In this document: positions 1-64,000 of the stretch, piece by piece
Layout of the letters: each line of letters begins with the position of its first letter
Position numbering within the stretch: the first letter of the stretch is position 1
Source of the DNA: Apostichopus japonicus
Lineage: Eukaryota > Echinodermata > Holothuroidea > Aspidochirotida > Stichopodidae
DNA: 64,000 nucleotides
Reading direction: 5' to 3'
Assembly (NCBI RefSeq): GCF_037975245.1
Contig: NC_092580.1
Location: forward strand, 21,686,501 to 21,750,500
Made by a program: the position numbers and the translations under genes
The notes under the pieces: generated by a model
What the model was told of the DNA's origin: nothing
Databases searched by the model: none
What the model saw: the letters and a program-made list of their open reading frames with translations, nothing else

Positions 1-740
1 TAAAACATAAATATTTATAGATCCCAACAAAATCATGGCCATTTGCTGCCAATTTTGGTTCATGCTGTTTGTCTCAGCTAGATCCTTCATATATTGTATG
101 CAAATAAATTAAATTATTCATTCCCTCACCTCACATACTGTAGGCTTACTTCATTGTACAGGTATAGGCCATTATGCAAAAGCAAAATGCATTGTCCATG
201 AAAAAAATTTCTAATGCAAATTTCCTTGGGAGCATTGACCGGAGGGGCCAGTCATAGAGGGCGCACAGTGTGAAAGGTTACCGGGACATTCTAGGCACGG
301 TAGAATGAAGGTGCTAATGTTGTGGGGAGACAGGTAAGCCAGGTCTTATCCTTCACAGCTACACAAAAAACATTCCTAATAAGCATCTATGCAAGCAGGG
401 ATGAGGATAATTGGGTGATTCCTTGCTGTATTGATGAATATTTAGTTTGTTTTGACCATTCCCAATAGTCCATTTGGTACATACGTAAATTGACCATGTA
501 GATCCGTTTCTATGCAGAAACAGTACTAGCAATAGAGTCATCTGTGCATGGTGAACTCTTCTTTCCCGGGCAATGGAAGTCTAATAATTTAGAGACACTA
601 CACAAGGTATCATGAAGAATAGGATACAAAACAGTTGATCAAACTAACTACAATCACGATAAGCATGTGGAGGTGACAGTAGGATACAGAAAAGAATTTC
701 TGACATATTATAATGCCACGATAAGTCGACTAGAACTTAC

Positions 741-1258
741 TGCAGTTAATGATTCCTTAGCAGCTTTTAATGTTAGCTTAGAAGGCTCAATCTAAAAAAT
801 AAAATAAAATAAAAAAATAAAAAGTTAAACAGTTACAAAAAAGGAACTTTTTTAACTCCCCCTCCAAATATTTACAGAAAAGTTACCAAATAATAAGATC
901 ACATCTTTGACTTTTGAACTGCTCAAATAATAAGACCACATCTTTGACTTTTTAACTGCCCTACAAAACTTAACAATATCTTGCAATACTTAAACGCCTT
1001 CCTCTGAACATCTTGTAACGTTAACTCCACGATTTCCGAGCTGCACGTTGAGAATATATCAAAATCAAAGACCATTGATATGATGGCATTACCACAAACT
1101 GAATACAATAGGTTATCATGATAGATAAATATATTAATATGAACAGTATTTCTTCTGACCCTTACCATAGGTAAATCCTTAGAAAGGGACTTTGTTTGGT
1201 TAACGTTTTTCACACATCGGTGAAGAAGACGACGTCCACCAATATTTTGTTGGGTACA
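741..1258 (-). CDS. Two tentative exons of an unidentified gene
   Basis: Exon 1258-1166 follows TTTGTGTTTAG and ends at GTAAGG; it encodes CTQQNIGGRRLLHRCVKNVN then QTKSLSKDLPM. Exon 791-741 follows TTTTTTAG and ends at GTAAGT; it encodes IEPSKLTLKAAKESLTA. Both are phase 0 to phase 0 and so join cleanly, and the shorter one is open in only one frame. The product is not recognised. A 37-bp direct repeat lies in the intron. Chance remains a real possibility. Confidence 0.25.
888..961 (+). repeat. 37-bp direct tandem repeat
   Basis: AAATAATAAGATCACATCTT and AAATAATAAGACCACATCTT begin two adjacent units that differ at a few positions. Confidence 0.85.
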
Positions 1259-2430
1259 CTAAACACAAAATGTATATAAGGCAGATATATATAGATGGCC
1301 AAAATACAATACCTTTCTTTCAAATTTCATCCTTCATCTAACAAGAAAATACACACAGGGGTTTTAAAAAGTGCTTCGGGACTGAGTGTTATTTACAGGC
1401 TAGTGGGTGCATATTTTTATTGATGTTATTTACAATGCACCAGTCCAATGAGTAAGAGGTGAACTGACCTATTTTTGCCTATCTTTAATTTTTTATAGTT
1501 TTTTTTATAGTTTTTAAGCAATTGTTATAAAAGTAATATGTGTGACTTGATTCTTTATATTTCAAGCTTTAATGAGTTTTTTTCCCCCTTTTCTTTTATC
1601 AATGGTGGCAATTTTTTACTGAGCTAATAAACGTAAACATTTTTGAAGCCTAACTACAATGAGTGCAGTTGTCATGTGTTTGTGAATTGGCCATAAACTT
1701 GGCAGAGACTTTGACTGAAATTTTTATCACCCAACTAATATTTGGTAAAGATCGTAAATTTGGTACCAAATATACCACAACCTTGATAGAACACATTTAT
1801 TTATATACATCGGGGCATCATCTAAGGTTTCTGTAGCCTGCAGTGACTATAGCGAAGTGTACGCAAAATATGATATCCAGCAGTTTTGGCATTTGAAATG
1901 TTTTTGACAATGACAAAAAGATTATCTGATTGAGGATATTAATTGTACAGACATCTTTCCTGCTGGAGTTTGAAACAACCGCAAATTAAAAACCACTGTC
2001 TCCGAGTCGGATAAAAGATCATCGCAGAAGGGGATGGCCTTGGGAGGAATTGTAAAAGAGATGCAATTCATGAAGTAGATGATACTCCCCCTGGGAATGT
2101 GCCGGCTCCAACCGTAGCTTTGCTCCTAAAAGGAAACCCTAACCTTGCATGTCAGACCTGATTCTTCAGTCCATGCTTTGCCAATTAGGGCTCGTTAATG
2201 CCCAAAAAATAATTTCCCCAATATTGGCATTTATGACTTCATGGTATTTCATCGACAGAGTCCTAATGAGTACTTACAAAGACAAAAGCTATACTTTAGA
2301 GCTCCTTTTGTTTCAAATATGGGAAATGCATTGTATGTATAGATGTCATCATATCGCTAATGAACTCAAGGAAAGATGGTGACTTTACTGCCAACATGGT
2401 TTAGTCTGGTAGCTCGGGCGTATCTCCTCT

Positions 2431-2493
2431 TTACATACATATATCTATATATATATATATATATATATTATATAAGATATACATATATTATAG
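2431..2493 (+). repeat. AT-rich dinucleotide microsatellite
   Basis: This is a run of TA/CATA units, interrupted once by AAGATA. It is a simple sequence. Confidence 0.9.
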
Positions 2494-4627
2494 AGTGTAC
2501 TTAGGGAATTAAGATTAAGGATGTACGGATTGGAAGAAAGTAATAAATGACATAATTTCTGTCTACGATCTGCAGAGAATGTGACTTCATGATCTAAAAG
2601 ATAAAGGATATTGCTTTCATTTTACAACTGATGAGGTTTCAAGGCCCCCCCACCCCCCCCCCTCTTCTCATTGATTACAAGTAGCTGATTGCTGACATCA
2701 CATCGACTTTACTTAGACACAGACATGTGACTTTTGATGCGATGGTTAATTGGTGACAACATGTTTACAAATCCATTATGAGCACGCAAAAAGTGCGGTC
2801 AGGGAGAATCATGTGACAACATCAATTTCAAGGTAGAAGAGCCTCTGGTTGATGTAGAATTCATTGATTCAATCAATCAATTATATATATCATTAGATGA
2901 CAGCATGTCAAAGGGAGAGGTTAAGGGAGGGTGTACAGCACTATTTAAAAGGTCACTACAGGTATGTATTACATGGTTGATGGTATTAATACAAATACAC
3001 ACTAAATATGGAGGAATGGAGGAACTGAATGTACTGTGAGGATGTATACATGTACAGGTAGTAAATTGGTTTCATAGTGTGTACCTTGACGGTAAATAAT
3101 GTACGGACAACTTCAGAATGTGTTACTGTTTATTCAATGGTGTAATCTAATCACCGTTTGCTTACCCTGTGCTGTACAGCTATCAGTGAAAACTACAGAT
3201 GTAATTTAATAAACACACAAAAGAAAACAAAGGAAAACAAAAGAAAACAAAAGAAAAGAAAAGACAATGCCAAAGACGGAAAAAAAAAACATTCTAAATA
3301 ATAACATCTCTGAAATATTTTGCAACACAAAAGAGATCGACAAACCCTATCAGAGAATTTATACCTATCCATTGGATATCGATTCCACACCTACAGAACC
3401 ATAACACTTTCCTCCTCATTTTCACGAATACTACAATTAGAATGTGACTGAATGTGTTAGATACTGATACAAAATAAAAATCCTTCAGGCACCCAGACAC
3501 CAGCTGCGGTTCTGACTGAAAAAGAAGCAATAGGGAATGGCACTATCCCTGGAGCCGAAATGAGTTGCAGCCTGTATTTAAAAAAATAAATAAAAAAAAC
3601 CTTAACAGCTCTAGGTATTGGTGGTTTTATGGCTTATGGCACAGCACTCATTAGCGAAGTGCTTGGGTAGACCAAATCACTGATAATGAAATGAAACTTT
3701 GGTTTAACTGGGTATTTTGGAAAGGTAACTCAATTTGCCCCTTTCTATACAGTGCAATACTCTATCTAAAGACCAGAGACAGGGTAACACTAAAGTGGGA
3801 GTGATGGTTCTCTTTTACTTCATATCATCTTTGAGAGACTTTGTGATTAGACAAAACTATCGACGGTTCAAAACGATACAAATGACATTTAAATAAAGGT
3901 CTATATACACAATAATACACATAAACCGTGTATTTGATACAAGGCTTACTATCCTATGTATACGTTCACTTAGCTTTTCATTGCTTAAATATTTTAAAAT
4001 ATTATCTCCCAAGGGAATTTCTTTGTAATTCCCTCTAAAATCAATGATATCCAGAAAATATATCAAAACAAATTTATAAACATTTCATGGCAGCAGCTGT
4101 GATATCTTTTTTATTGTTTTGTTGTTAGTTTCATTCTGCATTATCTGGTTTTCAGTGATATACTATAATTCTAATCAACCAAATTAAAAAAAAAAAAAAA
4201 TTAAAAAACACTAAAATATCCAAACAAAGCTACAAAACACATTTCTGTAAGCTGCTTATCATCCATCACAGCATGATTAATTATAAACAATGTTCAGTGA
4301 AGTAAAAGGCAAAATTTGAAATGATGTGAACGAAAAGTGCAGATGTTTGTGTGTGCACGGCATGTAATATCCATCGCAAGGATAATGCAGTTACTATCTA
4401 TTAATGAGTCTAATTCCTTTGGGGTTATAATTGCCACCTATCGAACAAAAGACAATCTTCCTCCCATTGTGGTGAAATTCATCCTTAAACTTCTCACTTT
4501 TCTTCTTCTTCTCCTGAAGATGATAACGAAGCAACTAAAATATCCAGAAAGAACGGATAATCTATGATTATTTTCAGCTCTGATAAATCTACGACAGTTT
4601 TTGGAAACTTTTTGGAAACGTGAGCCT

Positions 4628-4743
4628 CTAGGTGAGGTTCTCTGCTGGCCGATCAAGTGACACAGTGTACAGCGAATAGATTTCATGCCCTATTTGATAA
4701 ACGAAAGCTATCCCATCAGTTATGGATGGTTTAACGACAGATA
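4628..4743 (-). CDS. Tentative terminal exon, unidentified
   Basis: An acceptor AATATCTACAG is followed by 37 open codons (SVVKPSITDGIAFVYQIGHE then IYSLYTVSLDRPAENLT) and a TAG. An AATAAA hexamer on the same strand lies about 500 bases beyond. I know no family match, and no upstream exon was identified. Confidence 0.2.
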
Positions 4744-5576
4744 CTGTAGATATTAATAATAGATGAAAATATGAAAGGGAAATAATCTGTTTTTCAAAGT
4801 TATGGACAATGGGTTCATAATCTACATGTATGTGAGTGTGCATATGATTGCGTACACAGGGTCTACGTAATCGATCCAAATGGGTTGTGAACCTTTGTGG
4901 AAAGAATGAAGCGATGACCACAGGTATGCATTAATTTAAGACTGGTTTTATTAATTCTCGACTCTTTACTTGTGGTGTAAAATATTAAGCAAACAGAGTA
5001 TAACAGCTTACATGCAGTTAAAACTTGGATATGAACTGATAAAATCACAACCCTCCCCCCCCCCCCCTCCAAAAACAAGACAACAACAATTTGTTTTGTA
5101 TACAAGGATGCACAGCAGCTGTAGGAAAGCTATCGAGCGTGCAGGAAATTAAAGCAAGGAGAAAATCTAGGTGGGGTCCATAATTTTACAGTAATTTCAA
5201 GCTTTGTTCAAGAGTGAATTTATCATGAGTCATGTCAGGTTTGGAGTTTTGATGTATAGCTTTGAAAGGTTATAGTACTGTATAAAACCTAAGATAAATC
5301 ATTTCTTAGCAACTGTGTATGTGAGTTGTAATATATATTTAAAACAATGAAATTTAGTTTGGCAGATGCATGTGTGTATGCATTCACTTATGAGTATAGA
5401 CCCCCGGAATAGTTCTATTGTGAGAAAATATTACCACTTTGGCATGTTTTTGCGTACAGTATACAGACTAAAGATAGATGTTGCTTGATGGGGAGAAGGG
5501 CAAAGTACCTTTGGTGATTATTGGATAGGATGAAATGTCCTCTTTAACCAGGATTTCTTATTACATGTTAGTATTT

Positions 5577-6836
5577 AAAGGAATTGTCTGGTGGAAGATT
5601 TTGATCCATTGTCTTTGTAGTTATTATTTTTCTCTTTCTAACCATGTAAAAATTGTCCCAATTCGACGTTTTCTTCTTGTGGAAATCTGGTTTTCAAATT
5701 AACCAGTTTCTCACCAAAAGTACCGTTTGTTCGAACGCTTCAATATGGTGATTGACGTAGTGGTTGCAGATAGGCAAAACAGGCGACTTGAAGTTAGCAC
5801 TCCCAATTCCGCAGCAAATAAACTCACGTGTAAGCACATTGGATTGCCTCATATATATAACGTACATACTCGCGAACGTATATACTACGATGCTCAGTTG
5901 GTGTACTTGTATAGCGTTACACATAGTACACTCACACTCAAACCACAGTTCATTAACTGTTCTTCGAAATCGCTGAAATAAAATTCACGGATCAAATTAA
6001 CAGTAAAAGGAAACTTGTAAAGTATTCGTTAAACCGAAAGATGAAACTTGGCGGAATCGATGTCATCGCAGAACTGTCCGATTGTAAACGTTAGAGTCTA
6101 GCCTATACACGCGAACATTCTTCGCGCTGGAGCTGGATACCGCGATGTGTAAACAACGAAGAGCCTGCTGTTAAAACTTATCTTGTGTTTCACAAAGACC
6201 ACGAAACCACCGATCTACTACATATATGGCGGCTTAAGGAGTTTTTTAAATCATATCTAATTTATAAGAAATTTCACCGGAAATTATTGAAGAAATTGAT
6301 CGAATCGTTGTCAGAGCAGAATGTAGCACTGAGAAGCTTAGGCTTCGCAGAACTGTCCGATTGTCAACGTTTGAGTATAGCCTACATGCGAACATTTTTC
6401 GCGTTGGAGCTGGATAGCGCGATGTATAGCCTAAACAACGAAGAGTCTGCTGTTAAAATTTACCTTGTGTTACACAAAGACCACGGAACCACCGATCAAG
6501 TACATGCCGGCTTAAGGAGTTTTTGAAAACATATCTAATTTTAAAGAAATTTCACCGGAAATTAAGGAAGAAATTTATCTGTATACAAACGCTGTTTTTG
6601 TTGTGATTGCCGTATAGGTACTGTGCGGAGGTGGGTTATGACGCAATCTGCTATGGCAGAGCTGACGTCACGTATTGTACTGTTCAAATCATATTTGAAA
6701 TGTCTATCCATAACGATTAAAAAATCGTTTCTCTGTCAAACGCAACATTAGCGTTCTCATACTTTGACAACATGTTTAGAAAATTATTTACTATTTTTTA
6801 CTTCAACTTCTTTGGGCCACCAGACAATCCTTTTAA
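5577..6836. mobile_element. TTAA-flanked inverted-repeat element (piggyBac-like MITE)
   Basis: The left end reads TTAA then AGGAATTGTCTGGTGG; the right end is AAGGATTGTCTGGTGG on the other strand, again bordered by TTAA. A TTAA target and short ends fit piggyBac-type transposition, although the ends are not the canonical CCCT type. The interior has no transposase. It contains a tandem duplication with 279-bp spacing, which produces the 113-codon frame at 6185-6526. Confidence 0.55.
6055..6576 (+). repeat. Tandem duplication, spacing 279 bp
   Basis: GCAGAACTGTCCGATTGT occurs at 6068 and 6347. The two units stay alignable through CACAAAGACCACG and AAATTTCACCGGAAATTA. Divergence is moderate, so the duplication is not recent. 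Confidence 0.85.
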
Positions 6837-6905
6837 TGGGTTTAGGAGGAGACTACTGTATCAAATAGTGACTTCTGCTATAAATGAGATTATTGACATT
6901 GTCAC

Positions 6906-7160
6906 TAATAATAATAATAATAAACAGCAGCTATTTTAAGCAAGGGCTTATGGATTACAACTTACATGTCGGGTGGCTTCAAATTTGGAATCTATTCAAT
7001 TTAGAAAGTTATTTCAGATGGGAAAACCGTAGATTGACCTTGGATGAAAAGCCCATCTTACTTTGACCCGGTCAGATATCGAACCCAGAACCTCTCGATT
7101 GCTAAGCCTCATTGCTTCAAAGTTCAAATGCCACTGCCTTTATCCACCCGGCCAAAGCAC
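6906..7160 (-). mobile_element. tRNA-derived SINE
   Basis: On the - strand it starts GTGCTTTGGCCGGGTGG, resembling a tRNA A box of the class II (Leu/Ser) type. A B box GGTTCGATATC follows at 7085-7075. About 150 bp of unrelated body then leads to a (TTA)n tail at 6906-6924. This is the classic tRNA-head, body, simple-tail SINE layout. The A/B boxes are an internal pol III promoter. It is not a functional tRNA, since the fold is degraded. Confidence 0.65.
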
Positions 7161-10100
7161 CGGTACTAGATTACCATACTATATATACACAAGCAAATCC
7201 CATACCGAGTTTTATATACATAAAAAAAAGTTATTATTCTTATTAGCAGCAGTATATATGTCTGCAGTCTATACCTAGCTAACCCTGTTTACTTTTCAGT
7301 GGAGTGTCGCCAATATCTTAAATTTCGATCATTGTAGAACTCAGGCCCCATGAGAATTATTAATATCCACCTCATTGGCCACCCTACAGAGTTTTGTTAA
7401 TACCAATGTTGATTAAACTTTTGAGGAGAAAAAGAAAGGCAGAAAAAGAAATCTATTTGAAACAAGAGATTTGGCCGGGCCACACACCTCACACAGCAGG
7501 AGGGCAATCAGACTGACAGGTTCATTATCAGCGAGAAAACAAGACTTGAAAAGATCACTTTACATAGGCATAAAAACTTTTAATAGACTAAAATAATTAT
7601 AGGGGCTCTTGGAGCAGGTCATTGTATTTTCAGGGTGAGATATGACTTACAAAGGTTTAACTAAGAGTATCAGTGAGTCTCTCTACAGTAAGCCATATTT
7701 AGATCTGTACAGTCCAGGATTAAATTAAAACAAACGATTTTCAAACAATCATAGAAAGTATCAAGGCCCTTGTGAAAAGAATAGAAAACCCTGTATGTTG
7801 TGTTAGCTTTGTGACTATATACCTCATTCCTACTAAAGCATCATTCCCACTACAGCCATGTTTTATTCACAAATAACTAGGAACTCCTCAATAAAACTAT
7901 GTAGCCCTGCAGAACGTTTCAATTTAATTTGTGACTGGGGCCACCGACCGTCCCGTGAAAATGTGTTTGATACTTCCTGTAGAAATGTGCTGTATGCACT
8001 GAAGATTCAGAAAATACCAATATGACCTACAGACAGTGACAGTTATCAATGCATGAAAACACTACCAGGTATAAGTATTATATTGTGATGCCACTCAAAA
8101 CCTCAGATCTACACAAAAAAAATACCTCCCCTGTAATTGTGATTTTGAGCTTGCAAGCAACTCCTTTAAATCTTTATATCCATCTTAATACTGAAACATG
8201 CACAGTATTAAATTCTTTTGAGTCAACATGAGACAGTTCAATCAACTTCTCTACTTTCCTCAATTTTTTTTATTAATTTGCAAACGGATACTTTTTCTCA
8301 AGAGGGACACCTCTCTCTGTGATTAGATCTATCAATTTAAGATGTGCAAAGATTTTGAAGATTCTATGCATACAAAAATGGTAACTGCATCTTTAATTGC
8401 ATTTGTATTGCAATCTGTCCAATTAAGCTTAGCATTCTGCTAACATACAATATCAGATCAAGTTTTAATTTCCCGCTTTTGAAGAAACCATATTACAATT
8501 AAAAATTTGCCTCTTTGCATAACAATGTCCTCCAAACACTATACTATAATTTTCAGCCCGTCTTCTCCAGCCTAGTACCTTATATACCAATAGCAAGCAG
8601 GTCAACCTTGGTTCAACACCCACTGTAAAATGATGGACAAAGTAATCGAATTGTTGTGCCGTTCGCGTGACAGAAATTAATCAACCAATCCCCTCAAATT
8701 AACGGCAGCAGATGAAGTTTCCAGTGCTTCTGCTGCTATACCAACATCTTTGTAATACAGACAATTATTTTTCCTCCTATGAAGACGTAGTCTTAGCTAA
8801 ACTAATCCGCCCATATTAGTCATGGCGAAAGTACGGTGTACATGAAATATTAGATAATTGTTAGAAGAAGGTCACAAAAGTATAAAAGAGAAGAGTATAA
8901 ATATTGACTATGTTTCACTGTTGCCGGGTCTTTGAAGATATTGTGCGAGATCGTCAGAGCAGAAGTAATCACCACGGTGATGAAATATCTCTGGTAACGT
9001 TTTCATATTGAATCGAATAAAAGGGTTCAAAAGAAATACAACCTTCATGGTCAAATTTGATAAGGGAAACAGTTCAGCTTTAACTTTAAGTGAATATCAA
9101 GGAAAATTTGAAGTTTCCTTGATTGACGGAAAGGATGACAAAAGGTCGAAAAAATAGACTGAAAAAATTCAATGTACACACTACACTAGTACTGCGAACG
9201 TTGAAGGCCATCTCAGTTAGTTTACATGTAGGCTGTACATATAGGCTAGATACTGTATACAGGCTGCCATCATCAGGGAATTAAGTAGTATTGTAGGTCT
9301 CAAGTTTTGTGCAATGTCTTCTCTGCTTAGGCTCTATGTAAATGAGATTGAACACTTTTCATTTCTGAAGCACATAGGTGTCAATCTTAAACATATCATG
9401 TAAACGACAATTTTTTTATTGAACTTGCCCCTTACAATGAACTGTGTTTTGATAAATTTTCTCTATAACTTTGGAAGGTTTGCCATGGTGGGAGAGCTGA
9501 TAAACGTATATATGTTTGTTATGTGGGCCGTTGTGCAGTTAGCGTGCATGCATGCTCACTTTTAGTGTATGGTTGATGACATAATTACAAAAGTTAGTCC
9601 TTTCAAAGTATGAGAGGTAAAAGACGATAGAAAAGCAATTGTGGAGGATGTTGCAGAGAAGGGCCAAAAAACAAAACAAAAAACCTGTAAAATACCTGAA
9701 ACCCCCCCCCCCCCCTGAATAAACAAACAAACACAAATCCTAAAAGTCAACTAATGTTATTATCAAGCTTGCGCGCTATCGACCGATGGCCATACCAATG
9801 GAGTTGTATTGACTGACCTGTGAACTACTATTGTGTTGTTTATGAACAGGAAAGATAATCAATGATCTCTATTGTTTAGAATGTCATGCAGATAAGCTAT
9901 AAATATCTTGCTCCTAAATATGCTAGAAACATAGCAAGTCAAGTAATGGTCACACATCTTCAAATAGGCTCAAAGCAGTTTAGGCCCATAATCATCCCAG
10001 CCTTTTTTTTCTTTCTCACTTACCTACAAAAGTGGTCTAGTTGAGCACTTCTCACAATTTGAGAGGAACAGAATCACCAAGAAAGTACTTATCAAAACTT

Positions 10101-13100
10101 ACCATAATTTTAAGTATGCTAAGCTTTGGGGCAAATACATGACAAAAGGAAAACCTTTAAGTACCCCCCTATTGATACAATGGAGTACCTTACTATGGGG
10201 ACTAGTACTGTACTGTTCCGTTACGACTTCTGTTGTCAATGCATGGTGCTAAAATACATTCCTAACTGTGTAAGTCTGTGTGAATAAATCTAGAAGACTG
10301 GAAACTACAAGATTTCTTCATAATCCGTTGAATTTTAGTGTCTCATTGATCAAACTCAACGAAGCCTTTCCATATTCCCCAGGGTCATGTTAAACTGTCG
10401 TCTATACTTCTATTGAACCAATAGCTTAACAATATCAAACAATTTACCCTTGTTTGGTAAATCCCATTATTTGTATCTTGATTTATACAATAACCTGGGT
10501 AAATATTTGTGCAATCACCTGAACGATCTGCTTTCATCTTCAGTTGGTTCAAATTTGCCAAATGAACACCCTCAAAACTTGTGAAATACAGTAGACTAGT
10601 TTATAGTCACACTTGAGGCAAGTGCAGCGGTGTTGTTTCATAGTTTGAGAAAGAGTTTGCAGAACTTTTTGATGTGCACCTATTTTAACAGAGGCTCAGT
10701 GCCATACAATCCATTCAAACAAACAAACAAAAAGTAAAACAAAAATAAAACAAAAAACAATCCATTCAGACAAAAATTCCCACGAGGACGGAATCTCTCA
10801 GAGTTGAAGAGGCATGTCTGGAAGCTAACAAGAAAGAAGGAAGATGCACAGAGCTCTTTTTCCTGCCTATAGTAAAAGTAACTAGGTTTAATCATGCAAG
10901 AAAAGTTACATTGGCTGTACAAGCCTATATATAGGAGGAATTTTGAAAACTTTGCATAGAACCAGAGGAAATTTCCCATTCTAAGAACAAGGATAAATGT
11001 TAAAACAAGAGGGATTTTTGTTGTACTAATTTATTACTGTCTGGTACATAATTCACTTGCAGACTTTAGCCAATATGATGCATAACTAAGTCAGCAGAAA
11101 TTAGAAAGAAAGAAAAAAAAGTACAACTGCTACGTAGATTTCACTTCTCTTCCAGTCAAGACAACAACAACAAAATCCTATAATTTTTGAACATTTTTTT
11201 ACAAACTGTTAGGTCAGCTTTTCCATGACTTTTACCATTCATAATACCACAACTCACAATGGACAACATATATTTTTAACAGCATGAGCAACTCTAAACT
11301 CATCATCCCAAATACTAGATATTATTTCAAAAATTCTATGAAAGTTTTCCCTTTAAAAGTCATCTAACAAAGATGAATAAATCAAAAGTGTATCTGAAGC
11401 CTTATAATCACAGATTTTCCACTTTCCTAATCATCTCAATGTATATACAGGTCAATTCTCAATATAATTCCACTTGTCAACCATTAGATGGCCATTACTG
11501 TTCGCAAGAGTCAAGAGCATGTCAAACGCACAGAGTAGTTCCTTCACACCAGCGGTAAATTGAAATCCTCATGAGATGTCCCATTAGAGCAAAAATAATT
11601 CTGTTTCCATTCGTTAAAGTTTTCTCTGCAGGGAAATCTTGTCCCAATATTTTATTTAATTATCACTTAGGTGTGCAAAGGAACAAAAAGAGACAAAAAA
11701 ACTTTCAAATTTGGTCCCTACAAATATTTGCAGATTTGAAATCCCACTGCTGTGCTTTGCATCGTGAAGTAGGTTAACGATGTCTCAAATGACACTAATC
11801 GATCGATTAACTAGCTATCCAAGGAGGCCCTAATGAATGAGATTTTTTTCTCCCTTTCTTTGTAAAGTGCTTCCAGTTCTGACTGAAAATCATCGATGTT
11901 CTGTAAATGTGGTGAACTGACTCATACTTTATAGCTTAGTATTGAAAACTGTTGGACATTTTCAAATAAGAAGGTAGAGCTCTCAATCAGTGCCAACCTT
12001 AAAGTCATCGGATGAAACGAAACTTAACACCAGACTCTGCTATAACATGATCACAAACTTAAAGCTGCATGTTGTCAGCCCTGCGGCATAGAGAGGTCCA
12101 TGTTCAATTATGGACAAAAAGGTCTGTATGGTGGGTTTAAATGTCCGGTTTAAATGATTTAAATGTCAGATGTAGATGTCCGGTTTCAAGTTTTTACCAT
12201 TATCATGTGACATAACTGGTTTGTCCTGATGACCTGCGGGCATGCTTGAAGATTGTTTTCCTTTTTGGAAAAAAAGGGGAGGAAAGGGTGAGGACTGTGG
12301 GGGAGGATGTGGGGAAAGGTAGGAGCACTGACGACAAATGATAGAGTTGATATTCTTGAAATTACCATATGCCAGCAGTTCCTTATAAATCCAAGTACTA
12401 ACTATATGTACAGAAAACTTCACAATATGAAAAGCCTTGTGATCAGAGCAATTAGTCAATATGCAATTTTACAGAACAGGAATGTGATAAGGAATGCTCT
12501 GAATTTACTATCAACAACGTGTACCCGTGGAGTTTGAAACATTGACCTAAATTACCTCGCTTATCAATCTGACAACAGTTGACATCTAATAACCACTGTG
12601 TCATGTCTGCAGCATCTCTGCAATGCCTCTTCATCTTTCATGGGACACTTGAGTACGACAGCAGACTACCTTTCTCTTAAGCTACGATGTCTTCGTCTCT
12701 CACAAGTCCACAATTTATTCACGGTTTCAGTGATGATAAGTAAGTGACAAATGAGCACATATCCGTACAACCAACTGGGACATACACAGATCTCAGTTCA
12801 AAAATCTCCAAGTGGAGGGATTCATACCTATAAATTATGATATAGTCGATATAATTCAAATGATCTCGCACTCTACTCCCTGCTGACTTTCTACATACAC
12901 CTGTATTTATTCAAAGTTCTTAAAAGGTTCTTGATTGCAAACAAGCTTGTTTTGTGTATCTTAATGTATAGTGTACACAGCTTTCTTTGGGTGAGATTGA
13001 GGGTGGAAAGAAAGGAGGGGTGAAGCAAAGGTACTTGCTTTGCTTAAAGTTGCCCTATTAGAAGAATACAAATACTCATCCACAGAAATAGTCCATACTG

Positions 13101-15417
13101 TGCAAGACTTAATGTCATCCATCGATTACAATATGCTGTAAATCCTACTCAACCATAAGCGGGGGGGAGAGAGAAAAAGTGGGGGGCTGTGCCTTGCCTG
13201 GACCATACTGCACACTTGCAGTCCCTCAATTCAGAAGAAAGCTATAAAATAATGTTGCATCATGGTTATTACCATAGATTTTCCAGATATTTGCAATGTG
13301 TTAGATTTAGTAAAATGTAGTAGCTGTCTCCCCTCTTACTGTCTATTTTAACGATAAACGACCTGAAAATCAATAACTCTGTTCACCATGATGACACACT
13401 ACCAATTTAACAACAAACCCTGTTGAATTCCAGCTAGTCATGGCTCCCTGCAAGTGCCAATTTTCACACAAGCTAGGTCACAGTAAGAGAGAGCAACATG
13501 TTAAAAACCATTTCAATGGCTATACAGCTACAGTAGTACATTCCAATGGAGGTTGGGTTAAAGCTACAGTACTTAGCATTAAAAAAAAGCCAAATGGATA
13601 TTCAACCAACTCTCCAACATCTGTCTGTCTTAATTAATTCACACATTGTATCTCCAGATTTTACCCATATTAGATGGAAAATTGTTAGAGATTTGAGACC
13701 GCGAAGAGAAACCAGAAAAAAGTCCACATGTAAATCTACACAAGTTTGAAACTTTGTTCCGCACTGCACGTTTACATTAAATCTTTTCACAAGATTAGTT
13801 CCAACAATTTTTTATTACCCCTCCAATTTCCTTCCCCCTTCAATCAATGAAATACCACAGAAAGAGGCCAAAAATCCCCACAAAATATAGACACACTGAC
13901 AAAGCAAACCTTTACCTTTTGTTGATAAAAGTACACACTAAAACCTTAAGCAACATTTAAGCCAGCTAATCTGTTTACTCTCACTTACCCTGAAAAGACC
14001 ACATTCATTTGCACAGGTGACAAAATCCTACCATTGACACACAAACCATTTCCACAAGCCTACACAGTTCAGTAAGAGAAACATTACCTCTTGAATAAAT
14101 CACTAGAATCCATTCTTCTATTCAAATTTGGTTATACTTCTATATAAAAACACACAAAGTTTTCCAAGGAGTGAATGCCGCTATGCTTGGTCGGGGTAAA
14201 CACCGCAATAGAAATGTAAATTTTTTTTAATAAGGCTGAAAATGTTTAACAGGAAGAGAATAAAGGGATGCTAAGGAAGTTATTTTACATGTCCTGAACT
14301 TATTGTATTGATCATGCTGCACGTTTTTACTAAAATAATGTTTCTGATTTCCATCAATAGTTTGTAAGTTTTAAAACAAAGGAATATTATAGGTTTAATG
14401 AGTTCCTTCCAGAAAACTCCCTCTCGACAGGTACATACGATGGTTCCGAATAAGTCCGGATCGTCAATTTGTGAGGCAAACTCTTACGAGCTAGTGCAGA
14501 TTCTGCAGTAAAAAGAGCTAGAGAGTTCAACTAAAACCTCACCATACAAGTCTATATAGGTCAGTTTATACAAGCCTAGGCCGTAAGGACCAGCATACCT
14601 GATTGGTGCAACACCGCCCGCTGGATTAAAAACTTTAACGGGCCGGATTTGGCCTGTTGTAGCCTTTCGAGATGTTGAAAATCCTTTTATTTTTTTTCCA
14701 ACACACACAAGAGTGATCTGTGGGTTTCTTCCTTTTGTTTATCTTCCTCTCTCTACGTATCTATCAAGTCACCAAATCAAAGCGTTTCTATTCTATTCAG
14801 CTCAAATTGAGCATAAAATAAGTCAGTTCTGCTCGATTCTTCTCTATTTATTGGTTCAAATCCATGTGTGTACCTTGATCTTCAATACATCGAAAATAGA
14901 TCCTGACAAAACACTTCTTCATCCTCTGTTTCATTAAATTTCTATATTTGGAATATTTTTTAGAACTGTTGTGGAATAATGTAATTAGATGCAGGTTGAC
15001 CAGAATAAAGTAACTTGACTTTGGAGTAGCAGCTGATCTGGACTTATCGTATAACGGTAACAGTAGCAAAAATACTAGGAAACAGGTGGTTTGCTTGAGG
15101 CAGTTTGGGTAACAAAATAAGGAACAAACTATATAGTAGTAACCTATAAAATTATCATTGCATGGGCAGATTTAGGATGAATTTGACAATTTTTCACGAA
15201 ATTGGTAAGTTCCTTGAAGATATGGTGCTAGTCACCTCTGTCTTTTAAAGTAGGTCATTTCCATTTTTTAGTCAGTTATTTTCATAAATTGTGAATATCC
15301 TTATTATGCTGGAGATTGAGCCCGACTGATAAATGTTAACGTTCTTTTCTTTCACTTCATACAGATCACGTAAGATCTTTCTCTGTCACTATCGCTGGCT
15401 CACTTGAAACATTGTAA
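7161..15417. other. No recognisable gene
   Basis: This is AT-rich unique sequence with scattered short open frames. A 14-base C tract lies at 9702-9715. No convincing exon, RNA gene or full element was found. Confidence 0.5.
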
Positions 15418-15892
15418 TCAAGTGCTACCTTACATCCAGGGACTTACTTCAGATGATGTATTCAAAACTGAAGTACAGCAAAACAAACTAGAAACTGATG
15501 TTGTTTTTTAGATTTTATGATGTTCTGTCGTGTTGGTTTTTAGGTTCTAACTTCAATTGGAATTTTCGCTTTGTAGCATTCAAATTGTAGATTTTGTAGG
15601 CAATCGGTTTTATCGCTTTACTCTTCACCAGTGCTTTTAATAGTTTCTTGATCTCATATTCCTGTATATATCTGTAGATGGTATTTGTATTTACTGTTTT
15701 TTGTATTTAATGTTTTATGTCATTGTATTTTCTAGATTGTTTGTAAAGCGCACAGATGCATCGCGCGTAGTGTGCTATATAAGATTTTATTTACATTACA
15801 TTACTCAAGTGCTACCTTATATCCAAAGATTTATTTCAGATGATGTAAAGGCACACTGAAGTACAACAAAACAAACTCGAAACTGATGTTGT
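15418..15892 (+). mobile_element. LINE-type 3' tail between 88-bp direct repeats
   Basis: The insert 15505-15804 ends in TTGTAAAGCGCACAGATG, GTGTGCTATATAAG and a TTACA-type simple tail. That stem-and-tail shape is typical of L2/CR1-like elements. Directly repeated host sequence, TCAAGTGCTACCTTA to AAACTGATGTTGT, flanks it at 15418-15504 and 15805-15892 with about 15 percent divergence. No coding part remains. Confidence 0.5.
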
Positions 15893-18800
15893 AAAACATC
15901 ATGACTATATACTGTCAATGAGTTAATGTACTAGAATGACAAAACCCATGAAGTAACAACAAATGTGGATTTTCCATGTTTTAGTTAATTGTGTGACAGT
16001 AGTTTTATCTAACATCATCCACTGTCATTGATTACATTATCTGAAGAAGATAGTATCCCACATGCATCAGGACAAGTACCTTTGATAAACATGAATTGCC
16101 TCTTTGTGTAAGTCGCCATATTGTGTATTCAGTCCATGGGTCATCTTAACAGACTGAGCTAAAAATAGTAATCGTACCTAATTTGTTATTCAAAACCAAC
16201 TCCCAAACAAAATATAGCTCTGAATCCAAACTGAGATGTTACACAAAAGTTAGAGTGCTATGTTGATGACATTATATGCCTGAATGAAACCACCACGAGG
16301 ATGTAAAGAGGATAACTAGATCATGAGAAAGCCTGACCTAAAGGAATGGTGATGTCATAATAGACTGTACATATAAAGCTATACAATCTGAGAGTAAATC
16401 AACAAAGTTCCTCGTGGAGACTAATAAACAACAACTCCCTTACATCTTCCAGTCCATCTACTGTGCAAGGCACATATCTTGAGCATGCAGACCATTGAAA
16501 AAGCCCTAGTAAAGTACAAAAATAGTACACACAGCTATTAAAATTTATTATTACTTTTACCCTCCGAGAAATGGGCGGCAGAGACGGAGACTTTAATGTC
16601 TCCATTATCTTAGTCCCAATTAATGGCAAACGAAATTGCAATAAATTGGCCAATTTATGGGCAATCTAGAAAAGATCCATATAATCCTGGACAACTAATC
16701 AAGGTAGATAGCTGAGAGCATGTGCACTATTTTTCACAATATTGGGTGAGATGAAAATCAATGACCTTAGGGCATGTTCACAGGTGAATACTTGGAATTA
16801 TAGCGAAAAGAAAAGCAATAAAGAAGAGGAAGAAGAAGAAGGAAAAAAGATGGTAAAGAATTTTAGATCTCTATTCAAAAGCAGATTCTGATGAAACAAA
16901 GTTAGTCTGTAGATGAAAAGTGATAATGCATTATTTATTGCAGCACGTTAAGAATAAGAATTAAAAATGAGTTTTTCACAAAGATTAAAAATAAGGCCTC
17001 TATTAATATTTAGTCCTTAAAAGCTTTTTGATTGAATTTTGTTAATTTTTTATACTTAATAAAAATCCATGTACTGTAGTTGATTATCTTAATTAACCCT
17101 GTTTTACTTCATATATAGAAGAAAAGTAGACTCTGATACTAATTTACTATTTTCTTTCTTTGGCATAGATTCTGAAAGCTCATTTACAGCCAAAGCTGTT
17201 GCAAATTCCTATCTGCATTTTACAAGTGTCTTGGGGACAACATTGTGAAACTAACCAAAATGGAATAATTAATATTCATCATAAATATGGAAGAAGTTAC
17301 TGAATTGTTTTGTAACTTGTCCTCCAAACATTAATAGCTTCCTCAACTCGGTAACTATAAATTAGCTACAGTTGTAACATGAGATTCACTCCAGGTACCA
17401 CATACCAAAGCCAGTCACGCATATATGGAGATATCCTTGAAGTTGCCACATATTATAGCAGAACATTTAAGGTCAAGTTTGTACACAAAATTTGATCATA
17501 GACCTGCCTCCAAGTGATCATTGCAAGGTTCTTTGCATTGATGTGAACTTACATGTCAAGTATGAAGGTCAACAAAGCTTAAATACTTTATTATAGTTTA
17601 CATGTTTACAAGGTTTTCAGACTTTGATCACTTTTAACTTTTCATGTCATTAAGTGGACACAAATAGGGTTTTGTATCTGGCATCAAGGTGGATCTATAC
17701 AAATACTTTATAATATGCTTAACCAAGCTTAAGTGTTTGGAGGTATAGACCATGTTTTCAGGATTTAATTCTTGTTGACCACAAATGAAATTTGATATCC
17801 ATGCACAACAACAAAGTTCTTGTACTTAATTAATAAGGTGGATCTTTACCTTGTTCAGTGTGATATTCAGCCACTTTTTTTCAGTTATTGTGTTTACAAG
17901 CCAAAGTGCCACATATACACATACCAACACATACATGAACAGAGACATGTAAACCATAACACAGATTCCATTTTTGCCTTTGGCAAGGAATCTAAAACAA
18001 AGAAAACATATATTTCCATACACCATAAAAACATTTATTTATGGAAACTGATACGGAAACATTCAAGAGAATAATTGCTCTATATTTTGCACCTGAAAGC
18101 AAATTAATGTCTATCTTAACAATCAGAATCAGAACAAAACCCTGGACAAATTCCAGACTTAGTTGCAAAAGATTTTTTGTCTATGGAGATGATGAGTTTG
18201 CAGAATCTGTTTGCCACATGTTAAAATATTAGTTTTGCCAAGATCTACCTGAGATATATAGTCTCACAGCTGTGTCCACAAGTTTGTTTACTACGCTCCT
18301 TTCATGTGTACATAACCAACTCAGGTAGCACAAGCTATTAAACTTCTTGCGGCGGAACATTGTGAACTTGTGTTGCAAATGATTTGATATTTTAAACCAA
18401 AAATGAAAAACAATTTGCAATTAGGATTTACTATTTTGTGGGAATTCCAAAGATAAAGTAGTTACAGAACACTGACTATAATTTTGTAGATTCTTTTCAC
18501 AATTAATATTTGTGTCAATGTTTTAAATTGCTTATCTAAATTTGTCTGTCTGATCATGATTCATCCTAAACACAGACAATGACATTTTTTTTGCCGTTTT
18601 ATGCCCTAAACGATGTATGATATCATACCATTGATTTTTAACGAACATAACGATTGACAAAATTCTGTATCATTTAAATTCATGAATTTTGCACTTTTCC
18701 TATTTGCCAATTCCCTATTTTTTATATTAAAAAGAAGCCAATGAGTCAGTCCTATGTAATGTAGCATAATCCACTAACCTTCAACTAGGCACCACCCACA

Positions 18801-19954
18801 GCTTTATTCAGTATTTTCTTTATCCAATTATAAAAAAAAGGATTATAATCTTTAATATACAGGCAACCAGTACACGATCCCACGGATACGACCTTGCTGT
18901 TAGGTTGTATCTTCAAGACAATGCACAAAACTATAGGCAGATGGCATTAAATAAGTTGCGATCATATTCCTCCCAGAGAAACGGTAGGAAGTTCAATGTC
19001 TTCAAAGAAAGCCGCAAGACTATCAAATCAATGAATATCAACTCATTTCAATCAACTTAAGGTGATGATGATTGATTTGTTTTTTTTTTGTACTGTATAG
19101 AAATGACACTTCCTTCTCTTCTTTCTATAAAACCAAAGAGGATTAAGTCTGAACATTCTTGTCTGACCACATAACAAGCTCATTGTGTACAGCAATCAAT
19201 ATCTTCTGTGCTTTTGGCATTAATTAGTGGTAAATGGAATCACTGATTCAAGTGACTAACTACCTGATCATAGCATCTTTGATGTAATATCACAACTAGT
19301 TTCAAATAAAAGGATCAAGAAGTTAGATCAAATGTTCAACTTAGAATGATCACTGAAAAGAATGTCAGCTACCTGGGCCAAAAACAAAGGCCATTGCAGT
19401 CTAAGGATATACATACCCAATACAGAGTACAGTAATTACAGTGACACCAATCTTAGGTATATATCTATAAGGTTAAAAGGTTAAAGTAAATAATGCAGTA
19501 CTTAGTATACCCATGTCTTTGAAAATTATCCACCATTGATTGACATGCCTCAAAATCTGTGTGATTTTGATTTTCGACGGCTGACTCAAATAGCACGGTA
19601 AATGTTTTACACACAAATAGGATGTACATAACTAAGTATGAAAAAAAAATATGAAAATCCTGGGTATGAAATTATGGAGATTCTCCTTTTTCCAAGACTT
19701 TATTTGTAGAATTTTAATGCCAAATATAAAGATATAATCACCCCAAGCTATCATGATCACCAATATCTGGGGCATGTTTAAGCTATGTTACAAATTCATG
19801 AAAGTGTACATTAATGCACAATAATTGTAAATGATTGGTGAGATACAATATACCACAATACAAGGGGTGCATCATCTATAGTATGGTCACTGTTTTTAAT
19901 AGAATATTCCCTGACTCTTGCATATATAATGGATGTTCCTTGGCAAGTCTAATC

Positions 19955-20230
19955 GTGGAGTGTAAGTTGATGCCATGAATGACATATATGCCTGAAAGCT
20001 TGATACTCTGTTGCCATGGAAATACTGTATGCTTGAGACTGGATATCCAGTCGATGCCATAACAGATATGCCTGAAAGAGGGTACCCTGTCAATACCATG
20101 GAAAAATATGAAAGACATGTATGGCTGAAAGTGGATACCCAGTCAATGAAACATGATGTGCCCGAAGGTGGATCACACCCAGACATGTCTGCCTGAAGTG
20201 GTTATAATCATACCCAGTTGATGCAAGAAG
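19955..20230 (+). repeat. Degenerate minisatellite
   Basis: About six units of 31-53 bp begin with versions of GCCTGAAAGTGGATACCC (19990, 20031, 20070, 20123, 20160, 20191) and continue as CAGTCGATGCCAT. The repeat keeps several frames open on both strands, which accounts for the 60-96 codon frames there. Confidence 0.8.
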
Positions 20231-21513
20231 CTGTCATTCATATTTATACTGTCTGTCACTAAATATGACATAACTTTGATTTCATTTAGGTTTCACCATG
20301 TCCATCATCAATATGAACAAGAGCGGTCAAATGGCAGACTAATGCAGTGACACTGTGAAGCTGTTTTGTGGATTTCATCTTTGAAACTCAGTCTGTCACC
20401 ACTGAAACCCTTCTTCCTCATTTTCTTTCTTTTTAAGAAAGATGCTTCAACTATTTGCAAGCAGGTATACTTGGTTACTCCCTAAATTGACTTCATTGTG
20501 AATTGCACTAGTGACTTAAATTAAGGTTTGTAAATTTAGTATTAATCTCCATTCCTGTACTGATTCCAATCCTTGATCTATCCACGTAACGGTGCTACTG
20601 AACATACCGTCACTGTCCTAATGACTGATATGTTATATAATTTTCCTATTTAATATTTTTGTATATACTTTTTGCCTGCACATTGTTTTTCATCTTGAAA
20701 AAAAAAAGAAGTCACAAACATAGCATTAATTTTATAAATAACTTTTTGATGCAAAAAGGGAATTGAAACAAGGTGCCTCTTCAATTCTGAAAGGTGGATA
20801 AATAAATAAATAGATATTTTTCCAGAAGCAGTCTGCTTTTTGCAATGAAATGTACCAAAACTAAAATTGTGCAGTCCACAAAATATGATATTTAATTCCC
20901 AATTCTATCATGGCAGTTTTTATAAAAAAGCACACTCCCAGAAATGAATAGTGCATTACTCACCCACGGTACTTTTTTTGATCGAGCCGCTTTATTTGAA
21001 GCTGCTACTCTCTCCTGATGAAAAATTAAAATAGCCTCCAAATGCACAGAGATTCTTTCATTCAAGGCAAATAAACATACACAAGTGTCGCTGGAGTTTA
21101 CTCATGCTGTGTACACAGTCGATCTTATTGATCTTCACACTGTATGGCTATATCTCAGGCCCAAGTTCGCTCCAATGAGTTTTTGTTTCTCAGTGGGAAA
21201 TGCCAGGCGCTTCTGTGCAAGTACAAGTATACAGACCAAGGCCACTGACTGACACTAGCAATCAGTCAACAGCCATGTGTACACACACTACTCAAACACA
21301 TGTACACCCACTATTCACTAGAATGCTAATCAATGAATGGTGGGTGGAGTTCCATCATGCAAACAAAGCCTTTAATTGGTTGTTAAGTATGACATGAATA
21401 TTCATTGTGTTTGAGACACACCCATAGTGTCAGTACTGTAATGAAAGAAAGATGGGACAATCAAAAGCAAACAAAGCATTCAAAAGAATAGGAAGGAAAC
21501 TAAACTGGATTAG

Positions 21514-21618
21514 GTATCTTAAGATGAGAAAATATATTTAATTGGGACTTTTGAATTTGGTCAGACGTATCTTAGATGAGAAATATAGTTAATTGGGACT
21601 TTTGAAATTTGGTCAGAC
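21514..21618 (+). repeat. Tandem duplication of about 53 bp
   Basis: Units 21514-21566 and 21567-21618 both contain AATTGGGACTTTTGAA and TTTGGTCAGAC. They differ by a few substitutions and 1-base indels. Confidence 0.9.
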
Positions 21619-22290
21619 GTATCAACAGTAAGGTTGATGAAAATATCATCCAGTGCTCTTTATTGTATTATTCAAACCTTCAGAAACACAATAAATGACA
21701 ATGACACAGGACCTTAAAATTGTCAAGATACATGTATTGCGAGAAGCACTATCGTGGTGGAAAATATAGTCTTTCTGTAACACTAAATGGGACAACAACT
21801 GAGATTGCAGATCGATCGTTGTCCGGAAAACCACAATTATAGAAGCAAAAACAAAATTTGGTAAAGTAGGAATCATGGTGTTTTTTTTTAAAGAATTTCA
21901 CTTCCTTTGATGCATACCACATCCATGTAAACACTTTATAGACTTTCAACCCATCAAATCATCATGTATAATGCAAACCAAGCAGTTTAATTTGTTTCAA
22001 GGATGTCCCATTAGGGTGAGTGAGTGATGTTGAAAGTTCTTTCCTCCAATATTTAAACTTTTAAAGTAGCTTGTTGTGTTTCATTCTGCTATAATATTAC
22101 ATAACCAATGTTACTTAATTTCTGGTGGTACAAGTAGAAACTGGTAGAATGCATGTGTTTTGCTGAAACGAGTGACAAAGTACGCACTGTAGAACCTTAT
22201 TTTCTTAACACCACATTCACATAACACCAGATTCACATAAGAAACAACTACACAACAGTATCATGTTTCTCCAGGTAAATGCTATCACAT

Positions 22291-22780
22291 ATTTTTCCCT
22301 TCCCGACTCCCCCCCCCCAAAATATAATAATTTGTAACTGGCCATGAAAACCCAATGAAACGCAGTCAGATCATTTCACAAACACCTTTTCAATTAAAAT
22401 GAGCGATCCAATATGAACACCGCCATTCATAATTTAATAATTATATTTTATTCAAACTGAAATCAGTCTTTATCAACTGTTTAATTTTATTTTCCCATTT
22501 TACGGTGTAAGAATATACAATAGTCTTGCTATTTTTCCCCCTCTTCCCCCACCCCCTAACAAATCATTTGTACCTGGCCATGAAAACCAAAAATAAAACG
22601 CAGCCAGATCGTTTCACAAACACATCTTCAATAAAAATGAGCGATCCAACATGAACATCGCCATTAATAATTTATTCATTATATTTTATTCAAACTGAAA
22701 CAGTCTTCATCAACTGATAAGTATATTTCGATAAATTTTATTTTCCCCTTTTACCGTGCAAGAATATACAGTAGTCTAGC
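22291..22780 (+). repeat. Tandem duplication of about 240 bp
   Basis: Units 22291-22530 and 22531-22780 share CTGGCCATGAAAAC, ATGAGCGATCCAA, TATATTTTATTCAAACTGAAA and AAGAATATACA. The C-rich start of each unit has changed length. There is no coding sign. Confidence 0.9.
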
Positions 22781-22802
22781 GATGAATACTACTACAATGT
22801 AG

Positions 22803-22833
22803 TATTGGAATTAATGTAACATTAATTCCAATA
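22803..22833. repeat. 14-bp perfect hairpin
   Basis: TATTGGAATTAATG and its exact complement are separated by TAA. It sits directly after the 240-bp tandem duplication and may belong to the same unit's history. Confidence 0.9.
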
Positions 22834-25774
22834 TAACCTCACACAGAGTCTACGGATGCGACTACGGTAAATGTTGTTGACAGTCTTCTATTCGTAGAAC
22901 AGGCAAAGGTAAGTAGTGGTTGTGGACACTACATGCTGCCAGATTCAAACAATATCCAAGCCAAGTTTAAACAAAAGAAAGAGCAGCTGCATAAACATAA
23001 TAATGAGAGATATAAGATCAAATTAGAAGGACCACCAGAGAGAGAGAGACAGCCTAGAAGTAAAGAGGCCTTAAAGGAAGGACATCTCTCTTTAAAGCTG
23101 GATTAATGCTGCGCTGAATCTCTCAAAATCTGACAAGTAGTAGAAATAATTTATGATTTAAAGAAACCACTCTGTATGATTATTGGGATGGGAACGGGAA
23201 AGGTTGGGGGGGCGGGAGGGAGGGGGAGGAGGGGTGAGTGACAGAATTAGATATTAACTTTCAAGCAGAAGCAATAGACTATATTAAATTTGCTGGACAC
23301 AAATTTTTCTGTTGGATTGGACTTCTTGTTTAAATAACTTGTTAACTACTGGTAACAATCAGCTCCACACAATTATGAACTTAGTACTCACAATAGTATA
23401 TAGCACTTAGTTACATTGATGATTAATATCCAATTATGTACAATTATACTAAAAGGTTCAGTCAGAATGGTGTTAAGTCACAACCCAACGCAATCCAATG
23501 CATAAACACAGTTCTTACGATACTTCCTCTTATGATATGTCGTTACATGAAACATGCAACAACATAATGAGCAAAATATCATCATTCAATTTATGGACAC
23601 ATGTCCTACATACCACTACTCAGATTTTAATGATTTTGCTGCATGAGGGATAACATACCTTTTCCTATGAAAATTGCTATTTAACACTGGTTAGATCAAT
23701 AATTTTACGTATCCCAAATTTGTTACAACTAAACAATATTGCCAGATTCAGAAATCTTAAATTGCCATGGGCGACACTTGGCTAACAGTTTCTAGTTACA
23801 GCCGCCTCTTTTGGGTCTTCAACCTACCCAGTACTTCTAACACTTGTTAACCACAAGTGGCAGTAAGAACATTGCAGCTTGGATTTCGGTATCTTTATGG
23901 GCAAACTCTCATACGCATACTTACCTAAGGTTATGTTTTTTGTTTTTTAAGCTCAACTAGCGATAAGGTCAAAGAACTTGACGAACATAGAGAACATGCA
24001 ACAGTCAAGATTACATACTTTAATTGAAGACAAAAGAAGGAAAAAGGGCAGTATTTCAGTGAAGGAATTGTTTTAAAGGCAAGTTCAGGAACATGTTTAG
24101 TCTTTACAATTTATGCATAGTAATGGTGAGGTTTAGTAATTTTGTTTTGCTTCACAAATCGAAAATTGTGCAGCATCTTGGTCAACAAGCAGGATAGCAC
24201 ATTTGGTTTTATACGTACAAAACACTATTGAAGGTAAAAACTAAAAAACATACCACATACAGTACTTAGACTTTCTAGTTTTGAGCTTAACTATGTCAAA
24301 GCGTACAGTTGTATTGTACGTATCAACCAAGGTAACTTCAAATGACCAACAGACAGTTTTAAGAACTATTATTACTAGTCATACCTTTGGGACTTTGGAA
24401 ACAACTTACAGGGTTACCCTGCTTACATGCTTAGATTCAAATGGTTTAATCTTTTCCAAAGGATGTGAATCTTGTAAATTAAATCCTGAACATGTTAGGT
24501 CTTTATTAAAATCATTGCTTTGCTAAACAGACTTTGCTGTGACATGAACTGAAGAGCTACAACCTTGTTGCTTTGGAAGTCTACACTGAAACCTTATCAA
24601 AATACTATTAATGCTCTTAATGCCATGGTACTTGAGTATGCCCAGCTAAAAAGGAGCTGGGCAAAAACCTGCCATTGTCTTATGACCAAAACACAGGTTG
24701 ACACTAACAAACTTTAGACGAGAGATGACTAAGAGTGGACTGTGCTTCAAAGATGTTTGAAAGAACTCTTTAATCAGTGTGTATTACTGAAAGGGGGGGG
24801 GGGGGATTACCTCATAAACTAAGGCAATTGTCAAAGCTTATCCTTGGTGGCAAGAGTCATAACAGAGGATTAGGAGAGATAGGAAATTTCTTTTCAACTA
24901 AAGCTGACTATTAGTGCATGAAAACCCAGTTCAAGGTAATAAAATTGCAAAATATTATCAGCCTTGTGCAAGAAATGCCTTGAGAAAACTCAGTAATAAA
25001 CTTCCATTGTATTTTAAGCCATTGTTATTTAAAAAAACAAAGTATCTAATGTATAAGGAGTTCTGTTGAGGAAAGACAATATACAGGAATCATTTGCAGC
25101 TTCATGTCCTGTTACTTTGTTTTATAAAACAAACAAACAAAAAATTATCAACAGCAAAGAAACTTTTGACTGGAATGACACCTGTGACCTCTAACAACCA
25201 ACTTATCCAAGTTTCCAAAGCCAAGGATGAAAACCAGCAGGAGTCATTGTTGTAATTTCTTAATTTAAAAGGACAATTAACTTAATTAAGTGATTAAATA
25301 ATCTAATGTTAACATAAATACTGACAAGGATGATCCCACCAAATATTTCATCATTTCATTTTGAATGAGTGGGATTACTAAATAGTGCAAACAAAGGCAA
25401 AGAATTAACAATTTACCCTACACCCTAAGCCCATGAGTTTTCTCTATCCCCAACTAAAGTTACCGAGGTATATATTCCACCTACTACCAAATTCACTTCA
25501 GTAGCTACACAAGTGTCACTTCTATATTCCATGTTTATTCTATGAAAGTATTTATGCTTGTCTGAATAGGTGGCACATCAGAAGAAATTAACCTAACCAG
25601 CGATTGGCAAACCACTGCCCTAATTAGTATGCAAATTTATTTACAAGCTCACTCATTCTGTCAACTTTTTCGTAGGACCAGTCTACCATAAATGTTGAAA
25701 TGCGATGCGTCTCCGATAATGTGACATTAACGCATCCAACCAACAATAATGTATTTTGCACTCGTTTATTTTCG

Positions 25775-27850
25775 ATGGCGAGTGTCTGGGAGACACCTAT
25801 GTTACAAGCAGCGACCACAGAAATGCCGCACCGTATTACACAAAGTGTCTATAGGCCCCCCGGTAACATTATTCACTCTAATGATATAATGCTTTGTCAT
25901 GGATGATGAGGGTAATTTGATGTAGTATTACTAATGAAGCAATTTAAAGCAGTAGTTTCGGTTGATTACCAGTTTCGCAGAATTTTTCTTTTTTGGACCA
26001 ATTTTGAAATATTGATGCAAAATTGCAATAGCATATACTGTACTCAAACCAAGAAATCTGGCATCTTCTTTTCCCTACTTCAATCAAAGGTGTACCTATT
26101 TTGATGTGAGTTATTGAATTAATGATGTCATTTTGAATTAATGATGTCATTGGATGGCTTACGAAATTTGTCCTCAACTCACCTTTTTTCTTTACCTCAG
26201 TGCTAATAGCATCTATAGAAGCTCAAATAAATAGCAATTTAACACACAAACCTTTTCTTCATTTTTGAAAAGTGAGTATTTTTATAGGTTTCAGTTAAAA
26301 AGTTATTTGGCGATTGAGAGAGAGAAAACAATGGGGGAAAAAAATAAATAAATAAGCCAAAAACATCCACTCGTAGATTTCACACAAATTGTTGCTTTAA
26401 TGCTCGTAAAATCGGCAGACATTCTAATTCTTGTAAATAGGTCCAGTTCAAATTCCAGACGCTGATTACTTATCAGAGCGGAACAAAATCAGGGCGAAAA
26501 AATGGAGAGAAATAACTAGTACGGAGAGTCCTAGGCTGGTAGAAACGTCAGAACCACTCAGAGATTATCGATATTTTTTAAAAACCAGAAGTGTTGCACG
26601 GCACACGCAAGATTTTATGGTGCACCGATCTGATTCCAGGGCTGGGATCAATTACACCCCCTAAAGCAATGAGCTTGTAATTCCTATTATCACTGACTGA
26701 GGCTAATAAAAAGAAAAGGGTTTTTAAAGAATTTTTTAAAGGGCGATGAGCCGGTTATGACTCATCGGGCTGCTAAAGATGATAATTATCGTGACCGCAC
26801 AGAAAAGTATAGAAACTTGAAACCTGTGTCAACGAGTTGTATCATCGCACTTTTTAGACCTTTTTCTGTAATTAATCTTAAAGTATAAGCTGGATTCGAT
26901 GATAATCTTTCCTCGTCGAGGATTTTTAGTCGAAGAAGAAAGGATACAAGATGTTAAAGCATGACAAATGGCTCGTGATTAATACACAAAAATAATCTTC
27001 AAGAAACCTAATCAGTCAAAATTGTCATGCATGATCTGTCAATTTTGACAGACTTTTTTTGGAAAATCCATCCCAGACTTTTTTCAGTAAATATGATTGG
27101 TAAATCATGTGATATTAAGATATAAATTTTCAGCTAATTGGAAGAACTTGCACTGGAACATGAGAATGTGTTCTATATGGAGAAAAGAATGTTCACGGGA
27201 ACAAAGACGACATGATGGATGAAGATTGTTAATGTTCAGGGCCAATGATACATTTCAGTTTTATGTTAAATTTCTCTTTAGCGGCAGATAAATTCCTGGA
27301 TGTTGGCAAAGTTTAGAGAAGCACTGGATCAATTTGAACAAGGAACTACATGGTATCTCACTTGAACAGAGTTTAATAAATTGAATAATATTTGAAGAAT
27401 GCTCTGTGTGTTTGTGTGTGTGTGTCTGTTTCCACATCTTTAATTGCCTAGGGTCAGATGGGCAGAGAAAATCAATCTTGACCTCAACTATAAAGTAATG
27501 AGTCACAATTTATCTTTACTACAATACCAGTGAGGAGGAATATATTCCAATTTTAACAATAAGGTCTGTATAAAATGCAAAGTTTTCATTTAAGATTACA
27601 AGAATTCAAGAGACCAAAGTTACTTTCTGTAAAAAGCAAGAAAGTCGACTGATAAGTTTATTTGGGTTTCATTGACTCAATCAACAAACACCTTCAAGGT
27701 GTGGTCCAGCTTAATTACATTAACAATATAAATTCTCTTCGTACAGCATCATCACACAGTACGCTGAAAGACTCTCGTTCAAAATATGGAGCCTACCATT
27801 ACAAACCAAACAATGCCATCAAAGACCTGACAACCATGATTAAGTCTTGA
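25775..27850 (+). CDS. Possible small two-exon gene, unrecognised product
   Basis: The first exon 25775-25862 has an ATGGCG start and encodes MASVWETPMLQAATTEMPHR then ITQSVYRPP, with a GTAACA donor in phase 1. The last exon 27747-27850, after TTCTCTTCGTACAG, encodes SSHSTLKDSRSKYGAYHYKP then NNAIKDLTTMIKS and a stop. An AATAAA follows 41 bases later. Joined, they make about 62 residues rich in Ser, Thr, Tyr and Pro, with no signal peptide or membrane segment. The short Tyr/Pro-rich layout recalls ciliary microtubule inner proteins, but I recognise no family. An internal exon could be missing. Evidence is splice signals and phase only. Confidence 0.35.
27404..27432 (+). repeat. (GT)n microsatellite
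   Basis: This is a short GT run with two interruptions. On the reverse strand it yields the HTHKHTEH stretch of a non-credible frame. Confidence 0.9.
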
Positions 27851-27890
27851 AATATCAACCAGCATGTGTTGTTACCATCCCCACTCAAGA

Positions 27891-27896
27891 AATAAA
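27891..27896 (+). promoter_or_regulatory. Polyadenylation signal candidate
   Basis: The AATAAA lies 41 bases after the stop codon of the proposed terminal exon at 27747-27850. It supports reading that exon as a real 3' end. Confidence 0.35.
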
Positions 27897-30260
27897 GAGT
27901 TTGAGTCACAATGGTTGCATAGTTAGCTGTTTAGAGTCACTTTCCTAATTGCCTACTTAGGGCATGCTTAGAGTCCACTAGGTGATGTTTATCCATTGTA
28001 TATCTCATCTACAATGAATAAATCAATCTAGGTTTAATAGACACAATTAAACTATGGTTGGATTTCTTGGATTAGTAAGAAAAGCGTCAACATACACACT
28101 TAAAAACAGACTGCAATCAGACATGGTCCGACTGACCCAAATAAAGTTTGTCATTTATTTTGAAGGTGACATACTATACAAATGTCCCAACTTTATAGCT
28201 TAATGTCTGCATGCTGCCTCATGACTGAAAAGCATTTCATTCCAATGAGCAATCACAGATAAATTCTATTCATTTCTAATTTAAAGTCTTTGACAGCCAA
28301 CTTCCTAAATTTTAAATGAGTGAACCTTGGCTATAATCTAGTTCCACTGAGAAGTACAATTTGGATTTTGTTCTCTTTCGGAGATACTTGAGGTAGTTTT
28401 GCAGAGCATGACTGTTATTTTGTTGAGATGAAATTCCCTTTACTAAATTGGCTCTTTTGCATAAATTCACATACAGTTGGCTCAACAGCATGTGAACATT
28501 ATGTCACACTTGCTTCTAAATCAAGGGTGTAGCCTAATGATAGTTACTACTATTTTGTTAATATGGCCAAAACAAAATGAACTTTGATGCATCTGACATT
28601 GTCATTAGGACTGTAAGTGCTATTATTTCTATCCTGTAGGATATTTTCCAAGGATATCCAAAGATCCACAGGTGTTTGGAGTTAAACATGGAATATTCTC
28701 TGACCAAGATGTAGTGGCTCATGTAATTTTATTGCTCTTCTGAGTCATAATTTGTTTGGTCATAATGCTGAAAAATGTCAAAACTTACCTGGTTTGGCTA
28801 ATTTATGAAGCTCCTCACTTACCTGTCTCCACAAAGATTTTCAATCTTCCACTACTACTGTGTGTTGAGCCAACTGGTAACCAGTTAGCACTGACCTCTG
28901 ACCTCTGCAGGTGGCCATGTCTAGGTCTGGATGGGTTCTTAGTAATGTCATAGGTCATACTCTACTGGCTCCTCCACGTTTTTTTCCATGAGTAATTAAC
29001 CTACCTGTCTCCATTCAAAGGTTAAGAGACAGACCTACATTTTAAAAGCTTTTTTTTTTTTTATGGACTGTGTCAGTGTTTGACATGCCGTTATCTAACA
29101 TTTGAATTTTTTGTTGTAGTTCTCAAGGATATTGTTGAATCTACACGGCTCAAGTTATGTTCCCATCCACACTGGTATGGATAACAGTAGGCTAGAGCTA
29201 ACTGTATGCCATCTAATGAGGAAACACAACACCATTCCCACTGACAAAGCTAAAGATCCCTGCTTCCATTTTACTTCATATGTGTTACTTTGTTATATTT
29301 CCTTTCTCATCCATTTTTGAATACACTCTACCTTTTTGAAGTTCTGTGGGCATATACTTATAGACCATCAATTCCAGCAAAAAACAACCTTGACAACAAA
29401 TCGGTAATTGATCTGATAAAAAAAAACCTCAGTCATCTACGGTAGATATTTTAAAGAATGAACTGACAAATGGCAGACAAAGAGAGAAACAATTGTGACA
29501 CAGCCTAATTATCTTGAGAAATGAAAACTGATCGAATCAGAAGAGGACTGGAAGAAGGAGAAGCTATCGAACGAACGAACGGTAAGATAATACCGATTCC
29601 CGCAGGTATCACCGTCCTTGTACACTTCAACTGATCTCAAGCTATTTGAGGAAGGACAGGCATATAGACGGATTTCCAATGACATCCGCCATCTAGTATT
29701 ATCCACAATCAAGGGGCTAGGGTGAGGGACCTGTGGGATAGCAGTCTAAGCACAGTTAAAACTACACTACTGCACATGCAGTGATGCTTTCAAAATCTTT
29801 AATCTATTTGCCTATCACCTGTCACATACAGTATTTTGTGTCCACTACTAGCTACCCATGTATCTCTGCTTACCTTGGCCAGACTTGTAAACAGCTACTC
29901 TCACTACATATCTCAAACATTCCCAACTTTAATGTGAAACTGTTTTTTTTCTTCTGAAGATTGAGTGGAAACATGGGAGGCAATTTTTCGCAGTTCTCAT
30001 AAAAAATTTAAGTTGCCAGCTATTGTATCATCAGTTGGGGCTTTATTAAAGGTTTATGTATTTCATGTACAACGTTTTACATAGTTAAATTACATAGGTT
30101 TGCCACACACTAACATAGTTCACATACTGTACTCTTGCCAATGAGCTGATTTTTGCAAAATAATTCAAACTCGACTCGACGTTGCATCTCCGCGACTGAC
30201 ACCCATGCATACAGGACTGTGATCGGGGCATATAACAAATCTTCAATAAATTGTTTGTTT
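27897..30260. other. No firm gene; weak exon-like patches
   Basis: Weak + strand signals include an acceptor TTTCTATCCTGTAG at 28640 followed by 34 open codons, and ATG at 29521 running to a GTAAGA donor at 29582. A - strand ATGGCGG lies near 29690. None links to another exon or to a family I know. Confidence 0.4.
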
Positions 30261-30312
30261 GTATGCAGGCGAGTATCCAGGGGGGGGCGTTGGGGGCGCG
30301 CGCCCCCCGGGT

Positions 30313-30421
30313 AAGAAAAAGGAGAGGAAAAAAAAGAGAAGAAAAAAGGGAAAAAAAAGGGGGAAAAGAGGAGGAGGAAGGAAGGGAAAAGAAAAAGAAG
30401 GAGAGAAAAAAGAGGAGGGAG
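30313..30421 (+). repeat. 109-base uninterrupted purine tract
   Basis: Every base from 30313 to 30421 is A or G. Tracts this long can form triplex (H-) DNA. It lies just inside the left end of the 30266-32140 element and explains the lysine/arginine-rich frame there, which is not a gene. Confidence 0.9.
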
Positions 30422-30839
30422 TAGAAGAAATATGCCAAGACATCGGGAAGAGAAAGACGAACAGTGACATCATTACAGCGCTGATCCCTAATATATACAC
30501 AGGGTAGCCAGTGATGGATCGAGGATGTCGGAAGGGGCGTGCACATCACCCTACCCCTTTCACCGACAACTCCATTTTTGACGTTTCCATTTTTCCTCTC
30601 TCACTAATGTATCTATATATATACTATATATGGTCTACCATAACGCGTGTGTGTGTATGGACGCCTTAAACAATTGTGCTATGAAACCAACTGTGGCTGG
30701 TCTTGAACTCGACCGAGTCGTCGGGGTACATGACGCATTTCGGGAAGGGGGCGACCGCCCCCCCCAGCACATATTATTTTTATGATATCGCTAGTAAATT
30801 CAATATAGAAAATGCTTAGATGCAACTAACAAGGCAGTG

Positions 30840-30984
30840 GAAGTGTCATATCCAGCGATCTGGGAGGCATTTTCGGCCAAAATTTTCTTGTACGCTTCGC
30901 GCCAACCCGTGGTGGCGCTACGCTTAGATAGTTTACCTACAGGCTTCGCCCCTCCCTTGGCAAAGTATTCGCTATACGCGCCTG
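30840..30984 (+). repeat. Shared element 3' module, copy A
   Basis: It contains TTTTCTTGTACGCTTCGCGC and GTGGCGCTACGCTTAGATAG and finishes at CTATACGCGCCTG. It is homologous to copies at 32004-32140 and, on the other strand, 48904-49012. The apparent peptide ALRLDS in all three is a by-product of this DNA repeat. Confidence 0.75.
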
Positions 30985-32003
30985 TTCGAATTTGTAAAGC
31001 ACACAGCAGATATCAGTGAGCATGAAAATTGAGGTTCCATGATGAACAGCCTCAAAACTGTCGATGTGTGTAGTCATAGTAACCCATTTGATTTTGGGGG
31101 CTGTAACAACTTACCCGAAAAATATAACCTAAATTGTTCGCGCGCTGTGCGCGCGTTTAACATGTTACTGTCAATATCATATAAGTAAGCATCGGTTATT
31201 ACATCGCATGCCATCGTGTACTGTATACGGTTCGTGGAAATTGCGCAGTATACCGCGGGATGCTGTAAACAACAAAATGTCTTATGTACATGGAGAAAGA
31301 GCATGGAGGTCCAATTATGTAAAATTCTCTTTTACATTAGTAATGTCGAATTAGTCGGCCAAGCTTACAACTTTATTTTAATTATCAAGGAGATATTTTT
31401 TAAACTATTCATTTCCTTTAGCTACATCATTGCAATTTATTTTTCTTTCAGTAGGAGCCCCCGTCTCCTACGCCTATGTGTGTAGTGTTCGGTTCAAGGA
31501 AATATCTGCTATTTTTTCATTTCCTTCAATCAAGTTTTATAATAGCCGTTATAAGAGGTTTTAATATTTCTACACCAATAAATTAGTGTGTCTGAATTTT
31601 CGAAAATTTCCTGACCAACATTCTTCATCATACTTCCCTCTACTCGTGTAATTTTTACCAGTCTGTTAGGGGTTCAAGGAGGTTTTTCTATATTGGTTGT
31701 CCATAGATGACATTTTTGCCAATATTATGGGTATGTTTTGAAGTGAGTTTATTCACGAGAAATGTGAATTTTCAAATTCTGAACAAATAATGGGCTGAAA
31801 ACCTTCAAAAGTGCACTGTCGGGTATTGTGGACCGCGACGTAGAATCACCTACAAAAGCAATGATCCACAGGAGATGCGATGAGGTCGAACATGATGTGT
31901 GACTGGTGAGAATCTTCAAAAAGGTTATGGATGGAAAGAAAACTATTGGGAAATACTTGGTTCTCAGGCAAAAGTCTACATCTGGTTGCTCATTTTCAAG
32001 CCC

Positions 32004-32140
32004 GAGAAGTGCCATTTCCGGTGATCTGGGGGGTATCAAAACCAGAAACTTTCTTGTACGCTGCGCGCCAACTGATGATGGCGCTCCGCTTAGATAGTTA
32101 TTCGCACCCCCCGGGTTAAAAAATCCTGGATACGCGCCTG
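32004..32140 (+). repeat. Shared element 3' module, copy B
   Basis: This is the same module as copy A, with TTTCTTGTACGCTGCGCGCC and GGCGCTCCGCTTAGATAG. It ends in the intact inverted terminus CCTGGATACGCGCCTG. Confidence 0.75.
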
Positions 32141-32145
32141 GTATG

Positions 32146-35100
32146 TGATTAAACAATATTGATACATCATTTAACATTTGTGTGTGTTATTGTACTTATT
32201 ACTACTGTAACAATTCCTTGGAAAGCCTCATGTACCTGGGCTGCACACTTGGCATCAAAAAGGCTATACTTGTTCATAGCTTACAAAATATGTTTATTTA
32301 AAATACAATGGTTTAGTACTTATACAGACACCCTGGGGGTGGTTAGCAAATAGCTGTTAAAACCTTTGATTTTAAAAGTTCTTTTTGTAACACACTCAAT
32401 GCCTTAAATCCTGGGAAATTAACACTTTTTCCAAATTTGATCGACTGTTCACACCAACCCGTCCACCTTTCTGTAAAAGAAAAATTAGCCATAAAAGGAA
32501 GCCAATAAAAGGTTTTCATAAAGAACAGCAGCAGGTCTCAATTGTAATTTTAACCTGTTCAGTTCATCAATTCTTTGTAGCACCATCAAACTTATTCTTT
32601 TTTATTTTCTTTTTCAAGACAGCCATCGTTAAAATTTGAACAGATTTGGGTTTGTTGGTTTCACAGTTTGTTGATTTATATGACTAATTCAAGTAAGAAA
32701 AGATTATGGGTAGGCTATAAAATGTTAATATGATCAACTATCGAAAATAGTTCAAAATTACCTTTACTTCAAACTCTCAAAGCTCATACACAAGGTTGAC
32801 ATGAATTACAGTACATATGAGAAAGGTTGCAATTTACAAAGCTTATCAGAGTGTTCTTATAGTGAGCACTGCTTTATAAAGTCATCTGAAATCATATTTT
32901 GGTTACTTGAAAAGATACTTCAGAAAGACTGCAAAGTTAAAAGTGAACAATGAAATCAACACAGGGATCGGATCTAGGCTGGGAATCCAGGATTAACTCT
33001 GACTAGCTGACTACTGTAATTACTCTGAGAGTTACGAATATCATTGTAACCTATGTAAAAATTAGCTATTGCACCATTTCACTAAGCTTGTTTATTCCGT
33101 ACAGCAAGCTCTGCTCATAAGTGTCAATAAGCAGGCCATAGTGAAAGAAAACTTGGATAAATTTGTTTTAAATTTGATGTGGTCCTTCAGTTTCATCCAT
33201 CAAAGTTTGTAATTTTCTCATTTCTAGAATCCAATTCTCTCCATGGTCTTCTTTTATGGCTCTGACTGGCTGACATAGTGTCATGTGACCACTCTATGTC
33301 AATCTGTTATTTTTGTAATTAATGGATTGGAGACTTCATCGGCATGCATTTAAATATAAAGTAACAGGACATATTTCAGGAGTATGCTGTTACTTGGCCA
33401 CAGGGTTCAGAGTCTCTTTCGATCACACTCACAATTTAGTATTTCATGCACATACAGTTGTACTGTCCATGCAGTAACTTTAAATCAAAAGCTTAGCCCT
33501 ACCTATCATCATATTCACGATGGTTATTCCATGCTTTTTTTTACACTTAATTTTGAGCCAATTTGGATGTACGTAGACCTAGAGAAAGCAAAATGCAACA
33601 CTTACCGTTCCAGACTGCCATTTCTAAATTAATATATTGCCTTATGGCTGCCTGTTAATCGTACAAGGGGCCTACATTTTTTTTGAAGTCAAACAACATG
33701 TTTTGTTAACCTCATAAAGCAAACAATAAAAGGCTTGGACAAAACCAAACATTATGCACCAGTAAGTTACACAAACCCGAAGAAACTATAAACCTGGTGT
33801 TTTCAGCAAGCTACTAAAATACCCTTCAGAAAGACCTAGAAGTGTCTTACGCTAATACTGGAGATTGTCCAGTATTGTCCAGAGCTTATATTATATCCAT
33901 TAAGAGATTATGTCCATTAAGAGACTAAATTATGTTATATTACATCCAGCGATTATATTGTCCAGAGATTGTCCAGTAATGTCTCACCTACTGCTGGAAA
34001 TGTATGACATTCCTGAAGACTATCCAGGTGGTTAATATACCTTTAAAATTTTCTGAAGCAATTCATTCCTTAATCCTCCCCCAATGGCATGTGCATAATC
34101 AGGCTAGAAGATTAAAACTAGCAAACATGTATGAAATGATTCTACTGCTGGTGCCTATCTCATGAATGTAACTAGAAATTTAAATTTATATAAAAAATGA
34201 TCATAATAATAGTAATATCTTTCAGTTTCATTCTATCATCTAACCTTATATCTAAACTTACAGGTTCTCTTTTTTTTCCTTTTTTTTTATATTTCAGGTC
34301 CACGCAATTCAAAAATAGCCATTTCCCCCGTTTAGTAAAATATTTAAAAATACGAGCAGTAAAAGATTACAGTGTTATCATTTTAAACCAGAAATAGCAT
34401 GTCTGGCAGAATTTACTGTGCTGTGTTTGTTCGATTTAATCTCAAATCCACTGCAGTCAGATGTGGAGTCTGAGTGACAACAACACTACTTTAATACAAT
34501 GAGATGAAACCTTGCTATATCTCACATAATTTGATTGAGTGGGAAATACTAAGCACATTAAAGCCACCACTGTTATGGTTTATCATTACATTCAAACTCA
34601 CCAGGAAAGCTTTATTAGATTTGCTGAATCAATGCTAGAAATATAATTTTCCATGTATCAATATGACCTCAGTTTAATAGTTGGCAATATTCAACTATAA
34701 AGAAGAAAACAGTCAAGAAAGACTGGAAAGTATGAAACAACTACCTAAATACAGTGGGGATAAGGGTAAGGCAGTGGAACAGGAATTGGACAGCAAAAAA
34801 ATAATAAATAAATAAATAAAATGGGGGAGAACCAGAAACTTATTACAACTTCTAACAGGTATTGATTGACCATTCCCCCACAAATTCAGGCTACTGAAAA
34901 CCCCCGCTAAACTTCCACAGCAATTAGTTGTTTGTCACTAAGTTTAAAGAAATACTTGAACTCCTTTGAGCCCATAAATGACCTCATCAGATGAGCTCAA
35001 CTTATATTCAAGTCAGCAGAATGTTTGTGACGTGCTTCTACTTTCAAAGCCTATTTTGTGTGTTCTTGTTTGCCTGTACTAAATCGCACTCATGTTTTTT

Positions 35101-35485
35101 TTTTAGTACCAAAGGAATGAGTATCCTACTATCGGCATATTCTTCCATGTTTTTGGCTTAAGTCTGGAAACTTGTGAATAATATTTTCTTAAATACAATT
35201 CACACGTGATTTGCTTAATCTGAATTAGGCTTTTGATTCATTTGAATCGTGAATTAATAAAAAAATGAATAAAAAACTTGAAAAAATAAATCCAGAAAAC
35301 TTACAACCCTCAATTATCTCTCTCCAGGTAACTAAAATTGAGGGCAGTCTTTCAGATCTGAAAGAAAGACCTCAGAGAAGCAGAATAAGTGTCACAGGTG
35401 CAACTATGCACATTTTGGCTCAAAAGTCAAGTACAAACTGTACATCTCAAGTTTATATAGCCAGCCATAGGAGCTTGCAACTTAC
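32146..35485. other. Presumed testin intron or intergenic DNA
   Basis: If the testin-like gene continues leftward, this is its second intron. I searched by eye on the - strand for the CxxC and YEWAPP segments expected next and did not find them. Confidence 0.4.
33859..33990 (+). repeat. Short-unit degenerate repeat
   Basis: GAGATTGTCCAGT(A)ATG/TTGTCCAG words and ATCCATTAAGAGA / GTCCATTAAGAGA words recur across 130 bp. No gene signal is seen. Confidence 0.6.
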
Positions 35486-35568
35486 CTCCAGAAATGCAGA
35501 GCAAGCCCAGGACAAGCATCCCCACATTTTAAACAAGGCTGTCCTCTGTCAGGATCATAGTTGGGTAC
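35486..35568 (-). CDS. TES: Testin-like Cys-rich exon
   Basis: Acceptor CTCCTTTTAG, donor GTAAGTTG, 83 bases. Paired cysteines (CLKC, then C four residues on) and HFW match the testin/LMCD1/Prickle-type region preceding PET. The overlapping 129-codon + strand frame is a shadow of this exon and its surroundings. Confidence 0.75.
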
Positions 35569-38060
35569 CTAAAAGGAGAACAATACACAATGAATATTCA
35601 TCATTTCTCAAAGAAATAAACAGTATACTAGAGCAGCAATCTCTTCTGCTATAAAAAGGTTTAAGACTTTCCAAAAAGTACTATCCTGATGCTTTACATT
35701 TTTTGCAGAGATAAACTTGTACAAACTGTCCCAAAAAACTGTTGCAAAATGTGCCACCGTTCACTACGTTGCCTTTGTGACCAACTACGCTGCCTTTGTA
35801 CATTCAATGTCATCTTTGTTGTTTGCCAAATATGTATCTGATTAGGAAACATTTCATCGATACCAAAATTTCACACACTAACCTTTTAATTGTATGCCTT
35901 ATGTGTGTTGCATAAAGGGTAGAGGTTAGCAATTATTTTGTTACATTGAACATGCATTTCATGTATACAGACTAGAACATTTACCTAAGAATATAGATGA
36001 TTTTTATTAAAGATAGAAATCAGCAACAAGTCTCATCATTAAAATTACTACTATTAATATAAGGGAAAAAAATAATAATTGACACTCAAAGGTTATTATT
36101 TTGAAAAGTCTGGGGCCAGTCCTGTTCTAAGCCATTTCAAAAAGATACTGTACATAGTTAGTCCATATTACTAGTATCAACAACTGACCTCATAATATTG
36201 ATAGACTACATTGGTGATAGGAATCAACAAGGGAACTGTACATAGTCATTACTTGTGAGCCTTCTAATTCATATTATACCACGATTAATCGTGAAAACTA
36301 TTTATCACTTTATCATGTGTAGGAAAACCATATATCCCGATTTCCACTGGCATGTTGTCTTTTCTCTATATGAGCTTCCTTGGTGGATTTACAACATATT
36401 AAAATCTGTCCGGAACTCTTAGGTAAGTACTGTAGACCTCCGGCAAAGTTATTAAAAATATAGCTACCCTTAATTTAAGCACAGAAATTGGCAATGGCAC
36501 CAGTCCTGTAACCTTTCTGATCTTACAAGTCACATGCTTCAAATCTGCTGCTACCAAATTTTAGGTACACTGTTAGGATACCCTTCAATCCAAGTTTCTC
36601 TACAAGGCATGGGAAGCTCCTCAACTACGACACCAATAACCAGATGGGGACAACTTCTTCTCCTTTCTTTAAGGGATGACTCACATTTAATAAGTCTAAC
36701 ACAATACTGATGATGCTTATAATTTTTACCACATAGCAAGACTACGTAGCTATACCATAGTCCTTAACCTAACTTACATTTTTCTTGTTTTCTTTTAGAC
36801 CTAGCTTAAAAAGTGAGTTGTCTCAATTTCTTTGGGTTCTAATTTGTTCACTGGGTACTGTATAATTACACAACAGATATCAGGAATGAGTGTAATCTAT
36901 ACCAAATTATTCAAGACAAATATGCAAACACAGAGAACTTCATTTTAACACTTGCAAGCATTAAGTTTGTTGTATAGACAATTTTCTAAGACTGCCAGGG
37001 AAAAAATGTGGCATACATTCCTTTTGTACCATATCTTAAGAGTTTTTATAAGATCTCAGTGTTTCAAAGGCACATTTTTTAAATATGTCCTTATGCATTT
37101 TCATGATTTCCTCTCCTTTGAAGGCAGTTCTCATTATAATCTCAAGAAAAAAAAAAATGATCATAATTCATAGGGTGAACAAAATTGGGACAACTTGCAA
37201 GGCAACAGGCCAAACAGACATACATTACTGAGTGAGGTATACTTCATCCAAAACTGGTAAATACTTTGACATAAAAGTGTTATTTGTTATTTATTTGTTA
37301 TTTATTTATTGTTTTTGTGTTTTGTACACTAACATTTGAAAGCAATTTCTTGTTACATACTCACTTTTGATGTCCTTTTTATAAATATTTATATTTATAC
37401 TGGAAATAAATAAATGAAAATGAAAAAATACATGGGAAAAAACAACTATATATACCTTTTGTACAATGTGCACAACCGTGGAAACATTTCTTCGATCAAA
37501 TCATTAGTTTTCTGACAATTAAGTGCTAGGCCAAATGTGGAAACAATTTTGGACCCTCCACAGTATAGGCCTAACAAAAGTAACAACAGTACCTAAGACT
37601 AAGTTATAGGCTCTGTAGTACTACACCAGCTAGCTTTACTTTTGTTGGGCTATGTAATTGATATGATTGTCGCTCAACACTGGAATCAAGGAAGGCGATC
37701 ACAGTTCAAACAACAATTATGTGATAAATTCTGGGCCCAGCAGTATGCTTCTTGTTTAACAAATACTGTACCTATGTAAATGTATACTTAATTACTGTTG
37801 TTTAGAGCACACAATATTAGTACTAAATATTACTTATCATTGAACTAACGTAGGCTAAGTCTGGCCTATGCGAGTCTATAGTTACATAAACCGCTAGAGT
37901 AAGACTGGGGCAAAAGTCGAATGGCAAATGACAGGTAGGCCTAGGCCTACAGACAAGTAACACAGTCAACATAAGTGTTAATTTAGTGATCTCGATCGTT
38001 TACCATTTCTCGTTTTGCGGCTCTCTTCAAGGAAGGATCATTTGATGCGCCTCGTAACAT
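35486..38060 (-). CDS. TES: Testin/LMCD1-type LIM protein, first two coding exons
   Basis: Testin is a focal-adhesion and actin-linked scaffold with an N-terminal cysteine-rich region, a PET domain and three LIM domains. Exon 38060-38004 encodes MLRGASNDPSLKRAAKREM; exon 35568-35486 encodes VPNYDPDRGQPCLKCGDACP then GLALHFW. PCLKC...C.G..LHFWR is the conserved start of testin (PCLKCKEKCEGFELHFWR) and of LMCD1, and the basic first exon matches their LEKKVKKM-like leader. Both exons end at consensus donors (GTAAAC, GTAAGT), and phase 0 then phase 2 are consistent. The next exon should begin near RKICRNCKC. I did not find it in the 35 kb to the left, so the gene may have a very long intron or the remaining exons may have escaped my reading. 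Confidence 0.65.
38004..38060 (-). CDS. TES: Testin-like start exon
   Basis: This exon has 19 codons with an ATG at 38060, ending in phase 0 at GTAAACG. The neighbouring sequence is richer in CpG than the flanks, as expected at a promoter-proximal exon. Support is the phase match and the basic LKRAAKREM leader. Confidence 0.5.
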
Positions 38061-38591
38061 CTTTACAAGACTTCGATCAACCGTTCACTTCACTTTTGAA
38101 CATCTGAAATTGAGGATGAATAACGTCGATCGGAATTTATATGTTACACATCGTATCAAATTACGCTTTCCAAATAAACAGCGAAGCGATCACAGCTACA
38201 GATAAAGTGCTATAGATTATTATTAAGAATCTTCGATCTGGTGACTAAATCGTACGCTTTCAATCTTTTTTCTGATGAAAAGTTTGACCTGAGAGCAGCA
38301 AAAATGTATATATTAGTTTTATATGTATTACCTATGATTTTTGGTGTCTAAGAAAACCATTTGTAGTTGTTTTTGAACATTAAGTTTACACTACCAGTCG
38401 ATGTAGAAGCATCTATTTTTGTATTATCTGTCAAAATTCATTTCAGAGGGTGCACTGGAATATAATCAGTCTACATCGACCAAAATAGATAAGTGGTACG
38501 GTGAACACTAGCGAATCAAAACGACTCGCTTCCCTCAGGCTATCATGGAGAAGATGACAATTAACAATCGTTATATAGGTTCAGGTTCAGG

Positions 38592-38940
38592 CAGGGACGT
38601 AGCCAGGGAGGGAGCAATGGGGGAGCGATCGGTCCCACCCCTCCCTGTCCCCCTTTGAGAACCCCGAGAAATAAAATTTAACTAAAAGCAGGAAATATCA
38701 GGTTGAAGCATGGAGCTATAAACAGATCCATGGTTAAGAAAGCTAAGCGACCCTTCTCGATCTTTCCCCTGGAAGTTCGTCTGCTACGAAATACAACTCT
38801 TATTATTGTTTATTTCCTGCAACGTGGGAGGTATTTTGGGCAAACAATTTCTTTGTAATAATAATGCTCCCTTTGTGAGAAATGCCCTATTAAATTTCTG
38901 TCCCCCCCCCCTCCCCTTCAAATTTCTGGCTACGTCCCTG
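38592..38940. mobile_element. Short hAT-type MITE
   Basis: This 349-bp element has perfect 15-bp inverted ends CAGGGACGTAGCCAG / CTGGCTACGTCCCTG and a perfect 8-bp duplication GGTTCAGG (38584-38591 and 38941-38948). Its ends differ from those of the 48718-50060 element at two of 16 positions. It lies about 530 bp upstream of the testin-like start exon. It has no coding capacity. Confidence 0.88.
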
Positions 38941-38948
38941 GGTTCAGG

Positions 38949-41900
38949 AACTTTGGGTCACAGTAAAATGCACGAAGAAGTATTACGAAAAAGAATGAAT
39001 CCACTTGAGATGCAAATGTCTGAAAGTATTTGATTTTAGTGGGTGGATCTAGGATTTCTTGAAATATAGGATTCATGTATGTTTTAATACTTGATAAAGT
39101 TGTTACCACCCCTGTAGATTGCACTGGAGGAGCCACATTCACTTCATTAACCCATATGCAGTACACTTTTACTGAGATAAAGTAAAAGGACATCCACATT
39201 TATTTTCTTTGCTTAGTGTGGTAGAAGATACAGTAACTCATGTGATGGTGATTATTTGCCACATAGAGCCGTACTCAGTACACAGCACCAGCTTTACAGG
39301 TATGTGCGAGGTGTTTCATATTATTATCATTGTGAGAATCAGAATTTCATTGCAAAGTTTGTATCACAAATGACAGGATTCATCTATGGTTTGAATCAAC
39401 CAGACTTACGATTCAAGCATTTCCTCTCAACAAACTCTCATTCATCAAATAAAGCAATGTGACAATCTTCCCTGCCTAGTGCACCCCTCAGATCCACTGA
39501 CGCTTCTTTTTCGAAGAAACTTATAACATGCTCACTATTCAACCCTAAGAAGTAAAAATGTGCCAGTAAGATCGAAATTCAAACTTTTCCAATAATAGTT
39601 AAAAATCATTACAGTTACAGCCCCAAAATTTAGAATGCTACAATTGTTAAGTGTTTAAGATATTTTCCTGTAGGTTCTCACTGTCCAAATTATTTCCAGA
39701 CATTAAATTAATTGTGCTAGTCAGATGAAACTATGAGGATGGCAGGAAAATCTTAAGCTTTGAGGAATGAGTGAGTTGCTTTTACTACTTTCTAGCATCT
39801 TTGAAGGCAATGAAACTTATGACCTTAAGGACCTAAAGAAAATGTTACCCAGCTACATTTTTCATCATTCAAAGTATTTTATTTCTAGTCACAGCTATTT
39901 CAGGTGAAAATGGCTAAAACAGACCCAAGGAACTGATAATAACAGATGTTTGGTAATAAGATTGTGTTTAAGGGCACTTTTAAAAATAATATTTTGAGAG
40001 ACATTTAATAACATTGTCGGGGAGTGAACTCCAGAGTTTATGTCCTTGGAAAGCTTAAGGTAAGAAAAGATAAATAAAATGGATCTTACAAAAAAGGGGA
40101 AAAAATGAGAAGTAAAGAAACAGCATTTTTCATGTACTCACTGTATATTTATTGATATAACTTGTACAAGGGTGAATTACAACTGGGGTATTATGCATGA
40201 TATTCACTACTCTGGGAAAAACAACTTCAGAAACCACTCATACATTGTGAACCTAACTTAGCTTGACTGACAAAAGATTACAAAAGACATTTTGTATTTC
40301 GAGTAATCAAATGCAATGTAACGCCATGAACACTGACATTCATTTTGAGAAAGACAGACCCAAAGACAAAGACAACACTATTCAAACCTGTATGGACAAA
40401 TACTGCAAAAAAGCAATGTTCTTATCAATCAAATTGGTAAAGAAGGTTTATGAAGTCTTAGAAATGTGACAGTCTAAGAGAACCAATAGGCTACCCTGTG
40501 CTTACAAATGGATATATATGAACATTTTCCATGCATAAGTTTAAAGGAGGTTGACGTTTGGGACAGTGTCCATTTATAGCAACATAACAAATCTTGACTG
40601 CACCATTTTTTTGGTTCACATGTAAGAAATTTTTGCTCAAATTAAAGTATGTCAGTGTGCATGCAAGAAGGTAAGAACTATTTCTGTTAAAATGCCTACA
40701 GTTACCAGAAGTTGAGTAAATGCATCATTAACATTTATTTTCCACCTAACTTCCAATGAGATTGAATTGTAACAGAACAAATCTAAATATATGGAATGTT
40801 TGTCTGACAGCAATTTTGTGATGATATTTTAGATTTGTTAAAAAGAAGAGAAAGCACAAAATTTTCTTTCGACTGTTCTTAAAACATAACAGTAAATTAC
40901 AGAAAAATGCATTCCTCTTGTTTACATTTTGCAATTTTTACATCATAAGCATATATCTGACAATTATTATCAAGTCTGCAAGTCACAGTCTTTCTTTACT
41001 TAATACATCTTTAATGTATTAAAAAGACCATTGAGAGAATTACCTGAGGTATAAGAAAAGGGTTTGCCGCACTTCAAAGCTCTAACTCAATGTAGAGAAT
41101 GTCCAGCACTCCTGACCCTCTTTCAGAAGTTTTGCTTTCTTAACAGAACGGCAAACAAGACTATTTAAATCACATTTTCATTGAACATTTGACAAATTAT
41201 CAGCGTTGAAAAAGTATGAGTTTTAATCATTTTTGAAAACTTAGTAATAATGTCACAAAGATACAAATGTTTGTCATTGGAATGACCAAAACATCCAAAT
41301 TGTGTAATTTACAAAAGAAAAACATTCCAAGTGCTACTCAAAGTAGGGTTACAACTGGTAATAGATTACTTTATTATGCAAGTAACAATTCCAACTTCCA
41401 ACTCTTCTCATTATTTCATCACTTAGACACCTTTGTCATACCCTAGAAGAAATAATTGACTACTCACTGGAAATCATCACATTAGTTTAGCTCATTATTT
41501 GATCTGAAACTTGGACTAGTCAAGTGGTCATGCTAAATAAGCTTCATTATTATGAGATTTTAATATCAAATAGCATTAAAATCACTAGACCTCAAAATCT
41601 GTATTAAAACGACAAATATTTCCATTCTCTTGGTTGTACATTCAATCTTTGTGCAGGCCACTTTTACAAACATAATTTAGCATCAATACATACTTAGCAC
41701 TTTCACTCTAGTCCAGGATATTGTGGTCAATTAATGTTGCTTTCTTGAAGCACAAAGCAATCAGAGTAAAGACAGAAATAAGCGTCTAAATAACAAATTT
41801 CTTGGTCGTTTGATATTTTAATTACCCATTTCATTTTTTTAGTTAAGTCATAATATCACTGACATAAGTTTTTCGAGTGCATACATGCTCGGATCCAAAA

Positions 41901-42489
41901 TTGAGGATAAACCACAAACTCCCCGATACCCTGAAGCATAACAATGTTGATTACATCTCCACCGCATCAAATACATGAGAAATAAATAAATTAAAGTTTT
42001 CTAACCTTCAACATCATCTAAGCACGGATCATGTATGGGTGGGTGAAAATGGGTTTGATAGAGATGACAATGCTATTCTTGACAACTAAACAGTGCTTGA
42101 CATTTGGGATGTTTCTATCAGATATTTATCATCATATCATCAGAATATTATCAACCAAATTCATGAAAAAGCTTATTTACAAAACTAAAATATACATTAT
42201 AACACAGATATCGATGCAGGACAGAAACAACTACAAATTTCTTTACCCTATCTGACAGTCCATTGAGATGAAAATTTCCCCAGAAAAGCTAAGAGAAATG
42301 TTTTTGTGTTTTTCGCAAAATATCATGGATTAACAACAGTCAGCTCATTGTAATATTCCTGACCTGTGACGATGGTGTGAAAATAAGGAGGTGGAATATC
42401 AATTTTGTTTCTTCATAAGTCTCAGTTTTCACTGTCAAAGTCAACAGTGTTGTCAGTTGTTAATGAGAGCAATTGTAGTGTAATGTTGT
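38949..42489. other. Intergenic between NF-YB and the testin-like gene
   Basis: It lies between the 3' end of NF-YB and the 5' end of the next - strand gene. It is AT-rich with no exon, repeat or RNA gene that I can support. Confidence 0.5.
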
Positions 42490-42495
42490 TTTATT
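42490..42495 (-). promoter_or_regulatory. Polyadenylation signal candidate for NF-YB
   Basis: An AATAAA hexamer on the - strand lies about 460 bases after the proposed NF-YB stop. Another copy lies nearer, at about 42713-42718. Such hexamers are common in AT-rich DNA, so this is positional support only. Confidence 0.3.
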
Positions 42496-42952
42496 GACTG
42501 CAATATTTAAGCAAGATACTTGAAAAAACTACCAATGAATGAAAGTCTTTAATAAAGAAAAGATATTACTGAAACATGCACTGGTGCCTCTGTGAGACTG
42601 TGACGTCATTTTTGAGACTGTCTGGCATATTCGGTCTATAATATATGACGGAACGTCAAGTTCTTTACATCTCCAATAACACAAAGAAGTTCTTGTTAGC
42701 TCTGTGAGAAGTTGTTTATTATCATCATTAGCACCTATCACAACGATTAACGATTGTTAACGTGACCATAGCTGTAATGGCGGTCACCTTCCCTTGTAAG
42801 TCCAGACATCAAGTCTCTAAATTTCATTGTCAGTACTGCAGAAAACACTTGTATCATCTGCTTACATCTATCCAAATGTTAATATTTCACAGTTTTTCTC
42901 CAATATTTCCAGTTGTTGCATCATCCTTTGCTGAGAGGTAGAGCAAGGTATA

Positions 42953-43156
42953 TCAGTGGTTTGATTTCCATAGTACTGAAGAACTGAGCCAAGGTTTGCT
43001 GTTTCCAATATCATACAGGTGACGGTGCTCCGAATAAAAACCAACAAAGGAACCGAGGAGATCCATTACTAGAAATTCAGTTGCTGGGCAATCTGGGAAC
43101 CGAATAAAACAATTCTTGTAAACATGAAGCACTTGCACTGTGCCAGTTAATTGTTG
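42953..43156 (-). CDS. NFYB: Possible last coding exon of NF-YB
   Basis: After a TTTGCTTAG acceptor the phase-0 frame reads [17 protein letters not shown] and stops at 42955-42953 after 67 codons. The first nine residues resemble the vertebrate terminal motif QQISGVQQIQ. The following 55 or so have no counterpart that I know, so the true end may be elsewhere. Confidence 0.4.
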   Translation of the reverse strand, partial: QQLTGTVQVLHVYKNCFIRFPDCPATEFLVMDLLGSFVGFYSEHRHLYDIGNSKPWLSSSVLWKSNH

Positions 43157-46100
43157 CTAAGCAAACATATTAGTTACTCCTGTCTGTTACTTAGTGAAAG
43201 AAAGATATATGCATTTTCAACATATCGACACAATATGTACCACACATCAAACAGACGTAGTTGCAAACTAATCAAGTTTGGTTCCAGTTTTGCCACGTAT
43301 ATATATTATTTGTACTTGATACTTTGATTTCCCATTTTGCAGGAATTACGATTTCACTGAGCTTTAAACTCTCACGACAAGAAGCATATATGCAACATTG
43401 GCAGTCCTAAGTATGAAACTATGCTATTCCAATTTTTATCGAAATGTTGTTAACTTTTATAGTTGAAATAGAGGAAAATGCAGCCAAGGCATTATAACGT
43501 ATTCTTTAAGTTTATTTTGCAGTTTTGTCGAAGAGAAACTTCTTTGAAGTTGAAAAATGGATACTGATATGTTATCTTATATAAGATCATTTAGGAAGAT
43601 TGCTTGAATAAGTATACCTGTACTTGTGTTGAAAATCCTGTATTGTACACACTGGGTTGTCCAGATTGGTCTGCGGCTATTATTGCTGTCGACAAACCAG
43701 ACGCACCTTTATTGGACAAGACAAGCAAAGATGAAACTTTCTGAAAAGCTCTCCTTGTAATTACTTATCACATGGCAGTAAACAACTCAAGTGAGATTAT
43801 CTTAACAAAAAACTAATGTTGTACTTTAATAACTTGCATAATAACTTTATAGGCGATGGTTAAAGGTATTGCAATATTTATATATTTAAATCTTAATCAC
43901 TTACCAACCACTTCAACACTTTTATCCGGTCGACCATTGAGAAAACTTTAATTATCCTGTGCAGAAGTGTTTTGAAACTTACACTGTCCCAGCCAATGTA
44001 ATAATCAGATCTAATAACTTTGAAATACGAGGCTAGGCTGCAATTTTTATTAACCAGCGAGTGACAATGCCAATTACCAGATGGCTGCATAATTTATAGA
44101 ATAGAGTAATCGATCTGAAGGAAACATTTGCAAAGTTGAGCCAAAAAAAACAAAAACAAAGTGAATCTGATAAAAAATGTGTTATGGATGTTTCAGTGTT
44201 ACCATTGCATGTCCCCTGAATGATATACTTACTGAAGTCATCTGCTAGATCTAGGGCGTCCTCTGAAGGTCTTGGCATCATATTTTTGTCTCCTTTTATG
44301 CACTGTGCAGAGAGCAGAAAAAAATCAAATACAGGTCCTCAAGAAATATGTATCTTGTAAAAAGGTTAATGTCTCATACATCAAGACGACGTCCCTCTAT
44401 GTTGAGAAAGTTTCTGCAGGATTTATTCCGAAACTCTGATCTTATAACCTGTTCATTGCATGCATGTGACTTATACTTAGAGGAAAATATAGTCTCTGAG
44501 TAATGACAATTTTAAAATGAAGTGGAATTACTTATATATAATAAAAATAATGAAAAGGAAAAAAAACAAAAAAAACATACATACACACAGATTTAGAATG
44601 TCTAAACTTGATCAATTAACTTGATAAATTTTAATCTTACTTTGGGAAAATTGCCAGAAATTGTAAGGCCTTAGACAAAACAGACAGATAGCAAGACGTT
44701 ACCCTTTACAAATAAAATTATTTCAAGACATCAAACTGGAGAAGAAAGATACCAAAGTAGAGAGAAGACACAGAACGTGACGTACCTCTCTGTATTTTTG
44801 TAGATAAATTTTTAATGGTTCCACGTAGGGATCAAATCCTAGAGTTGACATTGCATAGAGTATATCTTCACCATTGATAGTCTTCCTTTTCTCTTGGTGA
44901 CATCTTTCACTTGCTCTGTTGAACATTCATATGTTAAGGATTGGAAAATCATACATACATGAGTAGCATGACAGCCACGTTGGACCTGACCTGCCAGACA
45001 GCCCTGATGTTTTGGGTTTTGTGATTCCTTGCCAGAAGATATATTTAACTGACTGGTAATAAGTCATTGAAACAGTAACTGGGTTAATTTGACAGAGAAC
45101 CAAAACACACTTGAACTTCGTTGAAGAAGTACTTGTGGAACGCAACCCATTTTGTCACTATAAGAATTTTACAATGCATTTTTCCAATCTCTCCAAGTTT
45201 TAAAAATTTTCAGGTGTGGAATACAGACACATGCACAGACGCTATCGCTCCGTGGAAATTTTCTTTTCCCGTTTGAAAGGAAACTACAGTGATAACCTTC
45301 CACTCCTCTTTAGTCAAACTGAGATGACAATATCTATGTTGTGTGGAAGTCCCCCAACACAAGAACATTGTCTCTCTGAAATGATTATCTACAGTACGTC
45401 CAAATATTACACAGATGTCATTCTCTGAACTGTGTGTTGCTCAATATTACCTCAGACCTATTGTACATTACTGCATATTGTGACCCTTTCATAGATTGGA
45501 CTACTGAACCAAAGTGGATCAAGACCTGACAGGGAGAATTATTTCAGGATTTCTTCTGGTTGTTCCATAGACAGTTAGGCCTTTAAGTTTTTGGTAGTCT
45601 GATTTTTTTGTGGAAAATAGCAGTGACCAATCTGTACACTGAAAGAGAGATGTGTGGGTTAGAACACTAGCTTTGTGGGTGGTAATAGCTTCTTTTTTTA
45701 ATTATTTGAGGGTATTTAGTTAAAATGCAATCTAAATTTGACGTAAACAACTAGTCGTCCATTGGTGTATTGGACATAAGTTTGGTTGACGCAGACAACC
45801 ATTAAAAATTTGCCCCGCCTGAGATCCACTAAATCTGAAGTCGTTAATGGGCACCTACCACCTCTCTCAAAGGGACTCACTGAAGCTGTACTCGTTGAAT
45901 AGACCTCATTACAAGATTTTCATATCCTGGTCACTGGAAGCCTTGAAATGACCTATGAATCTTAACCAATAACAAAAGCAGCAGAGAACTCACTAAACAG
46001 ACATATATACTTAGTATGACTTTCATGCAAATTAATGCATGTGGGGTTATCCTGTTTACAAGCAAGGCATCACATACACATACATACACATGACATGACC

Positions 46101-47946
46101 ATCGCATACATTTTTTTTGCCTTCAGCAATACATCAAAAGGATACTCGCTAGTTATGAAGCTGATGAACTCTGAAACGCACTCTTGGACGCATTCCTTGG
46201 CTTCTTTGGATATCTGAAAGGAAAAGTAATTCAATCATAAGGCAAAACCATTGTAGAAAGTTCTTCCAACTTTCCATAGCAAAAAAATATTGTTTAAGCT
46301 GGTTAACAATAACAACACGCATTCTCTGTATGAATGAAAATTAAGGTACATATTATTGCTCAAGGAATTCTTGTTCCGCAATTGTCCGAGGACAAAACTA
46401 TACACTCAAAATACGGCAAATAGGTAGGACGTCACAAACTGTAGCCGAAGAAAGTAAAGATTTACCCCTCTGTATGACCTTATACAATAAAATCATTGCT
46501 GACTCTAAACAGAGTTCTAGGTGTCCATCTAAGGTTAAAACAACCAAAGAATGAACTATTCATTGTATCCAAGGCTTGTAACATGACAGATTTTAAAAAC
46601 TTTCAATGGTTATAACAAACATAAGACAGATGTGGGCCTGTCATCTTCATGCATTTGCTTCTTAAACAAATCAACATCTTTCCTGTATTTGCACCCAAAA
46701 TTTGGGTTGTTCCTCTGATCTTATCAGATTTAAAGATGACATTAGTACTCATTAGCACTACCTACATTCTGATGGGATTGCAGGAGTAGTTGGTATTAGA
46801 AATGGAGAAGAAAAGAATTTAGTAAAAAATACTAAAAAATGAAATGCAATTTTAATGTGTCATTCCATCTTCTTTTGCCTTATTCTTCTCCGGCACATAA
46901 TAAACTTACTCACGCCATACACCTTTATGATAACGAAATACAATTGTACAAGTTATAGATTTTCAGAAAAGCTGTTTGAAAGTACCTTTCCACTCTTTGG
47001 CACAGAGTTTTTCATAATGCGGGCAACATTAGCAATTGGCAGAAATCTGTCTTGTTCTCTTAAAGGTGATAGCATCTGAAGCTTTTCCTCGCCACTGGCA
47101 TCATCGTCTGCATTCACCCCAAGAGAGTCATCCACTATATTGAAAATGAAACTGTATTAAGACATTTGACTGTGCATATATTCTTTATATCTCCTAATTC
47201 TAGTATCATCTTTCCAACAGCCTGCCAGATCTTCATGCAACAACATTGGAATATACATTGTGAGGGAGAATAACAACAGACCTTCCCACACAGTCACTCT
47301 CATGAAGTCAAAAGATGAAAGACAAAGTCAGAGGAAGCCTAAGTCTGGAATTTACCAAGATTTGGTGTTTTAATCACCTAATCGGCTAAATTGATAATCA
47401 GTATTTAGGTGGTAGACCATTCCAATATCCTTACAGTTAAGACTGGCCTAGAATTTCAAAATTGTAGCCAATTGCTTAAAAAAAAACAAGTAATTAAACA
47501 ATTTATTTGCTAAAATCAAGTTGCCACTTGATTTTCCTTCAATAAAAACAGATATTAGTTACTGTTTTGATTTTGATGTTTAGGTTCTTAATGTTTACTG
47601 GCAGATAAATGCTCGTTCCCTTTTTTCACCTACTGGCAAACAGCAAAATGCACTTGGCATTTAGCCAGTAAATAGCCTGAATTTTAAAGGCCTGCTAACT
47701 TATTAAAAGTAAAATCAGAGCAAGTGCTTTTTCATACCTTCCCAATGCTTCTATGTTCCCTATTAATTGTTGGCACCATAATTGTACATGTAAGATTTGA
47801 GGCTTAATTTTGTGTATTGGCTTCACACATTTGTTATTTGATCTTGACTAACCTGAGGTGGCTGGATACATATTTCCTGACAGGGAGTAATCATTCCCAG
47901 ATATTGTCAGCACCTGGTTGTCTTGTGTCTGGTCTGTAACCTCCAT
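42953..47946 (-). CDS. NFYB: Nuclear transcription factor Y subunit beta, seven coding exons
   Basis: NF-YB pairs with NF-YC through a histone fold; with NF-YA they bind CCAAT boxes in promoters in the nucleus. I joined exons 47946-47853, 47134-46986, 46213-46146, 44915-44786, 44302-44233, 43736-43618 and 43156-42953. All have GT donors and AG acceptors and compatible phases, giving about 277 residues (human is 207). The histone fold covers about residues 57-147 and contains [32 protein letters not shown] and [18 protein letters not shown], which are near-diagnostic for the family. The acidic N-terminus and the Gln/Ser/Thr-rich C-terminal region (exon 6, [14 protein letters not shown]) fit the usual layout. 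The last exon is least certain: QQLTGTVQV resembles the vertebrate QQISGVQQIQ tail, but the frame then runs about 55 residues further. Exon 6 requires an AAAG acceptor, 4 bases inside a stronger CAG. Confidence 0.9.
43618..43736 (-). CDS. NFYB: NF-YB exon, C-terminal region
   Basis: The reading frame [20 protein letters not shown] then [10 protein letters not shown] corresponds in position and style to vertebrate LPAGLITTDGQQQNVMVY. The donor is GTATAC in phase 0. To keep frame with the preceding exon, the acceptor must be the AAAG ending at 43737 rather than the CAG ending at 43741. Confidence 0.6.
44233..44302 (-). CDS. NFYB: NF-YB exon, post-fold linker
   Basis: The acceptor is CTGCACAG and the donor GTAAGTAT; it enters in phase 0 and leaves in phase 1. 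It encodes [20 protein letters not shown] plus DDF. CIKGDKN lines up with vertebrate AMKGEKG directly after the fold; the rest is an acidic linker. Confidence 0.7.
44786..44915 (-). CDS. NFYB: NF-YB exon, end of histone fold
   Basis: The acceptor is GTTCAACAG and the donor GTACGT. It encodes [20 protein letters not shown], then [20 protein letters not shown] and YRE. Few residues differ from the vertebrate sequence. Confidence 0.95.
46146..46213 (-). CDS. NFYB: NF-YB exon, central histone-fold helix
   Basis: This 68-base exon encodes [20 protein letters not shown] plus TS and leaves in phase 2. It is almost identical to the same segment of the vertebrate protein, including the paired cysteines of CVQEC that make NF-YB redox sensitive. 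Confidence 0.93.
46986..47134 (-). CDS. NFYB: NF-YB exon, start of histone fold
   Basis: The acceptor is CAATATAG and the donor GTACTT; it enters in phase 1 and leaves in phase 0. An acidic linker ([10 protein letters not shown]) leads into [20 protein letters not shown], the first histone-fold helix. This nearly matches vertebrate [20 protein letters not shown]. Confidence 0.93.
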
Positions 47947-47953
47947 TTTCCTA
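47853..47953 (-). CDS. NFYB: NF-YB exon with start codon
   Basis: The exon follows a TTTTACAG acceptor, so it has 7 untranslated bases and at least one non-coding exon must lie upstream. The ATG is at 47946-47944. It encodes 31 residues beginning [20 protein letters not shown] and ends in phase 1 at a GTTAGT donor. Its content (Gln, Asp, Ser, Tyr) resembles the vertebrate N-terminus in composition rather than by residue. Confidence 0.7.
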
Positions 47954-48853
47954 CTGTAAAAGAGGACAGAAATAAATCAAATCAAATAGGCTAAATTATT
48001 TCTGCATCAGCTACCAACCACAGAAACATGAGCTGTACAATTGATGGACCACGATCAGAAAAGAAAAATAGAGAAAACTGGCAGAAGCTTTGGTCATCAA
48101 TGTTTGAGGTATGCATATTGATCAAGAATTGATGTTTCTTTCAGTTTGATAACCTGTGCACTAACCTTCAGTCAAGTTGTACACATATCATTGTGTTTAG
48201 TTGGGAAACACTTCTTACAGCAACAAATTCACCAATTGGATTATTAAAGTACCCCTAAATTATATAAGCCTAAGTCTAATTCACATCTTGTCTGGCAAGT
48301 GGTCTTAATCTCACACATGTCACGAAAGTTTGCTTTGAGAAACTGGGACATGAAAAACTGCCTACAGAGGGATGGAACCATACAGCTTTGGTAATATATC
48401 TGCAAGCATTTCGAACTCAGGGAACATAAAATTTAACAAAAAATTTGTGGGAAAGTTTACCACTCGTGCTGCATTTCTTGACCCAGGCGGAAGGATTGTC
48501 TGACATGTTTTGCCTATGGCCTTCATCCCTTGGGAGTGTGGGGGGGGGGCAAGGCCTTAGTATAATTCATATGATTTGTATTGATATTCCCAATGCATTA
48601 TATATGCATTTTTGGAGAATCTGGAATAGAATACTTCCTTCTCTATATCAGTTGCACGATCAAACAAGGTGTACGTAAATGGGACCTGAGCAAACTTGCG
48701 ACCACTGACTTATGTTGCAGGGGCGTATCCAGGATTTTCCAATAGGGGGGGCGCCAGGCATGAATGATCGCCGTCCTGGGGGATGGGTCTAAGGGGAGGG
48801 GTGTACAATTTTTGCTTTCAAAGAAGGGCTGAAATGCAAAATGGTGTCATATG

Positions 48854-49697
48854 CATGGGCGGCGATCCGTACTTCCGAGTGGGGGGGGGGATATGACCTT
48901 GTTGACTATCTAAGCGTAGCGCCACCATGAGTTGGCGCGAAGCGTACAAGAAAATTTTGGGATTAACAAACCCTCTAGATGGCCGGAAACGGCACTTCCC
49001 GAGGCTTCCAAGCGGCATATACCCAACTTTAAAATAGGGATGTCATGTCCGAAATATCTCATAATCAGGATCCAAAATACTTTTTTTTTTAATTTCGGGT
49101 GTTATTTTGGGAAAATTGCCCCTGTCAATCTTGTTTCAGGCGCAACGTTAGAATGTTCGAGAGCTCTGTTATATTATTCGATGAAGAAAATGGCCTCATG
49201 CAGGCTATTATAGGCCTATACACATGCAATACACAATTACACATAGTTACATTCCTAGGTACCGATTGCTAGGGCATCCAGGTGAAACGTGTATTAAGCA
49301 TTACCCTGGTTACATGAGATTCTCAGCTGTTCGAGGGAACATGTACGTGTGTAGGCCTACTATAGGGCCTATATGAATACTATGAGGGTGCATATATGTA
49401 CTATATCAATACCGTGGGCGCAATAATACATTTTGTTGTTATAGGGCCAATGAAGCCTACAGTCAACTATTTTTGCTTTATAAAGACGCTTTATTTGAAA
49501 AGATCGCACTGCGTTTATGGTAGGCGAGAAATGAAGCTAAAAAAGAGCCGTACATTAACGAAGATGCATAAATGTAGGCATGAAAATATTCTTATCCCTG
49601 GCATTTGGTGGGGGGGGGGGGATATGGTGCATTACATCCCCTCCACCCATTTTCATGGGGGGATATATCCCCCCTCCACCCAGGATCGCCGCCCATG
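48854..49697. mobile_element. Inner element with CATGGGCGGCGATCC ends
   Basis: Perfect 15-bp inverted repeats bound an 844-bp segment. CATATG occurs directly outside the left end (48848-48853) and two bases outside the right end (49700-49705), so it may be a target duplication or part of longer ends. It contains the shared module at 48904-49012. Confidence 0.5.
48904..49012 (-). repeat. Shared element module, copy C
   Basis: The reverse strand reads TTTTCTTGTACGCTTCGCGC and GGTGGCGCTACGCTTAGATAG-like sequence. Here the module is followed by the CATGGGCGGCGATCC-type end rather than CAGGCGCGTATCCAGG. Confidence 0.75.
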
Positions 49698-49950
49698 GCC
49701 ATATGTGATCCATTTTTCGACCTTAATAATAAGCAACATTTCCAGTAAATATGGACACAAAATGCACAATTTAGTATGGCTGGCATGTCATTTAGTGTTT
49801 ATAGTGATAATACAAACACAATTACCATCTATGTTTCTAAAACTATTATGCCACCGAACTTCGCCAGAACCTTTTTTTGGCAAACAAAAAATAAAGCATA
49901 CGGGAGGGGGGGGGGTTGAGCGATCACCGACATCTCACATAAAGGTCGTC

Positions 49951-49986
<36 letters not shown>

Positions 49987-50149
49987 AAACTTTTTTTTTT
50001 TTTGGTGACGGCCAATAGGGGGGGCGCGCGCCTGTTGCGCCCCCCCTGGATACGCCCCTGTGTTGTGGTAGTAATAATATAGGCCATTATAATTCATAGT
50101 TATCGCACACCACACTGTACAAACTACAACTACTAACTAGTACAGGGCC

Positions 50150-50600
50150 TACGCAGGCAATTCGGTCTGCAGTACGCTACTCGTTAGCTAGCGTAGCCTA
50201 GCTTATAAATGTAGCCTATTTTAAGCCTAACCAGGACTGCGAACGAAAATTGTGCAGGTAATGTGGCGATCAAAATGCTTATAATAATATCTTTGGAACA
50301 ATTAATCCCACCTTTTCCCTAAAAAATCGTCAGCTACGTTTCGAAGTTTGTGTCCAGGTCCAAATAACAAGATATGATTGGTGCAAATAGTGAATAAAGG
50401 GAGCAATTTTGGTTGGCTTATCGTGGCGTACTCGCAGCCAGTCAGACACACCGAGAGCGCTACAGGCTTTCTGGTTGGCAGATTGACACGAGATGGCCTC
50501 AACTCATAAATATTCACACAGTATTCTCACGGTGCCACAGTGCACTGCTCATACCTGATATGACAGGTGAAATGGTGTGGAGTGAAACACCGTAGCCTTC
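50150..50600 (-). promoter_or_regulatory. Possible NF-YB promoter / first non-coding exon region
   Basis: This stretch has noticeably more CpG than its surroundings and an ATTGG (inverted CCAAT) at 50377-50381. It is the first non-repeat sequence upstream of NF-YB beyond the nested element at 48718-50060. The start-codon exon has an upstream acceptor, so a leader exon must exist further up. No TATA box is evident. This is inference from position and composition. Confidence 0.25.
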
Positions 50601-51162
50601 GCCCGGACTTGTTTCCAGTGGGTATGGGTTGGGAACTTAAGGGAAGGGCCCGTGTGGAACTAATTTTTTTCGGACTAATGGGAGTCAAGACGTTTCCCCC
50701 CCCCCCTCAAAATCAGGGAAGGTTCCAGAGACTGAAAAAAGGCATACAACACAACATAGTATTGGTAATGAAGATGACATCACTATAGAAACTTTCACTT
50801 GATGAGTTTCAGTAACGAATGACACCCATCATGTAATGACTTGCCATGTGTTTCATTATACGCCAAAACATACAACCTTGCACTAACACTAAACAAGCTA
50901 AATACAGCTGGGGCCTTTTTTGTAAAGCATTCTCAAGTGGGGACGGGGGATCCAATTAAAAAAACATAGACTTGACATGGTGCGTTCTGAATGTCGAAGA
51001 GTTCCAGCGTTTCAATGGACACAGCACAAATTTATGGGAATATTGAACCAAGGATATTGAAAAAAGCTGTAACATGTTTGTAACGCTCGAGAGTGTCGAC
51101 AGCCTTGTGCATTCGTGTCACCTATTCAATGTTGTTTCCCGGGTTGTGGTGTTGAAGTTCAC

Positions 51163-51213
51163 GGCTGAGGTTAGTTCCAAGGTGTTTCGACAACACAGCT
51201 ACTAACCTCAGCC
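51163..51213. repeat. Cruciform-like inverted repeat with inner stem
   Basis: GGCTGAGGTTAGT (51163-51175) pairs perfectly with ACTAACCTCAGCC (51201-51213). The 25-base loop contains a second stem GTGTT/AACAC. TGAAGTTCA, a near-palindrome, flanks both sides, which extends the symmetry. Confidence 0.85.
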
Positions 51214-51764
51214 TGAAGTTCACACTACTTTATCCACATGATATGAGAGGATCGGAACCTGTGCATGTGAAAGACGTGTTTTTGTTTTGTTGTAAGCATC
51301 TTTAAAATATTTTTCGTATCAGTTCTATCCACGAAATGCCTACAATTTTAAAAATAACCGAGAAGCAACTATGTATATCACGATCACTGAAATTAATACA
51401 AATGTCTGTGATCGCGATATGTTTACTGCATTGGTACTAGTTTTGCGACACATTGAAATGATAATACTCAAGTAGGCCTAGCTAGGCTAAGCCTAACTAG
51501 CTGAAGCACTTGTATTAGGCTACACAGTTAACATTATTGTCGTCGTACAACATCAGAACCTTGACACTAACTGTGTTTTAGGTTAGGCCTCTTCGAAATT
51601 AAACATTTTAATGTTGTCTTTTCAATAACATGCTTCACAACAGTAACTTTTCTACTAGCCTAGTCCTCGCTCTGATCTGTTGGATATTATATGAACCCTC
51701 TGCATCCAGTGAGCCGTGACTAAAAGGCCTTGGCCTAGGCCCTGGATTTTTTTCTCCTTATAAT

Positions 51765-52091
51765 GTGCAAAAAATTTTCACACTTTGCATTCATGATAAG
51801 TTTACATTTACTAACCATATTTCAAAGGTCTTGGCTAACTCACATTATATTGTTTTGGCATTAACCTGCCTTGCCTCCCATTTTCCCATTGAAACATGTA
51901 AGAAGGTATTTAATGCATCCATCCTACCGCATCTTATCAATGCTATCCCAGTTTGGTATCACTTTACAGTAATGTTACTAGAGAGAAATAGGTTGCGTCC
52001 CAGGGACGCAAGCCCCCCAAAAAGTTTGCACACTTTGAAAGAAAAGCTTGCATCCCGATCGAACACCAATTGCATTTATTGTATGACCTAG
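51765..52091 (+). pseudogene. Degenerate LINE fragment, end of RT domain
   Basis: The frame reads FTFTNHISKVLANSHYIVLA, then LTCLASHFPIETCKKVFNAS and ILPHLINAIPVWYHF. This pattern (NHIS.V......L..L....P.E....VF...I.P.L.YA.PVW) is the region just after the RT core in CR1/L2/Jockey-like elements. It then jumps to KSLHTLKEKLASRSN, suggesting an internal deletion. No YADD block lies upstream. It is a different element from the RT at 52758-53822 and in the opposite orientation. Confidence 0.55.
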
Positions 52092-52736
52092 TTTTACTAG
52101 TGTAGTTGTAAAGATGCAATCGTATCACTGCCTATTCTTTGTGAATGTTAAACACAATATATAGGGCAGATGCCCCAGTGCCTTAGCTTCGCTGCTTGAT
52201 CTTGGCTTCATCGATCTAATCAAACCATATGTGCAAGCTCCCAAGAAACTAACGAAGGAAACACAGTCATCTTCTGCTGATTATCCATGGACTTCATACT
52301 GGTGGACAAATGTGGCCGAAGCTAGCTTTGAAATAATTACGTATTTACAATTTTATGTTACTGTACTTTTAAACCTTTGGACAGATAATTAAAGACTCAT
52401 CAAAGGATGTCATCTACCGATAGTAAGCAGTATTGGCTCCTGATGCATTGATGAAACATCACTGACACATTCAGGATGATCAGGTGGACATGCCTTACTC
52501 GGAGGGGTAAGTAAGACTTTATTTTCCAACAATATTCTAATATTTTAAAATATGAGAAAGTGGGGCCGGGGGGGGGGGGGCTGTGAATTGAGGGATAGTG
52601 CAATAATTATACTTCTTGATCACTAAATAAGAAACCTTTTTGTATCGTTCCAAGTAGGTTTATGATTGTGTTTGCATGTGTAGGCCTTCTGTATGTACGT
52701 GTGAGTATATGTTAGTGTGAGTGTTTGTAAGCACAG

Positions 52737-53806
52737 CATCACAATAATGATAACATGTCACCTTGTGCCGTCGAGTCGTGTCCGACCCCTGGTGATGACC
52801 ATGACTTTAATCCTCCAATCCTTCCGGCTCCTGGTTGCCCCTCGAAGTCTATCCAGAGTCAACCCAGTCGCCTGCTTGACACCATCCATCCATCGTGCTC
52901 GTAGCCTGCCCCTCTTTCGTGAACCATCACCCATTCCCACCATTAATGATTTTTCCAGGGAGTCGTCCGCCCGCATGATATGACCGAAAAACTTTAGTTG
53001 TTGCCTCAGGATCTGTGCTTCCAGTGGAAGTGAGAGTTTTATTTGTTCCAAAATCGAGATGTTTGTTCTGTGTGCAGTCCAAGGGACTCTCAATAGCCTG
53101 CGCCAGCACCATAATTCAAAACTGTCTATTCTTTCCCTCATTCCCTTCGTTATTGTCCAAGATTCACTCCCATAGAGCACAACTGGGAAAACTAGTACTT
53201 TCATCAGTTGACTCTTCGTTAATAATGAGATTGCTTTGTCCTTCCAGATCTTGTTTAACCCCGTCACAGCAGATCTCCCAAGAGCTAACCGTCTCACAAT
53301 CTCCCCCTTACAGGTACCATTGTCATCAATTCTAGAACCGAGAAAGTTAAAGTCGTGTACTATTTCAACTTTGTTTCCACCCAAAATAATTTTGTCCAGC
53401 TCCTCTGTGCACATAACCTTGGTCTTCTTTAGGTTCAGGTGTAGACCAGCCTGAGTGCTATGTGTCTGCACACGTTCCATTAGATTAAGGAGGTCTTCTT
53501 TGCTTTCTGCGAGCAGTGTGGTGTCATCAGCATATCTGAGGTTGTTGACTCTTCTGCCACCTATCTTCACCCCTAGCTCTACATTGTCTAGTTTGGCTTG
53601 TCTCATTATGTACTCGCTATAAAGGTTGAAAAGGTAAGGTGAAAGGATACACCCCTGTCGAACTCCCTTGCCAATGTTGAAATTTTCTGTATCCCCATAT
53701 TCGGTTCGAACTTTCGCTTCCTGTTCATTATATAATGATTTGATCACATGCACTAGGTGCATGTACAGTACACCAATTATGAAGGATGTCCCATACTGAA
53801 TTTTGG
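52737..53806 (-). mobile_element. 5'-truncated LINE insertion, candidate 8-bp target duplication
   Basis: The RT frame ends only about 20 bases before a simple 3' end. AAGCACAG occurs at 52729-52736 and again at 53807-53814, which would bracket the insertion as a target-site duplication. This is inference; the clade (RTE-like) is a guess from the RT C-terminus. Confidence 0.5.
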
Positions 53807-53822
53807 AAGCACAGTGGGTCAA
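52758..53822 (-). CDS. Non-LTR retrotransposon reverse transcriptase, 5'-truncated
   Basis: This 354-codon frame has no internal stop. It has the RT motifs GKGVRQGCILSPYLFNLYSE and YADDTTLLAES (the YADD active site), then LKKTKVM and FLGSRID. The C-terminal part has SFELWCWRRLLRVPW, FFGHIMRADDSLEKSLM and RGRLRARWMDGVKQATGL. That C-terminal module is typical of RTE/BovB-like elements, so this clade is my best guess. The endonuclease and the first RT blocks are missing; the first 25 or so codons before VIKSLYNEQEAKVR look degraded. It is a dead-on-arrival copy but young, given the intact frame. Confidence 0.85.
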   Translation of the reverse strand: MTHCASKIQYGTSFIIGVLYMHLVHVIKSLYNEQEAKVRTEYGDTENFNIGKGVRQGCILSPYLFNLYSEYIMRQAKLDNVELGVKIGGRRVNNLRYADDTTLLAESKEDLLNLMERVQTHSTQAGLHLNLKKTKVMCTEELDKIILGGNKVEIVHDFNFLGSRIDDNGTCKGEIVRRLALGRSAVTGLNKIWKDKAISLLTKSQLMKVLVFPVVLYGSESWTITKGMRERIDSFELWCWRRLLRVPWTAHRTNISILEQIKLSLPLEAQILRQQLKFFGHIMRADDSLEKSLMVGMGDGSRKRGRLRARWMDGVKQATGLTLDRLRGATRSRKDWRIKVMVITRGRTRLDGTR

Positions 53823-54638
53823 AAGTCAGTATGTCAAGCAACAGAAGGAGGTCTTATACTACTGTAAGGTTAGCAATCCCCTACTATTTAAAGATATCCC
53901 TGGTGACAGACCCATTCCATTGTGAGTGTTAAGATGTCATTCACTTTCCAAAATATTTGAAGTTGGTGACGACATTGTTCTCAATCCGCCTTTTACGTAT
54001 TGAGGTCAAGACCTCTCCTGGTGCATGCATCCAGTTAATGTTTTGCTACATTTTCAAATGTTTTGATGGAACACCAATGCTTTTGTTTGAAGTTTTCATT
54101 CCCATATTTTGGAAGAAAAGGACATGTGATTGTTTGCTACACAATAGTACATAAGAAAATTGTAGTTTTCTTCTGCAATTGTATTTGTTATGAAATATCC
54201 ATATTTAAAAATGAAATTATAGTTAAATATTAAAACAAAAACTAGAAAATCAATGCAACACATATTTGCTAAGCTTAAACATGGTGAAATTAGTGACACA
54301 TAATCAGTCATGTTTGCATGCCTGGTAACACATGGTAGTAAAAACAAAAAAAGTGCAACAAACTGCATGGCTGGCGTAAACTGTTTATTAGTCGTTGCTT
54401 GAAATACTTGAGTTGACCATGTTAGTTCTTCTTACTCTACTGGGTATTTACCAAATTGTTTATACCACCTGGTTCAAATTAACAGCTATCATACTTGAGA
54501 GAGTGGAGTGAAAAATGCGCTACAATGCATAGTCAGTTACTCAATGTAAAGTTTTAATAATGCGATATGCCCATGTGCTATTTCATACCTATACTTAAGC
54601 TATCAACACAGTACAGGATTAAAATATTCAGTTTGGGT

Positions 54639-55414
54639 CAGGCTTGGGATAATCGTAATCAGTAATCGTAATCGATGACAATCGATTACATTTTTTGAAG
54701 TAATCGTAACCATAATCGATTACTTTGTGAAAATTACAAAGTAATCGTAATCGATTACAAGGGCAAAGTAATCGTAATCGTATTACATTTATGATTACAG
54801 TGAAATTTGAATGAGAAGGGCAAAATTAGTAGAAATGATTAAAACTAATTCTTACTATTGGCTTTTCGTGTGACCAAAGAAGTGTTCCTGCTTCTAGAAT
54901 TCTCTAGCACAATAAACTTATACTAAGAAGTACTGGGGATTTGATCGCCATGTTCAAGGATTTTTTATCAAATGAATTATTCTGTTCAATGCTGCCTCTC
55001 AGCGTTCACAATCCTTTTGCATACACAACTGGTTGTCTGTTTAATTGTCTGTTTAAATTGTATTTTTTACTGGACTTATGGGTTACACATCTTAAACGTG
55101 TTAAGGCATAAATGTGTAATGCCTGGTAGGAATTGTAGATATACTTCCACAATTTTGTCCGTATATACTGTAAATGCCCTTCCTTTGCCCTATTTTATTG
55201 CCCTATTTCCCGGCAGAGAGTTATATTAAACAGATATGCAGAGGATTGTGCAAGTAACCACAATGTAATCATGATTGTAATCACGATTACATTACAATGT
55301 ATATAATCGTAATCGATTACTTCAACTTTAGGCTGTAATCGTAATCGTAATCATACATTCTCAAGTAATCATAATCGTAATCGATTACATTCAGATGTAA
55401 TCGCCCCAAGCCTG
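54639..55414. mobile_element. hAT-type MITE built from GTAATC words
   Basis: The element starts CAGGCTTGGG and ends CCCAAGCCTG. It is flanked by a perfect 8-bp duplication GTTTGGGT (54631-54638 and 55415-55422), the size hAT elements make. Both ends carry many inverted copies of GTAATC / AATCGATTAC, up to about 150 bp inward. No transposase frame is present, so it is non-autonomous. Terminal CAGG and subterminal repeats also fit hAT. Confidence 0.88.
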
Positions 55415-55422
55415 GTTTGGGT

Positions 55423-57653
55423 TACAGGTTAAGGTATCTTACATATTGGTTTGTCAACTTCATCAAATTTATGCAGATTCAACTGATTGTCTCATGTTGG
55501 TAGAGCATAGAAATAAAATATAATTTGAATTAACATGATTTATTTACTCCCAAATACATTGAAAAAGGAAAATTTGGGGAATGGGGGGGGGGGGCCTTCT
55601 CCCTATCTAGTTGAGTGCGCATTCAGTGCTGTAACAATTATTCTAACCAAGAAACGTGGTAGCCTGGATGTTGCTAACACATCACAGCGATTTACGTCTC
55701 AAATTTACCAAGCTATGTAAATCCTGATATTAAGGACCTTGTTCAAGAGCATCATGCTCAAGGGCCCCATTAATCATTGAACTGAACTGCTGTTATTCCA
55801 TATCCAATGATTAATGAGAACGATGAACAGTCTATTTTGTGTATTGTATAGTGAATTGTAACAGATATATAACATGAATATTGATTGAATCGTAATGTTC
55901 ACCGTTACAGTACGGGAAAGAAAGTGATTGAAAACATATATGATACGATTTTGTAGAAATATTTGGGTAAGAGGGAGTGAGGGAATGAGTTGGGTTAGAG
56001 GGTTGGGTTAGAGGGTTAGAGGGAAAGGGAATGGGTTAGAGGAAATGACCACACACTTTTTGCACCCAGGTGTGGAATCTAAGAGGCAAGGTTGAGAAGC
56101 ACAGGTTTTAGGGACTTTAAAGGGCCTTCGAAGTTACACAATAATTGCTAGATATACGGTAAGCTAAAAAAGTGCTATTACATTTTGCAAACTTAGCTCA
56201 AGCTTTTCAGCAGTATTTTGACAGTTTCACAGGGTATCTACCTGCATGTTAAATAATTTCAGTGTTGTGCACAATTCAGCATGGACATAATCTTCAGTTT
56301 ACATGTTATTTTGTTCATTAAGTACCGAACTTGTTCTGAAATGTTCTGTAATCAACAAATTGTTTAGAAAGAGCTAAACAGAGTTCTCCAAACCTCTTGA
56401 AATATTTAATGCAGTATTCAAATCTAAGCTGACATGAAAGAGTCATTTATAGCCTAAATATGATTAAATGCCTTCCATTAAAAACACAAACTAATGATCT
56501 TGAAGTGAATAATGGTCAACAGACTCAACGCATTAAAATGTGTTGTGCAATGTTACTATCGAATGCTATCATGTAGTGTCAAGGAGTCGCTAAAGCCAAT
56601 TGGTTTTCTGATTTGAAAGTTTTATTGCTGTTTTATTCTTTGTTTGTTTGAATCTTGAATCATCTTTACTTTTATCATCTTTATGATAACGAATTGTAGT
56701 CTTCAGAACCGATGGGATCTCTTTCTCATTTTCTGTCGATTCTCATAGAGAGATAATCAATAAGTTTATATCTGGAGAGGAAAAAAACTGTAGGTGATAT
56801 TATATTATACTGCTACAGTACCGTTGTTTTTTCAATCAAAACTTGTAACCAGAATAAATCTTGAAACAACAAAAGGCTTGTATTTCAATAGGAAAAATGG
56901 TTGCTATGACAACTGATACAAAGTTAGAAACTTTACAAAAGGATGCGATTGGAACTGGATTGTTCAACAAATTGATAGGTTGATTGGTAAAAAGTAAGGA
57001 AATGTGCACGTCTTTTACTTTCAATAGATGAAGGTAGAAAGAAAAAGCATTTTGATGTAAAGAACATGGAGAACCTTAATAGCAGGTTTTTTCGATAGTG
57101 CAATAGATTTATGCATAATCCATATTTTTCATTGTCACATCAAATATTGGCTTATAACAACTTCTAAAGCAGCTGTACTCTTTGAGTCTAAATATTGTGT
57201 TTGTAGTGGGCTACACGGTTTTGTGTAACTACCAAAATATGGTTTTAAAGTGTTTTTATAAAGTTGTCAAACAAAGCAGCTGTGATATATTGATGTTAAT
57301 GGCCCAAACTTTTGGCCAGTTTTACTATTTTGTTTTAGTTGTAGTAGTTGCGACGTTAAACCAGCTGTGGGTAAATTCAGTTCACAGCAAATTTTGAAAG
57401 AAAAGAAAGTCATAATATTTGTCCTTTTTTGTACGGTTACTACATCAGTTTTTATTTGTTTAATTGGTTTCATCGATATGTGCCCATCAGAGATTTCATT
57501 CAAATTTCACAAACCTGGAGACAATGTCTATTAGGATCCATTCGATTCTGTTACAACTCCTGTAGAGATGCAGTATTGCGCATTCCTTTCTAGTACGTCG
57601 TTCTACTTAGCACTTGATTTTACAGTCAAATCTTTGACTTGTGAACCCATCAA
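55423..57653. other. Intergenic, upstream of the ILEI/FAM3-like gene
   Basis: It holds a G12 run at 55583-55594 and the GGGTTA-rich patch. The promoter of the downstream gene should lie near its right end, but no TATA box or CpG cluster is evident. Confidence 0.4.
55979..56045 (+). repeat. GGGTTA-rich, telomere-like degenerate repeat
   Basis: GGGTTAGA and GGGTT units recur (TTGGGTTAGAGGGTT and similar). GGGTTA is a permutation of the animal telomere unit TTAGGG, here with GA insertions. It may be an old interstitial telomeric patch or a chance simple repeat. Confidence 0.5.
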
Positions 57654-57750
57654 ATGAATCATTTGGAATCATTTCATGTGGAAGAAGATATAAAGCAAAG
57701 TTTACCCATGGAGAAACAATTAATTCAATTTTGGAAGAGGTACCATCTCT
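57654..57750 (+). CDS. ILEI/FAM3-like gene, start exon
   Basis: The ATG at 57654 opens a 97-base coding stretch (MNHLESFHVEEDIKQ...FWKRYHL) ending in phase 1 at a GTAAGT donor. It was chosen because its phase fits the next exon and places basic residues directly before the membrane helix. There is no homology evidence for this exon itself. Confidence 0.5.
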
Positions 57751-60700
57751 GTAAGTTATATTTTCTGCTTCTTAGTATGAAGTGATATTGGTATGGGTAT
57801 AGGGTGGGGGTGGGGAGATTGGGCAAGCTGGGAATGGGGAGGGAGGGGAATTTCCCAGTGTTCATAAATCTTCTGAGTGCTGTTATCATTCTTGGTCATG
57901 TTTTGTTTACTATGAACATAGTCATATTATGAATGAGATATGGAATGGGAAGGGGGGGGGGGGGAGGATTGAAGGTAAGAGTAAGGTAGCAAAGCAATAT
58001 TTTATTTGGGTGGAAAAAAGATTGCATCTTGTGGAGTATGCATGTACACTTTTCAGGAAGTTCAAATAGAGCAATTTTTAATGATCTTATGGTAACAAAA
58101 TTAGCTTGAATTTTGATGCCTGTATTTGGATTGTAGAGAGAAGAAGGTTTATGTATGAAAATCCAGCAAAAAAACTATCAAAATTTAACAAAATAGTTGT
58201 TACAGTACTTAAAACATTGGTAGTTGTTGGTTTTGATTTACAGTACATCATTTATGATTTGTGATTTTTCTATTAATTTCAGTATCTTTTTGGGCTTTAA
58301 TTTCGTACGTTTCGGCCTGCATCCTGGTGCTCTTGTTGACACAACATAGTGAAGTGGAAGAGTTTGCTTTGATTGACGATGTTGAGGAATACCTGAGACG
58401 GGTCATCCAGAGAGGTTGGTAACTATACAAAAATATAAAAAAAGAAGAAGAAATATCCGTTTTTATTATTGAAAGTTAAGGTTTAGATGACTTTAGATGC
58501 GTATTATGTAAAAAATTAATCCCTCTGTATTATGATGCTTAAATGTCTACATAGTCCTGTTCCTTTGACAAATGGTCAGAGAATGATGGAACATCGACAG
58601 TGGTTTTCTTCCTGTAACTTTTGTCAAATTCTAAGCTTTGCAAAACATATTTTGGATTGTTTTTAAATGCACATCTCTAGGCAAAAATACAACGTTACTT
58701 CTGAATAGCAAGGAAACCATTGGAAGTAAAGAAGAATGACATTGGACTAAGGTGAATCATCACCTATCTAGAAGCTAGCATTTTCTAGCATTTTTATCTC
58801 AATACATTACATGTATAGAGATATTGTAACAGTAAGTGGGACTCTCTCTTCTCTTAAAAATTTTTCAGCGTCTTCAAACAAAGTTCTTTTTCTCTGGAAT
58901 TTCCAGAGCAAGAATATATCATATAGACCAACAAAAGTTACTATTTTTTATTCCAGAATTGTATCTCATTCTGTGACTTTTTCACCGATTTATGTCCAAA
59001 TCGGGCCAATTCGGGCCGAAAACACACTTTGGCAGACCTGTTTTGCACACGCTCCAAAACTTATGTTTTATGAAAGAGAATAGAATAGAATTGTCTTTCA
59101 ACAGTGGTATCGTCTAAAGTAGGGTCCTATGTATTATATATTTTATTAACATTTTAAACTTTCATTTGTTGTTTACAGGTAGGTATTAATAAGAATTTTA
59201 CTAGCTATATATGACATTTTATGGCTTTTATTTGCTTTATTTGATGTTTAAATGATTTTTCTTTCTTAAAACAACACTGAGCTGTCGCCCCTACTTTTAG
59301 TAAAAAGGTCCGTTTTTGATGGTTAAGCCCCGCCCCCAAGTCTGTTTTGTAGCAGATTGGCTATGACTCATGACAGCTACATGTTATATACGAAAATGGC
59401 TACCCTCGCGACAAATTTTCTTTACTGTAGTTAGGTACGCGAGGTGTGTATTGCATGCTAATTACATATACACAGCCTGTACTGCTGAATTCTACGTAGT
59501 GCATTTAATTTATATTAATTAGGCCTTCGTTTTTGTAGCATCCATTTAAGGATAGTACTGGTGTTCAGGTAGCTTTTCAGAGCAAGGGCCATGATAAGTT
59601 TGTTTGATTGCCCTTCATGTATTTTGTATAATTACGTATACACATTCTTGTATTTCTGAAGGCTACTTACTGTAGGCCTAGTGCATTTAAAATATATATA
59701 TATAGGCTATAGGCCTAGGCCTATTAGGCTTTCAGTGATAGCCACATTAGCATTGTACTGATGTTCAGACAGCTTTTCCTAGGAAGGACCAGGGTAAGTT
59801 TGTTTGATGGGTACGTATAAAACAGGAGCCAGCCATAGCATCACAACTTTTATAAGACTATAAAAATTGTATAAGGTTATGTTTTATTTATAAGGATATA
59901 AGATGTATAAGGTTATAAGAAGTATGTTTAGCTTTCTTTTGAACCTGTAATGTTTGACATCAATTGTACAAAGAATTAAAATAAAATAACAAAATGGAGA
60001 GGAACTGAGGTGGCTATTGGGGGGGGGGGGGGAGGAGGCCACCCATCACTTGCATATAAAAACTTGTAATCTTCTTTTACATTATTTTTTCCAAGTCATA
60101 AATCCATGAAATCTTCATGTCAGAAAAATTGAGATGGAAAAACGTGGGTTGTTTTGATATCTAGAAGTGGACACAGTTTTGATGGTAGTCACCACTACAG
60201 TAACATACAGTAGGTCAATAGGCCTAGCTCTCAAGGCAGGCATCAAGAATATGGTCGAGTTGTTCGCCTCTTCTAATTTGGCCGTTGTGATTGACGTCAA
60301 ACTATATGACCAAAAAGTCCAACAGAGACTGACCCAAGATGAAGGATACCACATAAAAACAAGTTCTTAAATATTCTATGACATTACTAAACCTTGCAAC
60401 GTCGTTCTTTCGACTCACAGGCAATGAGCGCTAAAGGCAAGACTAGCAGGATAAAGTGTAACCTGCAGAGACTATTAGTGGCAAAAATGCAAGTTATATA
60501 TTTGTTGTACCATGATTGATATTGATAATTGTAGAGACAGAACAAAGATTTGAAATTAGGAATCAAAATTAAAACTTCCAGTATTGAGATACTGCATCAT
60601 TGATGCTCTTGTTGGGGCTTGTTGCAGCCAGCAGAAAAATGATTTAATGTCCTCCTCCCTTCCCCCACCCCCTAAAAATTAACACAGAGTAGTCTACATT

Positions 60701-63700
60701 TACAGTTTGATCATCTTGTTACTGTACATGTTGTTAAGATGCAGAAGAAAGTTTGTGCAGATGTACTGTAAGCACAGCGCTATAAATGCTGTTTATTGTA
60801 GCAGGCCATTTAGAGATCGGAATGAATATTCGACCGTTTTATTCATCTTCTCTCTCTCTCTCTGTCTCTCAGGAGAGATGTTTCATTGCGGAATGCCGGT
60901 GAGATGTCAAGCAGGGCAATTCTCCTTTTCTCTTTCATCGGGGGAAAGACAGGACATAAAACCGACAATGTGTTACAATGGTTCCTATCAGTAAGGATGG
61001 ATTACATTTATTATTTCAGTTTTCAATAATTCAGGATAATGAACTATTAATGCAGCTATTGTATGCTGAAGCACTGTGTGAATGGAACTGAACCATGGTT
61101 ATATCTTTATTTTTTTATAATTTTTAGTTTCTCATATTCACGCTTAAATGCAAATTTACACTATTATCTTTTTATTTTGCTCTTTCTCTAATACTCTTAC
61201 TGAGATTTTTTTTTTTCTTCTCCGTATAACCATGGCATCGACAGCTTTATAGTGGCAGACAATATTGATTGTACAGATTCTCGAAAATCAATATTACCAG
61301 TGGCACATGTTAGATCTCTGACAGAACAGTTAATGATCTGTCCAATGTGACTTCACAATGCGTAGGCAGAGCTGAAGTTCCCACAGACAGAGTAGCAGAA
61401 AGAAAAATAATACAATGTTGTTGTTTTATAAATGAATGAATTGTCAGAACCACAAATTTATATCACTAAAAGCCCCCCTCCCCCACCCCCCAAAAAAAGA
61501 AAAGAAAAAGTCACCGCTTCAGAGATACCTCATTCACAAAATTGCCAAAGTAGTTAATCAGAATGCATCAGAAAATTTTAGTTTTTGAAAACAGAGAAAA
61601 TATAATAAATATAATATTGTTCTACCCAAAACTGCAATTTTCTTAAAAAATTCTTAATAATCAATGCAGATTAACCCATATCTCTAAATGTCCATAACAG
61701 TACTTTTCTCTAGAAATCTGGTTCAGGGTGTGTTTATGTTACCGACATCAACAATATATTAATTTCCTTCTCAAAGGCTTCTTCCAAGAAACATGTTCTG
61801 CAAAAATTTAATTTTCAATATTTTTCTACCTTATTTGAGTACACAGGGAAGAAGTTTGCCCTGTGAGACAATCAAATGTCAAAGTTCTCGTTCCTAAAAA
61901 TTGATGTTTATTTTATTTTTCACTTCTCCAGAGTGTTCCTCTCTCGAGAAATGGGAAGAGGGTTGAACTTGCTCCTCATAGACGGTGAGATGGTTTCTTC
62001 CAGTTCAAACTATGGAAACTTACAAAAAAAACTGATCAACACAGTCTGTGTTAGTGGTTCAAAATATGATGAAGTACATATTCTAGTGTCTGGACAACAA
62101 CATGACAAAAAGGGTGTATTTTGTCTTTACCAATTACCGAGGTCATCACCTGTGACCATGTTTTCGTACAATTCTTTCAGAAATTGCTACATGCATTGTC
62201 CATCCGTTATGAGGAACAGTACGCCCTTTTATATACAAACTCCTGAGTGTTTCATGCTACAGTGAAATTCATTCTTACAGTTGATTTTTTAACATTGGGT
62301 AAAACACAAAATTACTCTGGAATTATAGGAAGCAAGTCTGTGGTTTACCTGTGATATCTGTCAAGGTTGACAATGACCATCAGTCACTTTGTCTCAATGA
62401 TTGCAAAGAGGACAGGACTATTTAATCAACCCGTCAATTTGTTATGAAATATATTTCCCAATTTTTTGTTAATATCGGAATGATTGTGTATTTAATCTGT
62501 TCTTTATACTGTCTCGTGATGGAATCATGGAGCAATATGTTCATGCCAAAACTGATTAATTTTAAACCGTTTTATTTCTTCACAAAATAGATAAGTTGAA
62601 GATTCCACGACATGAACGTTTATTTGATCTCTACGGTGAAGGTTAGTTTGATTTATGTTTTGTTTGTTCTATGCTGTTTAATCATTTGATTTTTTTTTTT
62701 TCCTGTTCGATATTTTGATATTCAGCTGCCCTTTATATCAACATGTCTGCTCAAAAAAAAGAAGTGTTTACTCAGTTCACTATAGCTACCATTTGAACGT
62801 AATTTGCGATGATGTGAGATCATGTTAGAAAAAGCTGTACACTATGTTTATTTGAGTACTTCTTAAATATTTTATGTGCTACTGTCATTGTAATATGCAT
62901 TGTTTCCTAACTTTGTTCCCTTGTCAAATATTGACAAGTCAGATCTTGATTTTAGTTGATAACTTGAGTTTGCAAGTGGACTGGCATTCAAATGAGCAAT
63001 CAAGGGTTTTTAAAAGGCACTGCTAAAGGCCATTTAAATTTGACATCATTTTAAATGTGATGTAATTTATGTTAATCTTACTTACTCATGCTAACTCTCA
63101 CACCTAATACAGGGCAAAAATTTCAATGGTCCATCAGGTGGATTGATGCAACCAACTTTCTGTTTGGATGACCAATATCAGCTTCTGAGGTCGTCCCGAC
63201 GGACGTCTATAATTGTTTACATGAAATTCATATTACGTCGTAACTAAGTACCCTAAATAGGTCAAATGATAAATTGGTATCAGCGGCCACTACTTTCGGA
63301 GATAGTGAAACAGAACACAAATAGTGGTAGGCCTATGTATATATTATGAGTTTTACTGGCCCAAAAGCTGGTGTTCTATTCACCAATCAAACACCTCTCT
63401 GACAGTGTCCATATTGGTCATTCTTTGTTACTTTTTTAACATTTCCTTGGACAATTGTGTTCGGACAACCAAAAACTAAGACCTGGATGTCGGAGAAACA
63501 ACCAGACAATCCAAAACCCTTAAAGAGTGTGAAGACTCACGCACAAAGAAACATCTCATGCCGGTAATCTGACCTAGTTTCGAATGAGGTGTAACAGAAG
63601 TGTTAGACACCACCATCGATCCCAGAAAAATACACACACAGCTTGCTACCGTCGGTAATTAGACACTAGTGTACAGTCAATACATACAGCTACGGTAAAT

Positions 63701-64000
63701 ACCCAAAACACAGTTTACATAGCAGCGTGGACATCTCAGGTCTAGATAAAAGATAACAAGGTATCACGTTTCATACTGTCTGCATTTTGTAGGGACAAGA
63801 AGAAAACGTCATATGCAAGCAACGGAAAGTTAACTTTTACAGAGCGCGGCACGCGATTTGGGGCGAGTCTTCAATGCCTTTAAAAATTTGCAAGCATACA
63901 GTTAACAGTAAATGTTGTCCATGGTCTTGTTTTATTCCACTGGATAAAATGTTCTGCATTTACTTGTTGTTATTTTTATTTTGTCAAATAGGTGATGAAA
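57654..64000 (+). CDS. ILEI/FAM3-like protein with N-terminal membrane anchor, 5' part only
   Basis: Exons 57654-57750, 58283-58414, 60873-60990, 61932-61984, 62591-62641 and 63992-64000 (cut by the window) join in frame with GT-AG borders, giving 153 residues. Residues 1-32 are polar and end in KRYHL; about 34-53 form one hydrophobic helix (FWALISYVSACILVLLL), so a signal anchor or uncleaved signal is likely. HCGMPVRC (Cys82, Cys88) and Cys110 in TMCYNG match the FAM3 pattern CGIPQPC...ICLEG, with the same spacing of 5 and then 21 intervening residues. GRGLNLLLID and RLFDLYGEGDE match FAM3 GRGLNIALVNG and RAFDMWAGD. FAM3 proteins are secreted or Golgi-associated cytokine-like or metabolic factors. 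The same fold occurs in POMGNT1, CEMIP and TMEM2, so family membership beyond the fold is open. Confidence 0.75.
58283..58414 (+). CDS. ILEI/FAM3-like gene, membrane-anchor exon
   Basis: The acceptor TTAATTTCAG leads to a frame with one 18-20 residue hydrophobic segment followed by an acidic, helix-like stretch (SEVEEFALIDDVEEYLRRVI). The GTTGGT donor leaves phase 1 and fits exon 60873. A GTAACT four bases on would break the frame. Confidence 0.6.
60873..60990 (+). CDS. ILEI domain, first exon with conserved cysteines
   Basis: It encodes EMFHCGMPVRCQAGQFSFSL then SSGERQDIKPTMCYNGSYQ, ending at a GTAAGG donor. All three cysteines sit exactly where FAM3 proteins have theirs. The polypyrimidine tract of its acceptor is a (TC)n microsatellite at 60849-60870. 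Confidence 0.75.
61932..61984 (+). CDS. ILEI domain, GRGLN exon
   Basis: This 53-base exon encodes VFLSREMGRGLNLLLID after a TTTTTCACTTCTCCAG acceptor. The GTGAGA donor leaves phase 1. GRGLN followed by a hydrophobic strand is the hallmark of the ILEI family. The frame stays open to 62265 if unspliced, but that extension does not match the family and the spliced reading does. Confidence 0.75.
62591..62641 (+). CDS. ILEI domain, FDLYGE exon
   Basis: This 51-base exon encodes KLKIPRHERLFDLYGE between a CACAAAATAG acceptor and a GTTAGT donor, in phases that join both neighbours. RLFDLYGE corresponds to the RAFDMWAG or VFDTY strand of the family. Confidence 0.7.
63992..64000 (+). CDS. ILEI domain, next exon cut by window end
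   Basis: A clear acceptor (TTATTTTGTCAAATAG) is followed by the first 9 bases of an exon. In the phase left by the previous exon they read GDE, as expected after FDLYGE. Confidence 0.55.

Follow-up and report, generated by a model that had tools for sequence, protein, structure and literature searches.

Two elements with hAT-like ends are flanked by 5-bp repeats

Elements with short inverted ends beginning CAGG occur in a 64,000-nucleotide stretch of Apostichopus japonicus DNA (hereafter the window), and two of them raise the question of which transposase could have moved sequences with such ends while leaving target duplications of only 5 bp. CAGG-type ends are hAT-like and are short in non-autonomous hAT elements. 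The usual hAT duplication is 8 bp, as described in PMC12730594.

The first element, A, spans 48718-50060 (1343 bp, no transposase detected), and its terminal inverted repeats, CAGGGGCGTATCCAGG at 48718-48733 on the plus strand and its partner at 50045-50060 on the minus strand, agree at 16 of 16 positions. TGTTG stands on either side, at 48713-48717 and 50061-50065, and only five of eight positions match when the flanks are read in an 8-bp register, in keeping with the earlier note's description of 48713-50065 as perfect 16-bp ends with a duplication of 5 rather than 8 bp. About 490 bp of the interval is A's own sequence, the remainder being a second element, N, nested within it. The other element, B, lies at 30266-32140 (1875 bp, no transposase detected) in reverse orientation relative to A. 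Its ends, CAGGCGAGTATCCAGG and CAGGCGCGTATCCAGG, agree at 15 of 16 positions, GTATG occupies 30261-30265 and 32141-32145, and the 8-bp register yields a single match in eight; the near-identity of its ends to those of A and the GTATG bracket had both been noted earlier and were borne out.

We then asked how often such ends and flanks arise by chance. With up to three mismatches allowed, the end motif occurs at six sites in the window, all of them belonging to the paired ends of A, B and a third element, C, whereas 100 shuffled sequences gave a mean of 0.08 sites and a maximum of one. Among 400,000 position pairs drawn at random, 598 (0.15%) had exactly identical 5-bp flanks and 26 had exactly identical 8-bp flanks. 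The earlier argument that two independent 5-bp matches are improbable by chance is thus given figures, approximately 0.0015 for each and 2e-6 for A and B jointly. Among 118 inverted-repeat pairs in the window (perfect arms of at least 11 bp within 4 kb, simple-sequence seeds excluded), two, A and C, have an exact flank repeat of at least 5 bp; N is among the 118 and has no exact flank repeat, and B falls outside the set because its arms are broken at position 7. Pairing the left flank of each of these four elements with the right flank of another, 12 combinations in all, produced no exact repeat between 3 and 10 bp, whereas self-pairing produced one in A, B and C and none in N.

These controls bear directly on the possibility that A and B are ordinary 8-bp hAT elements whose duplications decayed, or elements that arose through rearrangement, the 5-bp matches being accidental. 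Both elements do resemble typical non-autonomous 8-bp hAT elements in their short CAGG-type inverted ends and in yielding no transposase, only two copies are at hand, and 8 bp is the common hAT length. Against this stand the poor 8-bp registers, the joint chance probability of the two exact matches and the empty cross-pairings, and we consider such an origin very improbable; it is C and N that fit the typical 8-bp pattern better.

A and B probably belong to one family

With B reversed, the left end of A and the right end of B share 20 of their outermost 21 bases, and 30 when 37 bases are compared, and the right end of A matches the left end of B at 81% over 43 columns. Beyond the inverted repeats (bases 17-50) the latter comparison scored 13, whereas shuffles averaged 4.4 and none of 1000 reached 13; it was the strongest among the 28 end pairs tested. 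The A left/B right comparison beyond the 16-bp end was not significant by itself (p 0.096, 1000 shuffles), and no end of C or N showed significant similarity to an end of A or B past the inverted repeat (lowest p 0.079), all of these short comparisons being weakened by the G-rich composition of the end regions. The matches at the two ends of A and B agree in a single orientation, and from their sequences we regard the two elements as probably members of the same family. The longest stretch of similarity that the A interval has with B, 96% over 56 nt at an internal site of B, was dropped as proof of a single family as it falls inside N and not in A proper; it is accordingly the ends that link A to B.

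Elements with apparent 8-bp duplications share the window

Element C (38592-38940, 349 bp) has ends CAGGGACGTAGCCAG, perfect over 15 bp and matching at 15 of 16 positions, with the 8-bp sequence GGTTCAGG on each side. The earlier note had presented C as a relative of A and B with an 8-bp duplication. The flanks do match at eight of eight positions; however, the left flank is a GGTTCA tandem, and the 8 bp may alternatively reflect three units of that array with a duplication of just 2 bp, GG, which softens the second part of the claim. The kinship is also weaker than had been suggested: the ends of C differ from those of A by two and three positions per 16, and C gave no blastn match to A, to B or elsewhere in the window (E 1e-3), so that C is only weakly related to A and B.

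The nested element N (48854-49697, 844 bp), which the earlier note had not recognized, has perfect 15-bp ends, CATGGGCGGCGATCC, and its flanks GTCATATG and GCCATATG are identical at seven of eight positions in the 8-bp register, a level of at least 7/8 that only 0.086% of 300,000 random pairs attain. The same letters alternatively allow a 6-bp CATATG repeat whose right-hand copy is displaced by 2 bases. These flanks raise the prospect that two transposase lineages with similar ends coexist here, one making 5-bp duplications at A and B and the other making 8-bp duplications at C and, with different ends, at N. Such coexistence would add to a common origin of A and B rather than compete with it. 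The 8/8 and 7/8 flank identities of C and N argue for it, as does the lack of significant similarity to A and B past the inverted repeats; the tandem at C, the inexact flanks of N with their 6-bp alternative, and a block of approximately 100 bp that N has in common with B argue against it, and we hold the two outcomes to be evenly balanced.

A subterminal block is common to N and B

The block lies at 48905-49007 (plus strand) in N, 51 bp inside the left end, and recurs at two sites in B. One, at 31998-32098 on the minus strand, is 42 bp inside the right end and matches N at 82% over 103 nt. The other, the internal site that accounts for the 96% match, is at 30840-30933 on the minus strand and lies 52 bp inward of CAGGCGCGTATAGCGA, a degenerate end-like sequence at 30969-30984 (minus strand). 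Pairwise, the three block copies agree at 54, 49 and 47 of 56 positions. Every copy contains the motif AGCG three times, which approximately 1% of shuffles reach, and all three retain an inverted repeat of GCGCCA and TGGCGC separated by 8 nt, although both motifs were picked after the block had been viewed and their figures are descriptive. Judged from its sequence and its position near the ends, the block is likely a putative subterminal protein-binding region.

Were the block a transposase-binding site, a closely related lineage may have switched its duplication from 8 to 5 bp, or back, with DNA recognition retained. We consider this unlikely; if true, the stagger would be traceable to a few transposase changes. 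Copying of the block from one element to another, unrelated one is just as plausible. We also evaluated a shorter element running from 30266 to the internal end-like sequence at 30984 on the minus strand, and the flanks of this pairing showed no exact repeat between 2 and 12 bp (one of five and five of eight positions matching), leading us to regard the sequence at 30984 as a degenerate internal copy. The presence of this second end-like sequence together with a block copy inside B suggests that B may be composite.

Searches for a transposase and for related copies

We scanned the 25 stop-to-stop frames of at least 60 aa that overlap A, B or C and found no Pfam match above cut-off, and hence no transposase domain, in any of them, a result covering 25 of the 59 element frames, such that small transposase remnants among the 34 frames of 40-59 aa could be missed. 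Sub-cut-off matches to DUF6615 (E 0.0086, inside B) and Ragweed_pollen (E 0.025, overlapping C) were read as chance. The autonomous partner that the earlier note had proposed looking for did not emerge within the window, where none of the 72 stop-to-stop frames of at least 75 aa outside the elements contains a hAT domain. The sole above-cut-off match outside the elements is a reverse transcriptase fragment at 52761-53825 on the minus strand (RVT_1, E 1.1e-19), probably the remnant of a LINE-type retrotransposon. No Rfam family reached its gathering score anywhere in the window.

Searches of viral, prokaryote and phage collections returned no paired copies, and since these collections are not meant for animal DNA, their silence says little. 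The 16-mer end was found in 10 viral contig stretches, once per stretch, which we regard as chance; a 20-mer from the block matched no viral stretch, a 23-letter block pattern matched no prokaryote stretch, and A had no match among phages. A full-text literature search with four end strings likewise gave no match.

A and B as probable members of the hAT5 group

Duplications of 5 bp also occur in Transib and ProtoRAG, whose ends start with CAC. Another superfamily of this kind, for example a Transib- or RAG-like one, with CAGG-type ends by coincidence, could in principle account for A and B, particularly as the scanned frames supply no transposase to exclude it. The ends of A and B, however, begin with CAGG rather than CAC, and they resemble those of C, whose flank repeat has the hAT length of 8 bp; we therefore judge an origin outside hAT quite unlikely.

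Within hAT, duplication length is known to vary by lineage. Families of hAT that duplicate 5 bp go by the name hAT5 (PMC12730594, citing Kapitonov and Jurka 2007); the same source places them within a lineage to which Blackjack and further animal hATs belong, and PMC9004415 describes hAT5 in some invertebrates and fish. PMC12730594 further names hAT6 and hAT7, groups with 6- and 7-bp duplications, from which A and B differ in having 5. The hAT-5 element of PMC6004678, as described in that source, has an 8-bp duplication and was rejected as a match. A and B are like hAT5 in their 5-bp duplication, exact in both copies, and in their short terminal inverted repeats; they are unlike it in that no transposase was found here, and the assignment is drawn from duplication length together with the CAGG-type ends.

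We consider it likely that A and B are non-autonomous copies of one cut-and-paste family that duplicates 5 bp, most probably within the hAT5 group of hAT, a reading drawn from two copies seen in one 64-kb window. Because it is the ends and the duplication length, not protein, that support hAT membership, we infer the superfamily from sequence features. A transposase encoded elsewhere would have recognized 16-bp ends of the CAGGSGCGTATCCAGG type, presumably moving the elements in trans, and would have cut the target with a 5-bp stagger when inserting them, with gap repair at those cuts giving TGTTG and GTATG. N would have inserted later, splitting A.

The earlier note had offered, as one of two alternatives, that a previously described hAT lineage with 5-bp targets is active here. 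Such a lineage is indeed described (hAT5, in PMC12730594 and PMC9004415) and provides the best reading of A and B; its present activity is not supported, with no transposase in the scanned element frames, A interrupted and B carrying a degenerate internal end. Both elements look inert now, A being split by N and B containing its second degenerate end and block copy.

If assigned to hAT5, A and B would extend the 5-bp branch of hAT by a probable non-autonomous family. They plausibly form a new family within that already published branch, and the known picture is unchanged because hAT5, hAT6 and hAT7 are previously described groups (PMC12730594). Elements with 5-bp and with 8-bp duplications but similar ends lie together in this single 64-kb stretch, which makes the host genome a reasonable setting for studying what determines the target stagger of hAT transposases.

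Other repeats in the window

Two-copy tandem repeats occur at 6066-6579, with a spacing of approximately 278 bp, and at 22302-22783, with a spacing of approximately 236-251 bp. The palindrome TAGGCCTA, which we take to be common in some marine invertebrates, is present at nine sites in the window, or 18 when both strands are counted compared to approximately 1.4 expected from base composition.
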